NCBI GenBank assembly: GCA_013368325.1
Contig: JAACJK010000224.1
Location: forward strand, 496,001-560,000
DNA: 64,000 nucleotides
Reading direction: 5' to 3'
Origin: Ephemerocybe angulata
Lineage: Eukaryota > Basidiomycota > Agaricomycetes > Agaricales > Psathyrellaceae
Positions 1 through 64,000 of the stretch are shown in pieces. Made by a program: the position numbers and the translations under genes. The notes below the pieces were generated by a model that made no database searches, was not told the origin of the DNA, and saw only the letters and a list, made by a program, of their open reading frames with translations. Numbering within the stretch: position 1 is the first letter of the stretch; each line of letters starts with the position of its first letter.

Positions 1-786
1 GGCCGGAGAGGACGGGGTGATCTGGGGTGATTAGCGCTAATTCCGACGACTCCGACGTCTTTTCCTCATCTTATCGGAAATTGGTATTCCTGGGGTTGTT
101 TTCAGCCGATTCAAGCTGATATTCGCTGCCCAGCTGATCGTGTGCCCACGTAGTTAAAAGCTTAACGCATCGCGATGATATCACTCTTCACCACTTCCCC
201 AGTCCCCTCCTTTCGCCCTCTACACCACCAATTTCACCAGAGACCGGTGGGAGATCAGACTTTGATGTCGCGGTGACATCAAGCCAGATCCTTGACAGCT
301 CTCTCAGCGGTGTCTGATATATCACTTTCAGCAGGGCCCTCTAAGACATCCACAGCAAGCCCACCAAGATATTCGGCCTGGATACCTCCAGATTGTCTTG
401 CCCAGCAAAATAATGTTGGGGGATACCATTGCCGCTCCGTGGACTTAATAGTACTAGAAATTAGATACATGTGAAGCCCTATGCGCGATAATGCGAAGGG
501 TAATAAGTTTGAGGTGCACTTTCAATGATGAACAGTAGCTACACTACATGGAGGGGACTTTGACGCGTTGGGACGGTCGCGTCGGGAGGAAGCTGACATG
601 TCGTGGGCACGGTCACGTGGATCAAAGTTGAATTCTCGGAACAGCGCCGGACAGCTGTTGTCGTTCACCCACCATCTTCCCTTCCCCCACTTCCCCCCTG
701 CGCACTTGAATTTCCAACTTCAAGGAGGTGAGCTTTAGTTAGATTGCTTCATTCTCCTCATGTAACTCACTATCTCTTTCTATCAG
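1..786. other. 5' edge, no gene recognised
   Basis: No conserved coding sequence was recognised here. The only open stretches are about 60 codons long, lie antisense to each other around 280-475, and lack convincing codon or splice context. A pyrimidine-rich tract at about 668-720 precedes the exon-like blocks that follow, so part of this segment may be promoter or 5' untranslated region of an unassigned transcript. Confidence 0.5.
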
Positions 787-1044
787 GCCCCGAACAGCGC
801 ACCGGATAGTTGGAACTTGGAAGTTGGGCAACGACTTGAGGTGAGCAACTGACATGCGACTCCGTATGCACATTCTCACTTCTCGGTTCCTCCTCAGTTG
901 CAAGCCTTCGTAACACGGGTGCTGGTGAGTTCATTCTACATTTATCTTTCCTGCAATTGTGTCTGACTTTCCTCATAGGATCCTCTCTGGTGGGTACTAG
1001 TGCAGCTGGCCGTGACAAGGGGTAGAGGTTATGCAGGATGTTAG
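787..1044 (+). other. Exon-like blocks of an unidentified small gene
   Basis: Three blocks, 787-840, 898-924 and 979-1044, are separated by GTGAG...AG introns of 57 and 54 nt. The first two blocks are 54 and 27 nt, so one frame runs through all three and ends at a TAG, giving a peptide of about 48 residues. A further GTGAGC...CAG intron (728-786) precedes the first block. I could not find an in-frame ATG: the frame upstream of 728 meets a TGA at 707. The peptide matches no family I know. It may be the end of a small gene with a missed first exon, or a spliced non-coding RNA. Confidence 0.25.
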
Positions 1045-1452
1045 GGTATTATAGTAGTATATTCATGTAGCTTCACCTGTATATACTGTATCTACCAGAG
1101 ACATGCCAATATACCTGTTTTTCTATAGACTTCTATGTGACTGCAAAGTGAGCCCAAAATACCAGGATTCAAAAATGCCCCAAAATCCGGTCAAAATGGC
1201 CCCCTACCCAAGGTACCTTCAAGAGCCCTCCTCAGATATCTCCCAGATGTCACGTCAGGACATCTGCTGACAGGGTGCTAGCGGAGACCGACTAACCGCT
1301 TTCTCGCTCGCCTGGGGATCCCTCGCCGGTATCCCGGGGTCTCCAGCCGGTGATCAACTGATGTCTCCCAGAAAAGATCTGGGAGACGTCTGGGAAAATT
1401 GGCGGTGTACAAAGCATCCAGTTCGAGAATAGAACGACGTCTTTTCCTTAAA
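1045..1452. other. Intergenic, with a short hairpin
   Basis: No gene is seen. At 1360-1391 a short inverted repeat (arms resembling TGTCTCCCAGA, four-base loop) could form a hairpin, and a related TCTCCCAGATGTC string occurs at about 1239. The 3' half is presumably the promoter of the reductase gene that starts at 1453. Confidence 0.4.
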
Positions 1453-2966
1453 ATGGCCTCATCCCAAGTAAAAGATGTTCTTCTTGTCGGTTTTGGCGCC
1501 GTCGGCGCTATTTGTGAGTGGTCTTCTTTCTCTTGTTTGTACCTTGCGCATTGGAGCACTGACTTTTGAATGCACAACTTACGCCTCTGCCCACCTCAGA
1601 TTCGTTGATTCTTCACCGGAGTAATCGCGTAAGAGTCACGGTTGTGGCGCGAAGCAACTATGATATTGTCGATCGTAAGTCTTTCAGCAGAACTTTGACA
1701 GCGAAGAGGCGGCGGCGCTAAAATGACTCGATTCAGGCGAAGGGGTGCACTTCAAAAGCGCGAAATATGGCACCATTAACGGCTGGCAACCCGACCGATG
1801 TATGGTCTCTAACATCCATGTCCCCAGTTCAACAGCTGACCTCCTCATTCAGTGTGTCGATCCGTCGCCGAAGCAGCAGACAGGCCATACGCCTACGTCG
1901 TGGTAGCCACAAAAGCCATCCCCGAGCTCATCCGCACCCCGCAGTTGCTCACCCCACTCCTCTCCGGGCCCTACGCCAAGGCATACGACCAGCCTACCTA
2001 CGTACTTTTGCAGAACGGCCTGAACGTCGAGGTCGACCTGTACCACGCCGTCGCGGCGCTGGGTAAGGGTGTTCCCCGCATCGTAAGCGTTGCGGTATGG
2101 ATTGGCACAAACCTCGCGGGGCCGAATATCGTAGAGCATGGGGGCTTTGATCGTCTGACCCTGGGGATCTACAGGCACGAGCACCGGACTGCGGGCCATA
2201 ATACCCCGGAGGAACAGGCGATTCTGAGTGATATTGGGGGAATTTTGAGTGCGGGGGGTAGCGAGGTGACGATAGTACCGGAGATCCAAAGGCAGAAATT
2301 TGCGAAGAACTTTTGGAATGTGGCATTTTCGTCGTATGCGACGCTGACACGGTAAGCACTGGGCTCGCTCTCTTCTGTGGTGAGCAAGGAGGTCGTTAAC
2401 ATGCTGCCACGCCGTAGATTTACCGTTCCGGCACTCTTCCGCCCTCCCCCCTCTGACCCTTCGGTCTCGTACAGCCCTTACGTTTCACCAATATCCGCGG
2501 ATGCGATCGAAAGGTACACTATACCAGCTATCAAGGCCGTAATGCAGGAAATGATTACCTTAGGTGCGACTGACCGCGTCTGCATATTTCGCTCACCTTG
2601 TACTTACTATTCTTAGGACGAGCCCTTGGTTATCCTGACGATAAAGACGGTCTCCCATCACTCCTCCCTGACCTCGTCATCGAAAGTACGAGGAGTATCC
2701 ACGTACAGCCTAACAGCTCGCATAAACCGAGCATGATGCTCGACGCAGAGCGTGGCCAGCCGTTGGAGGTTGAAGTAATTCTCGGTGAAGTTGTGAGAAT
2801 GGCACAGCAAGTGGGGGTCGATGTACCTGTGCGTATTGCTCTCCTCCGCGTTCGATGCGGTGTTTGTTTCTGACCTCTTGCCATCTAGAGGATTGAAACC
2901 CTTTATGCGCTGTTATTGGTTGTGCAAAACCAAATTCTGGGGGAAAGGGAGAAGGCGAAAATGTAA
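1453..2966 (+). CDS. 2-dehydropantoate 2-reductase family (ApbA/PanE)
   Basis: A seven-exon model keeps frame throughout: 1453-1513, 1600-1674, 1737-1799, 1853-2351, 2418-2563, 2617-2828 and 2889-2966, giving about 377 residues. The family reduces ketopantoate to pantoate with NADPH in pantothenate and CoA synthesis, although fungi have several paralogs of uncertain substrate. The N-terminus carries the Rossmann glycine motif GFGAVGAI at about residues 13-20. The middle has VVVATKAIPEL and LLQNGLN, and the C-terminal half has the reductase lysine/asparagine context KFAKNFWN and the usual final helix RIETLYALLLVVQNQIL. The first in-frame ATG (1453) places the glycine motif where it is expected. 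The next gene is convergent. Family assignment is firm; the exact substrate is inferred. Confidence 0.85.
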
Positions 2967-3773
2967 GTACCGATGTAAATACACCAAAGCATAGCTACCC
3001 TGCAGCATTCCAGCTTTGCGCGAGATGGCAGGTCGTCTTCAGGCTCTAAAAAAAACTCCAAGCATCTCAGGTCTTTTTGTGACCACGCCCGGTCCGAGTG
3101 ATACTGTAATACACTGATTGGGTGACGGGTCGGCGCAGAAGTGGCATTGGTGAGCAAAAGTGAAGGCTGTTGGTGGTAGTGGTAGTGGTATCATGAGATG
3201 TGAACCCAAATTTGACTCAAGAGGTGTGTAAGATGGGCTCCACCAGGCTCCTGTGCAGTGGTCACTGGTGAATTTTCAGGCCAAGGACTGCGAGATGAGG
3301 GCAAATGCAGACAGCTGCCCCATTGACTGTCGAGTGTGCGCGCGAGTCTGGTGGATCTACTGTAGCTTCAAGGTGAGGCTCAGCAGCATCGCGAGCTGCA
3401 CGAGCATGAGTCTTTCATACAACACTGACGCCGTTGGTAGTAAGTACCATGCCAGTCACTAGTCACCGGTGGCAGTGATCATCAGTTGATCATCAGACAC
3501 CTAGAGGCATAAGGATTTGAGTTGGATTTGAGTTATTGGGAATGCATGAATAGAGGAAGAGAAACAAGAGAAGCAAGGCCCAAGCAAGGCCTGGGGTCCA
3601 TGGGCAGGAGTGACTTCCAAGTTCCAGCTCTTGTAAGGTTTACGAGCAAGGAACATATGGGTAATGGCAAAAGAAAATGAATTCACAAATAATTTGATTG
3701 AACGACAAACAACCAAGGGAATGAACAGGTGGGACATACAGTCTATAGAAGAAGAAAATAAAAGTACATTCTA
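2967..3773. other. Intergenic between convergent genes
   Basis: This spacer lies between the reductase and the HNH gene. Only short, unsupported open frames are present on both strands. A GT-rich GGTAGTGGTAGTGGTA run lies near 3172-3190. No gene or RNA was recognised. Confidence 0.5.
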
Positions 3774-5092
3774 TCAATAGGCTTCCACAGTTCTTTCAAG
3801 ATGAGCTGCGAATAGGTTTGCAGAAGAACCGTCGGAGGCAAGAAAGGAAAGGTTCTCAATATCACGGTCATGTTGATTCATGTACTCAGCAGCGCCCGAC
3901 AAGTGTGCCACCCTGCATACTGCAGCGTGCAACTTCAGATATTTTGGGTCTGGGAGTTCCAGTCTTGGGTCGTGCGAGACAAATGTGACTGGGGTGGTTG
4001 AACTTGGGACATATGCAAAAGGCATTGTAGACTTAATGAAATATGTGTTTGCAGGGTGACCTTCCTGCAGTGCATAGATATTGTTAGAATGCTGCATGCA
4101 GTTTTAGCTTAAGAGCTGAAACACTTACTTGTGCTTCTTCAAACCATACATTCAGTTCATCAAACTCTGCACGCACATTGAGAGACAGTGTCAGCCCATT
4201 CGACAGGCGATGAGTGCCTGCTCCCTGGAGCTCCTGTAAAGCATTAAAACCACCAAACACTTTGACATACTTCCAGGCAAGCTCCGCATATGCATATGAT
4301 TTCTGTTAAGTTAGAATAATGTATTTGGTTAGTATTTGGGAACAGAGTCTCAAGAGATACTCAACCTTGTTTGGGTTCTCCATCGTATCATTGGTGGAAG
4401 GAGGATCCGGGAAAATATGCCAGAAATTTGTCACCATAGTCCCTTCATCACCAATGCCCAAAGATGCTCTGAGTGCTGGAAGGTCCCACACCATAGAATC
4501 AGGACAGTGGGTGACCATGCAACGGTACCCATCCCGCTTGAGAGCCTTTCAAAAGTGAAAGGTTGAGCAACCTTGGACTCGGAGGAGGTCTAATTTGAGA
4601 AATGCCTTACAGCGTATTTCGCACTCTGGTGACTTTGGGAGGCTGAGTCCACTGGACAGGAGTCATAGGCTGCTGGTGTTTCCCCTTTGCTCCCTCGGAC
4701 TGTTGGACATGTCAACGGAAACAGGCAAAATAGATAAAAGATGACTGACAGAAGCGAAACATGTGCTCAATGTAGCCGACAGCCAAGTTACTCCTACCCT
4801 GATAGCCCTCACAGCCAATGATTTGAGCAGCCACAGAATCCCGACCTTCTTCACAGGGGGCTTCAAGGAGGAGGTATCCAAGGCATCGGGCATTGATAAC
4901 CTCCTTGTCCCCACCTTCGCTGTTCATTGCTTCCCTTTCATGGTTCAAACACTCATTGTAGGCCCCGTGGAGGTCCACTTGGTCCGTCACACGGTAAGGG
5001 TTTGGAGGGAGTGGTTTCTTGGATTCGATATCAGAGATCATGAGGAGAACAGTGCAAGAACAGTGGTGAGCCTGAGGGCCTTCGACTGTCAT
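3774..5092 (-). CDS. HNH-domain protein, fungal-type
   Basis: Five exons on the minus strand (5092-4798, 4744-4611, 4545-4366, 4302-4129, 4064-3774) join in frame to give about 357 residues. The third exon opens with LKRDGYRCMVT and continues to WHIFP, the fungal HNH fold (pattern RDGxRCxxT ... HIxP). The last exon contains LHAAVCRVAHLSGAAEYMN, a C-terminal signature I associate with Agaricomycete HNH proteins. Such proteins are abundant in these fungi and mostly uncharacterised; a DNA-binding or nuclease role is inferred from the fold only. The second cysteine position of classic HNH pairs is not obvious, so activity is uncertain. The ATG at 5092 is preferred over one at 5170, because 5170 would leave only about 25 bp to the divergent MIC12 start. 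Confidence 0.75.
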
Positions 5093-5195
5093 CCCGGTGA
5101 CTTCGAGCTCCGCCCGAAGATTATTCCCACACCGTCTACATGCCTCGCAAGTCGCTACCGTCCCTGGCAAGTGGCAACCACTACTATCCTTTACG

Positions 5196-5723
5196 ATGTC
5201 TATCCTAGTGGGCCCGATATCGGGTGCCCTCGTCGCAGGCGGGGTGAGCCAGCAGCACCCTGCAAACTTGTCCCATAAAGCTCACGATTGAACCGAAAGC
5301 CAGGTTTACTACGGGTTCTCTAACCTCATCAGTTCCAGGTACGCTACCTACAATAATCGACCCCACAAACATCGACTCACTCACTCCAGGACTGATCAGC
5401 ACCGAAGGGAGTACGTGTCAGCGCCTTCTAGATCTGCGAATTCATTTGACTCACCTGGACGGACGCTGTGTTCAATCGTATCCAGCCTTGCATACCTCAC
5501 ACAACGGCTCTCCGAAACTCCTACCCTCGTCCAAGGCCCACCGCGCGCCGCATCTCTCATCAAGCACAACGACCTCGCGTCGTACGCCAAAGCTAAATGG
5601 AACCAGGAGATCGAGACCCTCGCGGCTGGGTTTAGGCATTGGGACAGGCGCGCCGTGGACTGGGCGCGCAACGCTTTGTACGGGCCAGCGACGCCGGCAG
5701 CGGAGGCAGGGAAGAAGGCTTAG
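5196..5723 (+). CDS. MIC12: MICOS complex subunit MIC12-like protein
   Basis: Four small exons (5196-5243, 5304-5338, 5390-5410, 5486-5723) join in frame to give about 113 residues. The N-terminus MSILVGPISGALVAGG then VYYGFSNLI is a single membrane segment without a cleavable presequence. It is followed by an amphipathic region (LAYLTQRLSETP) and the C-terminal WNQEIETLAAGFRHW and DWARNALYG motifs. Size, membrane anchor and these motifs match the fungal Mic12/Aim5 family, which helps link MIC60 and MIC10 subcomplexes at crista junctions of the inner mitochondrial membrane. It is divergent from the HNH gene, about 100 bp away, and convergent with BRO1. MIC10, another subunit of the same complex, lies 4 kb downstream. 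Confidence 0.7.
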
Positions 5724-6125
5724 GTTAGCTAGACGCAAGGATATATGTAATGGTATAGTGCTCTCAAATCCTACCGAAGTAAAGCCCGCTCAAATACATA
5801 GCTTCGGCGCTTCGGCCCTGGAAGCGCGCCAGGAGCGATAGTTATTTCATACCCACCTCACCCCGATACACTTCATTCACACTTGGGGTTTTCCAAACCG
5901 ACTGCGACCCACAGAGCATCGTGCATAAAATACATACAACATTCCTTCCACGTCCCTAAACGCTACAACAGCATCTATGTACACTTTCCTCAAATCCATC
6001 AACAACTCGACCGTCGCTCAGACGAACTTCTTCGACGTAGCGGAGGTTCATACGCATACCACAGTTGTCGAGGAGCCCCAGAAGCCGAAAGATGAGCCCG
6101 CAGAGATAGCCGCCGCCATGATCGC

Positions 6126-9100
6126 TCAATTCCTCTGCCCATACTGCGGCCCTCCATACCCGTACGGCTGTTGCTGCTGATACCCATACTGCTGCTGCTG
6201 CTGAGGCGGCGGCGGAGGCGGGAACGCACCATACTGCTGCTGCTGCTGCTGCTGTCCCTGCTGCCCCTGCTGAGGCGGAGCCTGCCGCTGCGGCTGCTCC
6301 CCATATCCTTGATACCCTCCCTGCCCAGGAGACGGCTGCGGAGGTGCATAGTAGTACTGCCGCTGCTGCTGGGGCGGCGGCGGAGGCGGGGGCGAACCCG
6401 CGTAAGCACCTGAAGCACCTGAAGCCCCACCACCCGCCGGGGGCGGCGGCGGAGGTGCGCTAGGCGTGGCATTGAACATCGCGAGACTCGCGTACGGGTC
6501 CGACGCTGGAGCTGACGGTGTGTACGACGACTGCGTCACGGGCCGCGGTGGTGGGGGCGGCAGGTAACTGGACTGCCTCTGTGGTTGCTGTTGCTGCTGC
6601 TGCTGGGGTGGAGGTGGGGGTGGAGGAAGCGAGTTGAAAGAGCCGCTGTACTGGTGCTGGTGACTGGGTGGGGGCGGAGGAGGCCCAGGTTGGGTGTTAT
6701 ACTGATATGGGCTGGGGGAGTATTGTCCTGCTCCAGGTGACTGTGCAGGCTGTGATGGCTGCTGTTGCTGTTGCTGCTGTCCATACTGCTGAGAGTAAGG
6801 CGAGGCGGCGCTTTGCCAGGGCTGAGGTGGGGGTGTCTGCGCGGGGGGTGCGTCTCCTAGACTGAGGGACGCGAACGACGCGTCCAAGCCTGACTTGGAT
6901 GGAGGAGGGGGTAGAGGGGGTTTGGCTGGTGCATGGGATGGTGCGGATAGTTTCTTCTCCAGCTCCAGCTTGGCTACAAGGGCATCTCGCTCGGCTTTGC
7001 GATCTGAGATGTAGGCTCGAGCGTTCTCTCTGAGTTTGACAGTAAGCCCCGTGAGCTCAGTGTAGAACTGTAGTCCTTTCCTATTAATGCGAACTATGTC
7101 AACTGATAATTCGGAGTGTGTCAAGGAGGGTACTCACGCCAGTCCATCGCGCACTTCCATGTAGACATCTCTCGCTCTGGAGAACCGTTTCACAGTATCC
7201 TTCTTCCTCTTCTCTCTTTCTTCCCATTTCCGGGCTCCTGGACCGCGTCCTGCAAGATCCTTCAAGCTCTTCCAGAGCCCGCTCAACTCTTGGATGGCCA
7301 CTTCTTGATGGTGAATGGTGGCCGTCAAGCGCTGCTGATATGGCTTGAACTTCTCCAGCTCCTTCGCGAAGATCGCGGGCTCAACGCCGGTGTTTCTCCG
7401 GTTGAGCAGGAGGAGATGTGACACGTCGTCATTTTGGATCTGCCCTCACATTCATATTGTCAGTGGAACCTCGAATTACAATAGCAAGGAACACCCATAC
7501 CTTATCCTTCAAATCCCTAATGACTTCAGACCTCTCCCTCGAGATCAAGTTTAGCCTCTTGAGTGCACTCTCCACCTGTTCCACGTAGCTGCCGATCTTC
7601 GCCCTTTCCCTAGCATCATCCGCTTCATTCCCAACGTCCAGGTCCAGAAGGTTGTTGTTCGTGCTTGACCCAGCTTCAGCGCGGAACAGGTCCTCCAACT
7701 GCGGGCTGCGAAGAAGGTTGATATCACCTCTAACCGCAGTCCACAAGTTGACAACCTGCTGGTCCGAAGCACCCGCAGCTTCCAGAGCGGCGTAATGTGA
7801 TTTCAAGTCCGCGCGCAGGGTCTTCGTAAGAGTGGCACTGGGGGCCTGCGACCAAAGATGCTCGTACTTGACCCGCATCGTCTCGCAATCCCTTGTCTCA
7901 ACATCCAGGTCGCGCGTGACACCCTCCAACTCCCGCTGCACGTTTGCTTTGAGGTTGTTGAGCTGAGCCATGAGGCTATCGACGCCTTCGCGCTCCTCGA
8001 TGACGGATATGTCCTCCTTCCATCTGCGAACTTCCACAGGTACCTCCTCACTACCTTCCACCTCGCCTTCAGCCATAGCTTTGAACCGAACGAGAGACTC
8101 CTTGATACCAAGACCGTCAATCGCGCTCCGCGCCTCGCCTTCGGTCGCATCTGCCCTCTCCACCTCTCCTCTCACGAGTTTCGCCTTCTCCTCCGAGTAG
8201 ACGCTGGCGCTCTCGTGCACGCTAAGGGGGACGAGACGGATGAAGATATCCTGCCCAATCGTCTTCTGCACCTCCGGCGCGCCATACACATCATGGATAT
8301 GAATCGGCGTCGCAACTGCGACCTTATCAATCACAGGCAGGGCTTCAGGCGCAGTCAGCACGGCGTTGTAGATGAGGTCGTTCTCGCGCTGCGCGTCGTT
8401 CTTCTTGTCCGTGCAGATGACCATGTGCGCTTTGGTGCGGTCCTGGATGGAGGTGCCGGCGTCGGGGGGAAGGGTCGGGGACATGGTTGAGACGAACATG
8501 GAGTTGAAGCTGGTGGCGAGGCGGTTGGCTTCTTTGGCGAGGGTCTCGGCTTGGGTGAACCGCACGAGGGCGTCGCCGTGTTTCCCGGCTGCGTCGTCTG
8601 CGAGCGCACGGTGGTACTGCGCGAGAGAGCCGAAGTACTTTGCCTTGATCTAATTGCTGTGAGCTATATAGAACGGAGACCATAGAACGGAGGAGCGAAC
8701 CTGGAGTAATGAAACCCAATTGCGGTCAAAGATACCCTTGCCCATGAACTCTTTCACTTCCTCGTTGAGGGAAGCGTACATAGATGCGCCCTGCGATGCG
8801 ACTTTGGACACCAAAGCGCTCCCTTTCTTCTCGTCCACGCACTTCTCAAAGAACACCTCCGTCGCCTGTGCCAGGATGATGTTCACCAGGAACTTGACGA
8901 CATCGCGGCTGAGGTCGGTTGACGGCGCATGCAGGAAGTTCTCGTTAATGTAGTTCAGCATCCCCGCACACGTTCTGAGGTAGTAGAACGCCCTCTTGAC
9001 GCCCTCGGGGTCGGACCTGCTCTGGGCGATGGCGATGGAGGAGTGCGTTGCGGCGATCTGGAAGAGGATGGACGCCTTCTCGTAGGCTATCGACGTCTGC

Positions 9101-9449
9101 GTGATGAGCTTGTTCGTGAATGCGTCGCGCCAGGGGAAGTTGACTCGAATCTCTGAGAACCGCAGCTCGAGGAGCTCGAGCTGCCCAAAGTACTTGTACA
9201 GCAGGTCTCTTGCTGGTGAAATGTCAAGCTCAGAGGTGTTGGGGTATTCGATATCGACGTACCTGTTATATCACTCCCCGCACCTCGAACGGCGTCTTGC
9301 CTGCACCGTTGCAGCGCCGCACACTCCGCTGCATAGTTGTCCGGGCTTTCTCCGTACGATTGGGCAATGAGATTGCGGATCGGGGTTGTCCAGTCGACCT
9401 CGTCCGTGCCCTTCTTGGGTATCGATATCATGGGGGACTGGTGCGCCAT
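6126..9449 (-). CDS. BRO1: BRO1-domain ESCRT-associated protein
   Basis: A minus-strand gene with at least six exons encodes roughly 1000 residues. The N-terminus ([20 protein letters not shown], then [12 protein letters not shown] and [17 protein letters not shown]) is the BRO1 domain, which binds the ESCRT-III subunit Snf7. It continues through [13 protein letters not shown] and the AEVFFEK-like region. The middle (LYDAV-like, long helices with [17 protein letters not shown]) is the V domain that binds YPxL motifs and ubiquitin. The C-terminus is an approximately 250-residue proline/glutamine-rich tail with polyproline blocks (PPPPPP) and CAG-encoded polyglutamine. The family sorts ubiquitinated cargo at endosomes and recruits Doa4; the paralog Rim20/PalA acts in pH signalling. 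The long proline-rich tail favours Bro1/Vps31. It shares a 192-bp divergent upstream region with MIC10. Confidence 0.85.
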
Positions 9450-9641
9450 CGTTCAGGTCGTGGTCGTCGTTGGTCGCAAGCAGTGGATCGTGGGCCGAGC
9501 GCTCACTGCGCGCCATCAGGCGGTGTCATCATCGCGCGCAGCGATCAGGGGTTTGTTTGCCAAACCCGGGAAGGGCTAACAGCCGGCGAACACACGCGAA
9601 CGACGTGCACGGTTGCTTCCGACCCCTCATCATCGAGCAAA
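9450..9641. promoter_or_regulatory. Shared divergent promoter of BRO1 and MIC10
   Basis: Only 192 bp separate the two start codons, so both promoters must lie here or inside transcribed sequence. No TATA box is evident. The assignment rests on gene orientation alone. Confidence 0.45.
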
Positions 9642-10129
9642 ATGTCTGCGACGCCAAAGCCCACGTCGAGCGAGGATATTATCGGCCAGAAGGTGTGCAT
9701 CTTTTCTGTCTGGCTCTCAATTTACTAACAATTCTGTAGTACGACCGCTGCTGTACGTTCTCTACAAGTTGAAAGTCTCCAAATCACCTGGAACTGACTG
9801 TTATTGACATCAGTGGCCGACCTCATCGTCAAGGCGTACGTTCCTCCAGATATTCATTGAAGTCTGCTCATTCGTCTATGTTCAGTGGTGTTGGCTTTGG
9901 AGCTGGCGTTGTCGCATCCGTCATTCTCTTCCGCCGTTCGTCTCATCCCATTGACTCGTAAACACAAGCGCTCACACTGTGGATAACAGGACGGACATGG
10001 CCTATCGCCCTAGGCACCGGCTTCGGCGCTGGAGCCGCCTACGCTGACTGCGACCGTTCCTTCAACCCCGCCCGCATCCCCGGCACCCGTATCGTCTCAC
10101 CAACCGAGCTTGCCCCCGCCAGCAAATAA
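9642..10129 (+). CDS. MIC10: MICOS complex subunit MIC10
   Basis: Five short exons encode about 92 residues. The N-terminus MSATPKPTSSEDIIGQK is followed by YDRCLADLIVKA, then two hydrophobic hairpin segments rich in glycine: GVGFGAGVVASVILFRRR and WPIALGTGFGAGAAYADC. The two GxGxG-type motifs (GFGAG twice) in two membrane segments, separated by a basic loop, are the hallmark of Mic10/MINOS1. That protein oligomerises through these motifs to bend the inner mitochondrial membrane at crista junctions. The C-terminal tail is short (ending ELAPASK). Splice phases all match. It is convergent with the small membrane-protein gene downstream. Confidence 0.9.
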
Positions 10130-10288
10130 ACACGCTCCCTTCCTATCCACTTTTGCCTTCGCCTTCGCCGTCGCCTGCACAGTACACCCGTCCATATCCC
10201 CCTCAAACCACGTTTGGTTGCACTATCAGGACTTCCCCGCTGTAATATTCGAATAGAGTTCGAGCCAATAGACTACCGCACCAACTTT

Positions 10289-10576
10289 TCAAGTGGATGA
10301 TGGGCGCTTGCTTTCTGAATCTACATCGGGCGGGAATACTTTGGATTCGAGGGTCGCGGATGGAGTCGCATTCTCTGGTTTGGGGATTGTCCTCCGTGGT
10401 ACTTCCTTGGCGATTTCTCGCTTGTAAAACACGTCTGGAATTTGGGTGTCGACGTCAGAGCTTTTCAGAGAGAGGTATGAGAGGTCTAACATACATGAAG
10501 AGGCGACGAGAATGGGCAATGCGACGATGATAGTCTTCAATCGCCGAGCTTGAGGCGAAAGTTTGGGTGTGGCCAT
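10289..10576 (-). CDS. Small single-pass membrane protein, unidentified
   Basis: MATPKLSPQARRLKTIIVAL opens a protein with one hydrophobic segment (IIVALPILVASS) preceded by basic residues, then a polar tail containing KREIAKEVPRRTIPKPEN. A 60-nt GTATG...CCAG intron at 10435-10494 (minus strand) can be removed in frame (SSYVFYKRE across the junction, about 75 residues). Because it is 3n long and has no stop, retention would give 95 residues. The positive-inside N-terminal anchor and the nearby MICOS genes suggest a mitochondrial membrane protein, but this is inference. The start codon is 7 bp from the end of an inserted element, so its 5' leader must come largely from that element. Confidence 0.55.
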   Translation of the reverse strand: MATPKLSPQARRLKTIIVALPILVASSCMLDLSYLSLKSSDVDTQIPDVFYKREIAKEVPRRTIPKPENATPSATLESKVFPPDVDSESKRPSST

Positions 10577-10581
10577 TGTGG

Positions 10582-11177
10582 TATGGTGCGCGTCACTTAG
10601 TCACCGCTACTTTTGTACACAGCTTATAGCCCAATAAGGAAATAAGTTACAGCTTATCCGTCTTACAGAAATGAAGGAATTCACAAAAGGAGCATTTCTG
10701 TTAAAGGATTTGTCGAAATTCTCAAAACTGGGCAAGTTATATTTTCCCACCTCCGCAGATTTTGCCATCTTATCTATTTAGTCTTATCTATTACTATATA
10801 TGGTAGTATAAGGGTCCAGATATCCTCCTTTTGGCCGACTTTTGGCGTAAAAAGTGATAGAATGCATGCTGGAGGATATTGGGAGGATACACCGACTCTA
10901 TCGTACACTCTTATTCTCGAGATTGCGAGGGAAGTCCGGTGTTAGATAACCTGAGGTATCAGACCCAGAACACGCTTGGGCATGCTCAAAAGTGTGTCCT
11001 ATATGGTCAGTTGCAAAACAGGACACTTCTGTATTGCTTTATTAGTGCTTTTTGAGGCCCCAGCAACTCCCAAATCACACCAAAATTCGCGAAAAAACAT
11101 TCCAAAAATTCAAATTTTTTCCCAGACCAATTTTGCCGCTGTCCCAAGGTAGCGGTAACTAAGTGACGCGCACCATA
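10582..11177. mobile_element. MITE-like element with 27-bp TIRs and TA target duplication
   Basis: Terminal inverted repeats of 27 bp lie at 10584-10610 and 11149-11175, with one mismatch. They begin TGGTGCGCGTCACTTAGT on the left and end as its complement on the right. Each end is flanked by TA (10582-10583 and 11176-11177), the target duplication typical of Tc1/mariner and pogo/Fot families. The 592-bp body is AT-rich and has no coding capacity for a transposase, so it is non-autonomous. The left end lies 7 bp upstream of the small membrane-protein ATG. Confidence 0.8.
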
Positions 11178-11370
11178 GCGGATGGGTGGTGGCGGTTGGT
11201 GGCCAAGCGAGCGATGCACGAATGATCCGTTGCGCGCTGGTGCGTCGCGTCGGCCAAACAAATCTTCGCGTCGACTGCCGTTTCCTTAAAATCTTAAGAC
11301 CAGGAAAAAGTCATAAATATTCAAAAAAGACTCGTATACGTGTGATGCTAATAATCCCTGGTACGACGAT

Positions 11371-13803
11371 CTAACCATAATACTCCAATGGGTATTCAAG
11401 TACCTCACACTGCTCCCTCTCAACCCATCCAGTATTCCTCAGCTTCGAATCAATCCTTCTCAACGGTAGCCTCTCCCTCGCAGTAACAGGCCTCCACTTC
11501 CCTCCCTTGGCCAATGCAATAGTAGTGTTCGTATACCCTCTAGCTTTTAGGTATCCCAATGTGGGATTGGGGTCGTACGTCCGAGCGAACGAGGTCCACA
11601 TATCAACGCTCACTTGGGCTAGGAGGAGGTCGTCCCCGTCTCTGAAGGGCAGTGAGTCTTGGCCCATGGTGCCAAACATGTATGAGAGTTCGCCTGAATG
11701 GCAACTAGGGAGAAGTGAGCAGGCCATCTCCGACGCTGGACAGGGTGGTTTGACTCACCGGAAATAAGGCAAACTGGTGTCGCCATGAGGATGGGTGGGT
11801 GTCGCAGCGGGGCCACATGTTCCAGCTATTGGCTCCCAGCCGATATATGTCCTGTCAAACTGGTATGCGTATATCGACGGGAAGACGCGGTGCTTCGCAG
11901 CTGCAATAACCGTAGCTTGGTCGACACAACTAGTAAGTAGTAATTCCCCTTCATTAGCTTCACAGCGCAAAAAGAAGTATAGATATAAAACGCACTCACA
12001 TGAACATCCCAGCCGTCGCAATCCGACTCGTCTGATTCCACAAATTCCACGTCGCATTCAAGCTATCCGTAGGCAACGGGAACGACCCACTATTCAAAGC
12101 TCTCCGCGCCACACCCTCATCCAGCCCCGACCTAGTCAAGATATCCATAGCCGTCGCCGTCCCAGCTGTAACCTCCTTCGGCCACGCCCCAATAAAATCC
12201 GACCCATCATCTCTCGTCCAGCCAAACATAACATTCACCTTCGCCACTGCAGGCCCGCTCCCATCGCGCAAATTCAACTCGTCCGTTGTGATGTACTTAC
12301 CATCCACCACGATATACCTAGGAGCGTTCGGAGTACTCTGCAACGCAGCCGCAGGCACTCCCCTTAGACATTCCAAAACATCACCAGACCCCTTGCACCC
12401 CACAGCCTCTACAACACTCTCAGCGTGCCCAGCGTACTCCTCCTCGATCGACATGTACTTCGAAAACTCCTTCGCGTACCCAAAGCCGCCCAGGTTGCTT
12501 TGAGCTATGGCGCCTCTGAATAGGCCTGCGCCTGAGGCGACGGGCGAGGCGAGCAGTGCGCGCACGGAGCCTGCGCCTGCGGATTGGCCGAAGATCGTTA
12601 CGCGGGTGGGGTCGCCGCCGAAAGAGGAGATGTGTTTTTGTACCCATTGGAGGGCGGTTATTTGGTCGGCCAGCCCGAAGTTGCCGTTGGTCACGCCGTC
12701 GGTGAGCGCTAGGAAGCCCAGGGTGCCCAGCCTTCGACCGAGGATGTCAGAGTTTATAGTGTAGCATTTTAAAGGGTAGGAATAAGGCGTACCGGTAGTT
12801 TATGCTGACGACGACGACGTCCCCGCGACTGACGAGGTTGCCTCCGTCGAAGACGGGGTCGCTGGACGTGCCGTCTGTAAACCCGCCTCCGTGGATCCAG
12901 AGCATGACCGGCTTGAGCCTGTTCTTTGATCCCAGGGGTCTCTGGGGAAGGTAAGGTGTGTATATGTTGAGGGTGAGGCAGTCCTCGGAGCCTGTAGATC
13001 GCTGAGCGCACGAAGGGCCGTACTTCAGGGCAGAGAGGGTCGCAGACTTGTTGTATATTTGCGAATATGCGAAGCGCTTGACGGGATTGGCGTATGGAAT
13101 TCCAAGGAAGCGGAACGAGAGGTGGTCGCGGGTGCTAGATGGAAGAGCTTTGAGTAGGTGTTTTGTGCTTAAGAAGGAGGAGATGCTGAACGTACCCTGT
13201 GATTGTGAGGTTCTTGGATTTTATTTGGACATGATAATCCGGATTGAGATCCGTCTCGGTGTTTCGCTTGTATGGCGCGCTTTGAGAGCATAGAGGGCAC
13301 AAGGGGGTTTTGCAATCTGCCTTTGCCACTTCCGCGGATCCCGTCAGAGTGAGAGAAACAGCTTTGCATTCGTTTTTGTCTGTAGAGTTCACCCAGAAGC
13401 GCTGAAGTCCTGTAATTCCAGTTTGAGTAGCTTGGTAGGCTAATAGCCTTTCGATGTCGGCTTTGAAGTTGGGACCAGCAGTTGAGAGTAACTTCTCGTT
13501 GAGTTCGCCACACTTTTTTACGGCGTCAGAGTGCGTAGAATGTGTGTCGAGGAGGATAAGCCCTGAGTGGTCAGTGGCAGTCTGCCCTATATACCGCAAA
13601 AGCCCTTATTTCAGCACATAATAGGAGGGTGGTGGAAGAGGGCCGACCCTACAGTTCAAATCGTTCTGCACGAGAAGGGACAGATCGGCTTTCAAGCTGT
13701 AGGGAGACGGAGCTGAGGAAGCCCTTTGGATATCTAGCGCCAAAAGTAGGGAGAGTAGTACAGCGAGCATAGCGCAGATCGCGTTCCAGTATTTTCGTGT
13801 CAT
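11371..13803 (-). CDS. Type-B carboxylesterase/lipase, membrane-anchored
   Basis: A multi-exon minus-strand gene. The chosen start MTRKYWNAICAM leads into a hydrophobic segment (LAVLLSLLLAL), a signal anchor or signal peptide. A cysteine-containing insert of about 100 residues follows before the catalytic domain begins near FRFLGIPYANP. Family motifs follow: EDCLTLNIYTP, the oxyanion-hole LWIHGGGF, GVVVVSINYR-like, and the nucleophile elbow FGQSAGAGS with serine codon at 12581-12583. The acidic residue lies in RDDGSDFIG and the histidine in CHSGELSYMFG, completing a Ser-Asp-His triad. Enzymes of this alpha/beta-hydrolase family cleave carboxylic esters and are usually secreted in fungi. A farther ATG at 13923 would add about 40 residues and bury the signal. 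It is divergent from SPT5. Confidence 0.8.
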
Positions 13804-14344
13804 AGGAAGCCATGGCTTATATCCCCAAGTTGGGCCTGGGATTTGCGCTGTTAGAACAGGGTTCGGAAGTCTTCTCGCTGTTACTTTGTTGGTGCGGAAG
13901 AATGTCGGGAGGGAGTATGACATCTGGCTGTACGGTGATCATGTTTCTATGGGTCTTCTGCTACATGCCGTGGCTGAAGCTGAAATTCTGGTATCGAAGA
14001 TTAGTAGAAGAGAGATCCGAGATGAACGTAAGTAAACTCAGCGACATTGGTGTGCTCACCAGATCTTCACCAACTTATTCCCTGATTCTCGTCAAAACCC
14101 ACGTCTGAACAGGATAAAGATGAAGAAATTCATTACATCGCTCCTCTAACATGACTGTTTCCGACAAAGCCCTCGGCTGCCCTCCTCATTATTCGTGCCG
14201 TCATACCTTTTGTTGTTGCCTGTTGGGGGCAATACATATATTGGCAATTCTTTCTCAGGTTAGGGTTTGACAGGCTTGTATAAATACCAGCACCATCCTA
14301 CTCGTCTTGCACTTCATTCTTTCCCCTCCTTGCTGCCTACCACC
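13804..14344. other. Divergent spacer, esterase and SPT5 promoters
   Basis: The 541-bp segment lies between two divergent starts. A plus-strand frame of 98 codons here is antisense to the possible extended esterase N-terminus and shows no family resemblance. No other feature was seen. Confidence 0.4.
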
Positions 14345-17300
14345 ATGGCGTCCTACCAGCCCGCCCACATGAACGAGTACGACGACGAAGACGACATGTT
14401 CGACCCCGACGAGCCACAAGTAGACGACCGCCGGAAGAGCAAGGGGAAGGTCCGAGCAGACGAGGATGAAGAGGATGACGACGAAGAACAGGAAGAGGCC
14501 GGCCGCGGACAGTATGATGATGATGAAGACGACGAGGAGGAGGAGGAAGAGGAGGAAGTCGGGCCAAAGGGCGCAAAACGGCGAAAGGTAGGTGGTGTTC
14601 GTAAATTGAGCGCCGGGTATGCTCTGACCTGCGAGGCTAGCACCGACACAAGCGATCCGCCGTCAGTCGTTTCATTGATCTCGAAGCCGAGGTCAGCGAC
14701 GAAGACGAGGAAGAGGAGGAGGAAGACGACGACGCTGGAGGTAAGTTCGGGCACTCGACGCCCACAGCATCACCAACTGACTAACGACCCGCTGTAGCTT
14801 TCATCGACACATTCGACGACGATGATGCTGCGGAGGATCTCTCCCGCAGGCACCATGCCCTGCTCGATACTCGGCGCCAATTTGAGGCTGAAGACAAGAG
14901 TCCCGAGCAAATCGCGAAAGAAATGACTGAACGTTACGGTGGTCAGCGGCATGCGCTGCGGTACACTGGAGATTTGAACGACGTTCCACAGCGCCTGCTT
15001 ATGCCATCGGTCCACGACCCGAGCTTATGGCAGGTCCGAGTCAAGGTGAGCACACTAGTCGTTTTCAGTTCCTGAAACCGAACTCAAAATGAACAAGGCT
15101 GGACGTGAACGCGACATCATCTTCAGTCTCATGCGCAAGTCTATCGACATGGAGTACACTGCCCACCCCCTCAGCATCTTGTCCGCCTTCCAACGCGATT
15201 CGCTACCTGGCATGATCTATGTCGAAGCAAGGAGTTCGAAGCAAGTCCAACAGGCAGTGCAGGGCCTTGTCGGCGTTTACATCAGCCGAGGAATCCACCT
15301 CGTTCCCATTGAAGAAATGGCGAGTCTGTTGACTATCAAGAAGCAGGAGCAAACGGTCAAGGAGGGTACTTGGGTGCGAATCAAAAGAGGAAAGTACGCT
15401 GGGGACCTGGCGATGGTGATGGACGTCACCGAAAATGGAGAAGACGTCGGCCTGCGCTTCATTCCCCGTATCGACCTCTCTCCCCGCGACGAAAATGCTT
15501 TGGACGTGACGAAGAAGAGGAAGAAGCCTGCACTCCTTTCTGGAAGTGCCCGTCCTCCCCAGAAGCTTTTCAACTTCGAGGAGGTTACGAAAGTGTGGGG
15601 AAGGAAGAACGTTCACGCCAAGCGCGGAAACGTATTCATTTTCCAAAACGAAACTTACCGCGACGGTTTCATCGAGAAGGATTTCAAGATCAGTGCCCTC
15701 AGCCTCGAAGACGTTCACCCGACCCTTGACGAAATCACGCAGTTCAAGTCAAAGGACGGCTCCGATTCGAACGGCATGGTGAACCTTTCAGTTATCGCGG
15801 AAGCGTCGAGGAAAGCCGCCATTGCTGTCTTGCAGCCAGGAGATCATGTCGAGGTCTTTGAAGGAGAGCAGGCTGGTGTCCACGGTGTTGTCGAAGAGAT
15901 CAACGGCGACATTGTGACCATCACGGCAGTTGGCTCAGATATCGAGGGCCAGAAAGTTGACCTTGAGGCGCGTAGCGTCAGGAAGCGCTTTAAGCCTGGA
16001 GACCACGTCAAGGTCATGCAGGGACAGAACGCAGACGAGACGGGTTTGGTTGTGTCCGTTACCGACAATGTCGTGACTTTCGTGTCAGATATGTCCATGC
16101 AGGAGGTGAGCGACTTTTTACTTCAAGCGAATACTTCTCACTAAATTCTGGGGGAAACAGGTGTCCGTGTTCTCCAAAGATTTGCGTGAGGCTGCTGAGG
16201 TCGGATCGAGCACCAACACGATTGGTAACTACGAGCTGCACGATCTCGTCCAACTTGAGTAAGTCTAGACGCCTCTCAGTGCCATTTCACTACCTTACAT
16301 TTACCTCTAGTGCCCAAACCGTTGGTGTTATCTTCAAGACTGAGCGTGATTCATTCCGTGTCCTGGACCAGAATGGGCAAGTTCGCCTAGTCCAGCCTCA
16401 CCAGATCTCTATGAGACGAGACTCCACCCGAGCCATTGCGTGCGACAGCGAGGGTCATGAATTGCGTACTAACGACAACGTCAAAGAGGTTGACGGCGAG
16501 GTACGTACAATTGAAGTCTCCAAAGGATTACGTGCTTACAATCGGCAATAGGGTCGCAAAGGACGTGTTCTGCACACCCACCAATCTTTCTTCGCATTCT
16601 TGCACAACCGAGACATCACTGAGAACGGCGGGGTGTTCGTGACCCGAGCACGATCCTTGGCTTCCCAAGCGCCGAAAGGCGGCAATGCCTTCAAGGCTGG
16701 TGCCGATCTCTCGAAGATGAATCCTGCGATCGCACAGCCGGGTGGGATGGTCGGCTCTGGAGCTATGGGCCGAGGACCTCGAGATCGCCACATCGGCCTG
16801 ACCGTCACTGTTGTCAAGGGCCCGCACAAGGGATACGTTGGCCGAATCAAGGATACCAACGGTAATATCGCTCGCGTCGAACTCCTCACTGGAAACAAAG
16901 TCATCAGCATTGATAAGGAGAAGCTGAGGAAGATGCTGTAAGTTCTCGCCTCGACAATTCGTCAGATTCGCAGCCTAATTTACATTATTATAGTCCCGAT
17001 GGCAAGCTAGGAGAGCTGGACATGAGGGTTCCATGGGGTGGTCCTCCCAACGGAGGTGGAGGAGGTTATAACATGGGCCCACCCAGTGGTGGTCAGACAC
17101 CCTTTGGCGCTGGGTCCTCCAAGACTCCAAACCCATACGCTATGGGCGAGGGTCGCACTCCAGCATGGACGTCCTCGCGTACTCCCAATCCATACAACAC
17201 AGACAGTGGCAAGACTCCGGCTTGGAACGCATTATCAAGAACGCCCAATCCATATGCTGGCGACAGTCGGACACCTGCGTGGAGCGCCAACTCTCGCACG

Positions 17301-18146
17301 CCCAATCCGTATGCCAGCGGCGCGAACACCGGCGGTTGGGGAGGAGGAGGAGGGGCTACGTACGGAGGGGCCACACCGGGGCGGAACCCCACTTACGGTG
17401 GTGCTACCCCTGGTCGGTCCGCGTGGGGTAGCACCGATGCTGATGCCTGGGGTGGTAGCTGGGGGGTAAGTGCATCGTCATTCTGTACCAATATCAGACT
17501 AACATCCGTCTAGGGAAGTGCGGCCACGCCAGCTGCGGCGCCTACGCCTTTCGCGGTCAGTCAAACGCCCGCGGACTCTGTCGCCACACCCGCACCTGCG
17601 CGTACGCCCGCCGCCGTGTGGACTGGCGGTAACGACTACAGTTCCGTGGCAACACCAGCTGCGACCAGCCAGTGGGGAGGCAGCAATAATACCAGCCAAC
17701 AACTGTCCGAAGGCGTTAGCAACATCGCTTTGTCCTTGAGCGACGACTGGTTGTTCGACAACGCCATCGAGCCCTTCCATTCTCGCCTCAAGATTGAACT
17801 GCGCGGGACGAAGACTGGGTCGGGATGGCATGGAGGTGACCTCGAAGGGAAGAGTGGGCGGATTGTGGCGGGGACGAAGGCACCGGCGGGGTACCAGCAG
17901 ACCGCGATGGTATCGTTCGAAAATTCGACGGAGCCAGACAAGAGCGTCCCCGCACTGTATATCGTGCCTGTGCACCCGACCATGGTGCACGAGGAGGTGT
18001 TGGTTGGGGCCGGGAAACATAAGGGTGAGGTTATGGTTGTTCGAGAGCAGGACGACGATACGTGCACTGTGTCGACGAAGCAGGACCCCGGCAACGTCAA
18101 GTCAATGCCGAGTGATATCCTCTTGTCTCTGTATCCTGAGCAATAG
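14345..18146 (+). CDS. SPT5: Transcription elongation factor SPT5 (DSIF subunit)
   Basis: The gene has several short introns and encodes roughly 1100 residues. Order of domains: an acidic N-terminus rich in D/E (14380-14570 and 14690-14830); the NGN domain with LWQVRVKAGRERDIIFSLMRK and the Spt4 interface (GMIYVEARSSKQVQQAVQGL); then repeated KOW motifs (VKEGTWVRIKRGKYAGDLA, LQPGDHVEVFEGEQAGVHG, FKPGDHVKVMQGQNADETG and later VVKGPHKGYVGRIKD). Next comes a glycine-rich C-terminal repeat region with about four TPNPYA/TPAW units (17120-17320), the Spt5 CTR phosphorylated by CDK9-type kinases. A final KOW-like domain (VGAGKHKGEVMVV) ends at LSLYPEQ. With Spt4 it clamps RNA polymerase II for processive elongation. 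All features agree with SPT5. Confidence 0.95.
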
Positions 18147-18300
18147 TTGCGAACGTTTCTCTCAATGACCGTGTTTAGCTAGATTTGTTGTAATATTACA
18201 TTTGTCTGTCATAATTTGCATACCCTTTCCTCAACGCAAGCCAGGAGGCACGCAGTAACGGATGCGCATCGATCGTAGACATTTGGAGTAGTCGCTATCT

Positions 18301-19259
18301 TCACCAGGGGGTGCCGGAGGGAAATACCATGGGAGCTCTAACCTCTTCTCGCTTTTCTTTTCCGCATAGCAACTCGACCAGCGTGAGGGCAAACGCGAAT
18401 GCGGTACCTGCGAATGTGAACACCAGTTGAGTCTACGTTCGCTGCGCAGTTGCATATCTTGGAACGCACCTGGTCCTCGGCTTGAAAAGGTTGGATGTCA
18501 GGTGCATAACCTTAAGAATGAAAACGCTGCGACTTGCCTGGTTACAAGGTTCCCTGAAACTACGACTGAATCCTCGGAATAGTCGAAGTCTATCAACGGC
18601 GACGTGATCAACACCGTGCTCAAGAACCAGGGAGGGCCTAATAACAAACGTATACATACTGGGCTCCAACTCTGCTTTGACAGACGGATGAGACGTCAAA
18701 GGCTGAAACGGCAGCTTCGACGTGTGCGCCGCGAGACTCCCTGTACCCCAACAGGTCCGTATTACCTCGGAAGCTTGTGTGGATAGGTAGTGAACGCACC
18801 TGCACAGATCATACCGACATACTTCCCGTTCTTGAGATAACTTCGGACAAGCTGTTGGACTGTCACGTTCGTCGCGATGGTCGCTGCTCCAGTTGCTCCG
18901 CCAGGTATGACTAGGAGATCGTGGTTACCCTACACATCGATGCGTATGTATTGAGGCAGGCATCTCGGGGCTGACAGCACAAGGTCTTACCGGTCCACAT
19001 GCCGTCGCATCGAGATACGAGTCTGGCATGATGTTGATTCCTCGAGAGCCTTTCGCAACAGGCGGGCTTATGTTGGTGGATCCGAATGAGGGCGTTAGGA
19101 CATATACCGATTGTGTTGTTATCCCAGCTCTGACTAGAGTGTCGTATGTGATTGTGCTAGAGGCCGGCTTTGATGATCAGCGATGTAGATGAGGATTCAG
19201 ACTTCTTACAATTCCATCTCCTCCGTTCCATCTGCAAGTAGGACCAGTGCTGAAGGCAT
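18301..19259 (-). CDS. DJ-1/PARK7 family protein
   Basis: Minus-strand gene with six or seven exons. It starts MPSALVLLADGTEEME and continues TITYDTLVRAG, the standard DJ-1 beginning with the conserved glutamate. The nucleophile elbow VGMICAG holds the reactive cysteine (codon 18804-18806). Downstream are FDYSEDSVVVSGNLVTSRGPGT and FALTLVELLCGKEKREEV. The family protects against oxidative stress and has reported glyoxalase/deglycase activity. The RGPG motif is assembled across an 11-nt microexon (18470-18480), and the intron before it (18481-18537) has a GC donor (GCAAGT) instead of GT. Frame is exact across all of these. The stop lies 154 bp from the convergent SPT5 stop. Confidence 0.85.
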
Positions 19260-19784
19260 TCTGTTAGAGAGTTTGCTTATGTTGGGACTGAGTACTGAGT
19301 ACTGAGGTCTTGTGTCAGAAGTGTGGTGGAGGAAAGCAACTGTCGCTCGGCCGGGACTCGACATCGACAGGGGCCTCTGGCTATGACCTCATTTCACGTG
19401 TAGCCTCGGCAAATGCCTCAATGATAGGCGCCCGTGCACACTTGGTCTGCGGACTGCTTCTCTTCTTCATCTTCACGTCGAATATTTGTTTCGAGGAGTC
19501 CGTGAAGTGATAGAAGGGCCAGTAATCCCTTTGCAGAGGTGACAACTTCCAGAAAAGTGTCCTCAGAGCTGCCCATGTTTTTGATCTATTTTTACCGCCT
19601 TCTTGGCAAGGCAATGTGACCTGCGGAAGTGTCTCAGGATCGACGAAGCTGTGGTGTAGACATACGAAACGGGACCCATACTTTTACATCTTACACATTA
19701 AAAAAATCCCTACAACGCCCTGTCAAATCCCCTCTAGACATCATAGCGGCACCGAAGAAACCCACTACCGACATCTTCGCCTTT
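19260..19784. other. Divergent spacer, nothing recognised
   Basis: Promoter region between DJ-1 and membrane paralog A. An open frame extends upstream of 19785 to an ATG at 19629, so the paralog A start could be earlier. No other feature was seen. Confidence 0.4.
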
Positions 19785-20828
19785 ATGGCGCAAGCCAACA
19801 GCTCGGCCGGATACACCCCTCCACTACCTCCTCTAGACCCAGCGTTTGGGCAGCTTCCAGAAACGCCTTTCTCAAAAGCGAGCGGTAATACGCCAGACAC
19901 TCAGCAGCAACACAGCATCCATTTCGCGCCCTCGCCGTCCCGGTCGCCAGATTTACCGTCGTCGGAGTCGAGTTCAGAGCCTGTCAACTTTGAGAGGGCC
20001 CACCAGACGCCGATGGAGAGAATTTCAAGGACGGCTTCGACCATGGCCACACGCCTATGGCGGACATTTCTGATACTCTCCGCCATAGTGGGTATCACCC
20101 TCTTCATGCTGTGAGTAAAGTGCATGGTCTTATGTCCTCCAACTCATGAAATTTATCAATAAAGGTCGTGCATGGCAATCATTCTCGCGTTCTGTTCAGG
20201 ATTCGGCGCCATCTTGGTGTACTTGAGGATCATTTAAGCATCAGTTCTTCCTCGCTGACTTGCTTCACCTACTAGGTATACGGGCAACGCCGTACTTCGC
20301 GAAACAGGCCACCCGGGATATACGGACGACCAAACCGCTGCAAGTGTCGGAGCAACAGGTGGAATCATGGCAACAGCTTGCTTCGGTCTCTTCACTTCCT
20401 TGTTGAGCGAACCAAGGACCACAGGCGCAGTCATCCAATCGCCTCCCGTCCTCATCCAACTCTCATCGTCCGTGGTCATTGGAACGCTGTCCGGGACCAT
20501 CGGGTCGGCCGTCCTACTTCACAAGCACGTCGACCTCGGAGGCTTCGATATCCTGCACGCAACAAGGGCAGGTGCATTGGGCGGTGCGATACTGACCCTT
20601 GCAACCCTTGTATTCGTCCCTGTGATGGTTGCGACCTTCATCTGTATCTTCCCGACGATGTTCATAGCGTTTGCGACGTGCGTGCAATGGCTGCAGGATC
20701 GGTATGATGAGGATTGGAACAGGTTCAGACCTGTGCAGCTGCCTCCGGATGATGTGGAGACAGGACCTCGACCTGACCGTATGAGTACGGAGCCGCCAAC
20801 GTACCCGGACGATTTACCTGCCTTGTAG
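19785..20828 (+). CDS. Multi-pass membrane protein, paralog A
   Basis: Unrecognised family. The N-terminus is about 90 residues of proline/serine-rich, probably cytosolic sequence (MAQANSSAGYTPPLPPLDP). It is followed by at least four hydrophobic segments: TFLILSAIVGITLFML, MAIILAFCSGFGAI, the GATGGIMATACFGLF region, and VFVPVMVATFICIFP. The signature GTIGSAVLLHKHVDLGG then FDILHATRAGALGGA is shared with the gene at 39509-40663, which also has the NAxLR...HxPGYT stretch before it. Two introns interrupt the first membrane segments. A short acidic C-tail ends in DDLPAL. The two genes are clearly paralogs. Function is unknown; glycine-rich membrane helices are the only hint. Confidence 0.7.
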
Positions 20829-21139
20829 TATGGGAGAGTGTAACAACAAAGAAAGAGATTGTATACTAGAAGTACATTAATTTACAACAAGATAAGTGAA
20901 GAAGGTAAAGACTCGAGCAAAAACAACAATTGTCAGGTGGACAAGGAATGAAACGTTACCGTAGAGAACACAAGAGGTCCACTACACTGAACTCGCGGGC
21001 GCTAACTGCGTCATGAATGAAAAAGCAAAAGAAAGAGATCGTCTCCATCATAAAGTCCATGGCAGAATATCGTAACGTCATTCAAAAATGAAAGTGAGGT
21101 GCTGGCACATCCAAAAGCCTGCTCAAGGCCAGCGCATGT
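20829..21139. other. Convergent 3' spacer
   Basis: This 311-bp interval between convergent stops holds A-rich sequence near 20845-20935, consistent with 3' untranslated regions. No gene was seen. Confidence 0.5.
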
Positions 21140-23952
21140 CTAATCTGTCGTCCTCGCAGCCACAACACCCACTCCGACTCCGACACAGAAACCTACTCCA
21201 ACCATTCCACCAACAACCATCCACTTCTGGTGATCAGCATCACCACCCTTACTACTTTGGCGCCTCATCCTCGAGCTTTCAGGAACAACAGTCATTTCAC
21301 TTGCCGAGCCTCGTTTCTCAGAGACCTCGGATGCTTGTTCACTGGTGGGGGAAGAGTGTGCTGGGGAAGGGCTGACTTCTACCGGATGGAACACGATGGT
21401 GAACGGCGTCCAGATAACGCGTTTTAACATCTCGACGACCCGCGCCCTGAGTGGTCCCAGCATCGAGGCCGTGAAGAGAAGGAATGATGGAAGGTGCAGC
21501 GGATCGAAAGGATGCGAATGCGTATAGGCGGTGACCCTGGAGGCAAGCAGATATTCCTCGTCTACAACGTCCTCAGAGCGTTCCACTATCTCGCTGTATT
21601 CTTCCTTCTCGTTGACGATGGAATCGGAACTTGAGGCCTCCTTCATTTGGCCGGGACTTCTCAACGTCTCGTCTTCAATATCCGTTTCGTCCCCGGAGAG
21701 GCCCTCCATCCTCCTTTCCATATCCGCAATACCTACCGCAACGTCCCTCGAGAATTCGCCCATCCATTCTCTCTCCCACCTCTCCTTATCCCAGCCCCTC
21801 CACCCCATGCCGTACTTCCTCCTCTCACCTCCACCCCGACTCAAACTCCTCCCATCCGAATGCATCCTAGCTCGCGTGGTCGCTGAACCGCCACTCAAGC
21901 CCCTAACAACCCTCTCAACTTCTCTCCACCTCAAGAACCTCCCCGCAGCCTCCATCCTCAGTGTCGCCAGCGTCTCCGGTGAGTGGAACAACCCTTGCTT
22001 CAGCGCAGTCGCGTCCTGTGGCCTGAACGAGGACAGGACGAGAGGTGGTGCAGTAGGTATGGGCGATGGGCGTTCTTCATGCTCTGGGAAATTGGCACTT
22101 GAAGTTAGGTGCGGAGAGGCTGGGAATGACGTCGAGAAGCTCGACGAGGAAGATACAGGGTACGATGAGAATGTGCTGGCACTGGAAACCGCGGAGGCGG
22201 GGAGGACTATAATGGGTACGTGGGGGCCTAAGGCATCGACGATGCGTCTATCGAATGGGGTCATGGCTGGATGCCAGGAATGAGCTTCATATTATCGCCG
22301 TAGCCTTGCGAGAATAACGTACCAGAAGGCAGCAGAAGGATAAAAGCGGTAAACAGTGGTGTGGAGGCAGAGCCTACGAGATTTGCCAAAACTGCAGATG
22401 GCTGCGAGTCGGGGTGGAGTATGTCAGAAACGCTGTGAAACGGTTCGTGTACGACGTTCTTGAGGTGCTCAATGAGTGTGTTCCCCTGGAATATGATATG
22501 AGCGAGTGTAATCCGACAGAGAAGGAGCAAAACACGCACTTCAGTCAACGCATCATAGCTAGGGAGCTCAACGACCTCCACATTCCTCATCGGTTCATAC
22601 TTCTCCAAACCGTGCGCATCCGTGTGCTCAATCCAATCGGTCGACGCCCGCAACACCTTAGCTCCTGCCTTGCCCAGCTGCACCATCTCCTCATCAACCT
22701 CATCGTCATAATTCCCTGCCCACTGCACCCTGTCAGCAGGATCCTCCCACTCGCCCACTTCCACCACATCCTCATTATTGTCCAGAAGTAGGGATGCGAG
22801 AAAGCCTCTCCCATGCACGGCATGCCCCTGTCGTGCCAACACCAAAAGCCTAACCTCGCCCAAAGTTTGTCCGTACGGCGTAGGTCGCTTCAATGCAGGG
22901 GGTAACATCAGCGATGGAATAACAAGCCCGCTGGCAGCTCCTGCCGCATCCGAGTAGTGTCCATCTCCTATCTGCTGCCGACCTGCTCTCTGAGGCCACA
23001 CCCCTCTACGCGCCCGACTGTGTCCCCGCGCCCCTGCAATGAGTTCAAGAGAGGAAGGAGATGATTCTAGGGAGGAGAATGACGACTCGTCCTGGTAGGA
23101 TCGTTGCTGGCGTATTGTGCGTCTCCTTCTGTTAGCGGGGGGAGCGCCTTGCTGCTGTTTACCCTCAGCAGTTGCTTCGCCCTTCACCCCACCTTCGGTA
23201 TGGTCTTGATGCTCGTCCCGACTGTGCTCGCTTCGATCCCTCTGCTGCCCTTCACCAGACAATGACCTCTCCATCCCCAATCGCGGACTCGCTGCCGCCG
23301 AGCTGAAGAAGAATGACGAAGACACGCTTGGTAGGGAAGACACCGAGTCTGCTGGACTTGATGGGGGACTCGGAAGCGCACTCGTGTCGACACCTGTCAA
23401 TCTTGGAGAAGGGGGCATGGAGGGGAAGAACGAGAACGCTGTGCTAGTCATGCTTGCAGTTGTGGGCATCATGAAGGGCTGTTGAGGTGGTGCCGGCGCC
23501 TGGTTTGGGTCGTCCGTTTCGTGGGGTCTATGTTCTTCGGCGGCACTGATGAAAAGTTGACTCGTCGTAGGTGTATCGACCCAGCCAGATAACGACCCCT
23601 CTGTCCCCTCACCTCCTATAATAGAGACAGTCCCTTCCTCCGAATCTCCGTCATCGCGGCTTAAACGCAGTTTCTCGAGCTCTTCCACCACGTGTCTCGG
23701 CAGAGCACGAACCGTTGAGGCACTCTCGCTGACCCTTGGTTGCCGTCCTTCGAGGGCAACTTGCGCCACCTGTGCCGGCGCGGGCATGGGTCTCGCATTA
23801 CTCTGCCCCATCTCAGGGTCTCCTTCCTGCGGTTGGTCGCCTTGATCTTCAGGTAGGTTATGGTGGAAGGGCCTGGCACGATCGAATCCAGCGGAGGCAG
23901 GCGTACCGTCCACGAGTCCGTCCATATCTGCAATTGCAGCGTTCGAGTCCAT
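21140..23952 (-). CDS. Large low-complexity membrane protein, unidentified
   Basis: Two open stretches (23952 to about 22320, and about 22263 to 21140) are joined by one roughly 57-nt GTACG...CCAG intron that carries the frame across (LLPS to MTPFDRR), giving about 920 residues. The first 330 residues are disordered (P, S, Q, E rich). A more ordered region contains TLGEVRLLVLARQGHAVHG, WEDPADRVQWAG and hydrophobic helices near VRVLLLLCRITLAHIIF and TAFILLLPSG. A second disordered part follows, then PSFLLFTASMLGPL. The protein ends in a glycine-zipper hydrophobic segment (GGMVGVGFCVGVGVGVV) as a tail anchor. I recognise no family. A membrane role at an organelle is possible but unproven. Confidence 0.65.
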
Positions 23953-24409
23953 CTTCCTTGATCTTCGCTAAGTGTTAGGTCGTTCCAACGCTCTCGGACA
24001 GCTCGTGAAGTCGAAAAGTATCGCAATCTCGCTAGAAAAGCACGTTGATCTACCCTGAGCCAGCGGTCGCACGTCGGGGCTGGTCAATCTGGATACAAAC
24101 GTAAGATCCGTGGAGCAGGGTCTCCGCTCTTCTTATAGGGAACAATAAAGGAGACTTCCTGACACTCGTCGTGTTCAAGGTGGTCGAGATTATGGGTAGA
24201 AGGAGAGGAAAGGAGACTGTGATGATGTGCTTGTAGCACTTGAGCAGCACCCCTGAGGACTGATTGAGCACTGCTCGGCTCCCGCGCGATAAGATAAGCA
24301 TGACATAATCGACGCGTCCCCAATCGCGGTCTGAACTTTTCGGTCACGACCATCGTCGTCGCTCGTTCCACCATCCACCTCCCCATCCACGCCAACCACA
24401 GCAAAAAAA
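23953..24409. promoter_or_regulatory. Divergent upstream region of CCT3 and the 23952 gene
   Basis: The 457-bp interval separates divergent start codons and presumably holds both promoters. No TATA box or other defined motif was recognised. Short open frames on the minus strand have no support. Confidence 0.4.
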
Positions 24410-27201
24410 ATGTCGCAAACGCCCGTCTTCGTCATGAGTACGTTATTCTCCCATCTTCTCTATACATGGCGCGGAGGGAAGGGTAGAGATATAGATTCTG
24501 ATCAGCGTTTCGTTGTGGTGTATAGATGCGGGGCCTGAGCGCCAAACTGGACGGAAAGCCCAGATATCCAACATTACGGCCGCGAAGGTACGTTCAAGGC
24601 CTTTTTTATCGACGAAGAACGTATGAACTGACGCAACTGGGACTGTAGACCGTCGCGGACGTTATCCGAACGTGTCTCGGCCCCAAGGCGATGTTGAAGA
24701 TGATCTTGGATCCTATGGGCGGAATTCTGTGCGTATCTCGATTCCTATGTTATGAGTTTGCTGTTGAGGCAAGTTGAAAATGCAGTCTGACGAACGATGG
24801 GAACGCCATTCTGCGCGAAATCGACGTTGCGCATCCCGCTGCAAAGAACATGATCGAGTTGAGCAGGACGCAAGACGAAGAGTGCGGAGACGGAACGACA
24901 AGTGTCATCATCCTCGGTGCGTCTAACCCTTCGCTACCCACCCATATCCTAACCACCCTCATGCCCCTCAGCCGGCGAAATCCTCGCCCAATCGCTCTCG
25001 CAGCTCGAACGCGACATCCACCCGGTCGTCATCATCTCCGCCTACAACAAAGCCCTCAAAGAAGCGTTGGAAATCGTCAAGAAGATCGCGATCCCCATCG
25101 ACGTCAACGACGACGCCCAGATGCTTGCGCTCATCAAGACGAGCATCGGCACCAAGTTCGTCGTGCGCTGGGCGGACCTCATGTGCCGCCTCGCCCTGCA
25201 AGCCGTGCGCACCGTGGCGCAGACCAGCGAAGGCCAGACCACCGTCGACATCAAGCGCTACGCGCGCGTCGAGAAGGTGCCCGGGGGTGAGATTGAGGAG
25301 AGTCAAGTGTTGAATGGGGTTATGGTGAACAAGGATATTACGCATCCCAATATGCGGAGGCGGATTAAGAATCCGAGGATTATTTTGTTGGATTGTCCGT
25401 TGGAGTATAAGAAAGGGGAGAGTCAGACGAATATGGAGTTTTCGAGGGAGACGGATTGGGCGCGGGCGCAGGAGATTGAGGAGGAGCAGGTCAAGGCGCA
25501 GTGTTATAAGCTTTTGGAGTTGAAGCCCGATCTTATCATCACGGAGAAGGGTGTTTCGGGTGTGTTGGGCTCTTTCTTTGCGCCTTTGGATGACACTCAC
25601 GTTTTATCGCAGATCTGGCGCAGCATGTGTTCGAGAAGGCGAATGTGTCGGCTATCCGTCGTGTCAGGAAGACGGATAACAACCGTATCGCCCTCGCTGT
25701 CGGCGCGACAATCGTGAACAGGATCGAGGACATTCGCGAGTCGGACGTTGGCACGAACTGTGGGCTCTTCAACATCGAGAAGATCGGAGACGAGTGCGTA
25801 CCCTTCTTCTGCTCTCTCTTCTCTCCCCTCCATGTTTTTCCTTATTCGATTCTTGTTCCTCCTTCTTCGATTCTTGTTCTCCCATCGCGTTCGTGTCCTT
25901 CCTTTGCGTGCCTTGTTCGCTCGTCGCTTTTGGGTGCTGCTCGGCGTCGCCAACGACCCGTTCCGTTCGAGTTCGCATTTGTGTTCTGTGGTTCTGTGAC
26001 TATCCTCGCGTAGTCCTGCACCACCTTCCGCGGGACTCGCGGGTGCCCCGAGCGGTATTCGTGTCGTGGCTTATGCGACAGGCGTCTTTGTCCAATCCTT
26101 ACGTGGCGATTATCCATCCTCCTACCCTTTGCCTCCCCTTCGCCCTTCTCCTTCACAACCTTCTTTCTTTTCACGCGGTCGGCGCTTCGTCGTGCGATAG
26201 GGGTTGGTCGCATCCCTTCGAGGCTCGTCCGCCTACCGAGACTTGGTTCTTTTGCTATCGTGTTTCGTCGACCATTTCCGAACGGGATGGTTCCTTTCGC
26301 GTGCTTCTTTTAATCCCCCACTCTCCTCCCCATTCCCGATCGCGAACCCGAGACTAACCCTACCCCACTTCCCATAGATACTTCACATTCCTCACCGAAT
26401 GCAAACAGCCCAAAGCCTGCACCATCCTTCTGCGCGGCCCTTCCAAGGACATCTTGAACGAGATTGACCGCAACCTCGCGGACGCCATGTCCGTCGCGCG
26501 CAACGTCGTCTTCAACCCGCTCCTTATTCCTGGTGGAGGCGCTACGGAGATGGCGATCAGCGTGGAGTTGAATAAGAGGGTGAAGGGGTTGGTGAGTGGG
26601 GTGGAGGCGGGGCCGTTTAGGGCTGTTGCGGATGCGTTGGAGGTTATTCCCCGTACGCTTGTGCAGAATTCGGGGGGGAATGCTATGAGGGTTTTGACGG
26701 AGCTTAGGGTGAGTGCTGTTCTTTCTTGGGTTGTTCAGCCTCGAAGATCGGGGGTGGTGGCGTGAGTGTACTAGACCGGTGCTCTGGGCCTCGCATATTG
26801 AGCTCACTAAACCTCCTCATTGCTCTATACACCATCATACGATGATTCCATTCTTCGTCGATACTGACCTTATTCCGATTTTCTAGGCGAAGCATGCGAA
26901 CGGCGAGTACTCCTGGGGTGTGAACGGTGATACTGGCAAGATCGTCGACATGAAGGAGTATGGCCTGTACGAGAGCGCGAGCGTCAAGATCCAGACGCTC
27001 AAGACTGCTATCGAGGTGCGTCTTCTTTCCATACTTCCCGTTCCTTTCCTTGTATCACCCATTGACGATCTGTCTTCTACTCATTCATTATAGGCTTCGC
27101 GCATGCTTTTGCGCGTGGATGACGTTGTGCAGGCTGTGAGGAAGGACCGGGAGGGTGGACAGGGACAGGGGCCGAACCCTGAGGATATGCAGCCTGAGTA
27201 G
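24410..27201 (+). CDS. CCT3: T-complex protein 1 subunit gamma (CCT3)
   Basis: A multi-exon gene encoding about 560 residues of the group II cytosolic chaperonin that folds actin, tubulin and others. Seen motifs: [19 protein letters not shown], the ATP site [12 protein letters not shown] and [86 protein letters not shown] and [15 protein letters not shown]. The combination RTQDEE and KTDNNRIA identifies the gamma subunit. The intron between IGDE and YFTF (25794-26377) is 584 nt, about ten times the local norm. The other introns are about 50-60 nt up to about 180 nt. The C-terminal tail is glycine/glutamine rich. Assignment is firm. Confidence 0.95.
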
Positions 27202-27915
27202 ACGTTCGCTTGTGATGTGGTGCGGAGATGAAGAAATAGAATTGCTTTCGGATTGTGGGATGTATTGGTGGTTCTGGCGAGCACTGAGATCGAGAATTCA
27301 CCCATCTTATCTTATCTACAGGGCTGGCAGACAGGCGCAGTCCCAACGTTGAGGTCAAACCTCGGCGTCATTTAACCAAAGCTCCTACCGCGCCGAGTAA
27401 TTCTCCTCTCAGTCTTCCCTTTATCCTAACAGCTATAGATGCCTTCTGCAAAGGGAAGACCACAGAAAATTCCTTTCCAAATTGCAAACCCAGTTACCCC
27501 ACGTCTTCGCAAAGTTCGTGGTTCTACACCTCATGTTGCGCCGATGGCTCACCCACTCTACCTAAGATCCACGTCCTCCAACCATTGAACCAACCTCCAA
27601 CTTGCCCCTAACCTCAGATCTAGCTGTATGTCCAATCCTTGTGCAGTGGTGGCTGCCAATGCGCTGGATGGAGGAGCGCCCTGATCTCCCGCCGGGATAT
27701 CCAGAAGCTTGAGTTACATTCCTTAAGTACCTTTTGGTACTTCACTGCTAGATGCTAGATATGTAGGGAGTCAATTGGGTTCATACGCACTACTTAAACC
27801 GTAAACGGTGCAATGGTCTTGCCCACCCTGAATTCCCACGCCGTTGAACACGCGATGAGACTTTCCCTCTCACTCCTAAGTCCTTCTTCGTCCCTTCCTC
27901 CTAAGTACGTCGGCA
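27202..27915. other. Intergenic, nothing recognised
   Basis: The 714-bp spacer between CCT3 and the F-box gene holds no supported frame. A short inverted pair, CCTTAAGTACCTTTTGGTACTT, lies near 27721-27742. Confidence 0.5.
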
Positions 27916-29763
27916 ATGGACGTGATTCACTTCACATATCCCAGGAGGGCAGCTACAGTTGTCGAGCAACTTATGCGAAGTAACGACGTGGCACCGGAAT
28001 ATCTCCTTCCTGCCATTCGCCATGGACTCGCAACTCTCGAAACTCTGCTTGCGCAGCGGAATGGGAAACCGACGAATCTTGCAGATGACATATGTCTGTT
28101 CAAGTCAATTCTATCTAGTATCCGATCTATCCCAGAAGAAGTTTGGCAGCAGGTCTTTGTCCATCTCATCGACAGATATGATCCACGAACTCTCTCGAGC
28201 CTTTGTGGAGTGTCGCGGAAATGGTGCTCAGCTGCGAGGTCTGAAACTCGGCTTTGGCGTTATCTTCCTCTACTCATAGTGGGCTCTGCGGGTGGCTCAC
28301 AGGCTGCCATTATCGAGAACCGCCTGGACACATTCATCCGTCGTGCAGGGCCACTCCCCCTTCATGTCGGTATCATCGACCCATCGTATACTCACAACCC
28401 AGCATCGTGGAGCCATTACCGCCCAGCTCTGTCTCTTCTCATCAGCCAATCCCAACGGTGGTCCTCAGCGCGTATCACAGGGACGGTCTCTTCGCTAAAC
28501 GAGCTCCAATCGATCCAGGGCAATCTTCCAGAGCTGACGAAACTCAGCATTACACTGTACGGACAACACTCGATGGCTCACCCGTCGCCTATGTTTGCGG
28601 ATGCGCCTCGACTCCGCCATGTCATACTAAATGGGGGAAAGCGCCAATCCGTCTACTTCGATCTACCCTGGTCGCGACTCGAGACAGTGCAGAGCTCAAC
28701 AGTGTCGGAACAGCCAGACATGACGTATCGATATCTTATGGACGCACCGCCGGGAGTCTCCTCACTCAAGAGCCTCGATATGATATCCAACCAGCCTTCC
28801 TGCTCATTCCCGCCTCAGCCAAACACCCTCCCTGCGCTTCAAATATTGAGGCTCTCTATGTCAGGCGACGTGACCGCCATGCAAAATATGGTGAAGCACC
28901 TCTCACTGTTGACATTGCCAGCGCTCGTTGTGTTCGAGGTTTTCAGAGCAAGCGCAGATATGACATATGCGGTATCTGGGGCCATCCTGTATATCATCAA
29001 GAGATCGGGATGCTCCCTTCAGCGTTTAGCACTTGATATGCCCTTGAACGGGGTGGACGTGAGATCACTCAAGGATGTTATGTGCCTTTCTCCCGCCTTG
29101 ACACACCTCCGTCTGCATACCTTTGAAATACCAACACAGCAATGGTTCAAATCCAAGTCTGAATCGGTCATAGAAATCCGCGAAGAGTTCCTTTCCATGC
29201 TGGTATTTGACAATGGGGACGCCACTGGGCTCAGGATCCTCCCTGCCCTCGAGGTCCTCAGGGTCGATTCGACCTTCACTAGTCCCAACTTCGGCTTCGA
29301 CCTTCTCCGAAACATCATCCATTCTCGCAGTAACCTCAATCTTTCCTCGACCGGGCGGCAGCTCAAAGAACTCCAGCTCTACTCCTACAATATGATCAAA
29401 GACATCGAAAGTCTTCACAAACTATCTCAGATTCAAGCCAGCTTTCAATTAGAAGCTCCGAGTCCGTCAACTACTACAAGACCTCACCTCCCTGATGACA
29501 TTGTATCTCGCTGGCGGGAAAGAATGGTAGAAGACCTGCGCCAAAGCTGGACCGGAGACCGATATCTTGGAGGCGACATCATACGCGACATCATACAGCT
29601 TCTGGGAATGGATAATATCATACGACAGATGGAAACCTTTGATTTGAAGGAGTACGACACTCGGGCTTTGGCGGTATGTGTCCCGCCGCGCACAGTCTAT
29701 CTTAACCTGCCTAAGATACTCTCATCAGGAAAAAGGGATTATACCTTTGTTGCACAAGATTAG
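27916..29763 (+). CDS. F-box protein with leucine-rich C-terminal region
   Basis: A single uninterrupted frame of 615 residues. The F-box is at about residues 72-118 (IPEEVWQQVFVHLIDRYDP, then LCGVSRKWCSAARSETRLW). The rest alternates short leucine/proline-rich strands typical of degenerate LRRs (LPELTKLSITLYG, LRHVILNG, LPALQILRLSMSG, LTHLRLHTF, LPALEVLRVD). F-box proteins link Skp1-Cul1 ubiquitin ligases to targets; Agaricomycetes have large lineage-specific families whose targets are mostly unknown. The lack of introns contrasts with neighbouring genes. An upstream start is unlikely because the frame closes before 27916. Confidence 0.8.
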   Translation: MDVIHFTYPRRAATVVEQLMRSNDVAPEYLLPAIRHGLATLETLLAQRNGKPTNLADDICLFKSILSSIRSIPEEVWQQVFVHLIDRYDPRTLSSLCGVSRKWCSAARSETRLWRYLPLLIVGSAGGSQAAIIENRLDTFIRRAGPLPLHVGIIDPSYTHNPASWSHYRPALSLLISQSQRWSSARITGTVSSLNELQSIQGNLPELTKLSITLYGQHSMAHPSPMFADAPRLRHVILNGGKRQSVYFDLPWSRLETVQSSTVSEQPDMTYRYLMDAPPGVSSLKSLDMISNQPSCSFPPQPNTLPALQILRLSMSGDVTAMQNMVKHLSLLTLPALVVFEVFRASADMTYAVSGAILYIIKRSGCSLQRLALDMPLNGVDVRSLKDVMCLSPALTHLRLHTFEIPTQQWFKSKSESVIEIREEFLSMLVFDNGDATGLRILPALEVLRVDSTFTSPNFGFDLLRNIIHSRSNLNLSSTGRQLKELQLYSYNMIKDIESLHKLSQIQASFQLEAPSPSTTTRPHLPDDIVSRWRERMVEDLRQSWTGDRYLGGDIIRDIIQLLGMDNIIRQMETFDLKEYDTRALAVCVPPRTVYLNLPKILSSGKRDYTFVAQD

Positions 29764-30976
29764 TGCGAGCTACCCAGACACTTCTACATACCGCTTTAGC
29801 TCAAGGGCAGGGAAACTCTGCGAGGCTTGGAAGCCGTACGTTCTCCGCGACGTCGGATGTTTGCCGTATTATTGGGTGTATTTTTGCGATGGCGTTATAC
29901 TCAAGAATGTTCATCCTTCCGTGCCAGGTGGGAAGAAACAATTCTTAACCTATACTCAGCCGGTCCACTGATCATTTTCAACTTGTTGGCAGGCAAGGAC
30001 GAACTCTTATGGAAAGACACTCTTGGCTATGCTGGCAATGGTATTGATATGTATGCTAAACCTGTGCATCTCGATACTCTGACTCTGAAGAACCACGGGA
30101 AATCGGAAATGTGCAATTAAACAAGTCGAGATGTTGTAGAGTGAACGCGACGGTGTTCTCGAATCGGGACATTAAGCGCCAGCGCGCCTAAAGTGGAGTC
30201 GCACTCGCTGTAGATGCAGATTTTGAACAATATGGGATCACTATGAATGTACGTATGTTCACTGGGGTAATGCCTCCCAGATCTAACAAATGCACCACAT
30301 TGAAGGATGTCCTTTCGAATCAGACCTCATTAGGCTCGTTTGGCGAGGTTAGCCTCCCCCAGCTTGAACCAGTCCTGACGACATTGCGTCACCGCAGGGT
30401 TAATTAGAACATGCTCTTCGCAATATATCTTCCCTTTGCCTCTACCCCAATCTCGTGTTTGAGATGACCAGATGACAATTCCGCGAACCCTGTTTCTAAA
30501 AAACCTCCTTAGCCACTTCCACCTCCTCCCCCTTTCATTGGACGACGCCTACTCCTGATTCACTCCTGCCCTTTCGACTTCGTCGCAGCCCACAGACAAT
30601 CTCGCCCAGCTATTTTTGCTGCTACTCGATCGATCGCGGTGAGTCGTTCCGCCCGGAAGCGCGGTGGCGGACAACTTGGGAGGCTGACAGGAGGCTGGAA
30701 AGGGGGTTATAGAGGTGTATATAAGGCCGGGAGGTTGGGCTTCTCTTGCCCATCAACAGCCTCTTCCCTTCATCCCTCGAGGAACACCATCATCATCAAC
30801 TTTACCGTCTTCTCTAATCTGCCCTCGTCGAAGAGCATGATCTTCATCTGCGTCTCTCTTTTTCTCTCGAGACGAGCTCGCTCCTCCTTGTACTGCTCGT
30901 CATTCGCAGTGCCTAGCGGCAAAGCCTATCTACTTCGTGAGTCGCTTATACTTCTGACTGCTGTTCATTAGTGTTG
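29764..30976. other. Long spacer with a possible promoter
   Basis: No conserved coding sequence was found. Open fragments at 29763-30120 do not join into a convincing product. A TATATAAGG box lies at 30718-30726, about 250 bp upstream of the tentative gene at 30977, with pyrimidine-rich sequence after it that could be its 5' leader. Confidence 0.4.
30718..30726 (+). promoter_or_regulatory. Candidate TATA box
   Basis: The string TATATAAGG lies about 250 bp upstream of the tentative start at 30977, within a GC-rich context that makes it stand out. Assignment is by sequence only. Confidence 0.3.
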
Positions 30977-31660
30977 ATGCCACCCCCCAGATTTCGATGG
31001 CTCCCTGCCACCCGCCGCATCACCGACACACTCAGTATCCCCAACGACCTCTGCGCTTTCCGAAGCGCATGGCCCATGCTCTCCGGCTTGGGTACGTCCC
31101 TATTTTACGCTGAGCCCGCCCTTTATTCTGACGCCCTACAGCGCGAATTAACACCCGAAGTTGACCCGAAGTCACCTCATAATCGACTCCAGCCATAGCC
31201 AACCTACCTCGAGGCTTCAACATATTCGCCAATCGGAACACCAATCCGAACGCTTTCAGGAGCACCACGTCCATGTTCTGGGGCTGGGTGCGTCGTCCCT
31301 GCATCTCTCGTTTTCAACGACGCTAATCGCCCGCATCCACAGCGCAAACTGACCTTCCGAGGATTCACGCATCCTCAGCTCCAGTACATGGACGACCTCG
31401 GCGGCCTGACACGCCCCCGTTGCATTGCACAGGACACATCCCACACTAACATCCCGAGCATCTATTTCTACACTTTCTCCCGACCGGACTCCTCGCGAGA
31501 CCTCGGGCTGATAACACCTTCGGGTGAGGGGTTCCCCCCAGGGGGAGCCCCGTGTAGGGAACGTGCGGGCAGTAGCGGTGATCACTCAACCAGCGTGGTC
31601 TCGGCGCTCGATCGAGCGCCGGGGGCACCACCAGCGCCCTGGAGGCGGGATCTTGTCTAA
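30977..31660 (+). CDS. Tentative multi-exon gene, no family recognised
   Basis: ATG at 30977 opens MPPPRFRWLPATRRITDTL. A GTACG donor at 31092 can be joined to an acceptor near 31197 (SGL to ANLPRGFNIFANRNTN), then a GTGCG...ACAG intron at about 31287-31341 joins FWGW to RKLTFRGFTHPQLQYMDDL. The frame continues through IPSIYFYTFSRPD to about 31520. Beyond that, either read-through to a TAG at 31660 or another short intron (GTGAGG at 31524) is possible, and exons may continue to about 32123. The joined sequence reads like protein but matches nothing I know. The end is uncertain. Confidence 0.35.
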
Positions 31661-32630
31661 TAAACAGGTCCCGTAGGAAAGGATCGCGGAGCCGGATGTC
31701 GCACGGCCAGTGTCAGTCGCTCTGTTAGAACAGGGACGCAGCTGGTCTCGTCTTTTGACGAGCTTAAGCACCAGCTACATACCTGAACAAGGATGTTTGC
31801 AGCGTTGCTTCGCGTGTGGTAAAACGGGATGGTGGGATGTGTTTCTGGCGTCGTGCAACGGATCAGGCGTGTCACAGGGCCCCCTCTCGCCGCCACTGGT
31901 ATCCCGGTATGAGCTCTCACCTTTCCTTGGATGACTTGGTCTTAACGCTTCTAGCAACTCTTTAGTCGGCCACTGAAAGGGTACGTTGAGCATGTGATCA
32001 GTTTTCATTACTGACGCAGTCCTCCGGAACAGACATGCTACATTGCTAGCTCTAACCGAACTCCTCGCCGCAAGCGGCCAACCCACAGTCTCCCATAACG
32101 CCATCGTGTTTCCGTAGAATGTGAGCCTGATGCATATCTTCCTGTCTTCCCAGTTTCTGACTTTTTCGACAGAGATTTTTCTTTTACTATCTTTTTTCTT
32201 TTTCTTTTTGCTCTGTCTCTCTACCACAATATGTCAAACGACCGTAACAGCTACCGTACCAGTCTCAATGAAACCATCATACACCGTCTCAACTGTGAGA
32301 TCTTGAGATGAATGAATTTGCCAAAATTTGGCTAGCTTTGATTGAAGGCCCCCCGCCACTGGCTGCAGCTTTGGTCGGCCTTTGAAAAGGTACGTTATGT
32401 CCAAAGCAAACTTCACCGAAGGAACCATACTACAGTCTCCACGTACCGCCCTCGTGCTCCAGTAGATTGTGAGCCCATTTCTCGTCTTCTGGTTTCCCCT
32501 TCTGACATGCTCGATAGACGTATTTCTTTTTCCTCTTTTTCCTTTTCTCTCTCTCTATCATTCGGGCTTTCAGGATCAGAACTATGTGCCTCCAACAAGA
32601 TCATCATTCTACAGGCTCCAGCGAACGACC
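31661..32630. other. Gene-poor stretch with two diverged copies
   Basis: Contains two related segments, about 31965-32220 and 32376-32565. Each has GGCC...GAAA(A/G)GGTACGTT, then ACAGTCTCC, then a stop-like TAGA(A/T)TGTGAGCC, then a long pyrimidine tract. Possible terminal exons of the tentative upstream gene lie in the first copy (ELLAASGQPTVSHNAIVFP then stop). No complete gene could be assembled. Confidence 0.4.
31965..32565. repeat. Diverged tandem duplication, two copies
   Basis: Copy 1 spans about 31965-32220 and copy 2 about 32376-32565. They share the order of landmarks (GGTACGTT, ACAGTCTCC, TAGA.TGTGAGCC, CT-rich tract) with substantial divergence and length changes between them. 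Edges are approximate. Confidence 0.45.
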
Positions 32631-34472
32631 CTAACCTTCACGAGACCTGGTAAGATAAGGCATGGAATAGGAATTGTCCCTGTAGGCGTTCAGTTCCCAT
32701 TCTCCTTTGTCGAGCACCCAGCAGCTCGATTCATCCTCCTTGCCTTGTTCGATTGTGATCGTATGAAGGGCGGCGTAATGCTCTCCGAGCCTCTTCACAA
32801 AAACAAGCTGGTCGAGATCTGGAAAGCGTGTCCGTTCGCGTCCAGCAATGGGCGCCCCGAATAAATGAAGCTCTTGGAGCCCCTTTGGGAGTGGTCGTTC
32901 ATCCTTGTTCTTTGCAGCGTACGTGAACATTGCCTGGATTGGAGTCTCAGCACGCCGATCTCATGGTAAAATAATTTGTCAACTTACAGGACAGGAAAGA
33001 GGTGAATTCCAAGCCGAGTCACGGTCCAACCCGTCGGCCAGGTCCTGAAGGTATTCGCGCCTTGCAGGAAGATTGGCAATGTGATCATGCCAGAAGACCG
33101 TGGATTTCGAGTTGACCTCCCACTTGTGTAGAGGTTCGTCATAGAAGGTAGGGTGTCCTTTCGCCAGAATATCTTCTACGTCCATGTGAATCTGGGGCAG
33201 CGATGCCTGAAGGTCTTCAAGGTCAGGAACGGGGAATTGGATCAGCCGAGAGGGCGTAGGAGCGTTGGCGGGAATTGGGTTCAATTCGGTTGGGGCTAGT
33301 TCTTCAGCGTCGATGTCGGGTATAACAGCTCCAAGGATCCTAAGGTGGGGGAAAAACTCGGCGACGACACTGAGAAGGGGGAAGTTGACGCCAAGAGAAA
33401 CGATGGCCAGCTTTTCAATGCATGACGATGTCGCGAATAGTGTTTTCAAGGTCTCCAATGGCCCAACTTCATTCCTGCTGAACGCTATGTTTTGGTTTCG
33501 GTAGACCCTGAGAGTTTGGACAGGCCGTCCAGGAACCAGCGCCTGCGCCCATTCAATCGGCACCTCGAGCTGCTGGAGGGCCGGCACCGCCAGGGGTTTT
33601 ATAGCCGGTACTTCGAAGTGCTTGCTGGGGTCATCATGTTCCACTGCCGAGTCCAAGAGCTCCAATATCAGAAGGGCCCGCGAGCTCACAAGTACGGACA
33701 CCAATGCGTTTGCTTGGTGCTTGGATCGAGGAAGGGGCAAGATAAGGTGGGTGAGGGCCGAGGGATCTCGGATGCCCCACAGCTCCGGCAGGATCTGCTT
33801 CGCATGGGCTTGAATCTCGCATATGCGAATGGTAGGCCAAGGTAGAAACTGGATGAGCTTCATGGCCCACGATTCATTGCCATGTAAATCCTGCTCCTCA
33901 GAGAGGTGCACTGTGACCTCGATCTTCGACAACGATGGTGCGTTCAACCGCCGAACTTGAGATACGGAGCAGTTCCACAAAGTCAAAGTCTCCAAGCACT
34001 GAATCTCCTCCAGGTTCCTGATCGCAGCGATGTCGATGGCGTAGTCGCGGATATGTAGGCGGCGAAGATTGTCAAAGCGAGCGCAGCAGTCAAGGGCAGT
34101 CGCAGCGACCTCGTCGTGCATCCGAATGAGCATGTCAGGAAGCTCCTGTCCGGAAATCAGCGCGTTCAGTCGATGGTCATGACTTCCACGAATTATGCAG
34201 CTCTTGACGGCAGAAGACAGCCTGTGTTCATCCGCAATGAGCTCGAAGCGCCTTTTTATGCGAAGGAGGCGGGTGGTATACAGCTTCCAACAATCGGTGT
34301 TTGTGAAGTCGGAGAGGCTGAAGTATCCTGGGAATCCGAGGTCGCTGAAGAGAAGAGGCTGGAAGATTGCAGCAAAGCGACGAGAGAGTGTGCTGAGCGC
34401 CTTGAGTTCACTGCGCCACGCGCGCTTGAAGCACTCTCGCCAGAGTTCGTCTGGGAAAGCGGCACCGTTCAT
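32631..34472 (-). CDS. F-box/LRR-type protein
   Basis: One long exon plus a 3' exon joined by a GTAAG...CCAG intron (SCP to AMFTYAAKNK), about 595 residues. The start MNGAAFPDELWRECFKR places the F-box-like motif (FPDELW, then LSTLSRRFAAIFQPLLF) at the N-terminus. An upstream ATG at 34658 would put 62 basic, unlikely residues ahead of it. The body has LRR-like segments (FDNLRRLHIRDY, LETLTLWNC, LNAPSLSKIEV, LLILELLD, VPALQQLEVP, FPHLRILG) and the tail LPKGLQELHLFG. It is presumably a substrate adaptor of an SCF ubiquitin ligase. It is divergent from SYF2 and only weakly similar to the F-box gene at 27916. Confidence 0.75.
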
Positions 34473-34927
34473 CTTGGAGCAGAAGAAGGGTGGAAGGTGG
34501 GCATGGGCTGAGAGAGACGGTCGTTGTCTTATATAGTGAGCCAAACAGTGGTAGCAGCGAAAGAGACGGATGCTTCGACTTCGATGTTCGCGCTGTCCAT
34601 GTCGAATTAAAGTCCCTGGCCCTGGTGATGATGTTAAGAAAGCGTGCTGAACGTACATTTTAGCTTCCGTGAGTACTGCGCACTACAAGTCTAGTATATC
34701 TTGTTTTCAGAAACGGCAGCTAGCCTCAGCTGGTAATTTTCTGGAGGACATGGCGGTCAATAAGGCCTAAGGCGTCAGAATGGTTCGGAGTTCAACCTGG
34801 TGCTGGATAGGGGCATCTTACCTCGTGGGGAAGAGTCCGACACAGCCACAGCTTGATTCTGTCACCGACTCAATGTCATTGTCAAGCTCTCACTCCCTCC
34901 AATACCTTCACCTCAGAATCATACGGT
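34473..34927. other. Divergent spacer, nothing recognised
   Basis: A 455-bp interval upstream of both the F-box/LRR gene and SYF2. No motif could be defined. Confidence 0.4.
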
Positions 34928-36322
34928 ATGCCGGCTACACGCGCATCGAAGAAGAAGGCTGCCCCAAAGAAAACGAAGGCTCAACTTGCCGCAGAGAAGG
35001 CTGCAGCAGAGGAGCCTATCGCTGAGGAATCGACCCAGCCACCACCACAAGCCCCGGAAGATGTTGAAATGAGCGTTGATACACAAGAGGATCAACCAGC
35101 AGCATCTTCGTCGAAAGGGAAAGGGCCCGATACGACCAAAAATGAAACGCTGAAAGAAGTGGTCTCGGAGGTGCTTGCGGAGGCGGAGACGGCTGTTGAG
35201 AAGGTAGTGGAGAAGGCCGACGAGGTTATGACCGCAGCGGGGGATTTCATCGACCAGATGACGGGAGTCGAGGCTGAGGGCGATTCTGGCAAGGATGACA
35301 CTGCGCCAGAGAAGTCGCGGAGTCATAGTAGTGAAGCGGAGGGCGGAGAGGGCTCGAAACCCAAGGTGTCTCTTGAAGAGCGAAGGGCCAAGATGGAGCA
35401 ACTGAGGAAGAAAATGGTGCGTTTGGCTGTCCGTCTCTACACTAGCTCTCACTAATTCAACTTGTCCAGGCCGCCGGGACCAGGGCTAACCGGGACTCAT
35501 TAGCTGAAGAGGCTGCAAGAGCGAAATTGAATGCTAGGGAATTGGCACGGTTAGAGCGGCAGCGGAAACTCGCTGAGACACTGCGAATTAAGGCAGATGC
35601 TGAGGAAAGAGGGGAAGATGCGGAGAGGCAGAAGAACTGGGAATATACGATAGAGGAGAACGATGAATGGGAGAAGAAATTGGCGAGGAAGAAGCGGAGA
35701 GCCGACTACGAGTTCCATGGTGAGTATACAACTCCCTCCAAGGCTTCTTGCGGGATTTATGAATTCTTTAGACGACGCCCATGCCGCTCGTCGGCGGTAC
35801 AAGAAGGACCTGGACCAGATCAAGCCTGACCTGGAGACATACAACCAACAGAAGGCCATGGCTATGGGTCTCAACCCTTCAACCTCGAATGCCCTGACCA
35901 CCTTTAGCTCATCTTCCTCGGCAGTCGCTATTACAGGCGAACAGCAGCGCCTGGCACACGAGAATCTTTATCGTGATGCCAATACTCTCATTTACGGCGA
36001 CAACAAACCCAGCGACGACGCTATCGACCGGGTGGTGGGTAAAATCAACAAAGAGTACGTACCTCCATGCCATTTCTCGTGTACCTTGGGTCTAATGAAT
36101 TTTAGTATCGAGAAGAAAGCCAAGTTCCACCGCAAGCGTGTCAACGAGGCGGAGGGAGACATCACCTATATCAATGAGCACAACAGAGTGTTTAACAACA
36201 AGGTTCGTGGTTATTACAGATGCATATTCTATCATCTAACCTTGGTACTTCAGATTAAACGGTACTACGACAAGTACACGACTGAGATTCGTGATAGTTT
36301 CGAGCGAGGAACTGCTCTCTAG
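34928..36322 (+). CDS. SYF2: Pre-mRNA-splicing factor SYF2
   Basis: A multi-exon gene of roughly 370 residues. It begins MPATRASKKKAAPKKTK with an alanine/lysine/glutamate-rich disordered N-terminus. A coiled-coil region follows (LEERRAKMEQLRKKM, ARAKLNARELARLERQRKL), then NWEYTIEENDEWEKKLARKK. The highly conserved SYF2 C-terminus is NLYRDANTLIYGDNKPSDD, IDRVVGKINKDIEKKAKFHRK and the closing FNNKIKRYYDKYTTEIRDSF. Syf2 belongs to the Prp19-associated (NTC) complex in active spliceosomes. In a genome this intron-rich it is a core gene. The N-terminal extension is longer than in yeast. Introns interrupt the conserved block at NKD and NNK. Confidence 0.9.
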
Positions 36323-36723
36323 GCTTCGTCATTTCTTCTTCTTCACCCGCGCACTTAGCATGTACCATATCCACTTTTATATGTAATCTCTCATTCAGGG
36401 TTGCCTAGATTCTGCGATTTCCTATGTAGAAGAATTGGCAGAGATTGGCTCGTTCGTCTGCATGGTTCGCATCAGTGCGTTCAATGAGTCAATTCGTAAT
36501 GATGAACCGCCCTGGGAACTGGTAGGAACTGGTCCGCTCCACTTGGGCTACTGCCAGTGGCGATGATTGATTAGCATCGTCTCCCATCCGACCAGGCACG
36601 GTCGATTGACGCCCAAACCGCACAGCAGAACGTTCCTTTTACAGCACCCCTCTGACAGGAGCGAAATGGCATTGGTTTTCCACCGCAACCTTGTCTGCTT
36701 TCATCCTTCACGACCACCTTGCG
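36323..36723. other. Intergenic, nothing recognised
   Basis: The 401-bp interval between SYF2 and the next plus-strand gene holds no supported gene. A direct tandem GGGAACTGGTAGGAACTGG lies at about 36513. Confidence 0.45.
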
Positions 36724-39018
36724 ATGTCCTGCCCAGGAATACCGATGTGAGTTCCCACTTTACCCCCTGCCGGCGAATCGCGTGCTCAACGTTGCATGGA
36801 ACTGTAGCAATTCTGACATATCGGGTATGAGTACCTCGAAAGATACAACGGATGCCGCGGTGCTGAACGACATCCTTTAGGTCCAGGTGTTCGCATTTCG
36901 CTGTATATACAGTCTCTCCTTACAGGTACGTCTTGGAGTGAGCTAGTCAACCCCTCTTCGTGCGAGGCTCAACACAGTTCAACATCCAAATAGTTATCCT
37001 GGTTCGGGCCTCTCCTGAGGATGCACCGGGTGCATACTGGTCGATGACAGCGACCGCGCTGGGGCTCATCATCACGACTCTTGTGACGGGTCTGCTTGAA
37101 AAGATCTCCCTTCTGGATGCCATTGTAGTTACATACGGTATGCTTTCACCTACTCCCTTTCTTACCCCAAAGGCTGAGTTCTCATGTATCATCTTTCCTC
37201 TCCCCCCTTGCCCCACACCCAGTTTTGATCCTGCCCATTGTTGCGTCAGCGTTTGGCGTTGCAGACATAGCAGCGGCAAAACAGTTGCCAAACCAACCAA
37301 CGACCCTCCGGCGAGCATACTCTCCCCTTCTCATCATCGCCAATTGGCTGCGCTCCGCCCTCACATACGCGTTCACTCTTTTCGTCTGGGCAAAAGCGCC
37401 CTCCTTTGGGTCAGGGCCCCCAGAATGCGACCAGGCGACGAAACTCATCTTCTTCGGAGCTGCCTTGCCTGCTCTGGGCAGCGGTCGTGTGTTGAACCTC
37501 GTAGGATGGGGTATCCTGGCTTCGTTGTTCATGTGGAGGACTGTGAGGGGTGGCATGACTCTTATGGCCGCTTTCCGGGGACTGTTCTCGGATGATGTGA
37601 TGGTGAAACCGAAGACCCCTCCGAAGAACGAGCTCAATCTAGAAACCACGGACACCTATAACTATGTTACCGGGGAGAAGGGGCATGAGTGAGTGATGGC
37701 TTGCTCAACGCTGTCGCAGTTAATTGAGCAGTACAACTTATTCATAGGGAGCGTGCATATCGACCTGCGCAGGTCTTCCACGAGATGCTACAGGGCATGA
37801 TGAATCAAATCTTGGGTTGGGCGCCACGGGCTGGGACGGGTCGGTGGTACCATACGTATGGGCAGGTTATCCTCGCTATGGCGGTCAGAAAGCAGTCTCA
37901 TCTCGGTCACCCCGTTGTTGCTGACAATGATTTTACAGATCTCAATATGGGCTATTGCTATGACGGAGCTGGAATTGAAGCGCAACGTACTGGAGGGGGA
38001 CATCAACAAAGAATGGGGCTTCGGTCAGGTAAGTTAGACCAACTAAACGCAAATCCTGCCTACCTAATGACACTTCCCATCACAGTTTCTACCTCTCATT
38101 CTTACCATCTCCCCAGTCCTCGCCCTGTATGAAGCAGCTCTTAAGAAACGCGCACGCGGTGAGCTCGAAAGCTCCAAGCGCAACCTCCGCTTCTGCATCG
38201 TCGGAGCGCATGGCCTCAAACGGCCCCGCACAGAAATCGACCACCTCACCGAGGACCAAATCGCCGACCTCATAGAATCAGGGCAAATGACCGAAAACAC
38301 TATCAAGGCCATCAGAGCCCCATCCCCCTTCGCCGTCCTCACCGTCGATGGCAAGGATCTATACACGACATACGACCTGATTGAGACGACAAGCCCAGAA
38401 TGGAGGGAAACCTTCGATACTGGGGTCTCGGATACGTCGACGATTGTGGTGCGAGTGTTTGATTTGAAGTGTATGGACAGGGGCTGGCCATCGTTGATTG
38501 GGTATACCACAATCCTGCCGTTCTCGATGCTCCCACCAGGACCGGCAGCAGTGGTACTAGCACCTCCTACGATTCCTCGTGCTCAAATCACTGCACCAGA
38601 GGGAGACGACACGGGGGAGGAGGTTGCGCCTACAGACGAAGAAGGTGCTGTGGAGGGCGATTCAGAGGGGGCTAAAGGCGCGATGAAGGAGGGCATTGAT
38701 CAAATCCAAGAGACGTCGAGCATTGGAGGAGGGGTAACCGAGGCCAGCGCAGACTGGTTTGGCGCAGGGTCCAGTACCGTGGTGCGCCTGTTCCCCCTTG
38801 TGCGCGATCGGGAGGTGGTACCGGGGATGTCGGTCGAGTTCTCCATTTCGTCCGACACCTCCAGACCTCCTCCCATCTCTAATATTCCGGGACAGTATCT
38901 TGGAATAAAGAAGGTGAATCAAAAGAGGAATGTAAGCTTGGTGAAATGGAGAGGCAAGACTGTGCGGGGCCACAGGAAGGTCGTCCTGACAGAGACTCAC
39001 CAATTGGACAATGACTAG
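36724..39018 (+). CDS. Multi-pass membrane protein with C2-like C-terminal region
   Basis: The first exons are tiny: 36724-36746 (MSCPGIP), then NSDISG, then a block encoding PGVRISLYIQSLLT. They join in frame to VILVRASPEDAPGAYWSM. The GPGVRISLYIQ motif opens a family of Agaricomycete membrane proteins I have seen but which has no function. At least five hydrophobic segments follow (MTATALGLIITTLVTGLL, VLILPIVASAFGVAD, LIIANWLRSALTYAFTLFV, LVGWGILASLFMW, ISIWAIAMTELEL-FLPLILTISPVLALYE). After residue about 330 a soluble tail contains VLTVDGKDLYTTYDLIETTS, WRETFDTGVSD and STIVVRVFDL, a C2-domain-like strand pattern. Lipid or calcium binding by that tail is inference. It ends HQLDND. Confidence 0.65.
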
Positions 39019-39508
39019 GAAGACCATAGATTTATATTCATAAAGTCATGTCGGTCTCAATGTATTTTCCTCGGGCCAGGAGCACAGAATAATATCAGAA
39101 CCCCCAGAGGCGAGCCTGTTGACCCTCCTCTCCGATTCGAGGAGATCAAACATTGAATTAGTTTCGTCGCTGGGAGGTATCGGTCTAACGCATGTACTGG
39201 CAGTAAAAACAAAGGATCCGCAAGTGCAATGGCGCGTCAGTCCTATCGCAATGCGGCGAAAGGTGCATGAAGCAAGCAGACAATATATTTGAAGCAGAAG
39301 ATGATTAAAATTGCGATTGAAAGGGTATACGTATGCAGTCAATGTCCGAGAGATCAAGTATGCTAGAAATGAGAGGATTAGATTTAGGATAAGTGTCTTG
39401 GAAAGACGCTCAGAACTTCACTGCCCGTGAAATTGTCCTAAATAGAGGAACTGCAGGTGTGACGATCTGGGCTTGTACACCCTGGCAGGCTGTAGTACAT
39501 GAAGCAAT
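39019..39508. other. Convergent 3' spacer
   Basis: The 490-bp interval between convergent stops. A minus-strand frame at 39046-39357 has no support. Nothing else was seen. Confidence 0.45.
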
Positions 39509-40663
39509 TTAGAAGTGATTTAAATGAGAGAGACGGGACGCGCCCCCAAACTGCCTATGTCTCTCCTCCAAGGCTCTAATCTCCTGTATCTCTTCCTGCA
39601 TTTCTTCGTCTGGCTCCCTGCAAGATCCGTAGCAGTAGCAATGTGAGTAGCTGTGAGAGTTCTCGCCCCAGGTTTCGTTGGACTTGTTAACGATGAATTC
39701 GAGGCCCATTGCCATCGCAATCCAGAGGGGAGTGAGGAGGACCCCGATAGCCAACAGGAGAATGGGGAAGATTACAATGTTCCCCACCCCCATGACAGCA
39801 CCTCCCACAGCGCCTGCACGGGTGGCGTGCAGGACGTCGAGGCCTTTGAGGTCCATGTGCCTACGCATGATGGAGCAGCCGATAGGCCCGGTTACAGTGC
39901 CTGCGAGGACTGTAGCCGCCATTCGGAAATACCAGGCGTGTTGGGGTCCTTGTTCGGTCATCTCTGTCTGGGGGACGCAGCTCGAAAAGACTATGCCTAT
40001 GCAAATGACGGCAAAGATCCCACCGACAGCACCCACGGCTGCAGCTTCCGGATTTCCTGTGTATCCTGGGAGGTGGGCTGCGCGTAAGATAGCGTTTCCG
40101 ATAAGCCTGGTCGGGGACGACGGGAGTGAGTACTGTCGTGAAACTAAGCTACGATAATGAGAGTGGCGGCTCACATGAAGATGGCCCCGTTGGCGGCAGA
40201 GAGGCCAAATGAGAGCCCCAGGATGATACTGAAATATCAATATCGATTTAATGAGCACCGTGGAGATCTAACAGAGTGAAGCAGCGAACCTTGCTAAAAC
40301 AGCGACGCCAACGCAGAGGCAGAAAATGTACAGGACCCGCCATAGACCAGACAATATCGTGAGCAAGATGCGCCACGGTCTACGGGCCCAGAGTGGCCAG
40401 GTTCGCCTCCGTGTCCTCTTCGGTTGCGGGGGTGGGTTATAGATGAACGGGGCAGAGATGGGTTTAGGTTCACTGTTGACAGGCTCCGGTGCATTTGGCA
40501 GGGCCCCCAACGGTACCAATGCCAGAGACTGTGGCTCGTCAAGCGTTTCGGTTGGATTGGAAGGCTTGCTGTCCGCAGCTTCTGGTTCTTTGGGAGATGA
40601 GGGGCGAGTCGACGAAGTGGACTTTCGTGAAGCACTGTCCGCCACTGGTTCAATCTTCGCCAT
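39509..40663 (-). CDS. Multi-pass membrane protein, paralog B
   Basis: Paralog of the gene at 19785-20828. It starts MAKIEPVADSASRKSTSSTR with a proline/serine-rich N-terminal part (PPPQPKRTRRRTWPLWARR), then hydrophobic segments: ILLTILSGLWRVLYIFCLCVG, ASIILGLSFGLSAANGAIFM, the AAAVGAVGGIFAVICIGIVF region and VIFPILLLAIGVLL. It shares NAILRAAHLPGYTGN and the signature GPIGCSIMRRHMDLKG then LDVLHATRAGAVGGA with paralog A, in the same order. Two introns fall at positions comparable to those of A. The C-tail is acidic and histidine-containing (EERHRQFGG). Function is unknown. Proline/arginine content before the first helix suggests a cytosolic N-terminus. Confidence 0.7.
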
Positions 40664-41749
40664 GATATGCACTGGAGGTGGTGGGGAAATAGCAAGGCGG
40701 GAACTGATAGTCAACGATGGGCTTTATGTACCTCGGTTGCAGTCACACACCGCCAGCGAGTTGGCCTGTCAACTCCGGTTGTCGGCACCTACGAAAGCTG
40801 TCAGCAGTCCATAAAAGCTGTTACTTAGACGCTGGCAGCTTGAGCACAGGGAGGACAAAAAGAGTGAGCTGCGGCATCTAAGGACCTGAATGGGGTATCA
40901 GTTCCTGAGCACGCACGAAAGAGGCAGATGGGATCTGGTTGTAATCTGTTGTAATCCATCCTAGCATGATGGAAATCGAGCAACGACGAGCGCTAAACCG
41001 AGTCGGTTCATTTGAGCCATCAATGGTTCTGGCGTATCAATGAGTGAGCTGCCGAACTGCTTCGACTTTAAAGAGGTACCTAAGTTACTAAGTACGTCTT
41101 CGTGAACTCATAAGTAGTTGTTTATATACGTATAGCGTTCGCAACCCAAGATAATGAGGATGCCTCACTACAACACATTTTCTCAGCGCTCAGCGCTCAG
41201 CCCTAATGCCTAGATGGCGAGAGTGATAGTTCTGCGTCCAACAAGGACATGGAATCGATAGCAAAAATCATTGATTTCTTCAATACATAAGTACGCTAAT
41301 GTTGAACGTCGAACCTGAGGGAACTCAGAGAGGTCAACTGGAATACGTGAAAAGACCTGGAAAAAAGGGGCGCGTTAGCTAGAAGTTTGAGGGGAAGAAT
41401 ACTAAGATTCGAGGAAAGGAAAGAAAGGGTTCAGAATTGCAGAAGTTGGGTCAGCAGAGGGATAAATCCCTAAGACTGTTGAGCTTGATAATGTGATATG
41501 TGTTCATCAGGGAGAATGGGGGGAGGGTTGATAGATAGTACGAGGGTGATGATACGCACGTTAAAGCAAATGCCAGCTTGGTAGGATCGAGGTGGTTAGA
41601 GGAGAAGAGAGCGACGCGGTCAAAATTTTTTAATACCACCGGGTTTAGGCGCCGCTAGAAAGTAATGATCGCCGCCAACTTGATATCATGCCGGGCGATG
41701 GGTCATTCCGAAACCACCATCTCCGCACAAGCGTCCTCTGAAGGTCCCA
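40664..41749. other. Long divergent spacer, nothing recognised
   Basis: The 1086-bp region lies between paralog B and UPF3. It is relatively AT-rich in the middle (41100-41640), with the tandem CAGCGCTCAGCGCTCAG near 41186. No frame longer than about 60 codons has support. Both promoters presumably lie at its ends. Confidence 0.5.
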
Positions 41750-43543
41750 ATGTCGGCAGCGACTACGACCCACTCGCCATCTAAATCAAGAAAGGAGAAG
41801 GATAAGCAACGTCAGGAGAAGAATGGGCCCCAACAATCAGGTGAAAGACTGAAGACGATCGTGCGCCGACTCCCGCCAAATCTCCCTGAGGAGATCTTCT
41901 GGCAGACAGTCCAGCGATGGGTTTCCGATGAAACGTCTACATGGAAGGTGTACTATAGCGGGAAGCTCAAAAAACGGTGAGGCCAGCTTTCTATCTGAGG
42001 AACGAGAGGATTCTAGTCTGCCTGGCGCTTATACCAAATGTAGAATGAACAAGGAGAACATCCCTTCCCGAGCCTACATCGCATTCAAGGACGAGGAAAT
42101 GCTCATCCAATTCAGTCGTGAATTCGACGGCCATGTCTTTAAAGATAAAGCAGGTGGGTAGACCGAATATACCCTATCAAGTTGTCGGGAGAGCCGACTT
42201 CTCGCCAGGCAACGAGTCATATGCCATCGTCGAATATGCGCCGCACCAGAAAGTCCCTTCGGAGAAACGAAAGCAAGATAGCAAGAACAACACTATCGAG
42301 AAAGGTTGGTTTTGGCCGAATCTGACAATGCAGGAGCTGAGGATATCACAGACGAGGACTACATTTCCTTCATCAACTCCTTGAACGCTCCTGGAGAGGC
42401 GGTTACTTTAGAAACTCTGAGTGAGTCACGCGTATTTCAATAAATCTGTGCTAACCCCTCGTAGTTGCAGCGGCTCGCCCTCCCCAGCCACCTAAGACGA
42501 CACCTCTGCTTGAGGCCCTCAAAGCCGAGAAGTCAGCGCAGAAGGATAAGGAAGCTATTCTTCGCAACCATGCACATTACAAGGACCAAGCAAATGTCGC
42601 CGCCATCGCCTCAAACCCAAATCGGAAGGACGATAAGAAGAAGGCACCACCGGCACCGCCACCAATTTTGAATCAAGCGTCGAAGGCGGGCGATGCGCCT
42701 GCTCCTCCGGGCAAAAAGGGGAAGAAGGCGGTACAGGCGCAGAAGATTGCTGGATCCAAGAGTACGCCTGAGCCGAAGTCTGCAGCCCCGCAGGCGGCAA
42801 CTACCCCCACGACGTCCAAGCAGGCTAGGCAGCAACAGAAACAGAGCAAGAACGCAGCTCAACCTGCAGCTGCTCCTCCGCCGACTATCCTCGCTGCAAA
42901 GCCGCCTCCCATACCTGCTCCTTCGGCATCAGCATCTTCATCTAAGACTGCGCCTGTTCAACCTTCAGGATCGGCGGCATCGAATGAAGCCCCCCAACGT
43001 CGTGTCCGAGCTGTTCTGGGACGCCACTTGGAAGTCGCTCTCGCTGGCGTCGGTGCTTCGGCGCGCGCTCGAAAGGAGCGCGAGAAAGAAAGGGCTCAGG
43101 AGACTATCAACGCCGACTCTAAGGCGGCAGCCGCTCAGTCTACCGCCGGCGAACCTAATCCAGCTAGTAGCCAGAATTTATCTCCAACTTCTGCTCAACC
43201 CCCGCCTTCTCCTCAGCGTCAACGCAATCGTAGAGGTGGCGGCCATTCAACCTCAGGTGCAGTACCGCCTGCTGGTAATTCAGCGGTGCCCAGTGGACCT
43301 GGTGGATTGAAAGCCCCCGTCATCGCCATCGCGCAGCGCTCCAACAGCGGAGGCTCACCATCAATCTTGCAGAACGGGCCAAGTACATCCACAGGCCCTG
43401 TCCCCCAAGGTGCGATTGTCCCGCCAGCAGGCGTTCCTGCTGATAGAGGCAGAGGAGGGGGTGGTGGTAGAAGGGGAGGCAGGGGAAGGGGAGGTGCAGG
43501 AGGAGCCGGAAGAGGCGGAGGCCCGCCGAACAGGGGCGGATAA
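41750..43543 (+). CDS. UPF3: Nonsense-mediated decay protein UPF3
   Basis: Multi-exon gene. The N-terminal Smg4/UPF3 domain reads GERLKTIVRRLPPNLPEEIF, then WVSDETSTWKVYYSGKLKKR, SRAYIAFKDEEMLIQFSREF, DGHVFKDKAG and EYAPHQKVP, followed by DEDYISFINSLNAPGE. This RNP-type fold binds UPF2 in nonsense-mediated mRNA decay. After residue about 200 the protein becomes alanine/proline/lysine-rich and ends in an RGG-rich tail ([20 protein letters not shown]), a likely RNA-binding extension. A conserved exon-junction-binding-like basic stretch is present (RRVRAVLGRHLEVALAG). The domain order is as in other basidiomycete UPF3 proteins. Introns are about 50 nt. Confidence 0.85.
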
Positions 43544-44415
43544 AGGCAGGCCATGCAAATGACGAACAAGCTCTTAAGTGCAGTGAAAGCTTCACGGCCT
43601 CCTCTGCGGCAGGTCTCCAGGCCAGTCGTCGGCGCATTGCAAGCAGAGGATGCACAGGTGCCAACAAATTCCTTCTCCTTGAAGTCTCCCAGGAAGATCG
43701 TACCTTCTCATGGCTTGAAATCTGGCCCGCCTACCGAGCCCACCTCAGCACGGTTCTTGTTTTGCTCGTTTCGTTCGCGAAACGAAGAGTTACGCCGGAC
43801 TTCGATTGGACAATGACTCAGGTTTCGAGTTACCCAAGTGCTTTTCATGTCTTCGAACCTTGTTGTGGAACGCCTTGTCCCTCCTTCGGCAGAGTGCAAT
43901 GTAGCATTGCTTTTGAAGCGATGTCTCTGAGCATCAGCTTACCATTCAATATGATGATCATTCAACCTAGAACATGTCCGCCTGAGGAGGTTGGCATTCG
44001 TCGGGGTCTGGTGGTATAATCAGGTCATTGATAGGGAGCCTAGCAACCCTTGACTTCTGTGCGGATATCGATCTTTGCCAGCAAACCGCAAGCGGCTCAT
44101 TCAGGCAAAGCATACCAAGAATGGAAGTGATTTTCATCTCCAAGAACTAATCAACGGCCAAGGGACTCAAGGCTATGTCGACACAGACTTCGATTTGATG
44201 CAAGAGCCTTCAAAGTGAGTTGATAGCCATCGAGGAACTAGGGTGGAGCCGCACCGCACCATATTTTATTTCTTGGGCTAAAGGTATATAAGGGTAATGC
44301 AGTTCAATTGGGGAGCCACAACAGCTGGGCTGTCTCAACATCGCTTAACCCTGTAGCTGGTCTACTAAACAAGCGTTCATCACTTGAACCTTCCGATATC
44401 CTCCCAGTAGCAACT
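43544..44415. other. Intergenic with TATA box near the right end
   Basis: No supported gene. Short frames at 43553-44019 lack family resemblance or splice context. A TATATAAGG box at 44285-44293 lies about 130 bp upstream of the next start. Confidence 0.45.
44285..44293 (+). promoter_or_regulatory. TATA box of the secreted RNase-like gene
   Basis: TATATAAGG is placed about 130 bp upstream of the ATG at 44416, a plausible distance for a fungal TATA with a short leader. Confidence 0.4.
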
Positions 44416-45238
44416 ATGATGCCCTCTGTCACCAGCTATCTCTCTTTTTACGTCGCCTGCGCCCTTCTGGCCAACGCCGCACCTTTAGTAAGTCCCAACT
44501 CGCTGTACCCAAAGCAGGGTGGTCAAGCTCATCGACATACGCATTCATCAGCCACAACCCCAATCACTCGAGAACCCTCGAATCCAGGTCCGAGATCTCG
44601 AGGTCGGGAATGGTGTCGATGTCCTTTCTCTTCGTGACTTATCGCTTGGGGAACTGGAGGATCTAGATCAACGGGGTCGTAAGTGCCCATCCTTTGCTTC
44701 GGAGACTGTCGCTCAAATGCGTTTCCTGGGTAGTCTTGAGTACAGGCCTCAAGTGGGCCCTCAATAAAGTACCCAAAGGACATTCGTTTAAGACGCCAAC
44801 AGCCAAGGTAATAATTTGTTTTAGTTTTCCAGGACTAGACTCGTACTAAATCCCTCCTAGTATAGTGGCCAAGAAGTCAACCAGGCCGCTAAGGATGCCT
44901 TGAAGAAAGCACAAGCAGGCGTCAAAGAAAATGGATATCCAAAACCAGGATCGGGATTCCGCAAGAGTGAAGCGCACGTTGACCCTACCAAAGGAAAGGG
45001 CGTCGCTTTCCACGCCCCGCTAAAGAAGAAGGGTGATACTTCAGGTGCTCCAGGCCCCGATAGGGTCATTGTACACCAGAAGCCGGGCAAGACAAGGTTC
45101 GACACCCATGTGGCTTATCATGATGGAAAGAAGCAAATTCCTGTAGGGACGGGGTCAAAGAATCACCCATTCTCGGGGGCCAAACAAAAGACTAGTGGCG
45201 GCGAAAAGGATAGGAAGGGAAGGAGACGGAGGTCATAA
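44416..45238 (+). CDS. Secreted protein with RNase T1-like C-terminal half
   Basis: ATG at 44416 opens MMPSVTSYLSFYVACALL with cleavage likely after ANAA, a classic signal peptide. The last exon starts near 44874 and encodes YSGQEVNQAAKDALKKAQAG, then NGYPKP, FHAPLKKKG, APGPDRVIV and HVAYHDGKK. This order resembles microbial guanyl RNases of the T1/N1 group: tyrosine-proline strand, FP-type strand, PGPDRV with the catalytic arginine, and a late histidine. The usual first catalytic histidine appears as lysine and the glutamate position is unclear, so activity is doubtful. The exons between 44488 and 44873 are unresolved: two frames are possible (RDLEVGNGVDVLSLRDLSLG or QGGQAHRHTHSSATT). The tail is strongly basic. 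Extracellular role is inferred. Confidence 0.5.
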
Positions 45239-46144
45239 GTTTTGGCTCGCTGACGCTGGCTGGACTAGATTAAACAATGAAGGAAGATGTAAAGTTAACT
45301 TGGCTTTCCCGATGAGAGGGACTTGTGTGCACCTGTCGTTAGTTCAACTATGCGGCACACGCATTACTTGTGTCTCGAGCCGGCCACCTCTGTGAGCAGG
45401 GCAGTTAGATACCTTGTCCGCCTTCGCAATGAATGAAGCACGACTAGTGCTAACCATAAGCCTACGAGAAAGTGCAGAGTCGGAAACGTATATAGGCGTT
45501 CCACGACCGGGGTTAACATTCGTGACAGGTGGCAGGTACTTTCATAGTGTTTGATTGTCATGAGCTCACAGAGCGATGCCATGAAATTCAGGTATTAACA
45601 GATCCCTCCAAGTCAGCTGAGCCCAGGTCGCCCAAGAGCAAGGCTCGGTCCTCAGAGATTATCACGAAAGCTTGGAAGAGCGTCGCCATCATGGTTAAGC
45701 GCCTTGGCGCTTAACTTCTAAAGGTGACAGTCGTAGCAATCTGGGATGTAAATCCATTCACGGCTTCGTCACCATTCACAACCTTCTCCCCCCCCGACCA
45801 CACCGCTATTCCAAAAACTTTCGAAGGATCCAAAACGGCTACAGAAAGCCGTTTTCATAGCTTCTTATTACTGATAGAAGCAAAGCATTAAGCTGAGTGA
45901 ATGGCTAGATAGAGAGAGCATTATGCGAATATCAACCTTTTTCTGGATTGTTGCGCACTTTTTCCGAACGAGCTACCACTTTCAATCGCATGGGCTTCGT
46001 TTTCCAGTTTCGTGGGCGCCTTTGGCGCGGCAACTTCTTGGATGTGCCGGAAGTAGTTCTCATACATATTTGCATATAAAACATATCCTCACCGCTTTCA
46101 AGAATCATCTCACCCCCTTCTTGTTCACTCCCATTAAACGCGTG
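45239..46144. other. Intergenic with a short perfect hairpin
   Basis: No gene was recognised. At 45832-45855 a 9-bp perfect inverted repeat (AAAACGGCT ... AGCCGTTTT, six-base loop) could form a hairpin. The right end presumably carries the promoter of the gene at 46145. Confidence 0.45.
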
Positions 46145-46860
46145 ATGAATATTAAGGCGCTTGCATCTCTGTCGTGCTTCATGGTGGCAGTTCTTGGCGC
46201 GCCCCAGACTGGGTCAACAGAGCCCTTGACTATCCAAATTCAATCGGAGTGGGTGCAACACTTCCGCTGAAGGTGTCAGTAAGATACTCATACTTTTGAC
46301 AGGCTTCCACCAAAAACATGCGGGTACATCATCCTCTTCGCGACGGGAGGCACAAGTCAGTCGTGGTTTCTCCGCACTCACTTGATGTTTGCTGGCTCAC
46401 TCCGCCAACCCACACAGCGCCTTACATTTTCGTACGTTACCGCAATCGCTTTAGGATGGGCACCTCGTAACCTTCAAAAACAGAGCATCCGAGATCCCTT
46501 GCCACCCTTTGCTCAGGTTGGTCCCCACGTCGCTGGGCCCACCGGCGCCAACGGTATCATCTGGGGGGGACTGGCTGTCCCCGCAGACACTCCCGTGCTC
46601 TTCCAGGTTGAGGACGCCACTGGGGCTGTCGCGCGTAGCGATACGACTGAATTCGTGAAAGGCGGTAAGTGTTTTCACCAGCGTTAAACTGTCATGAGCT
46701 TACAGACACTATAAACTTCGGGGCCGGGAAAAAAGCCTGTACAGGTGACCTGGGGATACCAGGGAAACTTCCCTGGATATACCAGGTAGAATACTTGGAA
46801 TATCCAGGTATACACCTGGGAATCCCAGGTATGATTATGACCAGGTACTGTCCAGGTAGA
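46145..46860 (+). pseudogene. Signal-peptide protein gene, apparently broken
   Basis: Exon 1 encodes MNIKALASLSCFMVAVLGAP, a good signal peptide. A GTGGGT...ACAG intron joins it in frame to LPPKTCGYIILFATGGT, and another joins that to PYIF. The next conserved-looking stretch (QVGPHVAGPTGANGIIWGGL then VPADTPVLFQVEDATGAVA) is in a different frame, and I found no splice that reconciles them, since the connecting frame stops at a TAA near 46470. A further GTAAGT...ACAG intron leads into DTINFGAGKKACTG, after which the reading frame is made of CCAGG repeats (IPGKLPW, EYPG). The parts resemble a common family of short secreted Agaricomycete proteins with a beta-rich domain. It is either a decayed gene or one with an unusual structure. 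Confidence 0.4.
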
Positions 46861-47005
46861 TAACTTGTGATATCTTCCGTTTACCTGGACGGCCAAAATC
46901 GTGGTATCGCCAGGTATTTGACTCGGAATCAACATGTTTTCTCGCCTGGTACAATACGAGCGCAATACCAGGTATATCCAGGTTCTCTCACTGGTTGCTC
47001 CAGGA
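46741..47005. repeat. CCAGG-rich degenerate short-repeat array
   Basis: About seven copies of CCAGGTA (46782, 46804, 46825, 46841, 46852, 46910, 46968) and one CCAGGTT occur within 210 bp, spaced 10-60 bp apart. Inverse copies (TACCTGG-like at about 46813, 46882, 46944) are interspersed, with AT-rich linkers such as GGATATA and ATATC. The result is many short palindromic pairs. No known element matches. Confidence 0.6.
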
Positions 47006-47327
47006 CAAATGTCTGCCCAGCGCTCGATGAACCGGGGGCATCACACGGAATAGACAGGTAAATAAGGTGTATTTCATAGGTACATACATTGGTCTGCATA
47101 CTACGTCGTACGCGGCAATAGGGGATACTATGTGGTACGTAGGATAGAGGTCATGTACAGCCTCGAGGAATAGGTTAATTCACTACCCACTGAGAACCAT
47201 ATCCGGACGGTACCAGGAGGGCGGCCATCATGGTACGCTGAAGCAAACTGTCGCAGCGCGGGGGGAAGATGGCGAGCAAATGGTGAGACCTTCAGGCCTC
47301 ATACCTCAAAGAAACAGCTGTGAGTAA
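47006..47327. other. Unassigned flank of the LINE
   Basis: Between the CCAGG array and the LINE target site nothing was recognised. It contains no long open frame. Confidence 0.45.
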
Positions 47328-47341
47328 TAATATGATAGCGG
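47328..47341. repeat. Left target-site duplication of the LINE
   Basis: TAATATGATAGCGG occurs here and again at 56428-56441, exactly at both ends of the element. The identity may extend two more bases (AA) to the left, which cannot be told apart from the poly(A) tail. Confidence 0.9.
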
Positions 47342-47823
47342 GGGGCTCCTTGATCCTGAACCACCATCATCTGGTGGTTTTCCCACGCTTGGGTCAGGAC
47401 AAGGATGGGACACTACCGCTCGCTGACCGGGCCTACGGTCTAGTCAGGACAACGAGCACGTCCTAAGGTCAACACCAACCGCCCCCCCAAAGCGATCTGA
47501 GGATCGGAGAGGAATGGACCCTCCTTCTCTTTGAACGATGAAGAGCCCCAGTGGCTTTCGAGCTATGAGGACGCAGAACGTGGGCCAACCGTGAGGGGGA
47601 CACGAGGCCACACGAGGCGAGTACTGGAACAGCACCCGATACCTAAAGTCAGCTGGACTAACAAAGGCACGATGCCACCTATAGGACGAAATCACGGCCC
47701 ATACCGAGACAAAGGACGACTAATCCACCCGGGAAGCCAGAGATAAAAGGTCGTCTCCCCTCCTTTTCTCCTCAAACGCGAACCTAACAGAACCCATAAA
47801 CTACCAGAACCTCTTCATACTCG

Positions 47824-50332
47824 ATGTCGACTCGACCAGACGCCCCCGACAAGAACCAGTTCTCCGTCCTCGAAGTCGAGGATCCCTCTCAGACTCCCCC
47901 TGCGACCAGCTCCCAGACCGCGCCGCACCCCACCTCAAAGAACACATCCATCCCCGGTGTCTCTATCGTCCCCAACCAAGCCACTCAGGCCACCGTATCG
48001 GCCGCCGTATCGTCCACCCTGAGGGCAGGCCGATCCCGCCACGGTCAACGCACGAACCCGGCTAACCAAGCCGTGGCCCCCACCGCCGCCGCTAACTCGA
48101 CCAAGAACAAAGGAATTGTATCTCAAACCTCCATCACCGACTTCTACGCCGGCACCCCAAACAAAGAAATCACAGAGAGCATGAAGAAGGCGAGGATCGA
48201 TAGTACTCCCCCTCCCCCTCCCCCCGATCAGCCAAAGGCAAAGGTCCCCCTCTCCGAACTAGGACGAATCCCCAAGAGGAAGACCGACGAGGTTGAAGGG
48301 GCTGCTGTGCAGCCCTCCCCCACCAAGAAATCTTTCCCCGCCGTCGAAGCCAACGCGGCAGTCGTAGGAGGGTACGTCCCCCATGACATCTCCCTCATCA
48401 AAGAGGAACTGACTAATATGCTTCCAGCCCCCAGCCCGAACCTGAAGCCCCTACCCTCGCTACCAAAGACGCTCAAAGTGGAGCCGCCGCCACCGAGGGG
48501 GTCACCTCCTCCCAGTCTGAGCCGACCGCCGACCCCGGACCCGTGAAGGAAACGCAAGGCGTCGGCTCCTTCCCCGACTTCCTGAACACCCGCTACGGCG
48601 TAAAGGAGTACGTCGCCGAGAACTACAACTTCTCCTCGCCCGAATACCATGAGTACCTCGAAGCCCGCTACAGAAAGCTGAACTACATGACAATCCTCCC
48701 AGCCAAATTCAACAAAGGGAAGGGCAAAGAAGATGACCTGGCTGGTGACCGTATGGATGTGGACCAGACCTCGAACAAAGGCCAAGACCCGAACGTCGGG
48801 TCGACTGGTGAGTCTTGTACTACCCTCTAACAAGACATCTCTCACACCCGATACCAGTCCCGCTCCAGACCCAACAGACGAGCACCTCTGCCGTCGTACG
48901 AACGGAGGAAATGGACGTCGACCACCCTGAAGGCCGCTCCCTCCAGGACAGCATGCATGCCCCACAGGCCCAGCCCCAGCCTCCTCAGGGCCCCCCTGCC
49001 AAGACCGCCACTATGCAGAACCCTCAGACCGCCGCTAAGACCACCCAGCCGCCGAAGAATGAACCAGACACTCCTGAGGCCTCACGTCCCCCCACGCCTG
49101 AGCCAGAAGAACCCCTGGAGGTTCAATACAGCGATATCATCAACCCGAACCCCACGCCGGGCCCCTACCTGGCCTCGAAGGTCCCCGAAGGAGGCTACCC
49201 GACCTCCCAAGTCGATGCTCGTCACTTCTTCGACAGAGTCGATCCCAACTCGATCGACCTCTTGACCGGTATCCAAGGCCCCAAGTGCTGGGCCTTCATC
49301 GCCCACGACCGACCTAACTCGGAGCTGTTCAGACGCGACGGCCATCTTGACGAAGCCATCCGTAACCTCATACCCGATGCCGACCCGAAGTTCCTGAGGA
49401 TGCTCCCGGATCCCAACTCCCCCACCGACCCCATCACTGGCCCGAAAAGGCTGCAAGGGGCGCTCATCTACAACATCAAGCCAAGGCACGTACAGTTCCT
49501 CGTGCACCGAAAGACCGTGGATACCCCCACCTTCTGGTTCAACATCCTCCCTTTCGCGCTCCGAAACACAGATTTCATCGGAGCCTTCGACAATCTTCCC
49601 CCCTCGCGCGACACACAGAAGATGGTAGATGCCATCGCCCTGGTGCTCTACAACCACCTTAGCGACAAGCGCGAGATCCTTGAGAAGAAGATCGAAACCT
49701 ACCACGACGCTATCCCCGGCGATGTCCCTCCCGAAGAACACTTCGATTGGGTCATCAGCTCGATCCGAGTATCCATGATCGTAACCACCGTCTCTAACAA
49801 CCCTCGCCCCGCCTACCGTGTCTATATAAAGTCCCCCACCTTTGACCCCATTGCCTACGAGAAAGAGTTCCTCACGTTCTATCGAGGGGAAACTTATCGA
49901 GGCGAGAACTACATCATCAAATTTTCCCCAACCGAATGGCTCTGCAACGCCTGCAAGAGCATTGACCATCCTCACGGCCTCTGCCCCTTCCAGTCTATCC
50001 CGGGTTTCCACAACCGTCGCCTCAACGCCGCCGGCGTCACCGTCGCGGAGACCCCCGCACAGTCCACTGCGAAGGTGAACACCTCCGCCCTCAACAACCC
50101 CGATGAAGAGACAGCCCAGTCCTTCATGAGCATCTACGCCCGCCAAGCGACACAGACTGAGAACGCCCAACAAGGCCCCTCCAACGACAACGCCCAAGGA
50201 GGTTGGATGACCGTTGGTCAGAGGGGCGGAGGACGATCGAGGCCTCCTCGCGGAGGATGGAGAGGAGGACGCGGAGGCGGTAGAGGTGGATTCCGAGGCT
50301 GGGTCGACCCGAACTACGATCCTAGCTGGTAA
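47824..50332 (+). CDS. LINE ORF1 protein (Gag-like), intron-containing
   Basis: join(47824..48371, 48428..48807, 48858..50332) encodes 800 residues. Unspliced, the frame stops at 48546 after 240 residues. The two intervening segments have canonical ends: 56 nt with GTACGT...CCAG and CTGACTAAT before the acceptor, and 50 nt with GTGAGT...CCAG and CTAAC. Removing them restores one frame with matching phases. Residues 101-108 (QTSITDFY) are a PIP box. A disordered P/T/E-rich part follows, then an ordered domain (FPDFLNTRYGVKEYVAENYN; GPKCWAFIAHDRPNSELFRR; FWFNILPFALRNTDFIGAFD). A CX2CX4HX4C zinc knuckle (CNACKSIDHPHGLC) and an RGG-rich tail end the protein. The role is RNA binding and RNP assembly. 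Splicing is inferred from sequence. Confidence 0.8.
48372..48427 (+). other. Putative spliceosomal intron 1 of LINE ORF1
   Basis: 56 nt with GTACGT donor, CTGACTAAT branch-like string and CCAG acceptor. It interrupts a codon after its second base (GG|C) and changes the frame from one that closes at 48546 to the 48543 frame, which continues. Confidence 0.75.
48808..48857 (+). other. Putative spliceosomal intron 2 of LINE ORF1
   Basis: 50 nt with GTGAGT donor, CTCTAAC branch-like string and CCAG acceptor. It interrupts a codon after its first base (G|TC) and avoids the in-frame TAA at 48828-48830, leading into the long 3' exon. Confidence 0.8.
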
Positions 50333-50950
50333 ACACCCACGCAGCACACCACCCCCGCACGCCTGCCCCCATACGATACAACATTCATCATCCACTGCCC
50401 GTATTCCCACCTTTCTTTTTGCTGCTCCTGATCTCTCTTCTTTTCGAAACATGCTACGATACTGACTACGTACCTGACCATTGACCTCCATTCTGACCAA
50501 CTCACGTCGCACCCTCCTTACGCACGAACGAACTATACCAACCATACATACCTGACATCTGTATATGCCCCCTTGATCAATACTATACCCCACGCTCCTT
50601 AAACCTAGGTCAATGTAAGAGCGCCTCCTGGAATGGGAACTTGGAAAAGAACAAGTAAACCCCGATGACGACTATACGATTGCTTATAAGATACTAAACC
50701 CACGAGAGCCACCCACGCAGCTCCCCCATATCATCACCTTCACATCCCTCTGTCACACGATGGCAGCTTCTAGGCGGGACTCTCGCCTACCCCGGGGTGG
50801 CGCCCAAATACACTGACTCCTCGGAGGACAGGAAAGCGTCGTGTACCCCAACTCCCGTGGTAGCCTGGAGTAAAACGGGCTCTGGGTCTGGTAAGCGTTG
50901 GTAGCGCTCCAATAGACCCTATTTTACCTAACACCCCTGACACAAATACG
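50333..50950 (+). other. ORF1-ORF2 spacer of the LINE
   Basis: 618 nt without a long frame. The frame of ORF2 is open upstream of its ATG to 50864. The ORF1 stop codon overlaps a GTAAAC string, a possible donor; joined to the TAAG acceptor ending at 50895 it would fuse ORF1 to ORF2 in frame, but any acceptor has a one-in-three chance of doing so. How ORF2 is translated is not shown by the sequence. Confidence 0.5.
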
Positions 50951-53900
50951 ATGAACAACTTAACACAACGGTGCATTACGAACTGGTTTGGCCCACGCCT
51001 CCCCGAAAGCAGAGGAGGCCGGGTCTCGTCTATTGGCTCTACCTCCGACGACGCTCTCAGGGATCACGGAAATGGACACCCTCGCTCTCGGTTACCCTCG
51101 GGTGACTACCCAAATGCCCGTATTCGTGCTCGGAGGTCACAAGCCCCAGACTCGATACCACGCCCAACACCAGGCGAGAACAATGAACGTCCAACACCAG
51201 ACACAGAGAATACCAATGATAATACGACTATGATAGATATTGAAAACGAACCGATCACATATTGCAACGACGCAGGTCACCAAAGAACGATTATAGACTA
51301 CTTTAACCCAACCGACCTACCAACAGGGAAGAAGAATCTGAGAGCGAATATCGGTATTGGCACGCTAAACATCAGAGGAGGAGGCTCTACTGCTACAGAC
51401 GGCAAATGGGGCCATATGAACCAAATGATGAAGGACCATAAACTAGGCATCCTAGCGGTGCAGGAAACACACCTCACTACACGAACCGTCAAAGCGCTCA
51501 ACGAGAAACATAAGCGCCTCCATATTATCAACTCCGCACTTGGCCAGAGAGCCAATGCGGCGGGCATCGCCATCGTATTGAATAAAGACTACACTGCTTG
51601 GAGAGAAGAAGAACACTGGGTACTAATCCCAGGAAGAGCAATCCTAGTGCGTATACCATGGAAGAACAGCGGAGGCAACAAGAGAACCTTCCTAGCCATC
51701 TACGCCCCCAACCGAGCCAAAGAAAATAAGGAGATGTGGCAACGACTCGAGCACAAATTCCGGAATAGCAACCTACCCCGTCCAGACTTCATGCTAGGCG
51801 ACTTTAATATGGTGGAAGAAGCGTTGGATAGATTACCGGCGAGGACAGACCAGGCGACAGTAGTAGAGAGTCTAAGGGACCTGAAGAGCTATCTAAAATT
51901 GGTAGATGGATGGAGGAAGGAGAATGGTGAAGGAAAAGCATACTCCTACCTGCAGGCGAACTCGTCTGTACAGTCGAGGATCGATCGGATATATACAAGG
52001 GAGGAACTTTACATTAACACCTGCGATTGGGAGATACACGCAGGCCAGGGTATAGTGTCAGACCACGACCTAGTCACTGTCAAATATTTCGACCCGGGCA
52101 TCCCTCAAATAGGGAAGGGGCGATGGGCCCTGCCAGTTTGGCTAACCGATGATGCAGACTTCATAACGGTATGGATGAAGGACACAATGAACGAAACGCT
52201 AGATAAGATCACCGCGCACACGGAGGAGAGGAGAACCAAAGATCGGAACCCACAGAAAGTACTATACGACTTCAAGAAAGAGGCCGCCTCCAACGGCGAG
52301 AACTTCATGCTTCGGAAAACCCCCCAGTTCAAAGCCAAAGTCTATAAGAGAGAGAATGACCTACGTGCACTGCTGAACCGAGTGGACATCAACGAAGAGG
52401 ATAAGATGGAATCCGCGGCCTATATCGAAGAGGAACTACGACAGATGCAGGCGCAGCACCACCTGTCGACTAGAGAGCGAATACACCTCAAATACTCACT
52501 CGAAGGTGAGATCATCGGTAAAACATGGATTAACGCGAATAAGGACAGGCGTCCAAGAGACCTTATTACCGCCCTGAAGAAGTTACGCCCGGACGGAAGA
52601 GGCGACCTTGAATACGACTCCAGGAAGATATCTAAGATCGCGCGGGACTACCACAACGACCTACAACAGAAGGGCAGGTGCCATGAAGTACCCACAGAGG
52701 AAAGGAAAGCTGCTTTCGACAAAGCGATAGATTCACTAGACCAGAAGCTAAGTGAGAGAGATAACCAGTCACTCACCCTGAAAATAACCGCCAAAGAGAT
52801 CCGGGAAGCTATCTTCGATGGACAGAACGACAAAGCACCGGGTCTCGATGGACTCCCTATCGAGTTATGGAAAGCACTCACTAAAAGACCAAGTGAAATA
52901 TCAGAAGACGAGGATGAAGAGACGGTACGAGACGCAGCGCTCCTGCTAAAAGTAGCTTTTAACGACATCATCGAATATGGAGTAGAGGAAGGCACTGAGT
53001 TTAATGCTGGCTGGATGAGCCCGATACACAAGAAGAAAAACAAGGCCGATATCGCTAACTACCGACCAATTACGATCTTGAATACGGACTACAAGACTCT
53101 AACCAAAGTACTCACCAAACGCATCACGGGCCCAGCCACGACACTAATTCACGAAGATCAAGCAGGCTTCATGAAGGGACGCAGGATTGAGAACCAGACG
53201 GATTTAATCAAAACTATGATTGACTACGGTGAGAGCGAGGATGTGAGAGGGATGCTAGTATTCCTGGACCAAGAGAAGGCTTACGACAAAATAATGCACG
53301 ACTTCCTCTACGCAACGCTGGAGAAAATGAATTTCCCGCCCAACTTTATACGAGCAGTGAAGGCCCTGTATGGTAACGCGAGGACCTGCGTAATAATCAA
53401 CGGCATGATTAGTGATCCGTTCGACATTATCCGAGGAGTACGACAAGGAGACCCCCTATCGTGCCTCCTTTTTAATTTCGCCATAGAGTCCCTTGCGTGC
53501 ATGATCCGCAAGTCAAACCTCAAAGGCTTCACCACCCCGAGGATGAAAGAGAGATTAATACTCTCCATGTTTGCCGACGACACGACAGTTTTCCTCTCCG
53601 AGGAAGACGATTTCCACTGCCTCCAAGAAATCCTAGACACATGGTGCCTCGCATCTGGAGCTAAATTCAATGTAGATAAGACAGAGATCGTACCTATAGG
53701 AAAGAAACCGTATCGAGACGAGCTCAGGAGGACAAGGGGCGAGACACCCGAACGCCGACCGATCCCCGCGAGCATCAACATCGCAAGAGAGAAAGAGCCA
53801 GTACGTGCACTAGGGGCCTTCGTAGGAAACAATATAGTGGATATTTCAGTTTGGACACCCACACTGGAGGACATAGACGCCGCACTCACCAGGTGGGCCA

Positions 53901-56218
53901 GAAGCTCTCCCACCATGGAGGGGAGACGACTGATAGTAAATATGGAGGTAGGCGGTCGTACCCAATACCGAACGATGGTCCAAGGGATGCCGCCCGAGAT
54001 CCTAAAAAGATTGAAAAAGACAATCAGAGACTTTATCTGGGATGACAAAGCGAGCTATGTCAACATCGACACGATGCACCTACCATTTGAGATGGGGGGA
54101 ATGAAGATCCTCGACCTTGAGGCAAGAAACGAGGCCATACGCCTCATGCGCCTCAAGAGATACCTCGACTTCGAACGACGACCCCGATGGGCGCTGATAG
54201 CGGACTACCTGCTATCTCGAAACGTACCAAAAATGTATGGAGACATAAATCCAGATGACCTAGTAAACATGTTCACTCAAACATGGAAAGCGGCGAAACA
54301 AACAAACCGAAGCGTCGCACCTCAGCCCATAAGGGAAATGATAAAGACCGCCTCGAAGTATGGAGCGAGGCTGTGGACCAACCACCCTTCCGAATCCCTC
54401 AAAAGAGCAATGCCGATCTGGTTTCATGTTGCGTCGAAACGCAGCCAAGCAGCGTCAAACGCCTCAAACCATTGGACCCGATGCCAAAGAGACGTCCATA
54501 AGATAGAAACCATGGGTCAGATGTTCGATTACAGTAACGAAGAGGAAACACACACCCTTACGACGGACGAAAATGACCCGGAATACCCTGACGACTGCAT
54601 ATGTGAGAGATGCAACGCAGACAGGGCGAAAGGATGCCTCCACCCGAGCAAATGCAGGGAGAAAGCAAGTGAGTTCCTAAGAACGATAAACAAGACGTGG
54701 ATCCCGACCCCAGAACGGGACGAAAACGACGAAGAGTCCCGGGAGGCGAGCGGCAAATTTGTGCCCTACAACAGAGCAAAAAACTTCACGGAAGCAATTC
54801 GGATATTCACGAGCGGTGACGCACCTAGCACAGCGATCGACATTGACCTTAACACCCTCTTTGGCGTGGATTCGGACCTTACACAAGTAGAGGAGGAAAT
54901 TTACACCGATGGCTCATGTAAGAAAGGAGACGACAATAAGATGAAGGCCGGATCAGGCATCTGGTTTGGAGATAATGACGACCGGAATATTGCGCTCCGG
55001 ATCCCGGACACCCTATCTCAGACAAACAACGTCGCAGAGGCATCCGCCATACTCGTCGCACTACAGGAGACTGAAGATCATATACCAATTAAGATATGTA
55101 CGGATTCTCAGGTTACACTCACCATGATAGGGAAGAGTCTACTGCAAGCTGAAGACACGGCCTGGATGAATACGAAAAACAGAGAAATCCTGGAGCCCTT
55201 AGTGGCGACACTCCGCAGACGTAAAGCAGCTACCGTACTGGAGAAGGTCAGGGCTCACGTTGGAATACACGGCAATGAGGAAGCGGATAGACTCACGAAC
55301 GAAGGCGCTGACAAAGAGACGGCTGAACGCGACATTGATACGAGAGTACCGGGGAACCAGAGAGTGGAAGGAATCAGACTTGAAGGAGCAACACAGTCAC
55401 TTATATACAAAAGTATTCGAGCAATAAAATCGAAGTCGGTGAAAGAGAGAAGAGCAACAACTATGCATCTTGACCTGGTAAGGCACGAAATCGAGGAACG
55501 AACCGGAAGAATCCTGACAGATGAGGAGATATGGATGTCATACAGAGGGAAAGCAATCAGGAACAAGAGGACGAGGCAACTGCTTTGGAAACTCACCCAC
55601 CAAGGCCTGCCTATTGGCACGTACTGGGATAAGATCACGAATTTTGAAACCAGAGGCCGATGCACCGGATGTGATACAATTGAGTCAGCGGAACATATCT
55701 TCACAGAATGTAGATACACGGGCCAGGACGCCGTATGGAATATAGTGAGGAGGATTCTAGAAAAGAAAGGCATTGAATGGCGGCGACCTACTCTGGGAAC
55801 TGTCCTAGGGTGCGGAGTATCCAATATCAAGAATGAAAGGACAGGAGGACCGAGACCAGAGGCAGATAGACTATACACAACCCTCATCACAGAAGCGACA
55901 CAATTTATCTGGCGGAAACGCTGCTCCTGGAAAATAGACAAGGATGGAGATCCCGAGCGAGCACCGACCAAGAAGGAGATCCACAACCAATTTGTGTCCA
56001 CCATCAACAAGGTCATCCGGTTTGATATACTCACAACCAGCTACGTTCCAAAGAAGAATAAAAACCGAAAAAGACTTAATATCCCGACCGAAGAACTAGT
56101 GATTAATACATGGTGGGATATTGTAGATAGCAACGACGAGCTCGAATGGGAAACTCTGAGGAAGCGCAGGAGACGCAAGACCGGGGTTTTAGTGGGTATC
56201 GCGATGATGAGAGATTAG
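50951..56218 (+). CDS. LINE ORF2: endonuclease, reverse transcriptase, RNase H
   Basis: One uninterrupted frame of 1755 residues. Two PIP-box-like motifs lie ahead of the enzyme domains: QRCITNWF (6-13) and QRTIIDYF (111-118). The AP-type endonuclease spans about 137-372 (TLNIRGGG, VQETHL with the metal-binding glutamate near 172, GDFNM near 283, SDHD near 369). Reverse transcriptase follows from about 610 to 980 (LDGLPIELW, YRPITILNTDYKTLTKVL, DQEKAYDKI, RQGDPLSCLLF and catalytic FADDT at 874). RNase H covers about 1314-1460 (IYTDGSC, NNVAEASAI, CTDSQ, HGNEEAD). The C-terminal finger is CTGCDTIESAEHIFTEC near 1570-1586. All catalytic residues I can check are present. It copies element RNA by target-primed reverse transcription. 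Confidence 0.95.
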   Translation: MNNLTQRCITNWFGPRLPESRGGRVSSIGSTSDDALRDHGNGHPRSRLPSGDYPNARIRARRSQAPDSIPRPTPGENNERPTPDTENTNDNTTMIDIENEPITYCNDAGHQRTIIDYFNPTDLPTGKKNLRANIGIGTLNIRGGGSTATDGKWGHMNQMMKDHKLGILAVQETHLTTRTVKALNEKHKRLHIINSALGQRANAAGIAIVLNKDYTAWREEEHWVLIPGRAILVRIPWKNSGGNKRTFLAIYAPNRAKENKEMWQRLEHKFRNSNLPRPDFMLGDFNMVEEALDRLPARTDQATVVESLRDLKSYLKLVDGWRKENGEGKAYSYLQANSSVQSRIDRIYTREELYINTCDWEIHAGQGIVSDHDLVTVKYFDPGIPQIGKGRWALPVWLTDDADFITVWMKDTMNETLDKITAHTEERRTKDRNPQKVLYDFKKEAASNGENFMLRKTPQFKAKVYKRENDLRALLNRVDINEEDKMESAAYIEEELRQMQAQHHLSTRERIHLKYSLEGEIIGKTWINANKDRRPRDLITALKKLRPDGRGDLEYDSRKISKIARDYHNDLQQKGRCHEVPTEERKAAFDKAIDSLDQKLSERDNQSLTLKITAKEIREAIFDGQNDKAPGLDGLPIELWKALTKRPSEISEDEDEETVRDAALLLKVAFNDIIEYGVEEGTEFNAGWMSPIHKKKNKADIANYRPITILNTDYKTLTKVLTKRITGPATTLIHEDQAGFMKGRRIENQTDLIKTMIDYGESEDVRGMLVFLDQEKAYDKIMHDFLYATLEKMNFPPNFIRAVKALYGNARTCVIINGMISDPFDIIRGVRQGDPLSCLLFNFAIESLACMIRKSNLKGFTTPRMKERLILSMFADDTTVFLSEEDDFHCLQEILDTWCLASGAKFNVDKTEIVPIGKKPYRDELRRTRGETPERRPIPASINIAREKEPVRALGAFVGNNIVDISVWTPTLEDIDAALTRWARSSPTMEGRRLIVNMEVGGRTQYRTMVQGMPPEILKRLKKTIRDFIWDDKASYVNIDTMHLPFEMGGMKILDLEARNEAIRLMRLKRYLDFERRPRWALIADYLLSRNVPKMYGDINPDDLVNMFTQTWKAAKQTNRSVAPQPIREMIKTASKYGARLWTNHPSESLKRAMPIWFHVASKRSQAASNASNHWTRCQRDVHKIETMGQMFDYSNEEETHTLTTDENDPEYPDDCICERCNADRAKGCLHPSKCREKASEFLRTINKTWIPTPERDENDEESREASGKFVPYNRAKNFTEAIRIFTSGDAPSTAIDIDLNTLFGVDSDLTQVEEEIYTDGSCKKGDDNKMKAGSGIWFGDNDDRNIALRIPDTLSQTNNVAEASAILVALQETEDHIPIKICTDSQVTLTMIGKSLLQAEDTAWMNTKNREILEPLVATLRRRKAATVLEKVRAHVGIHGNEEADRLTNEGADKETAERDIDTRVPGNQRVEGIRLEGATQSLIYKSIRAIKSKSVKERRATTMHLDLVRHEIEERTGRILTDEEIWMSYRGKAIRNKRTRQLLWKLTHQGLPIGTYWDKITNFETRGRCTGCDTIESAEHIFTECRYTGQDAVWNIVRRILEKKGIEWRRPTLGTVLGCGVSNIKNERTGGPRPEADRLYTTLITEATQFIWRKRCSWKIDKDGDPERAPTKKEIHNQFVSTINKVIRFDILTTSYVPKKNKNRKRLNIPTEELVINTWWDIVDSNDELEWETLRKRRRRKTGVLVGIAMMRD

Positions 56219-56401
56219 CACAACTTACGCGAAGCCCCACACTGTCCAGCATAAAGCTGTTCGTGTATAGGTACATTTCCCCGTCTGGATAACATTACCA
56301 TTGGACTTCCTCACCAATCACCCAACCGACAACGAGAGAATAGTGGGCGTAAGCTCATGTCATTTCACCTTTGAGTCTGTGTTCAATCACAAGGTTATTC
56401 C

Positions 56402-56427
56402 AAAAAAAAAAAAAAAAAAAAAAAAAA
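56402..56427 (+). other. Poly(A) tail of the LINE
   Basis: 26 consecutive A residues immediately precede the right target-site duplication, marking the 3' end of the reverse-transcribed RNA. Confidence 0.95.
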
Positions 56428-56441
56428 TAATATGATAGCGG
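56428..56441. repeat. Right target-site duplication of the LINE
   Basis: Exact copy of the 14 bp at 47328-47341. Confidence 0.9.
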
Positions 56442-57497
56442 CGGGACAAGAATACGCACCTATAGGCTGTCGCCATTGCTGGGTGCCCCTTCTCCTAAGT
56501 CCTTCACCCAATACAGTGCTCCATGGATAATACGCACCTAGAGTAATATCGCCATTGGCGTAGTTGACGATGCTCCATATCCCTCGTCCTGCCGAAGCCC
56601 TGTTGGCGGTCGCCGTTTGTGAGAACTGTGCATGAATAACGGTAAACGGGCGGGAGTAGCATCAGTGCAGTCTAGGGCGATGCGAGAAGGATACGCTCAG
56701 GCAATAATGGAAGGCGTACTCTTGCTTTATGCTCGAGTCTTTGTCCTGACGTCAATGGGAGATGGTGGAGGAAAGGAAAGGATGACGGTGGGTGGCCGAT
56801 CGCTCAGTTCCGATGATTATACCCGCACTTAAATCTCCGCTTGAATGGACTTGGTTGTTTCGACGATCAATTTATGTATGAATCCTCGGGTACGTTACCC
56901 CGGCGCTGGGGAAACCCCATGTGACGATTATGTAATATGACAAATATTGATGGCACGTGCTGATGGCCGGCCCTCCCTTTCCAAATCCTGAGCTCGCGCC
57001 GCCTCCGCTCGGCTCGCCCAACGGGGCACCTGTATCCCACCCGGGCAGGTGTGTGGAGCGCTCGCTAAGCGAAATAAGCGCCCGTGGTGCCTGCCTGGCC
57101 CTGCTCAACCCTCTCAGCACAGCGCAGCCGATGACGTGATGGATTGTTTCTCGTAGAAATCTCGAACAGTCCACATCCGGCAAAGACCAAAGGTGCGTGC
57201 CAAATGAAGATTCGCCGAGCAAACCCCACCTGGAAACCTGCCTGTACCTCTTGTGTACCTCCGTTCAATGACCTCACTAACCAATTCGTCAAATACTTTA
57301 GTGATATCACCAAAGGTGCGTGCCAAATGCGAATTCACCGAGCAAACCCCGCCTGGCACCGTGGGCAAACATTGGGACACCTCTTTTCTCCTTCACTTCT
57401 ACCTTGCCTCGACGAGTCAACTCATTCATTTGGTAGGAGTACAATTTACAAATTACAAGCAGTATGCTAATTTGATTCTACGCAGATTCTCAGGAGC
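56442..57497. other. Intergenic downstream of the LINE
   Basis: No gene was recognised. It contains a 48-bp direct repeat pair described separately. Open frames of 80-110 codons at 56872-57470 are antisense pairs across those repeats and have no support. Confidence 0.45.
57186..57356. repeat. Pair of 48-bp direct repeats
   Basis: Units at 57186-57233 and 57309-57356 share ACCAAAGGTGCGTGCCAAAT, then CCGAGCAAACCCC and CCTGG, with about five mismatches. They are 123 bp apart. The AGGTGCGTG core resembles a splice donor, and the repeats could be exon-edge duplications or the ends of a small element. Confidence 0.6.
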
Positions 57498-59799
57498 TCA
57501 CTCATCAAGCTCGGTCGTCAAGTCGATGACCTCGGACACGCCGGCAGGGATGGGAATAGTCAAATCAATGACTTCAGTCTTGTCGTTCGACATGGCTTCA
57601 GGGCTCGACACACTCAGAACACCATCAGCAGTCAACGAGGTCCCACCGGCGCCATCAGCGGTCAACGAGCTCCCACCGGCGCCATCAGCAGTCAACGAGA
57701 CACCACTGGCGCCATTGCCTGCCATCGAGCCACCACCCAATGTGCTGTGACCACCACCCTCACCCATCATCCCAGAGCTCAGCAACATGGCATCAACGGT
57801 GCTCAATATTCCACCAGCACCAGCGGAAAGCGAAGTCGACACTATGGTACTGGTTTCCAGGAGACCCATCGAAGAGGTGCCGGCGAATGACGACGAGGCC
57901 CTGCTGGCGGCTGATAAAGGGGTGCTGGCACAGGAAGGGCCTGCATCTGACGAGGTACCAGCAACCGTGCTGGGATTAGGGGCGCGTAGGGATGAACTGG
58001 GGAAGACAATATCAGTCAGCAACAACGGTGGTGAGTCCCATTCTCGTTCCTTCCCCTTCCCCTTCGACTGCCGTTTGACATGGCTATTTTGACCTTGGCC
58101 ACTATGTGCCCGCTTTTTCCCCCGCTTCCTCTCACTCTTATCCTCCAGGATCCACTCAGGTACCATGCAAACTGGAGCCCATACACGAACGACCACCGGC
58201 TTTGCTTCCGGCAGTTTCGGAAGCTCCAAGAACTCGCGCTGTGCTTCGGCAAGCATCTCCAAGAAAAGATCCTCCTCGAGAACCCCAAGACGGACACACA
58301 CTTCTTCTTTCGCTGGATTCAAGGCCTTCGTTTGGAGGGTTCTGCACGAATCGACATGGAGCCTGGATGACGATGGTCCAAAGGAAGACTGGCTTCTGTC
58401 CCAGATGCAGCGGTCCTGAAAGGCCACTTGAAGGGTAAGCAAGGGTTCAATCTTCCATGCGATTCCTGCACTCACCGACAGCATCAGCCGAAAAATGATA
58501 CCCTCCCACACATTTCTACGAAAAACGGTGCGCAGCTTCGAGCGGTTTCGGGACCAGCCTAACCTTTGCCTGCACAGGTCTACAATCTGCGGAACATTGG
58601 GCTGTTGGACCAACGACCAGTTGTCTGTGCTGGGAAGCCAGGCAGGATGGGTGAGAGATGTAGCTGGGTGCATGTACGCGTCAAGAGCCCCGGGAGTTGG
58701 GAATGAATTGATATGCTTTGCGAGCAGGTTTCTAGTACGAGTGCTGATGCCAAGGGTACGTGCATTTTCCGAGTTGAGGGCCGTAAGAGTTTGCTTACGC
58801 CACTCGTCGAGGGTACCTCCACCGTGCTCTTGCTTGAGGTGGTCACTAAAGCTACGCCCAATTGAGGAGCGAGCTATCTCGCACGCTGACGCTGTACCCC
58901 CACCGCGGAGCCCGCCACCATAATCACCACCGGCCACAAGCGCATAGAGCACCAATTGGCCATGATCAAGGCTAACCTTGTCAAGAACGCTCTCAGCCGT
59001 GTACAGTCTGAACTCGTCGAGCCTCCCTGTGTCCTTCTCTCGGGATGGGATGCTGTACAAAATGTCAGTATTTCTGTGCTATAGAGCTCGTAAATCAATT
59101 AGTGAGCTCACCTTCGCAGAATAGCTTGACCCCCAAATACCATTGAGTCACCGTCAGACGTCCATAGCGCGTCGATCATCTCCCACCGGTTAAGCAGGGC
59201 AAGCTCTGCCTCGGCTTCACCTGGAGCCTAGGCACCTGATTAGTACCAAGTATGTATGCCAGGGCTTTTGTATTTGCATACCTCGTGAACGTGGAAGCCG
59301 AAGGCTTCAATCATTCTCTGTGCATCATCCACCCACCAGACCTCTGACTGAGACTGAACCGTAATGCCTCGCTTCTTGGGCGGTCGGTTTGGGCCATCAA
59401 AAATGAAGATGAAGCTCGCTGGAATCTTCAAAAGCTGGGCTAATCGGAAGAAGAGGGGGCGAAGAGGCCCGCCAGCAAATTGGTGGTGTATGCCAGCGCT
59501 GTGCGCTCCGGCAATGCACTCGTCCATGAATGTCCTAGCCATGGCATGCGTAAGTTGAAATACAAATACAGTGAATTCATTAATCCATACCCCATGTCAA
59601 TGCCGACCTTAATGAGCTTCTTTATGTGGGGTTGAGAGTCAGATGACTTTAGAGTCATGTTTTTAATCGCAGCAGGGGTCAGAAATATCTTCGTCGACCC
59701 AGGCTGGAGGACCTAAATCAATTCCGGGCCAGGGTCACTTTGTGTTGCTCGGCGTGTTTTCTCTGCTCTACTCACAGGCCATAAATCGTTAATCCCCAT
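57498..59799 (-). CDS. XPG/GEN1-type structure-specific nuclease
   Basis: Multi-exon minus-strand gene of roughly 700 residues. The start MGINDLWP then VLQPGSTKIFLTPAAIKN is the XPG N-region with its functional N-terminal glycine. FRLAQLLKIPASFIFIFDGP and FGFHVHE follow. The I-region reads APGEAEAELALLN, then IDALWTSDGDSMVFGG, with the acidic metal ligands (E, E, D, D) in place. After it come LVLYALVAGGDY and GGLRGGGTASACEIARS, the helix-two-turn-helix region. The long C-terminal part is basic (KRKRGKKRAHS-like), then low complexity, with three tandem SLTADGAGG-like units and two SUMO-interaction-like motifs (EVIDLTIP, EVIDLTTELDE). The layout fits the GEN1/Yen1 Holliday-junction resolvase group more than FEN1 or EXO1. 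One exon boundary near 58430 is unsettled. Confidence 0.75.
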
Positions 59800-60052
59800 G
59801 ATGGTAGTGCATGCAGCGAAGGGTTGAAGTGGTAGACAATTAAAGGGCTGTGAAACACTCTATCCTGAGTCTGAGTCCTAGACTGTTGGTCAGCTATGAT
59901 CGAGACTGTACTCCACCGTTCGTCGAACCTCAGGCAACTGTTCCAACCCCAAAGGAGGCATGAGATTGGCAATGAATAGATGAATAGTAAAATTAAAATG
60001 CATCTACTGTTAGAAATAGCCTAGTTTATAGTAGTAATAAAGGATCTCGAGT

Positions 60053-61053
60053 TTAGGAGAAGCCCACAGAAGAGTCGATGATCTTTTGTATCCCAGAATT
60101 CTTGTCGCTGCCAAGAAAAGTGATGAACGCCCGTAGATTCTTCAGGTATGGGGCCGACTTTGAAGGAATGTCACACTTCTCCTTCAAGAACCGAAGTGCC
60201 CTTTCTTCATCCCAACCATCCTGAGCAATAAGACGGCGGACAAGATCGACGACCTTATCCCGGCGGACACCCTCAACTTTGAGGCCATTAGTATTCCGCC
60301 TCCAGCGAACACCCCAATGCTGCTTGAGCTCCTTGATAGAGAAGCACTGTCCAATACCATACTCATTCTCCATCCAAATATCCTTTAAGGATGGTGTTTG
60401 ATGCGATGAGGGTTTCCAATACCCATGGAACACTGGAAGCCACTCGCTGGCCCCACGGTTGGGTGAATCTTCGACCCATTCAAAAGCATTATGCTTTAGC
60501 TTTTCTTCGGATATCTTCTTTTCTAGGAGCGAGATTTCACGGACTTGGGCCGCTCGTGTTTCGAGCTTGGTACTGAGGGGAAAGGTTGCGTATGGATACA
60601 CAGTCCCACTCCCGCTGATAGCTGGAGTTCTTGGTGTAACACCAATTGGAGACTTGGAGGTCGAGATGTCTTCTTCATGAGTGCTGCCGTGATTCGTAGG
60701 GGTGAGATGAGTCGATGGTGATGGTGAGAGATGCACGCGCTTTGCGTGAGTTATTTTCACGGCGCGAGTCGATGGGATTGGGTTGCCTACACACATTAGT
60801 TGCTGTGAGTACGTGAGGTTAATGGTAAAATCAAACAAATGGACTCACTAGGGACAGTATATCTCTCCATAAGCGCTTCGGAGAACTTCCGTTTACCCGA
60901 CTTTTGTGAAGGAAGACAGTTCCCAAGAAGGTGAACGAGCTCAAAAAGGTCAGTCCGAAGTTCCTGGTTCTGAAGCTCAACCTCGCGTTGATGCGCACGA
61001 CAGGTGAGCACGGCAAAATGCTCACAAACAAAACCCAAAACACACACACACAA
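60053..61053 (-). CDS. GCR1_C-type DNA-binding protein
   Basis: The conserved part lies in the last exon: SLKDIWMENEYGIGQ, CFSIKELKQHWGVRWRRN, VEGVRRDKVVDLVRRLIAQ. This is the pattern of the GCR1_C domain (xLWxEYxxGxxGxxSIxxL ... WGxxWR ... RRxxI), known from yeast Gcr1/Msn1/Hot1-like regulators and from Crypton transposons. An upstream exon (about 61010-60845) supplies a leucine-rich helix (ELQNQELRTDLFELVHLLGN), a possible dimerisation helix, joined to PIPSTRAVKI. The 5' end is uncertain: the frame reaches a start-like codon near 61053, through low-quality sequence. A transcription-factor role is inferred; a domesticated Crypton remnant is an alternative. Confidence 0.55.
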
Positions 61054-61547
61054 GTTATTAGCCTCAAGGATGGAACTAAGGAAAAGCTATTCTCTTATTA
61101 CACTTAGTCTAGTGGCACTATAGATATATCTCTGAGGTCTAGGAAGGGTTGCTCGAGTTTCTCTGGCTGCGAGAGGCGGTACGGAGCGAGAAAGCGTTAA
61201 GTCCGACTGTTTTCGGCTGGCTGAATACGGAAAGGTTCACGTCGACACTTAGATTCTGGGTCCTCGGATATAGGCGAAAGGGTCACTGAAGTTATTTATA
61301 TTTTCGAGAATTTATACGATTTTTATACGATTTCTCGGAGCACGGGGAAGTCTCAGAATCGACTTAGGGGAAACGGGCGCTTAGGTGGGCGGCGGGCGCG
61401 CGCGCGGCTGACAAAGCACACGTGAGCTGATGGATCGGCGATCGCCGAGATGGATTGGGACGGGCGCTTGGACGATTGCTTGGACTCTTATGGGCTCGGC
61501 ACACGACGGTGAGTACTAATGCTCGTTCACGATAGGGCTAACTAGAT
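61054..61547. other. GC-variable spacer, nothing recognised
   Basis: No gene. It holds the repeated TTATACGATTTTTATACGATTT at about 61311-61332 and a GCGCGCGCGCGG run at about 61398. Confidence 0.4.
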
Positions 61548-62100
61548 CTAGGGCACGTATAGGTACACGGAGGAGACAACTGGGACGCTCGGGATAACAA
61601 TCGATCGACTTAAGGTAAGATCAACGACCGTAGACGTTGAGGGACGGTCAGGAACGCGAGGGGACGCGGGCTGAGGTCGAGGAGAAGGTCGGGGACCGGG
61701 GACAAGGACAGGTAAGTCTAAACGTTGGGGTGGTATTCGCTGATGTACTCTAAAACAGGTTTTGGTATATATGATCGAACGTAGAAGGAAAACCGAGGGC
61801 ACAGGCCCCAACACCAACACCGGTACAACACAGACGGACGCCCGTACGGGCTCTAGGTAAGTCTTCTCTTTTATTGTTCTCTGCTTCTTCTAGGGTTCTC
61901 GGGCTTCGCGCACGCATGGCGTCGCGATGCTGTGCTCGGATACGCGCTGCCGTGCGTCGGCAGACGCGTCTGGAAGGCTCGATTCCGAGGACCGAGGCAC
62001 GGACGTCTTCAACTGCCGCGTTCCACGCGTTCTCGTCCTCCAGAAACGGGGCACTGCTGTAGGGCTGAGGGTTCAGGATGGTACGCGCGTACCCCTGCAA
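61548..62100 (-). CDS. Weak gene candidate, no family
   Basis: A minus-strand frame (GYARTILNPQPYSSAPFLED, ENAWNAAVEDVRASVLG, RRTAARIRAQHRDAMRARS) can be joined by an 83-nt GTGTTG...TTTTAG intron, keeping frame, to a proline-rich end (RLDLPVLVPGPRPSPRPQP, SVPVVSSVYLYVP, stop). An acceptor-like TTGCAG just upstream suggests that earlier exons exist. A short plus-strand frame also splices in this interval, so the strand is not certain. Confidence 0.3.
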
Positions 62101-63149
62101 CAGGTACGTGTTATTCTGTCCCCCGGTTCACGATGGGTGCTGGTAGCCGATTACCCGTTCCTCTGACTCTGCTGATACAGTTGCACGCGTTCACTGAGGC
62201 TAGGGCTCGCACGACGGAAGCAACGGAAGGAGGTCTATGAGGGGCGCGGGAGATAGGCGCTTCACGGGCAGGTTTAGAACAAGTGGAGCAGCGGCGGGCA
62301 TCGGGCGTCTAAGTGCTCGATTAGGGTTTTTGGGTCAGCGCCGGCGGGGACGACTTGCCAGGTCCTCCTCGCCGTTGTACGTAGGTACGCATAGGTTGGC
62401 CTGGTATGTGAGTAGGTATACAAAATATACCTACTTACTGTTTCATGGGTTTCGGAGGTTTGGGCGGGCGCTTATACCAAGTGCCGCGCCCTTACCGTCC
62501 TAGTCTTCACGGGCCTTCGTATGGTCCCTAGCGCACACGCTTCGCCACTCCAGCGTACTCGAGGGGATACGGTGAGTTGGTAAATAGTGGTTACACTATT
62601 ATTGGTGACGGGGACGCGACCGCACCAGGTTCGACGAATATCTCTGACATTCGGCGCTTAATCGCGCAAATACGACGACGGTCGTATCATCTCCCCCCAT
62701 GACAGATCTTGACTGTCCCCAGTCACTAGTTCACGATGCCCGATCACGCAGTTCTTAACTGTATTCTGTATTCCTATCCCTGGTGAGCTTCTCTCGTTCT
62801 CGCTTCCCTAAGGATCCCATTGCTCCCGTGCTTCTGACGGCGGCTTGTTGCGCCTCACTCTGTCTCGTTTTAGCGCCCGCTTCTCAAATAGCACCCGGCA
62901 CAGTCTATCTTGCCTTCTTTTGACAGCTGTCTAAACTGACATTTGTCTAGATCTTTCACGCGTGTTGTCGTAATGTGGCACGCGTCTGTACTTCTTTCTC
63001 GAATTTCCGGTAAGATATTATCTCTATTTCTCTATGTCTCGGCATCTCCCTGGTTTCCAGGATCCGGATAAAAGACGAGTGAGTCTTTCTCTGCTTTCCA
63101 TCGACTCGTTCGTTTCAGTTCTCTCAGCAGCACTTCAGCTTCTCTAGCT
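62101..63149. other. Unassigned stretch with a perfect hairpin
   Basis: No gene was recognised. Short frames on the plus strand are not supported. A 10-bp inverted repeat lies at 62411-62435. The CT-rich right half (62780-63140) probably includes the promoter and leader of the gene at 63150. Confidence 0.4.
62411..62435. repeat. Perfect 10-bp inverted repeat
   Basis: AGTAGGTATA, a CAAAA loop, then TATACCTACT form a perfect hairpin. No gene or element boundary is evident beside it. Confidence 0.6.
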
Positions 63150-64000
63150 ATGGCCGACACTCTTCAATCCGCGCAAGGCTCCGCCGACTTTGCAGATGCA
63201 CGTTTCAGGCTCGACGTCGGCCCCCCTCAGCAAGTCTACGATGTTCTCATCGGGACTACACACGTCCCTGAGGTTCGCAACAAGATGGAGAGTATTGAGA
63301 CGGATATGGAGGCACTGGTACGTTTCGGTTCTATTCACGAGAACGTGTCCACTGACTCTTTGCCCTAGGTTACTCACGTCGAGGGTAGTCCTTACTACCT
63401 CGGTCATCCTCACCTCGGCGCCAAACTTGCTAAGCTCCAGGGCGTAATCGCGATTGGCGCGAAGCTCATTGGCCCAGGGGATCGCCCTTTGGTCGATCCT
63501 AGGCTTCGCGATCGCCTTTCTGAGCTCGTTACTAAGTCTCGCCGCATCAAGGTACGTTCAGGCCCACCCCTTTTCACTTACACTTTTTCTCTAATGATTT
63601 CTTCAGGATGGGAAGATGTTCCCGGGCGATCTCGATCCCCCTGCCTCGCGCTATGTGGGATATCGCGGCACTAAGCGCACTGTCAGTCCTTTTCACGACT
63701 GGTCTATTCCATACCCTCCTAACTGATCACTTCGCAGTACGGTCCTCCTGCGCAAGACACTCCCAACAAAACTCGAGTTGTTACTCAAGCTCTCGGGGCT
63801 TCCCAAGGTGCTCCGGCCACTACTGGTGCGTTCTTCTGTTCGCTGTCAGGCTCTGAGTCTTGTTTGCTCACTTTTCCTTTCAGACTGGCGTGCTCGCGGC
63901 ACTGGCGGCACTCCTCCCTCGGCCTCTGAGGTTCTTCGTCGGGGTCGCGACTTTCTCAGTCGGGAAGGCCAGTCCGACGGCCCCGAGGCTCGACTTGTCG
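63150..64000 (+). CDS. Unidentified multi-exon gene, 3' end outside window
   Basis: Five exons (63150-63317, 63369-63551, 63607-63681, 63738-63825, 63884 to the window edge) join in one frame with canonical GT-AG introns of 50-58 nt. The protein begins MADTLQSAQGSADFADARFR and continues VPEVRNKMESIETDMEAL, THVEGSPYYLGHPHLGAKLA, DPRLRDRLSELVTKSRRIKD, then DPPASRYVGYRG and a polar stretch (RVVTQALGASQGAP, SASEVLRRGRDFLSREGQS). No family is recognised. The regular phases and small introns favour a real gene. A Gag-like retroelement protein is possible but nothing specific supports it. Confidence 0.6.

Follow-up and report, generated by a model that had tools for sequence, protein, structure and literature searches.

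A clade of EEP-endonuclease LINEs in Ephemerocybe angulata very probably carries short ORF1 introns through retrotransposition

Introduction

Can a LINE keep introns in its own coding sequence while it moves through RNA? Elements copied through RNA are expected to lose introns, and the question is raised by one LINE in a 64,000-nt stretch of the 58.7-Mb assembly of Ephemerocybe angulata, an agaric of the Psathyrellaceae (G000:C60:496001-560000; 'the window' denotes this whole stretch). An earlier reading of the stretch, made from the sequence only, had claimed two frame-restoring spliceosomal introns within the first open reading frame (ORF1) of the element.

The sequence-only reading had also named Penelope-like elements as documented intron carriers, and this holds. 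According to the available text of PMC3846280, they are retroelements copied with spliceosomal introns retained, one diverged bdelloid copy has an intron within its ORF, and Penelope is called unlike every other retrotransposon type in dispersing intron-containing genes. The window element appears to share with them the carriage of spliceosomal introns through copying, whereas its machinery differs: Penelope-like elements have a different reverse transcriptase class, a GIY-YIG endonuclease and pLTRs, and the window element has an EEP endonuclease, an A tail and target-site duplications. An antisense template is considered for Penelope in the same text, with an unspliced sense template left possible; here, the EEP endonuclease together with the A tail and target-site duplications indicates a sense template.

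Results

The element is a full-length LINE on the forward strand (47342-56427), which starts at the conserved 5′ end GGGGCTCCTTGATCC, stops at the end of a 26-nt A tail (56402-56427) and is flanked by 14-nt target-site duplications (TAATATGATAGCGG at 47328-47341, repeated exactly at 56428-56441; the two preceding A match too). ORF2 (50951-56218, 1755 aa) is open and has Pfam matches to an EEP endonuclease (PF03372, 3.2e-07), a reverse transcriptase (PF00078, RVT_1, 1.3e-34) and RNase H; a zf-RVT match stayed below the family cut-off. ORF1 matched no Pfam family up to E = 1. Reading by eye revealed a zinc knuckle in it, CX2CX4HX4C (49943-49984), the Cys and His of which are invariant in a three-sequence alignment of three families. 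The Pfam search gave EEP and RVT_1 instead of GIY-YIG, and no LTR-like pair was found among the largest 20 of 32 direct repeat families. The combination of EEP and reverse transcriptase in ORF2, a target-site duplication and A tail without LTRs, and a zinc knuckle in ORF1 identifies an EEP-type LINE. A zinc knuckle is likewise present in ORF1 of the Tad1 and Inkcap groups. These fungal EEP/RNase H LINEs, groups that are named in PMC9674265, are also like the window element in having an ORF2 with endonuclease, reverse transcriptase and RNase H, and an A tail. The 5′ UTR (47342-47823, 482 nt) contains five upstream ATG frames, all short (6-24 aa), which show that the choice of start site in the window element is not simple.

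Read directly from the ATG at 47824, ORF1 is shut by a stop at 48544-48546; unspliced RNA would encode an ORF1 truncated at 240 codons, and two overlapping frames (48417-48830 and 48812-50332) lie downstream. Excision of 48372-48427 (intron 1, 56 nt) and 48808-48857 (intron 2, 50 nt) leaves 2403 nt encoding 800 residues, with the sole stop at the end. The junctions are in phase 2 after codon 182 and in phase 1 after codon 309. They delimit exon 1 (47824-48371, an open frame with an N-terminal motif N-x-F/Y-x-x-L that, by eye, recurs in C47, C125a, C38, C152 and C231), exon 2 (48428-48807, an open frame in the gene model) and exon 3 with the stop (48858-50332, containing the conserved ORF1 domain and an RG-rich C-terminus). 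By sequence both segments are predicted U2-type introns, with GT-AG ends, a branch motif and a frame restored on removal: GTACGT...CTGAC/CTAAT...CCAG in intron 1 (splice score 12.3) and GTGAGT...CTAAC...CCAG in intron 2 (13.6), scored with generic fungal weights that were taken from recall and untrained. The background comprised 78,963 nt: for 15 elements, among them the window element, the longest open frame (1501-1889 aa) was taken as ORF2. In this DNA, 46 segments scored at least 8, 12 at least 10, two at least 12 and none at least 13. The rough chance of a segment of at least 12 within the required zone and frame is 0.002 and 0.001. A gene-model search independently picked both introns, with a coding-plus-splice score of 441.8 against 276.1 for the intron-free model. 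The observation of two frame-restoring segments was thus confirmed, with splicing predicted from the sequence.

The overlaps at 48417-48546 and 48812-48830 do permit single shifts, and ORF1 could accordingly be read as a frameshifted copy, or as one with programmed frameshifts, in which the splice signals arose by chance. Against this stand scores of 12.3 and 13.6, where 79 kb of background held two segments of at least 12, and the comparisons of related copies described below.

ORF2 of the window element has 34 matches in the genome, the nearest full-length ones being two at 67%. ORF1 of the sister family (L032) contains a single intron (L032:2479-2534, 56 nt, phase 1), the splice score of which, 8.2, is in the chance range by signal alone, with support coming from frame and comparison. 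At the site of window intron 1 the sister family lacks the segment, as judged from the protein alignment, and one frame reads through. When the stretch from KGKGK to MDVD was aligned alone, the junction of window intron 2 came to a place compatible with that of the sister intron, inside a gap, whereas an automatic full-length protein alignment put the two introns in different columns. The sequence-only reading had asked whether relatives keep both introns: the sister lacks intron 1 and carries one whose position coincides with, or lies close to, that of intron 2. A single open frame in related copies had been named as a sign of a frameshifted copy. This sign is there in part: the sister does read through the intron 1 site, but it is without the segment itself and has an intron at or close to the position of intron 2.

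The region of the sister intron is present on five contigs at 99-100% identity, and the intron is kept in all five. The copies on C47 and C104 arose by separate insertions: each is flanked by a target-site duplication of its own, their A tails measure 29 and 39 nt, and across 5460 nt of the ORF2 region they agree at 99.87%. Since two separate sister insertions both have the intron, intron-bearing RNA was copied. The alternative, that intron-bearing copies spread as DNA through segmental duplication or gene conversion, finds an example in the copies on C102, C103, C104 and C177, which share a common 5′ flank and represent one insertion event. The window, C47 and C104 copies, however, differ in target-site duplications and A tails, which refutes DNA spread for copies with their own duplications. 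Furthermore, a duplication is found at the conserved 5′ end in 11 of 20 elements, eight of which have coding introns; the 5′ terminus of the window copy is the same in the sister family, and among the 19 other elements tested, 10 have a related terminus next to a target-site duplication. Spread as DNA is thus hardly credible as an account of the introns. Shared introns in diverged relatives, and intron-bearing insertions each marked by a separate target-site duplication and A tail, bear out the earlier claim that introns survive in RNA-made copies.

The four contigs with the same sister insertion (L033, L034, L035 and L036 on C104, C177, C102 and C103, respectively) have the same 5′ flank throughout, differ by small indels here and there, and are either duplicated regions or assembly variants. 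At the 5′ junction of the C104 copy (L033:1011-1025), 15 extra nt lie between the target-site duplication and the 5′ end of the element, as in untemplated 5′ junction sequence. For the window element, a 3′-end DNA query found nothing above 72% besides itself, and a 601-nt query spanning its introns found only itself in the assembly, in a search that skips very common words. By these searches, the assembly holds a single copy of the window family.

We read 21 elements of the same genome, picked for a well-preserved open ORF2. Coding introns are predicted in ORF1 of 13 of them (the window element, C47, C104, C231, C143, C117, C47b, C139, C28, C181, C18, C185 and C125b), which make about nine lineages when C47/C104, C47b/C139/C28 and C181/C18 are pooled as related copies. 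Three further elements, C152, C38 and C125a, need no coding intron, but in each an intron-like segment directly abuts the ORF1 ATG (scores 13.3, 11.9 and 10.3), two need no intron (C114 and the near-identical, frame-broken C67), and the ORF1 reading was left without assignment in C210, C220 and C105. The intron-free status of C114 may be in doubt, as it has an optional, unforced 60-nt in-frame candidate with a score of 9.2 and a model score of 438.5, against 427.0 without it.

Support for the individual calls varied. In C231 the gene model scored 369 with two introns and 263 without; the score of the first, 8.1, is in the chance range by signal, and its support comes from frame and comparison. 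The call in C185 rests on a single 54-nt segment with a gene-model gain of 70. Two good introns were seen in C117 and two in C125b, together with a frame break in either element and a stop in C125b; ORF1 breaks or stops beyond the introns were also seen in C104, C28 and C152, in the last case as a frame break near the N-terminus. The gene-model search, which covered 17 elements, differed from the chosen reading in taking a later acceptor in C181 and no intron for C117, C125b and C104; its proposals of two weak introns in C125a, one in the C47 5′ UTR and an additional one each in C18 and C47b were left out of the count. Exon 3 of the window element has 25 matched stretches across the genome, its own copy counted in. 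Intron-free copies were sought by DNA for five intron families, the window family and the C139 region, with C181/C18, C185 and C125b outside the search and match counts being lower bounds; for C231, C117 and C143, only the queries themselves were among the matches listed.

In an ORF2 tree of 24 rows, with database relatives in place of named Tad1 or Inkcap references, the window element is closest to C47 and C104, joined next by P0002 and P0003 (Tricholomella constricta) and after them by C125a, C38 and C152. Intron-bearing families lie on either side of the midpoint, and ORF2 relatives are also found in Tricholomella, Hypsizygus and Pleurotus. A search for ORF1 relatives beyond this genome at 1e-3 returned none, and was insensitive enough to miss relatives within the same genome too. 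As predicted from these sequences, ORF1 introns are a feature of the clade and not of the window copy alone. It is very likely that this clade of EEP-endonuclease LINEs has short U2-type introns in ORF1 that persist through retrotransposition.

ORF1 contains 13 introns in 24,602 nt by our own count, and at this density about 42 would be expected in the 78,963 nt of ORF2, a figure to be read with the elements having been picked by open ORF2 and some matches having stops. A few frame-restoring ORF2 introns are possible, chiefly in C231 and C185, where the frames are shorter.

Closely related copies allowed individual introns to be compared. C47b and C139 are 81-86% identical in DNA, and together with C28 they have intron A (48, 48 and 50 nt in C47b, C139 and C28) at the same place and in the same phase (phase 1). 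The exon 1 frame of C47b runs into a stop inside intron A, and the splice scores of 8.9-9.3 are in the chance range by signal alone, with support from frame and comparison. In the one pair measured, C47b versus C139, dN/dS was 0.091 before intron A (92 codons), 0.097 after it (143 codons) and 0.095 after intron B (120 codons). Intron B (49 nt, phase 0, GTACGT...CTAAT...TATAG; L049:1765-1813, G000:C139:221464-221512) is found only in C139 and is precisely absent from C47b and C28, which read straight through; the spliced C139 protein shows no gap against C47b at this site. C28 also has an ORF1 stop beyond intron explanation. C181 and C18 have a common intron of 52 and 57 nt, and the 5-nt difference is confined to the intron, while indels in the coding part of the stretch under comparison measure 3 and 6 nt.

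These comparisons return to the frameshift explanation. Frame breaks do occur in several relatives, but a complete GT-AG segment that one copy has and another precisely lacks, the 5-nt length difference that lies wholly within an intron, and purifying selection in the frames on both flanks (C47b versus C139) all argue against it, and frameshifting with chance splice signals is very improbable.

Parsimony favours a gain of intron B in C139, the alternative being its loss from the relatives via a spliced template, and intron B is a candidate for a recent intron gain. Recent gain links intron B to introners, the subject of PMC9860276, from which the window element differs in that its intron stretch has no second match in the assembly. 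An introner identity was rejected for the window introns on the result of the 601-nt query given above, by which the intron sequence is not repeated at other loci.

Discussion

ORF1 introns that diverged copies have in common, and intron-bearing full-length elements flanked by target-site duplications and ending in A tails, point to a sense, polyadenylated RNA holding introns that was copied by ORF2p. If the template keeps the introns and the ORF1 protein lacks them, two kinds of RNA are required. This partly implies the switch between coding and transposing suggested by the sequence-only reading, a switch that may be regulated; the sequences imply that the full ORF1 protein requires splicing and that the copied RNA is unspliced and polyadenylated. 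That work is divided between the spliced and unspliced RNAs is a serious possibility, though short of probable. The spliced RNA would give ORF1p, acting in trans, and the unspliced RNA, with ORF1 cut short (at 240 codons here), would serve as template and possibly also as message for ORF2p; if ORF2p were made from unspliced RNA, its cis-preference would keep the intron-bearing form. Ogre LTR retrotransposons retain an intron within the element and use unspliced RNA as the genome, as proposed here, although they are LTR elements and differ in intron place and proteins.

It is possible, though less likely than not, that the introns are real and functionless: splicing of these short introns would be incomplete, ORF2p would copy any full-length RNA, and the N-terminal half of ORF1, being under loose constraint, would gain and lose introns neutrally. 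Such drift fits the different intron places between families, the presence of intron B in C139 only, the ORF1 of C114 and C67 that can be read without any intron, and several weak signals (8.1-9.7), which are compatible with incomplete splicing. A copy made from a spliced template, however, loses its introns permanently yet still codes for ORF1p, so that drift should empty the clade of introns, whereas 13 of the 21 elements have coding introns and three more an intron-like segment at the ATG.

More tentatively still, we propose that these LINEs are gated by splicing: the host spliceosome would sort one transcript into a spliced ORF1p message and an unspliced template and ORF2p message, selection on this division would maintain the introns, and LINE copies would themselves acquire new ones, as is suggested by intron B in C139. 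The introns might instead matter chiefly to the host, as in Cryptococcus neoformans, where the available text of PMC6232588 describes poorly spliced transposon introns that stall spliceosomes and recruit RNAi. Several introns here do have weak signals, but both window introns are strong, and a cost to the element leaves the retention of introns unexplained; we regard this reading as unlikely. For human L1, PMC5860796 describes, in the text available, that the host splices LINE RNA and that splicing inhibits L1; in SpIREs, splicing takes out 5′ UTR or ORF1 sequence, and the spliced copies are generally dead ends. The window LINE differs from L1 in that its full ORF1 needs the predicted splicing.

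Among the literature matches listed, judged by title and the start of the abstract and with subscription papers thinly covered, no report of a LINE with ORF1 introns was found. The words 'intron' and 'splic' are absent from the main text of PMC9674265 on fungal LINEs, as far as that text is available, and the sole match in the accessible part of the Laccaria paper PMC3411680 concerns intronic regions. This apparent lack of earlier reports is no proof of absence. In a LINE clade that retains introns, a single system would allow tests of how the template RNA is chosen, of cis-preference and of intron gain; pipelines that read ORFs without introns will label such elements broken.

High-scoring intron-like segments also occur in the ORF1-ORF2 interval, or where the ORF2 frame begins, at G000:C117:569291-569341 (L044/L014, score 12.2) and G000:C185:366420-366488 (L054/L019, score 14.2), and from their sequence these might yield an ORF2 message. 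C139 and C28 have segments scoring 10.9-11.8 near the ORF2 start. The 5′ ends of the window element (47342-47385) and of 10 other elements mostly read GG..CCTTGATCC..ACCACCA, with C125b and C185 deviating, and such conserved termini mark full-length ends across deeply split families. In the window element, a short inverted repeat, ACCACCATCATCTGGTGGT, follows the 5′ terminal motif.
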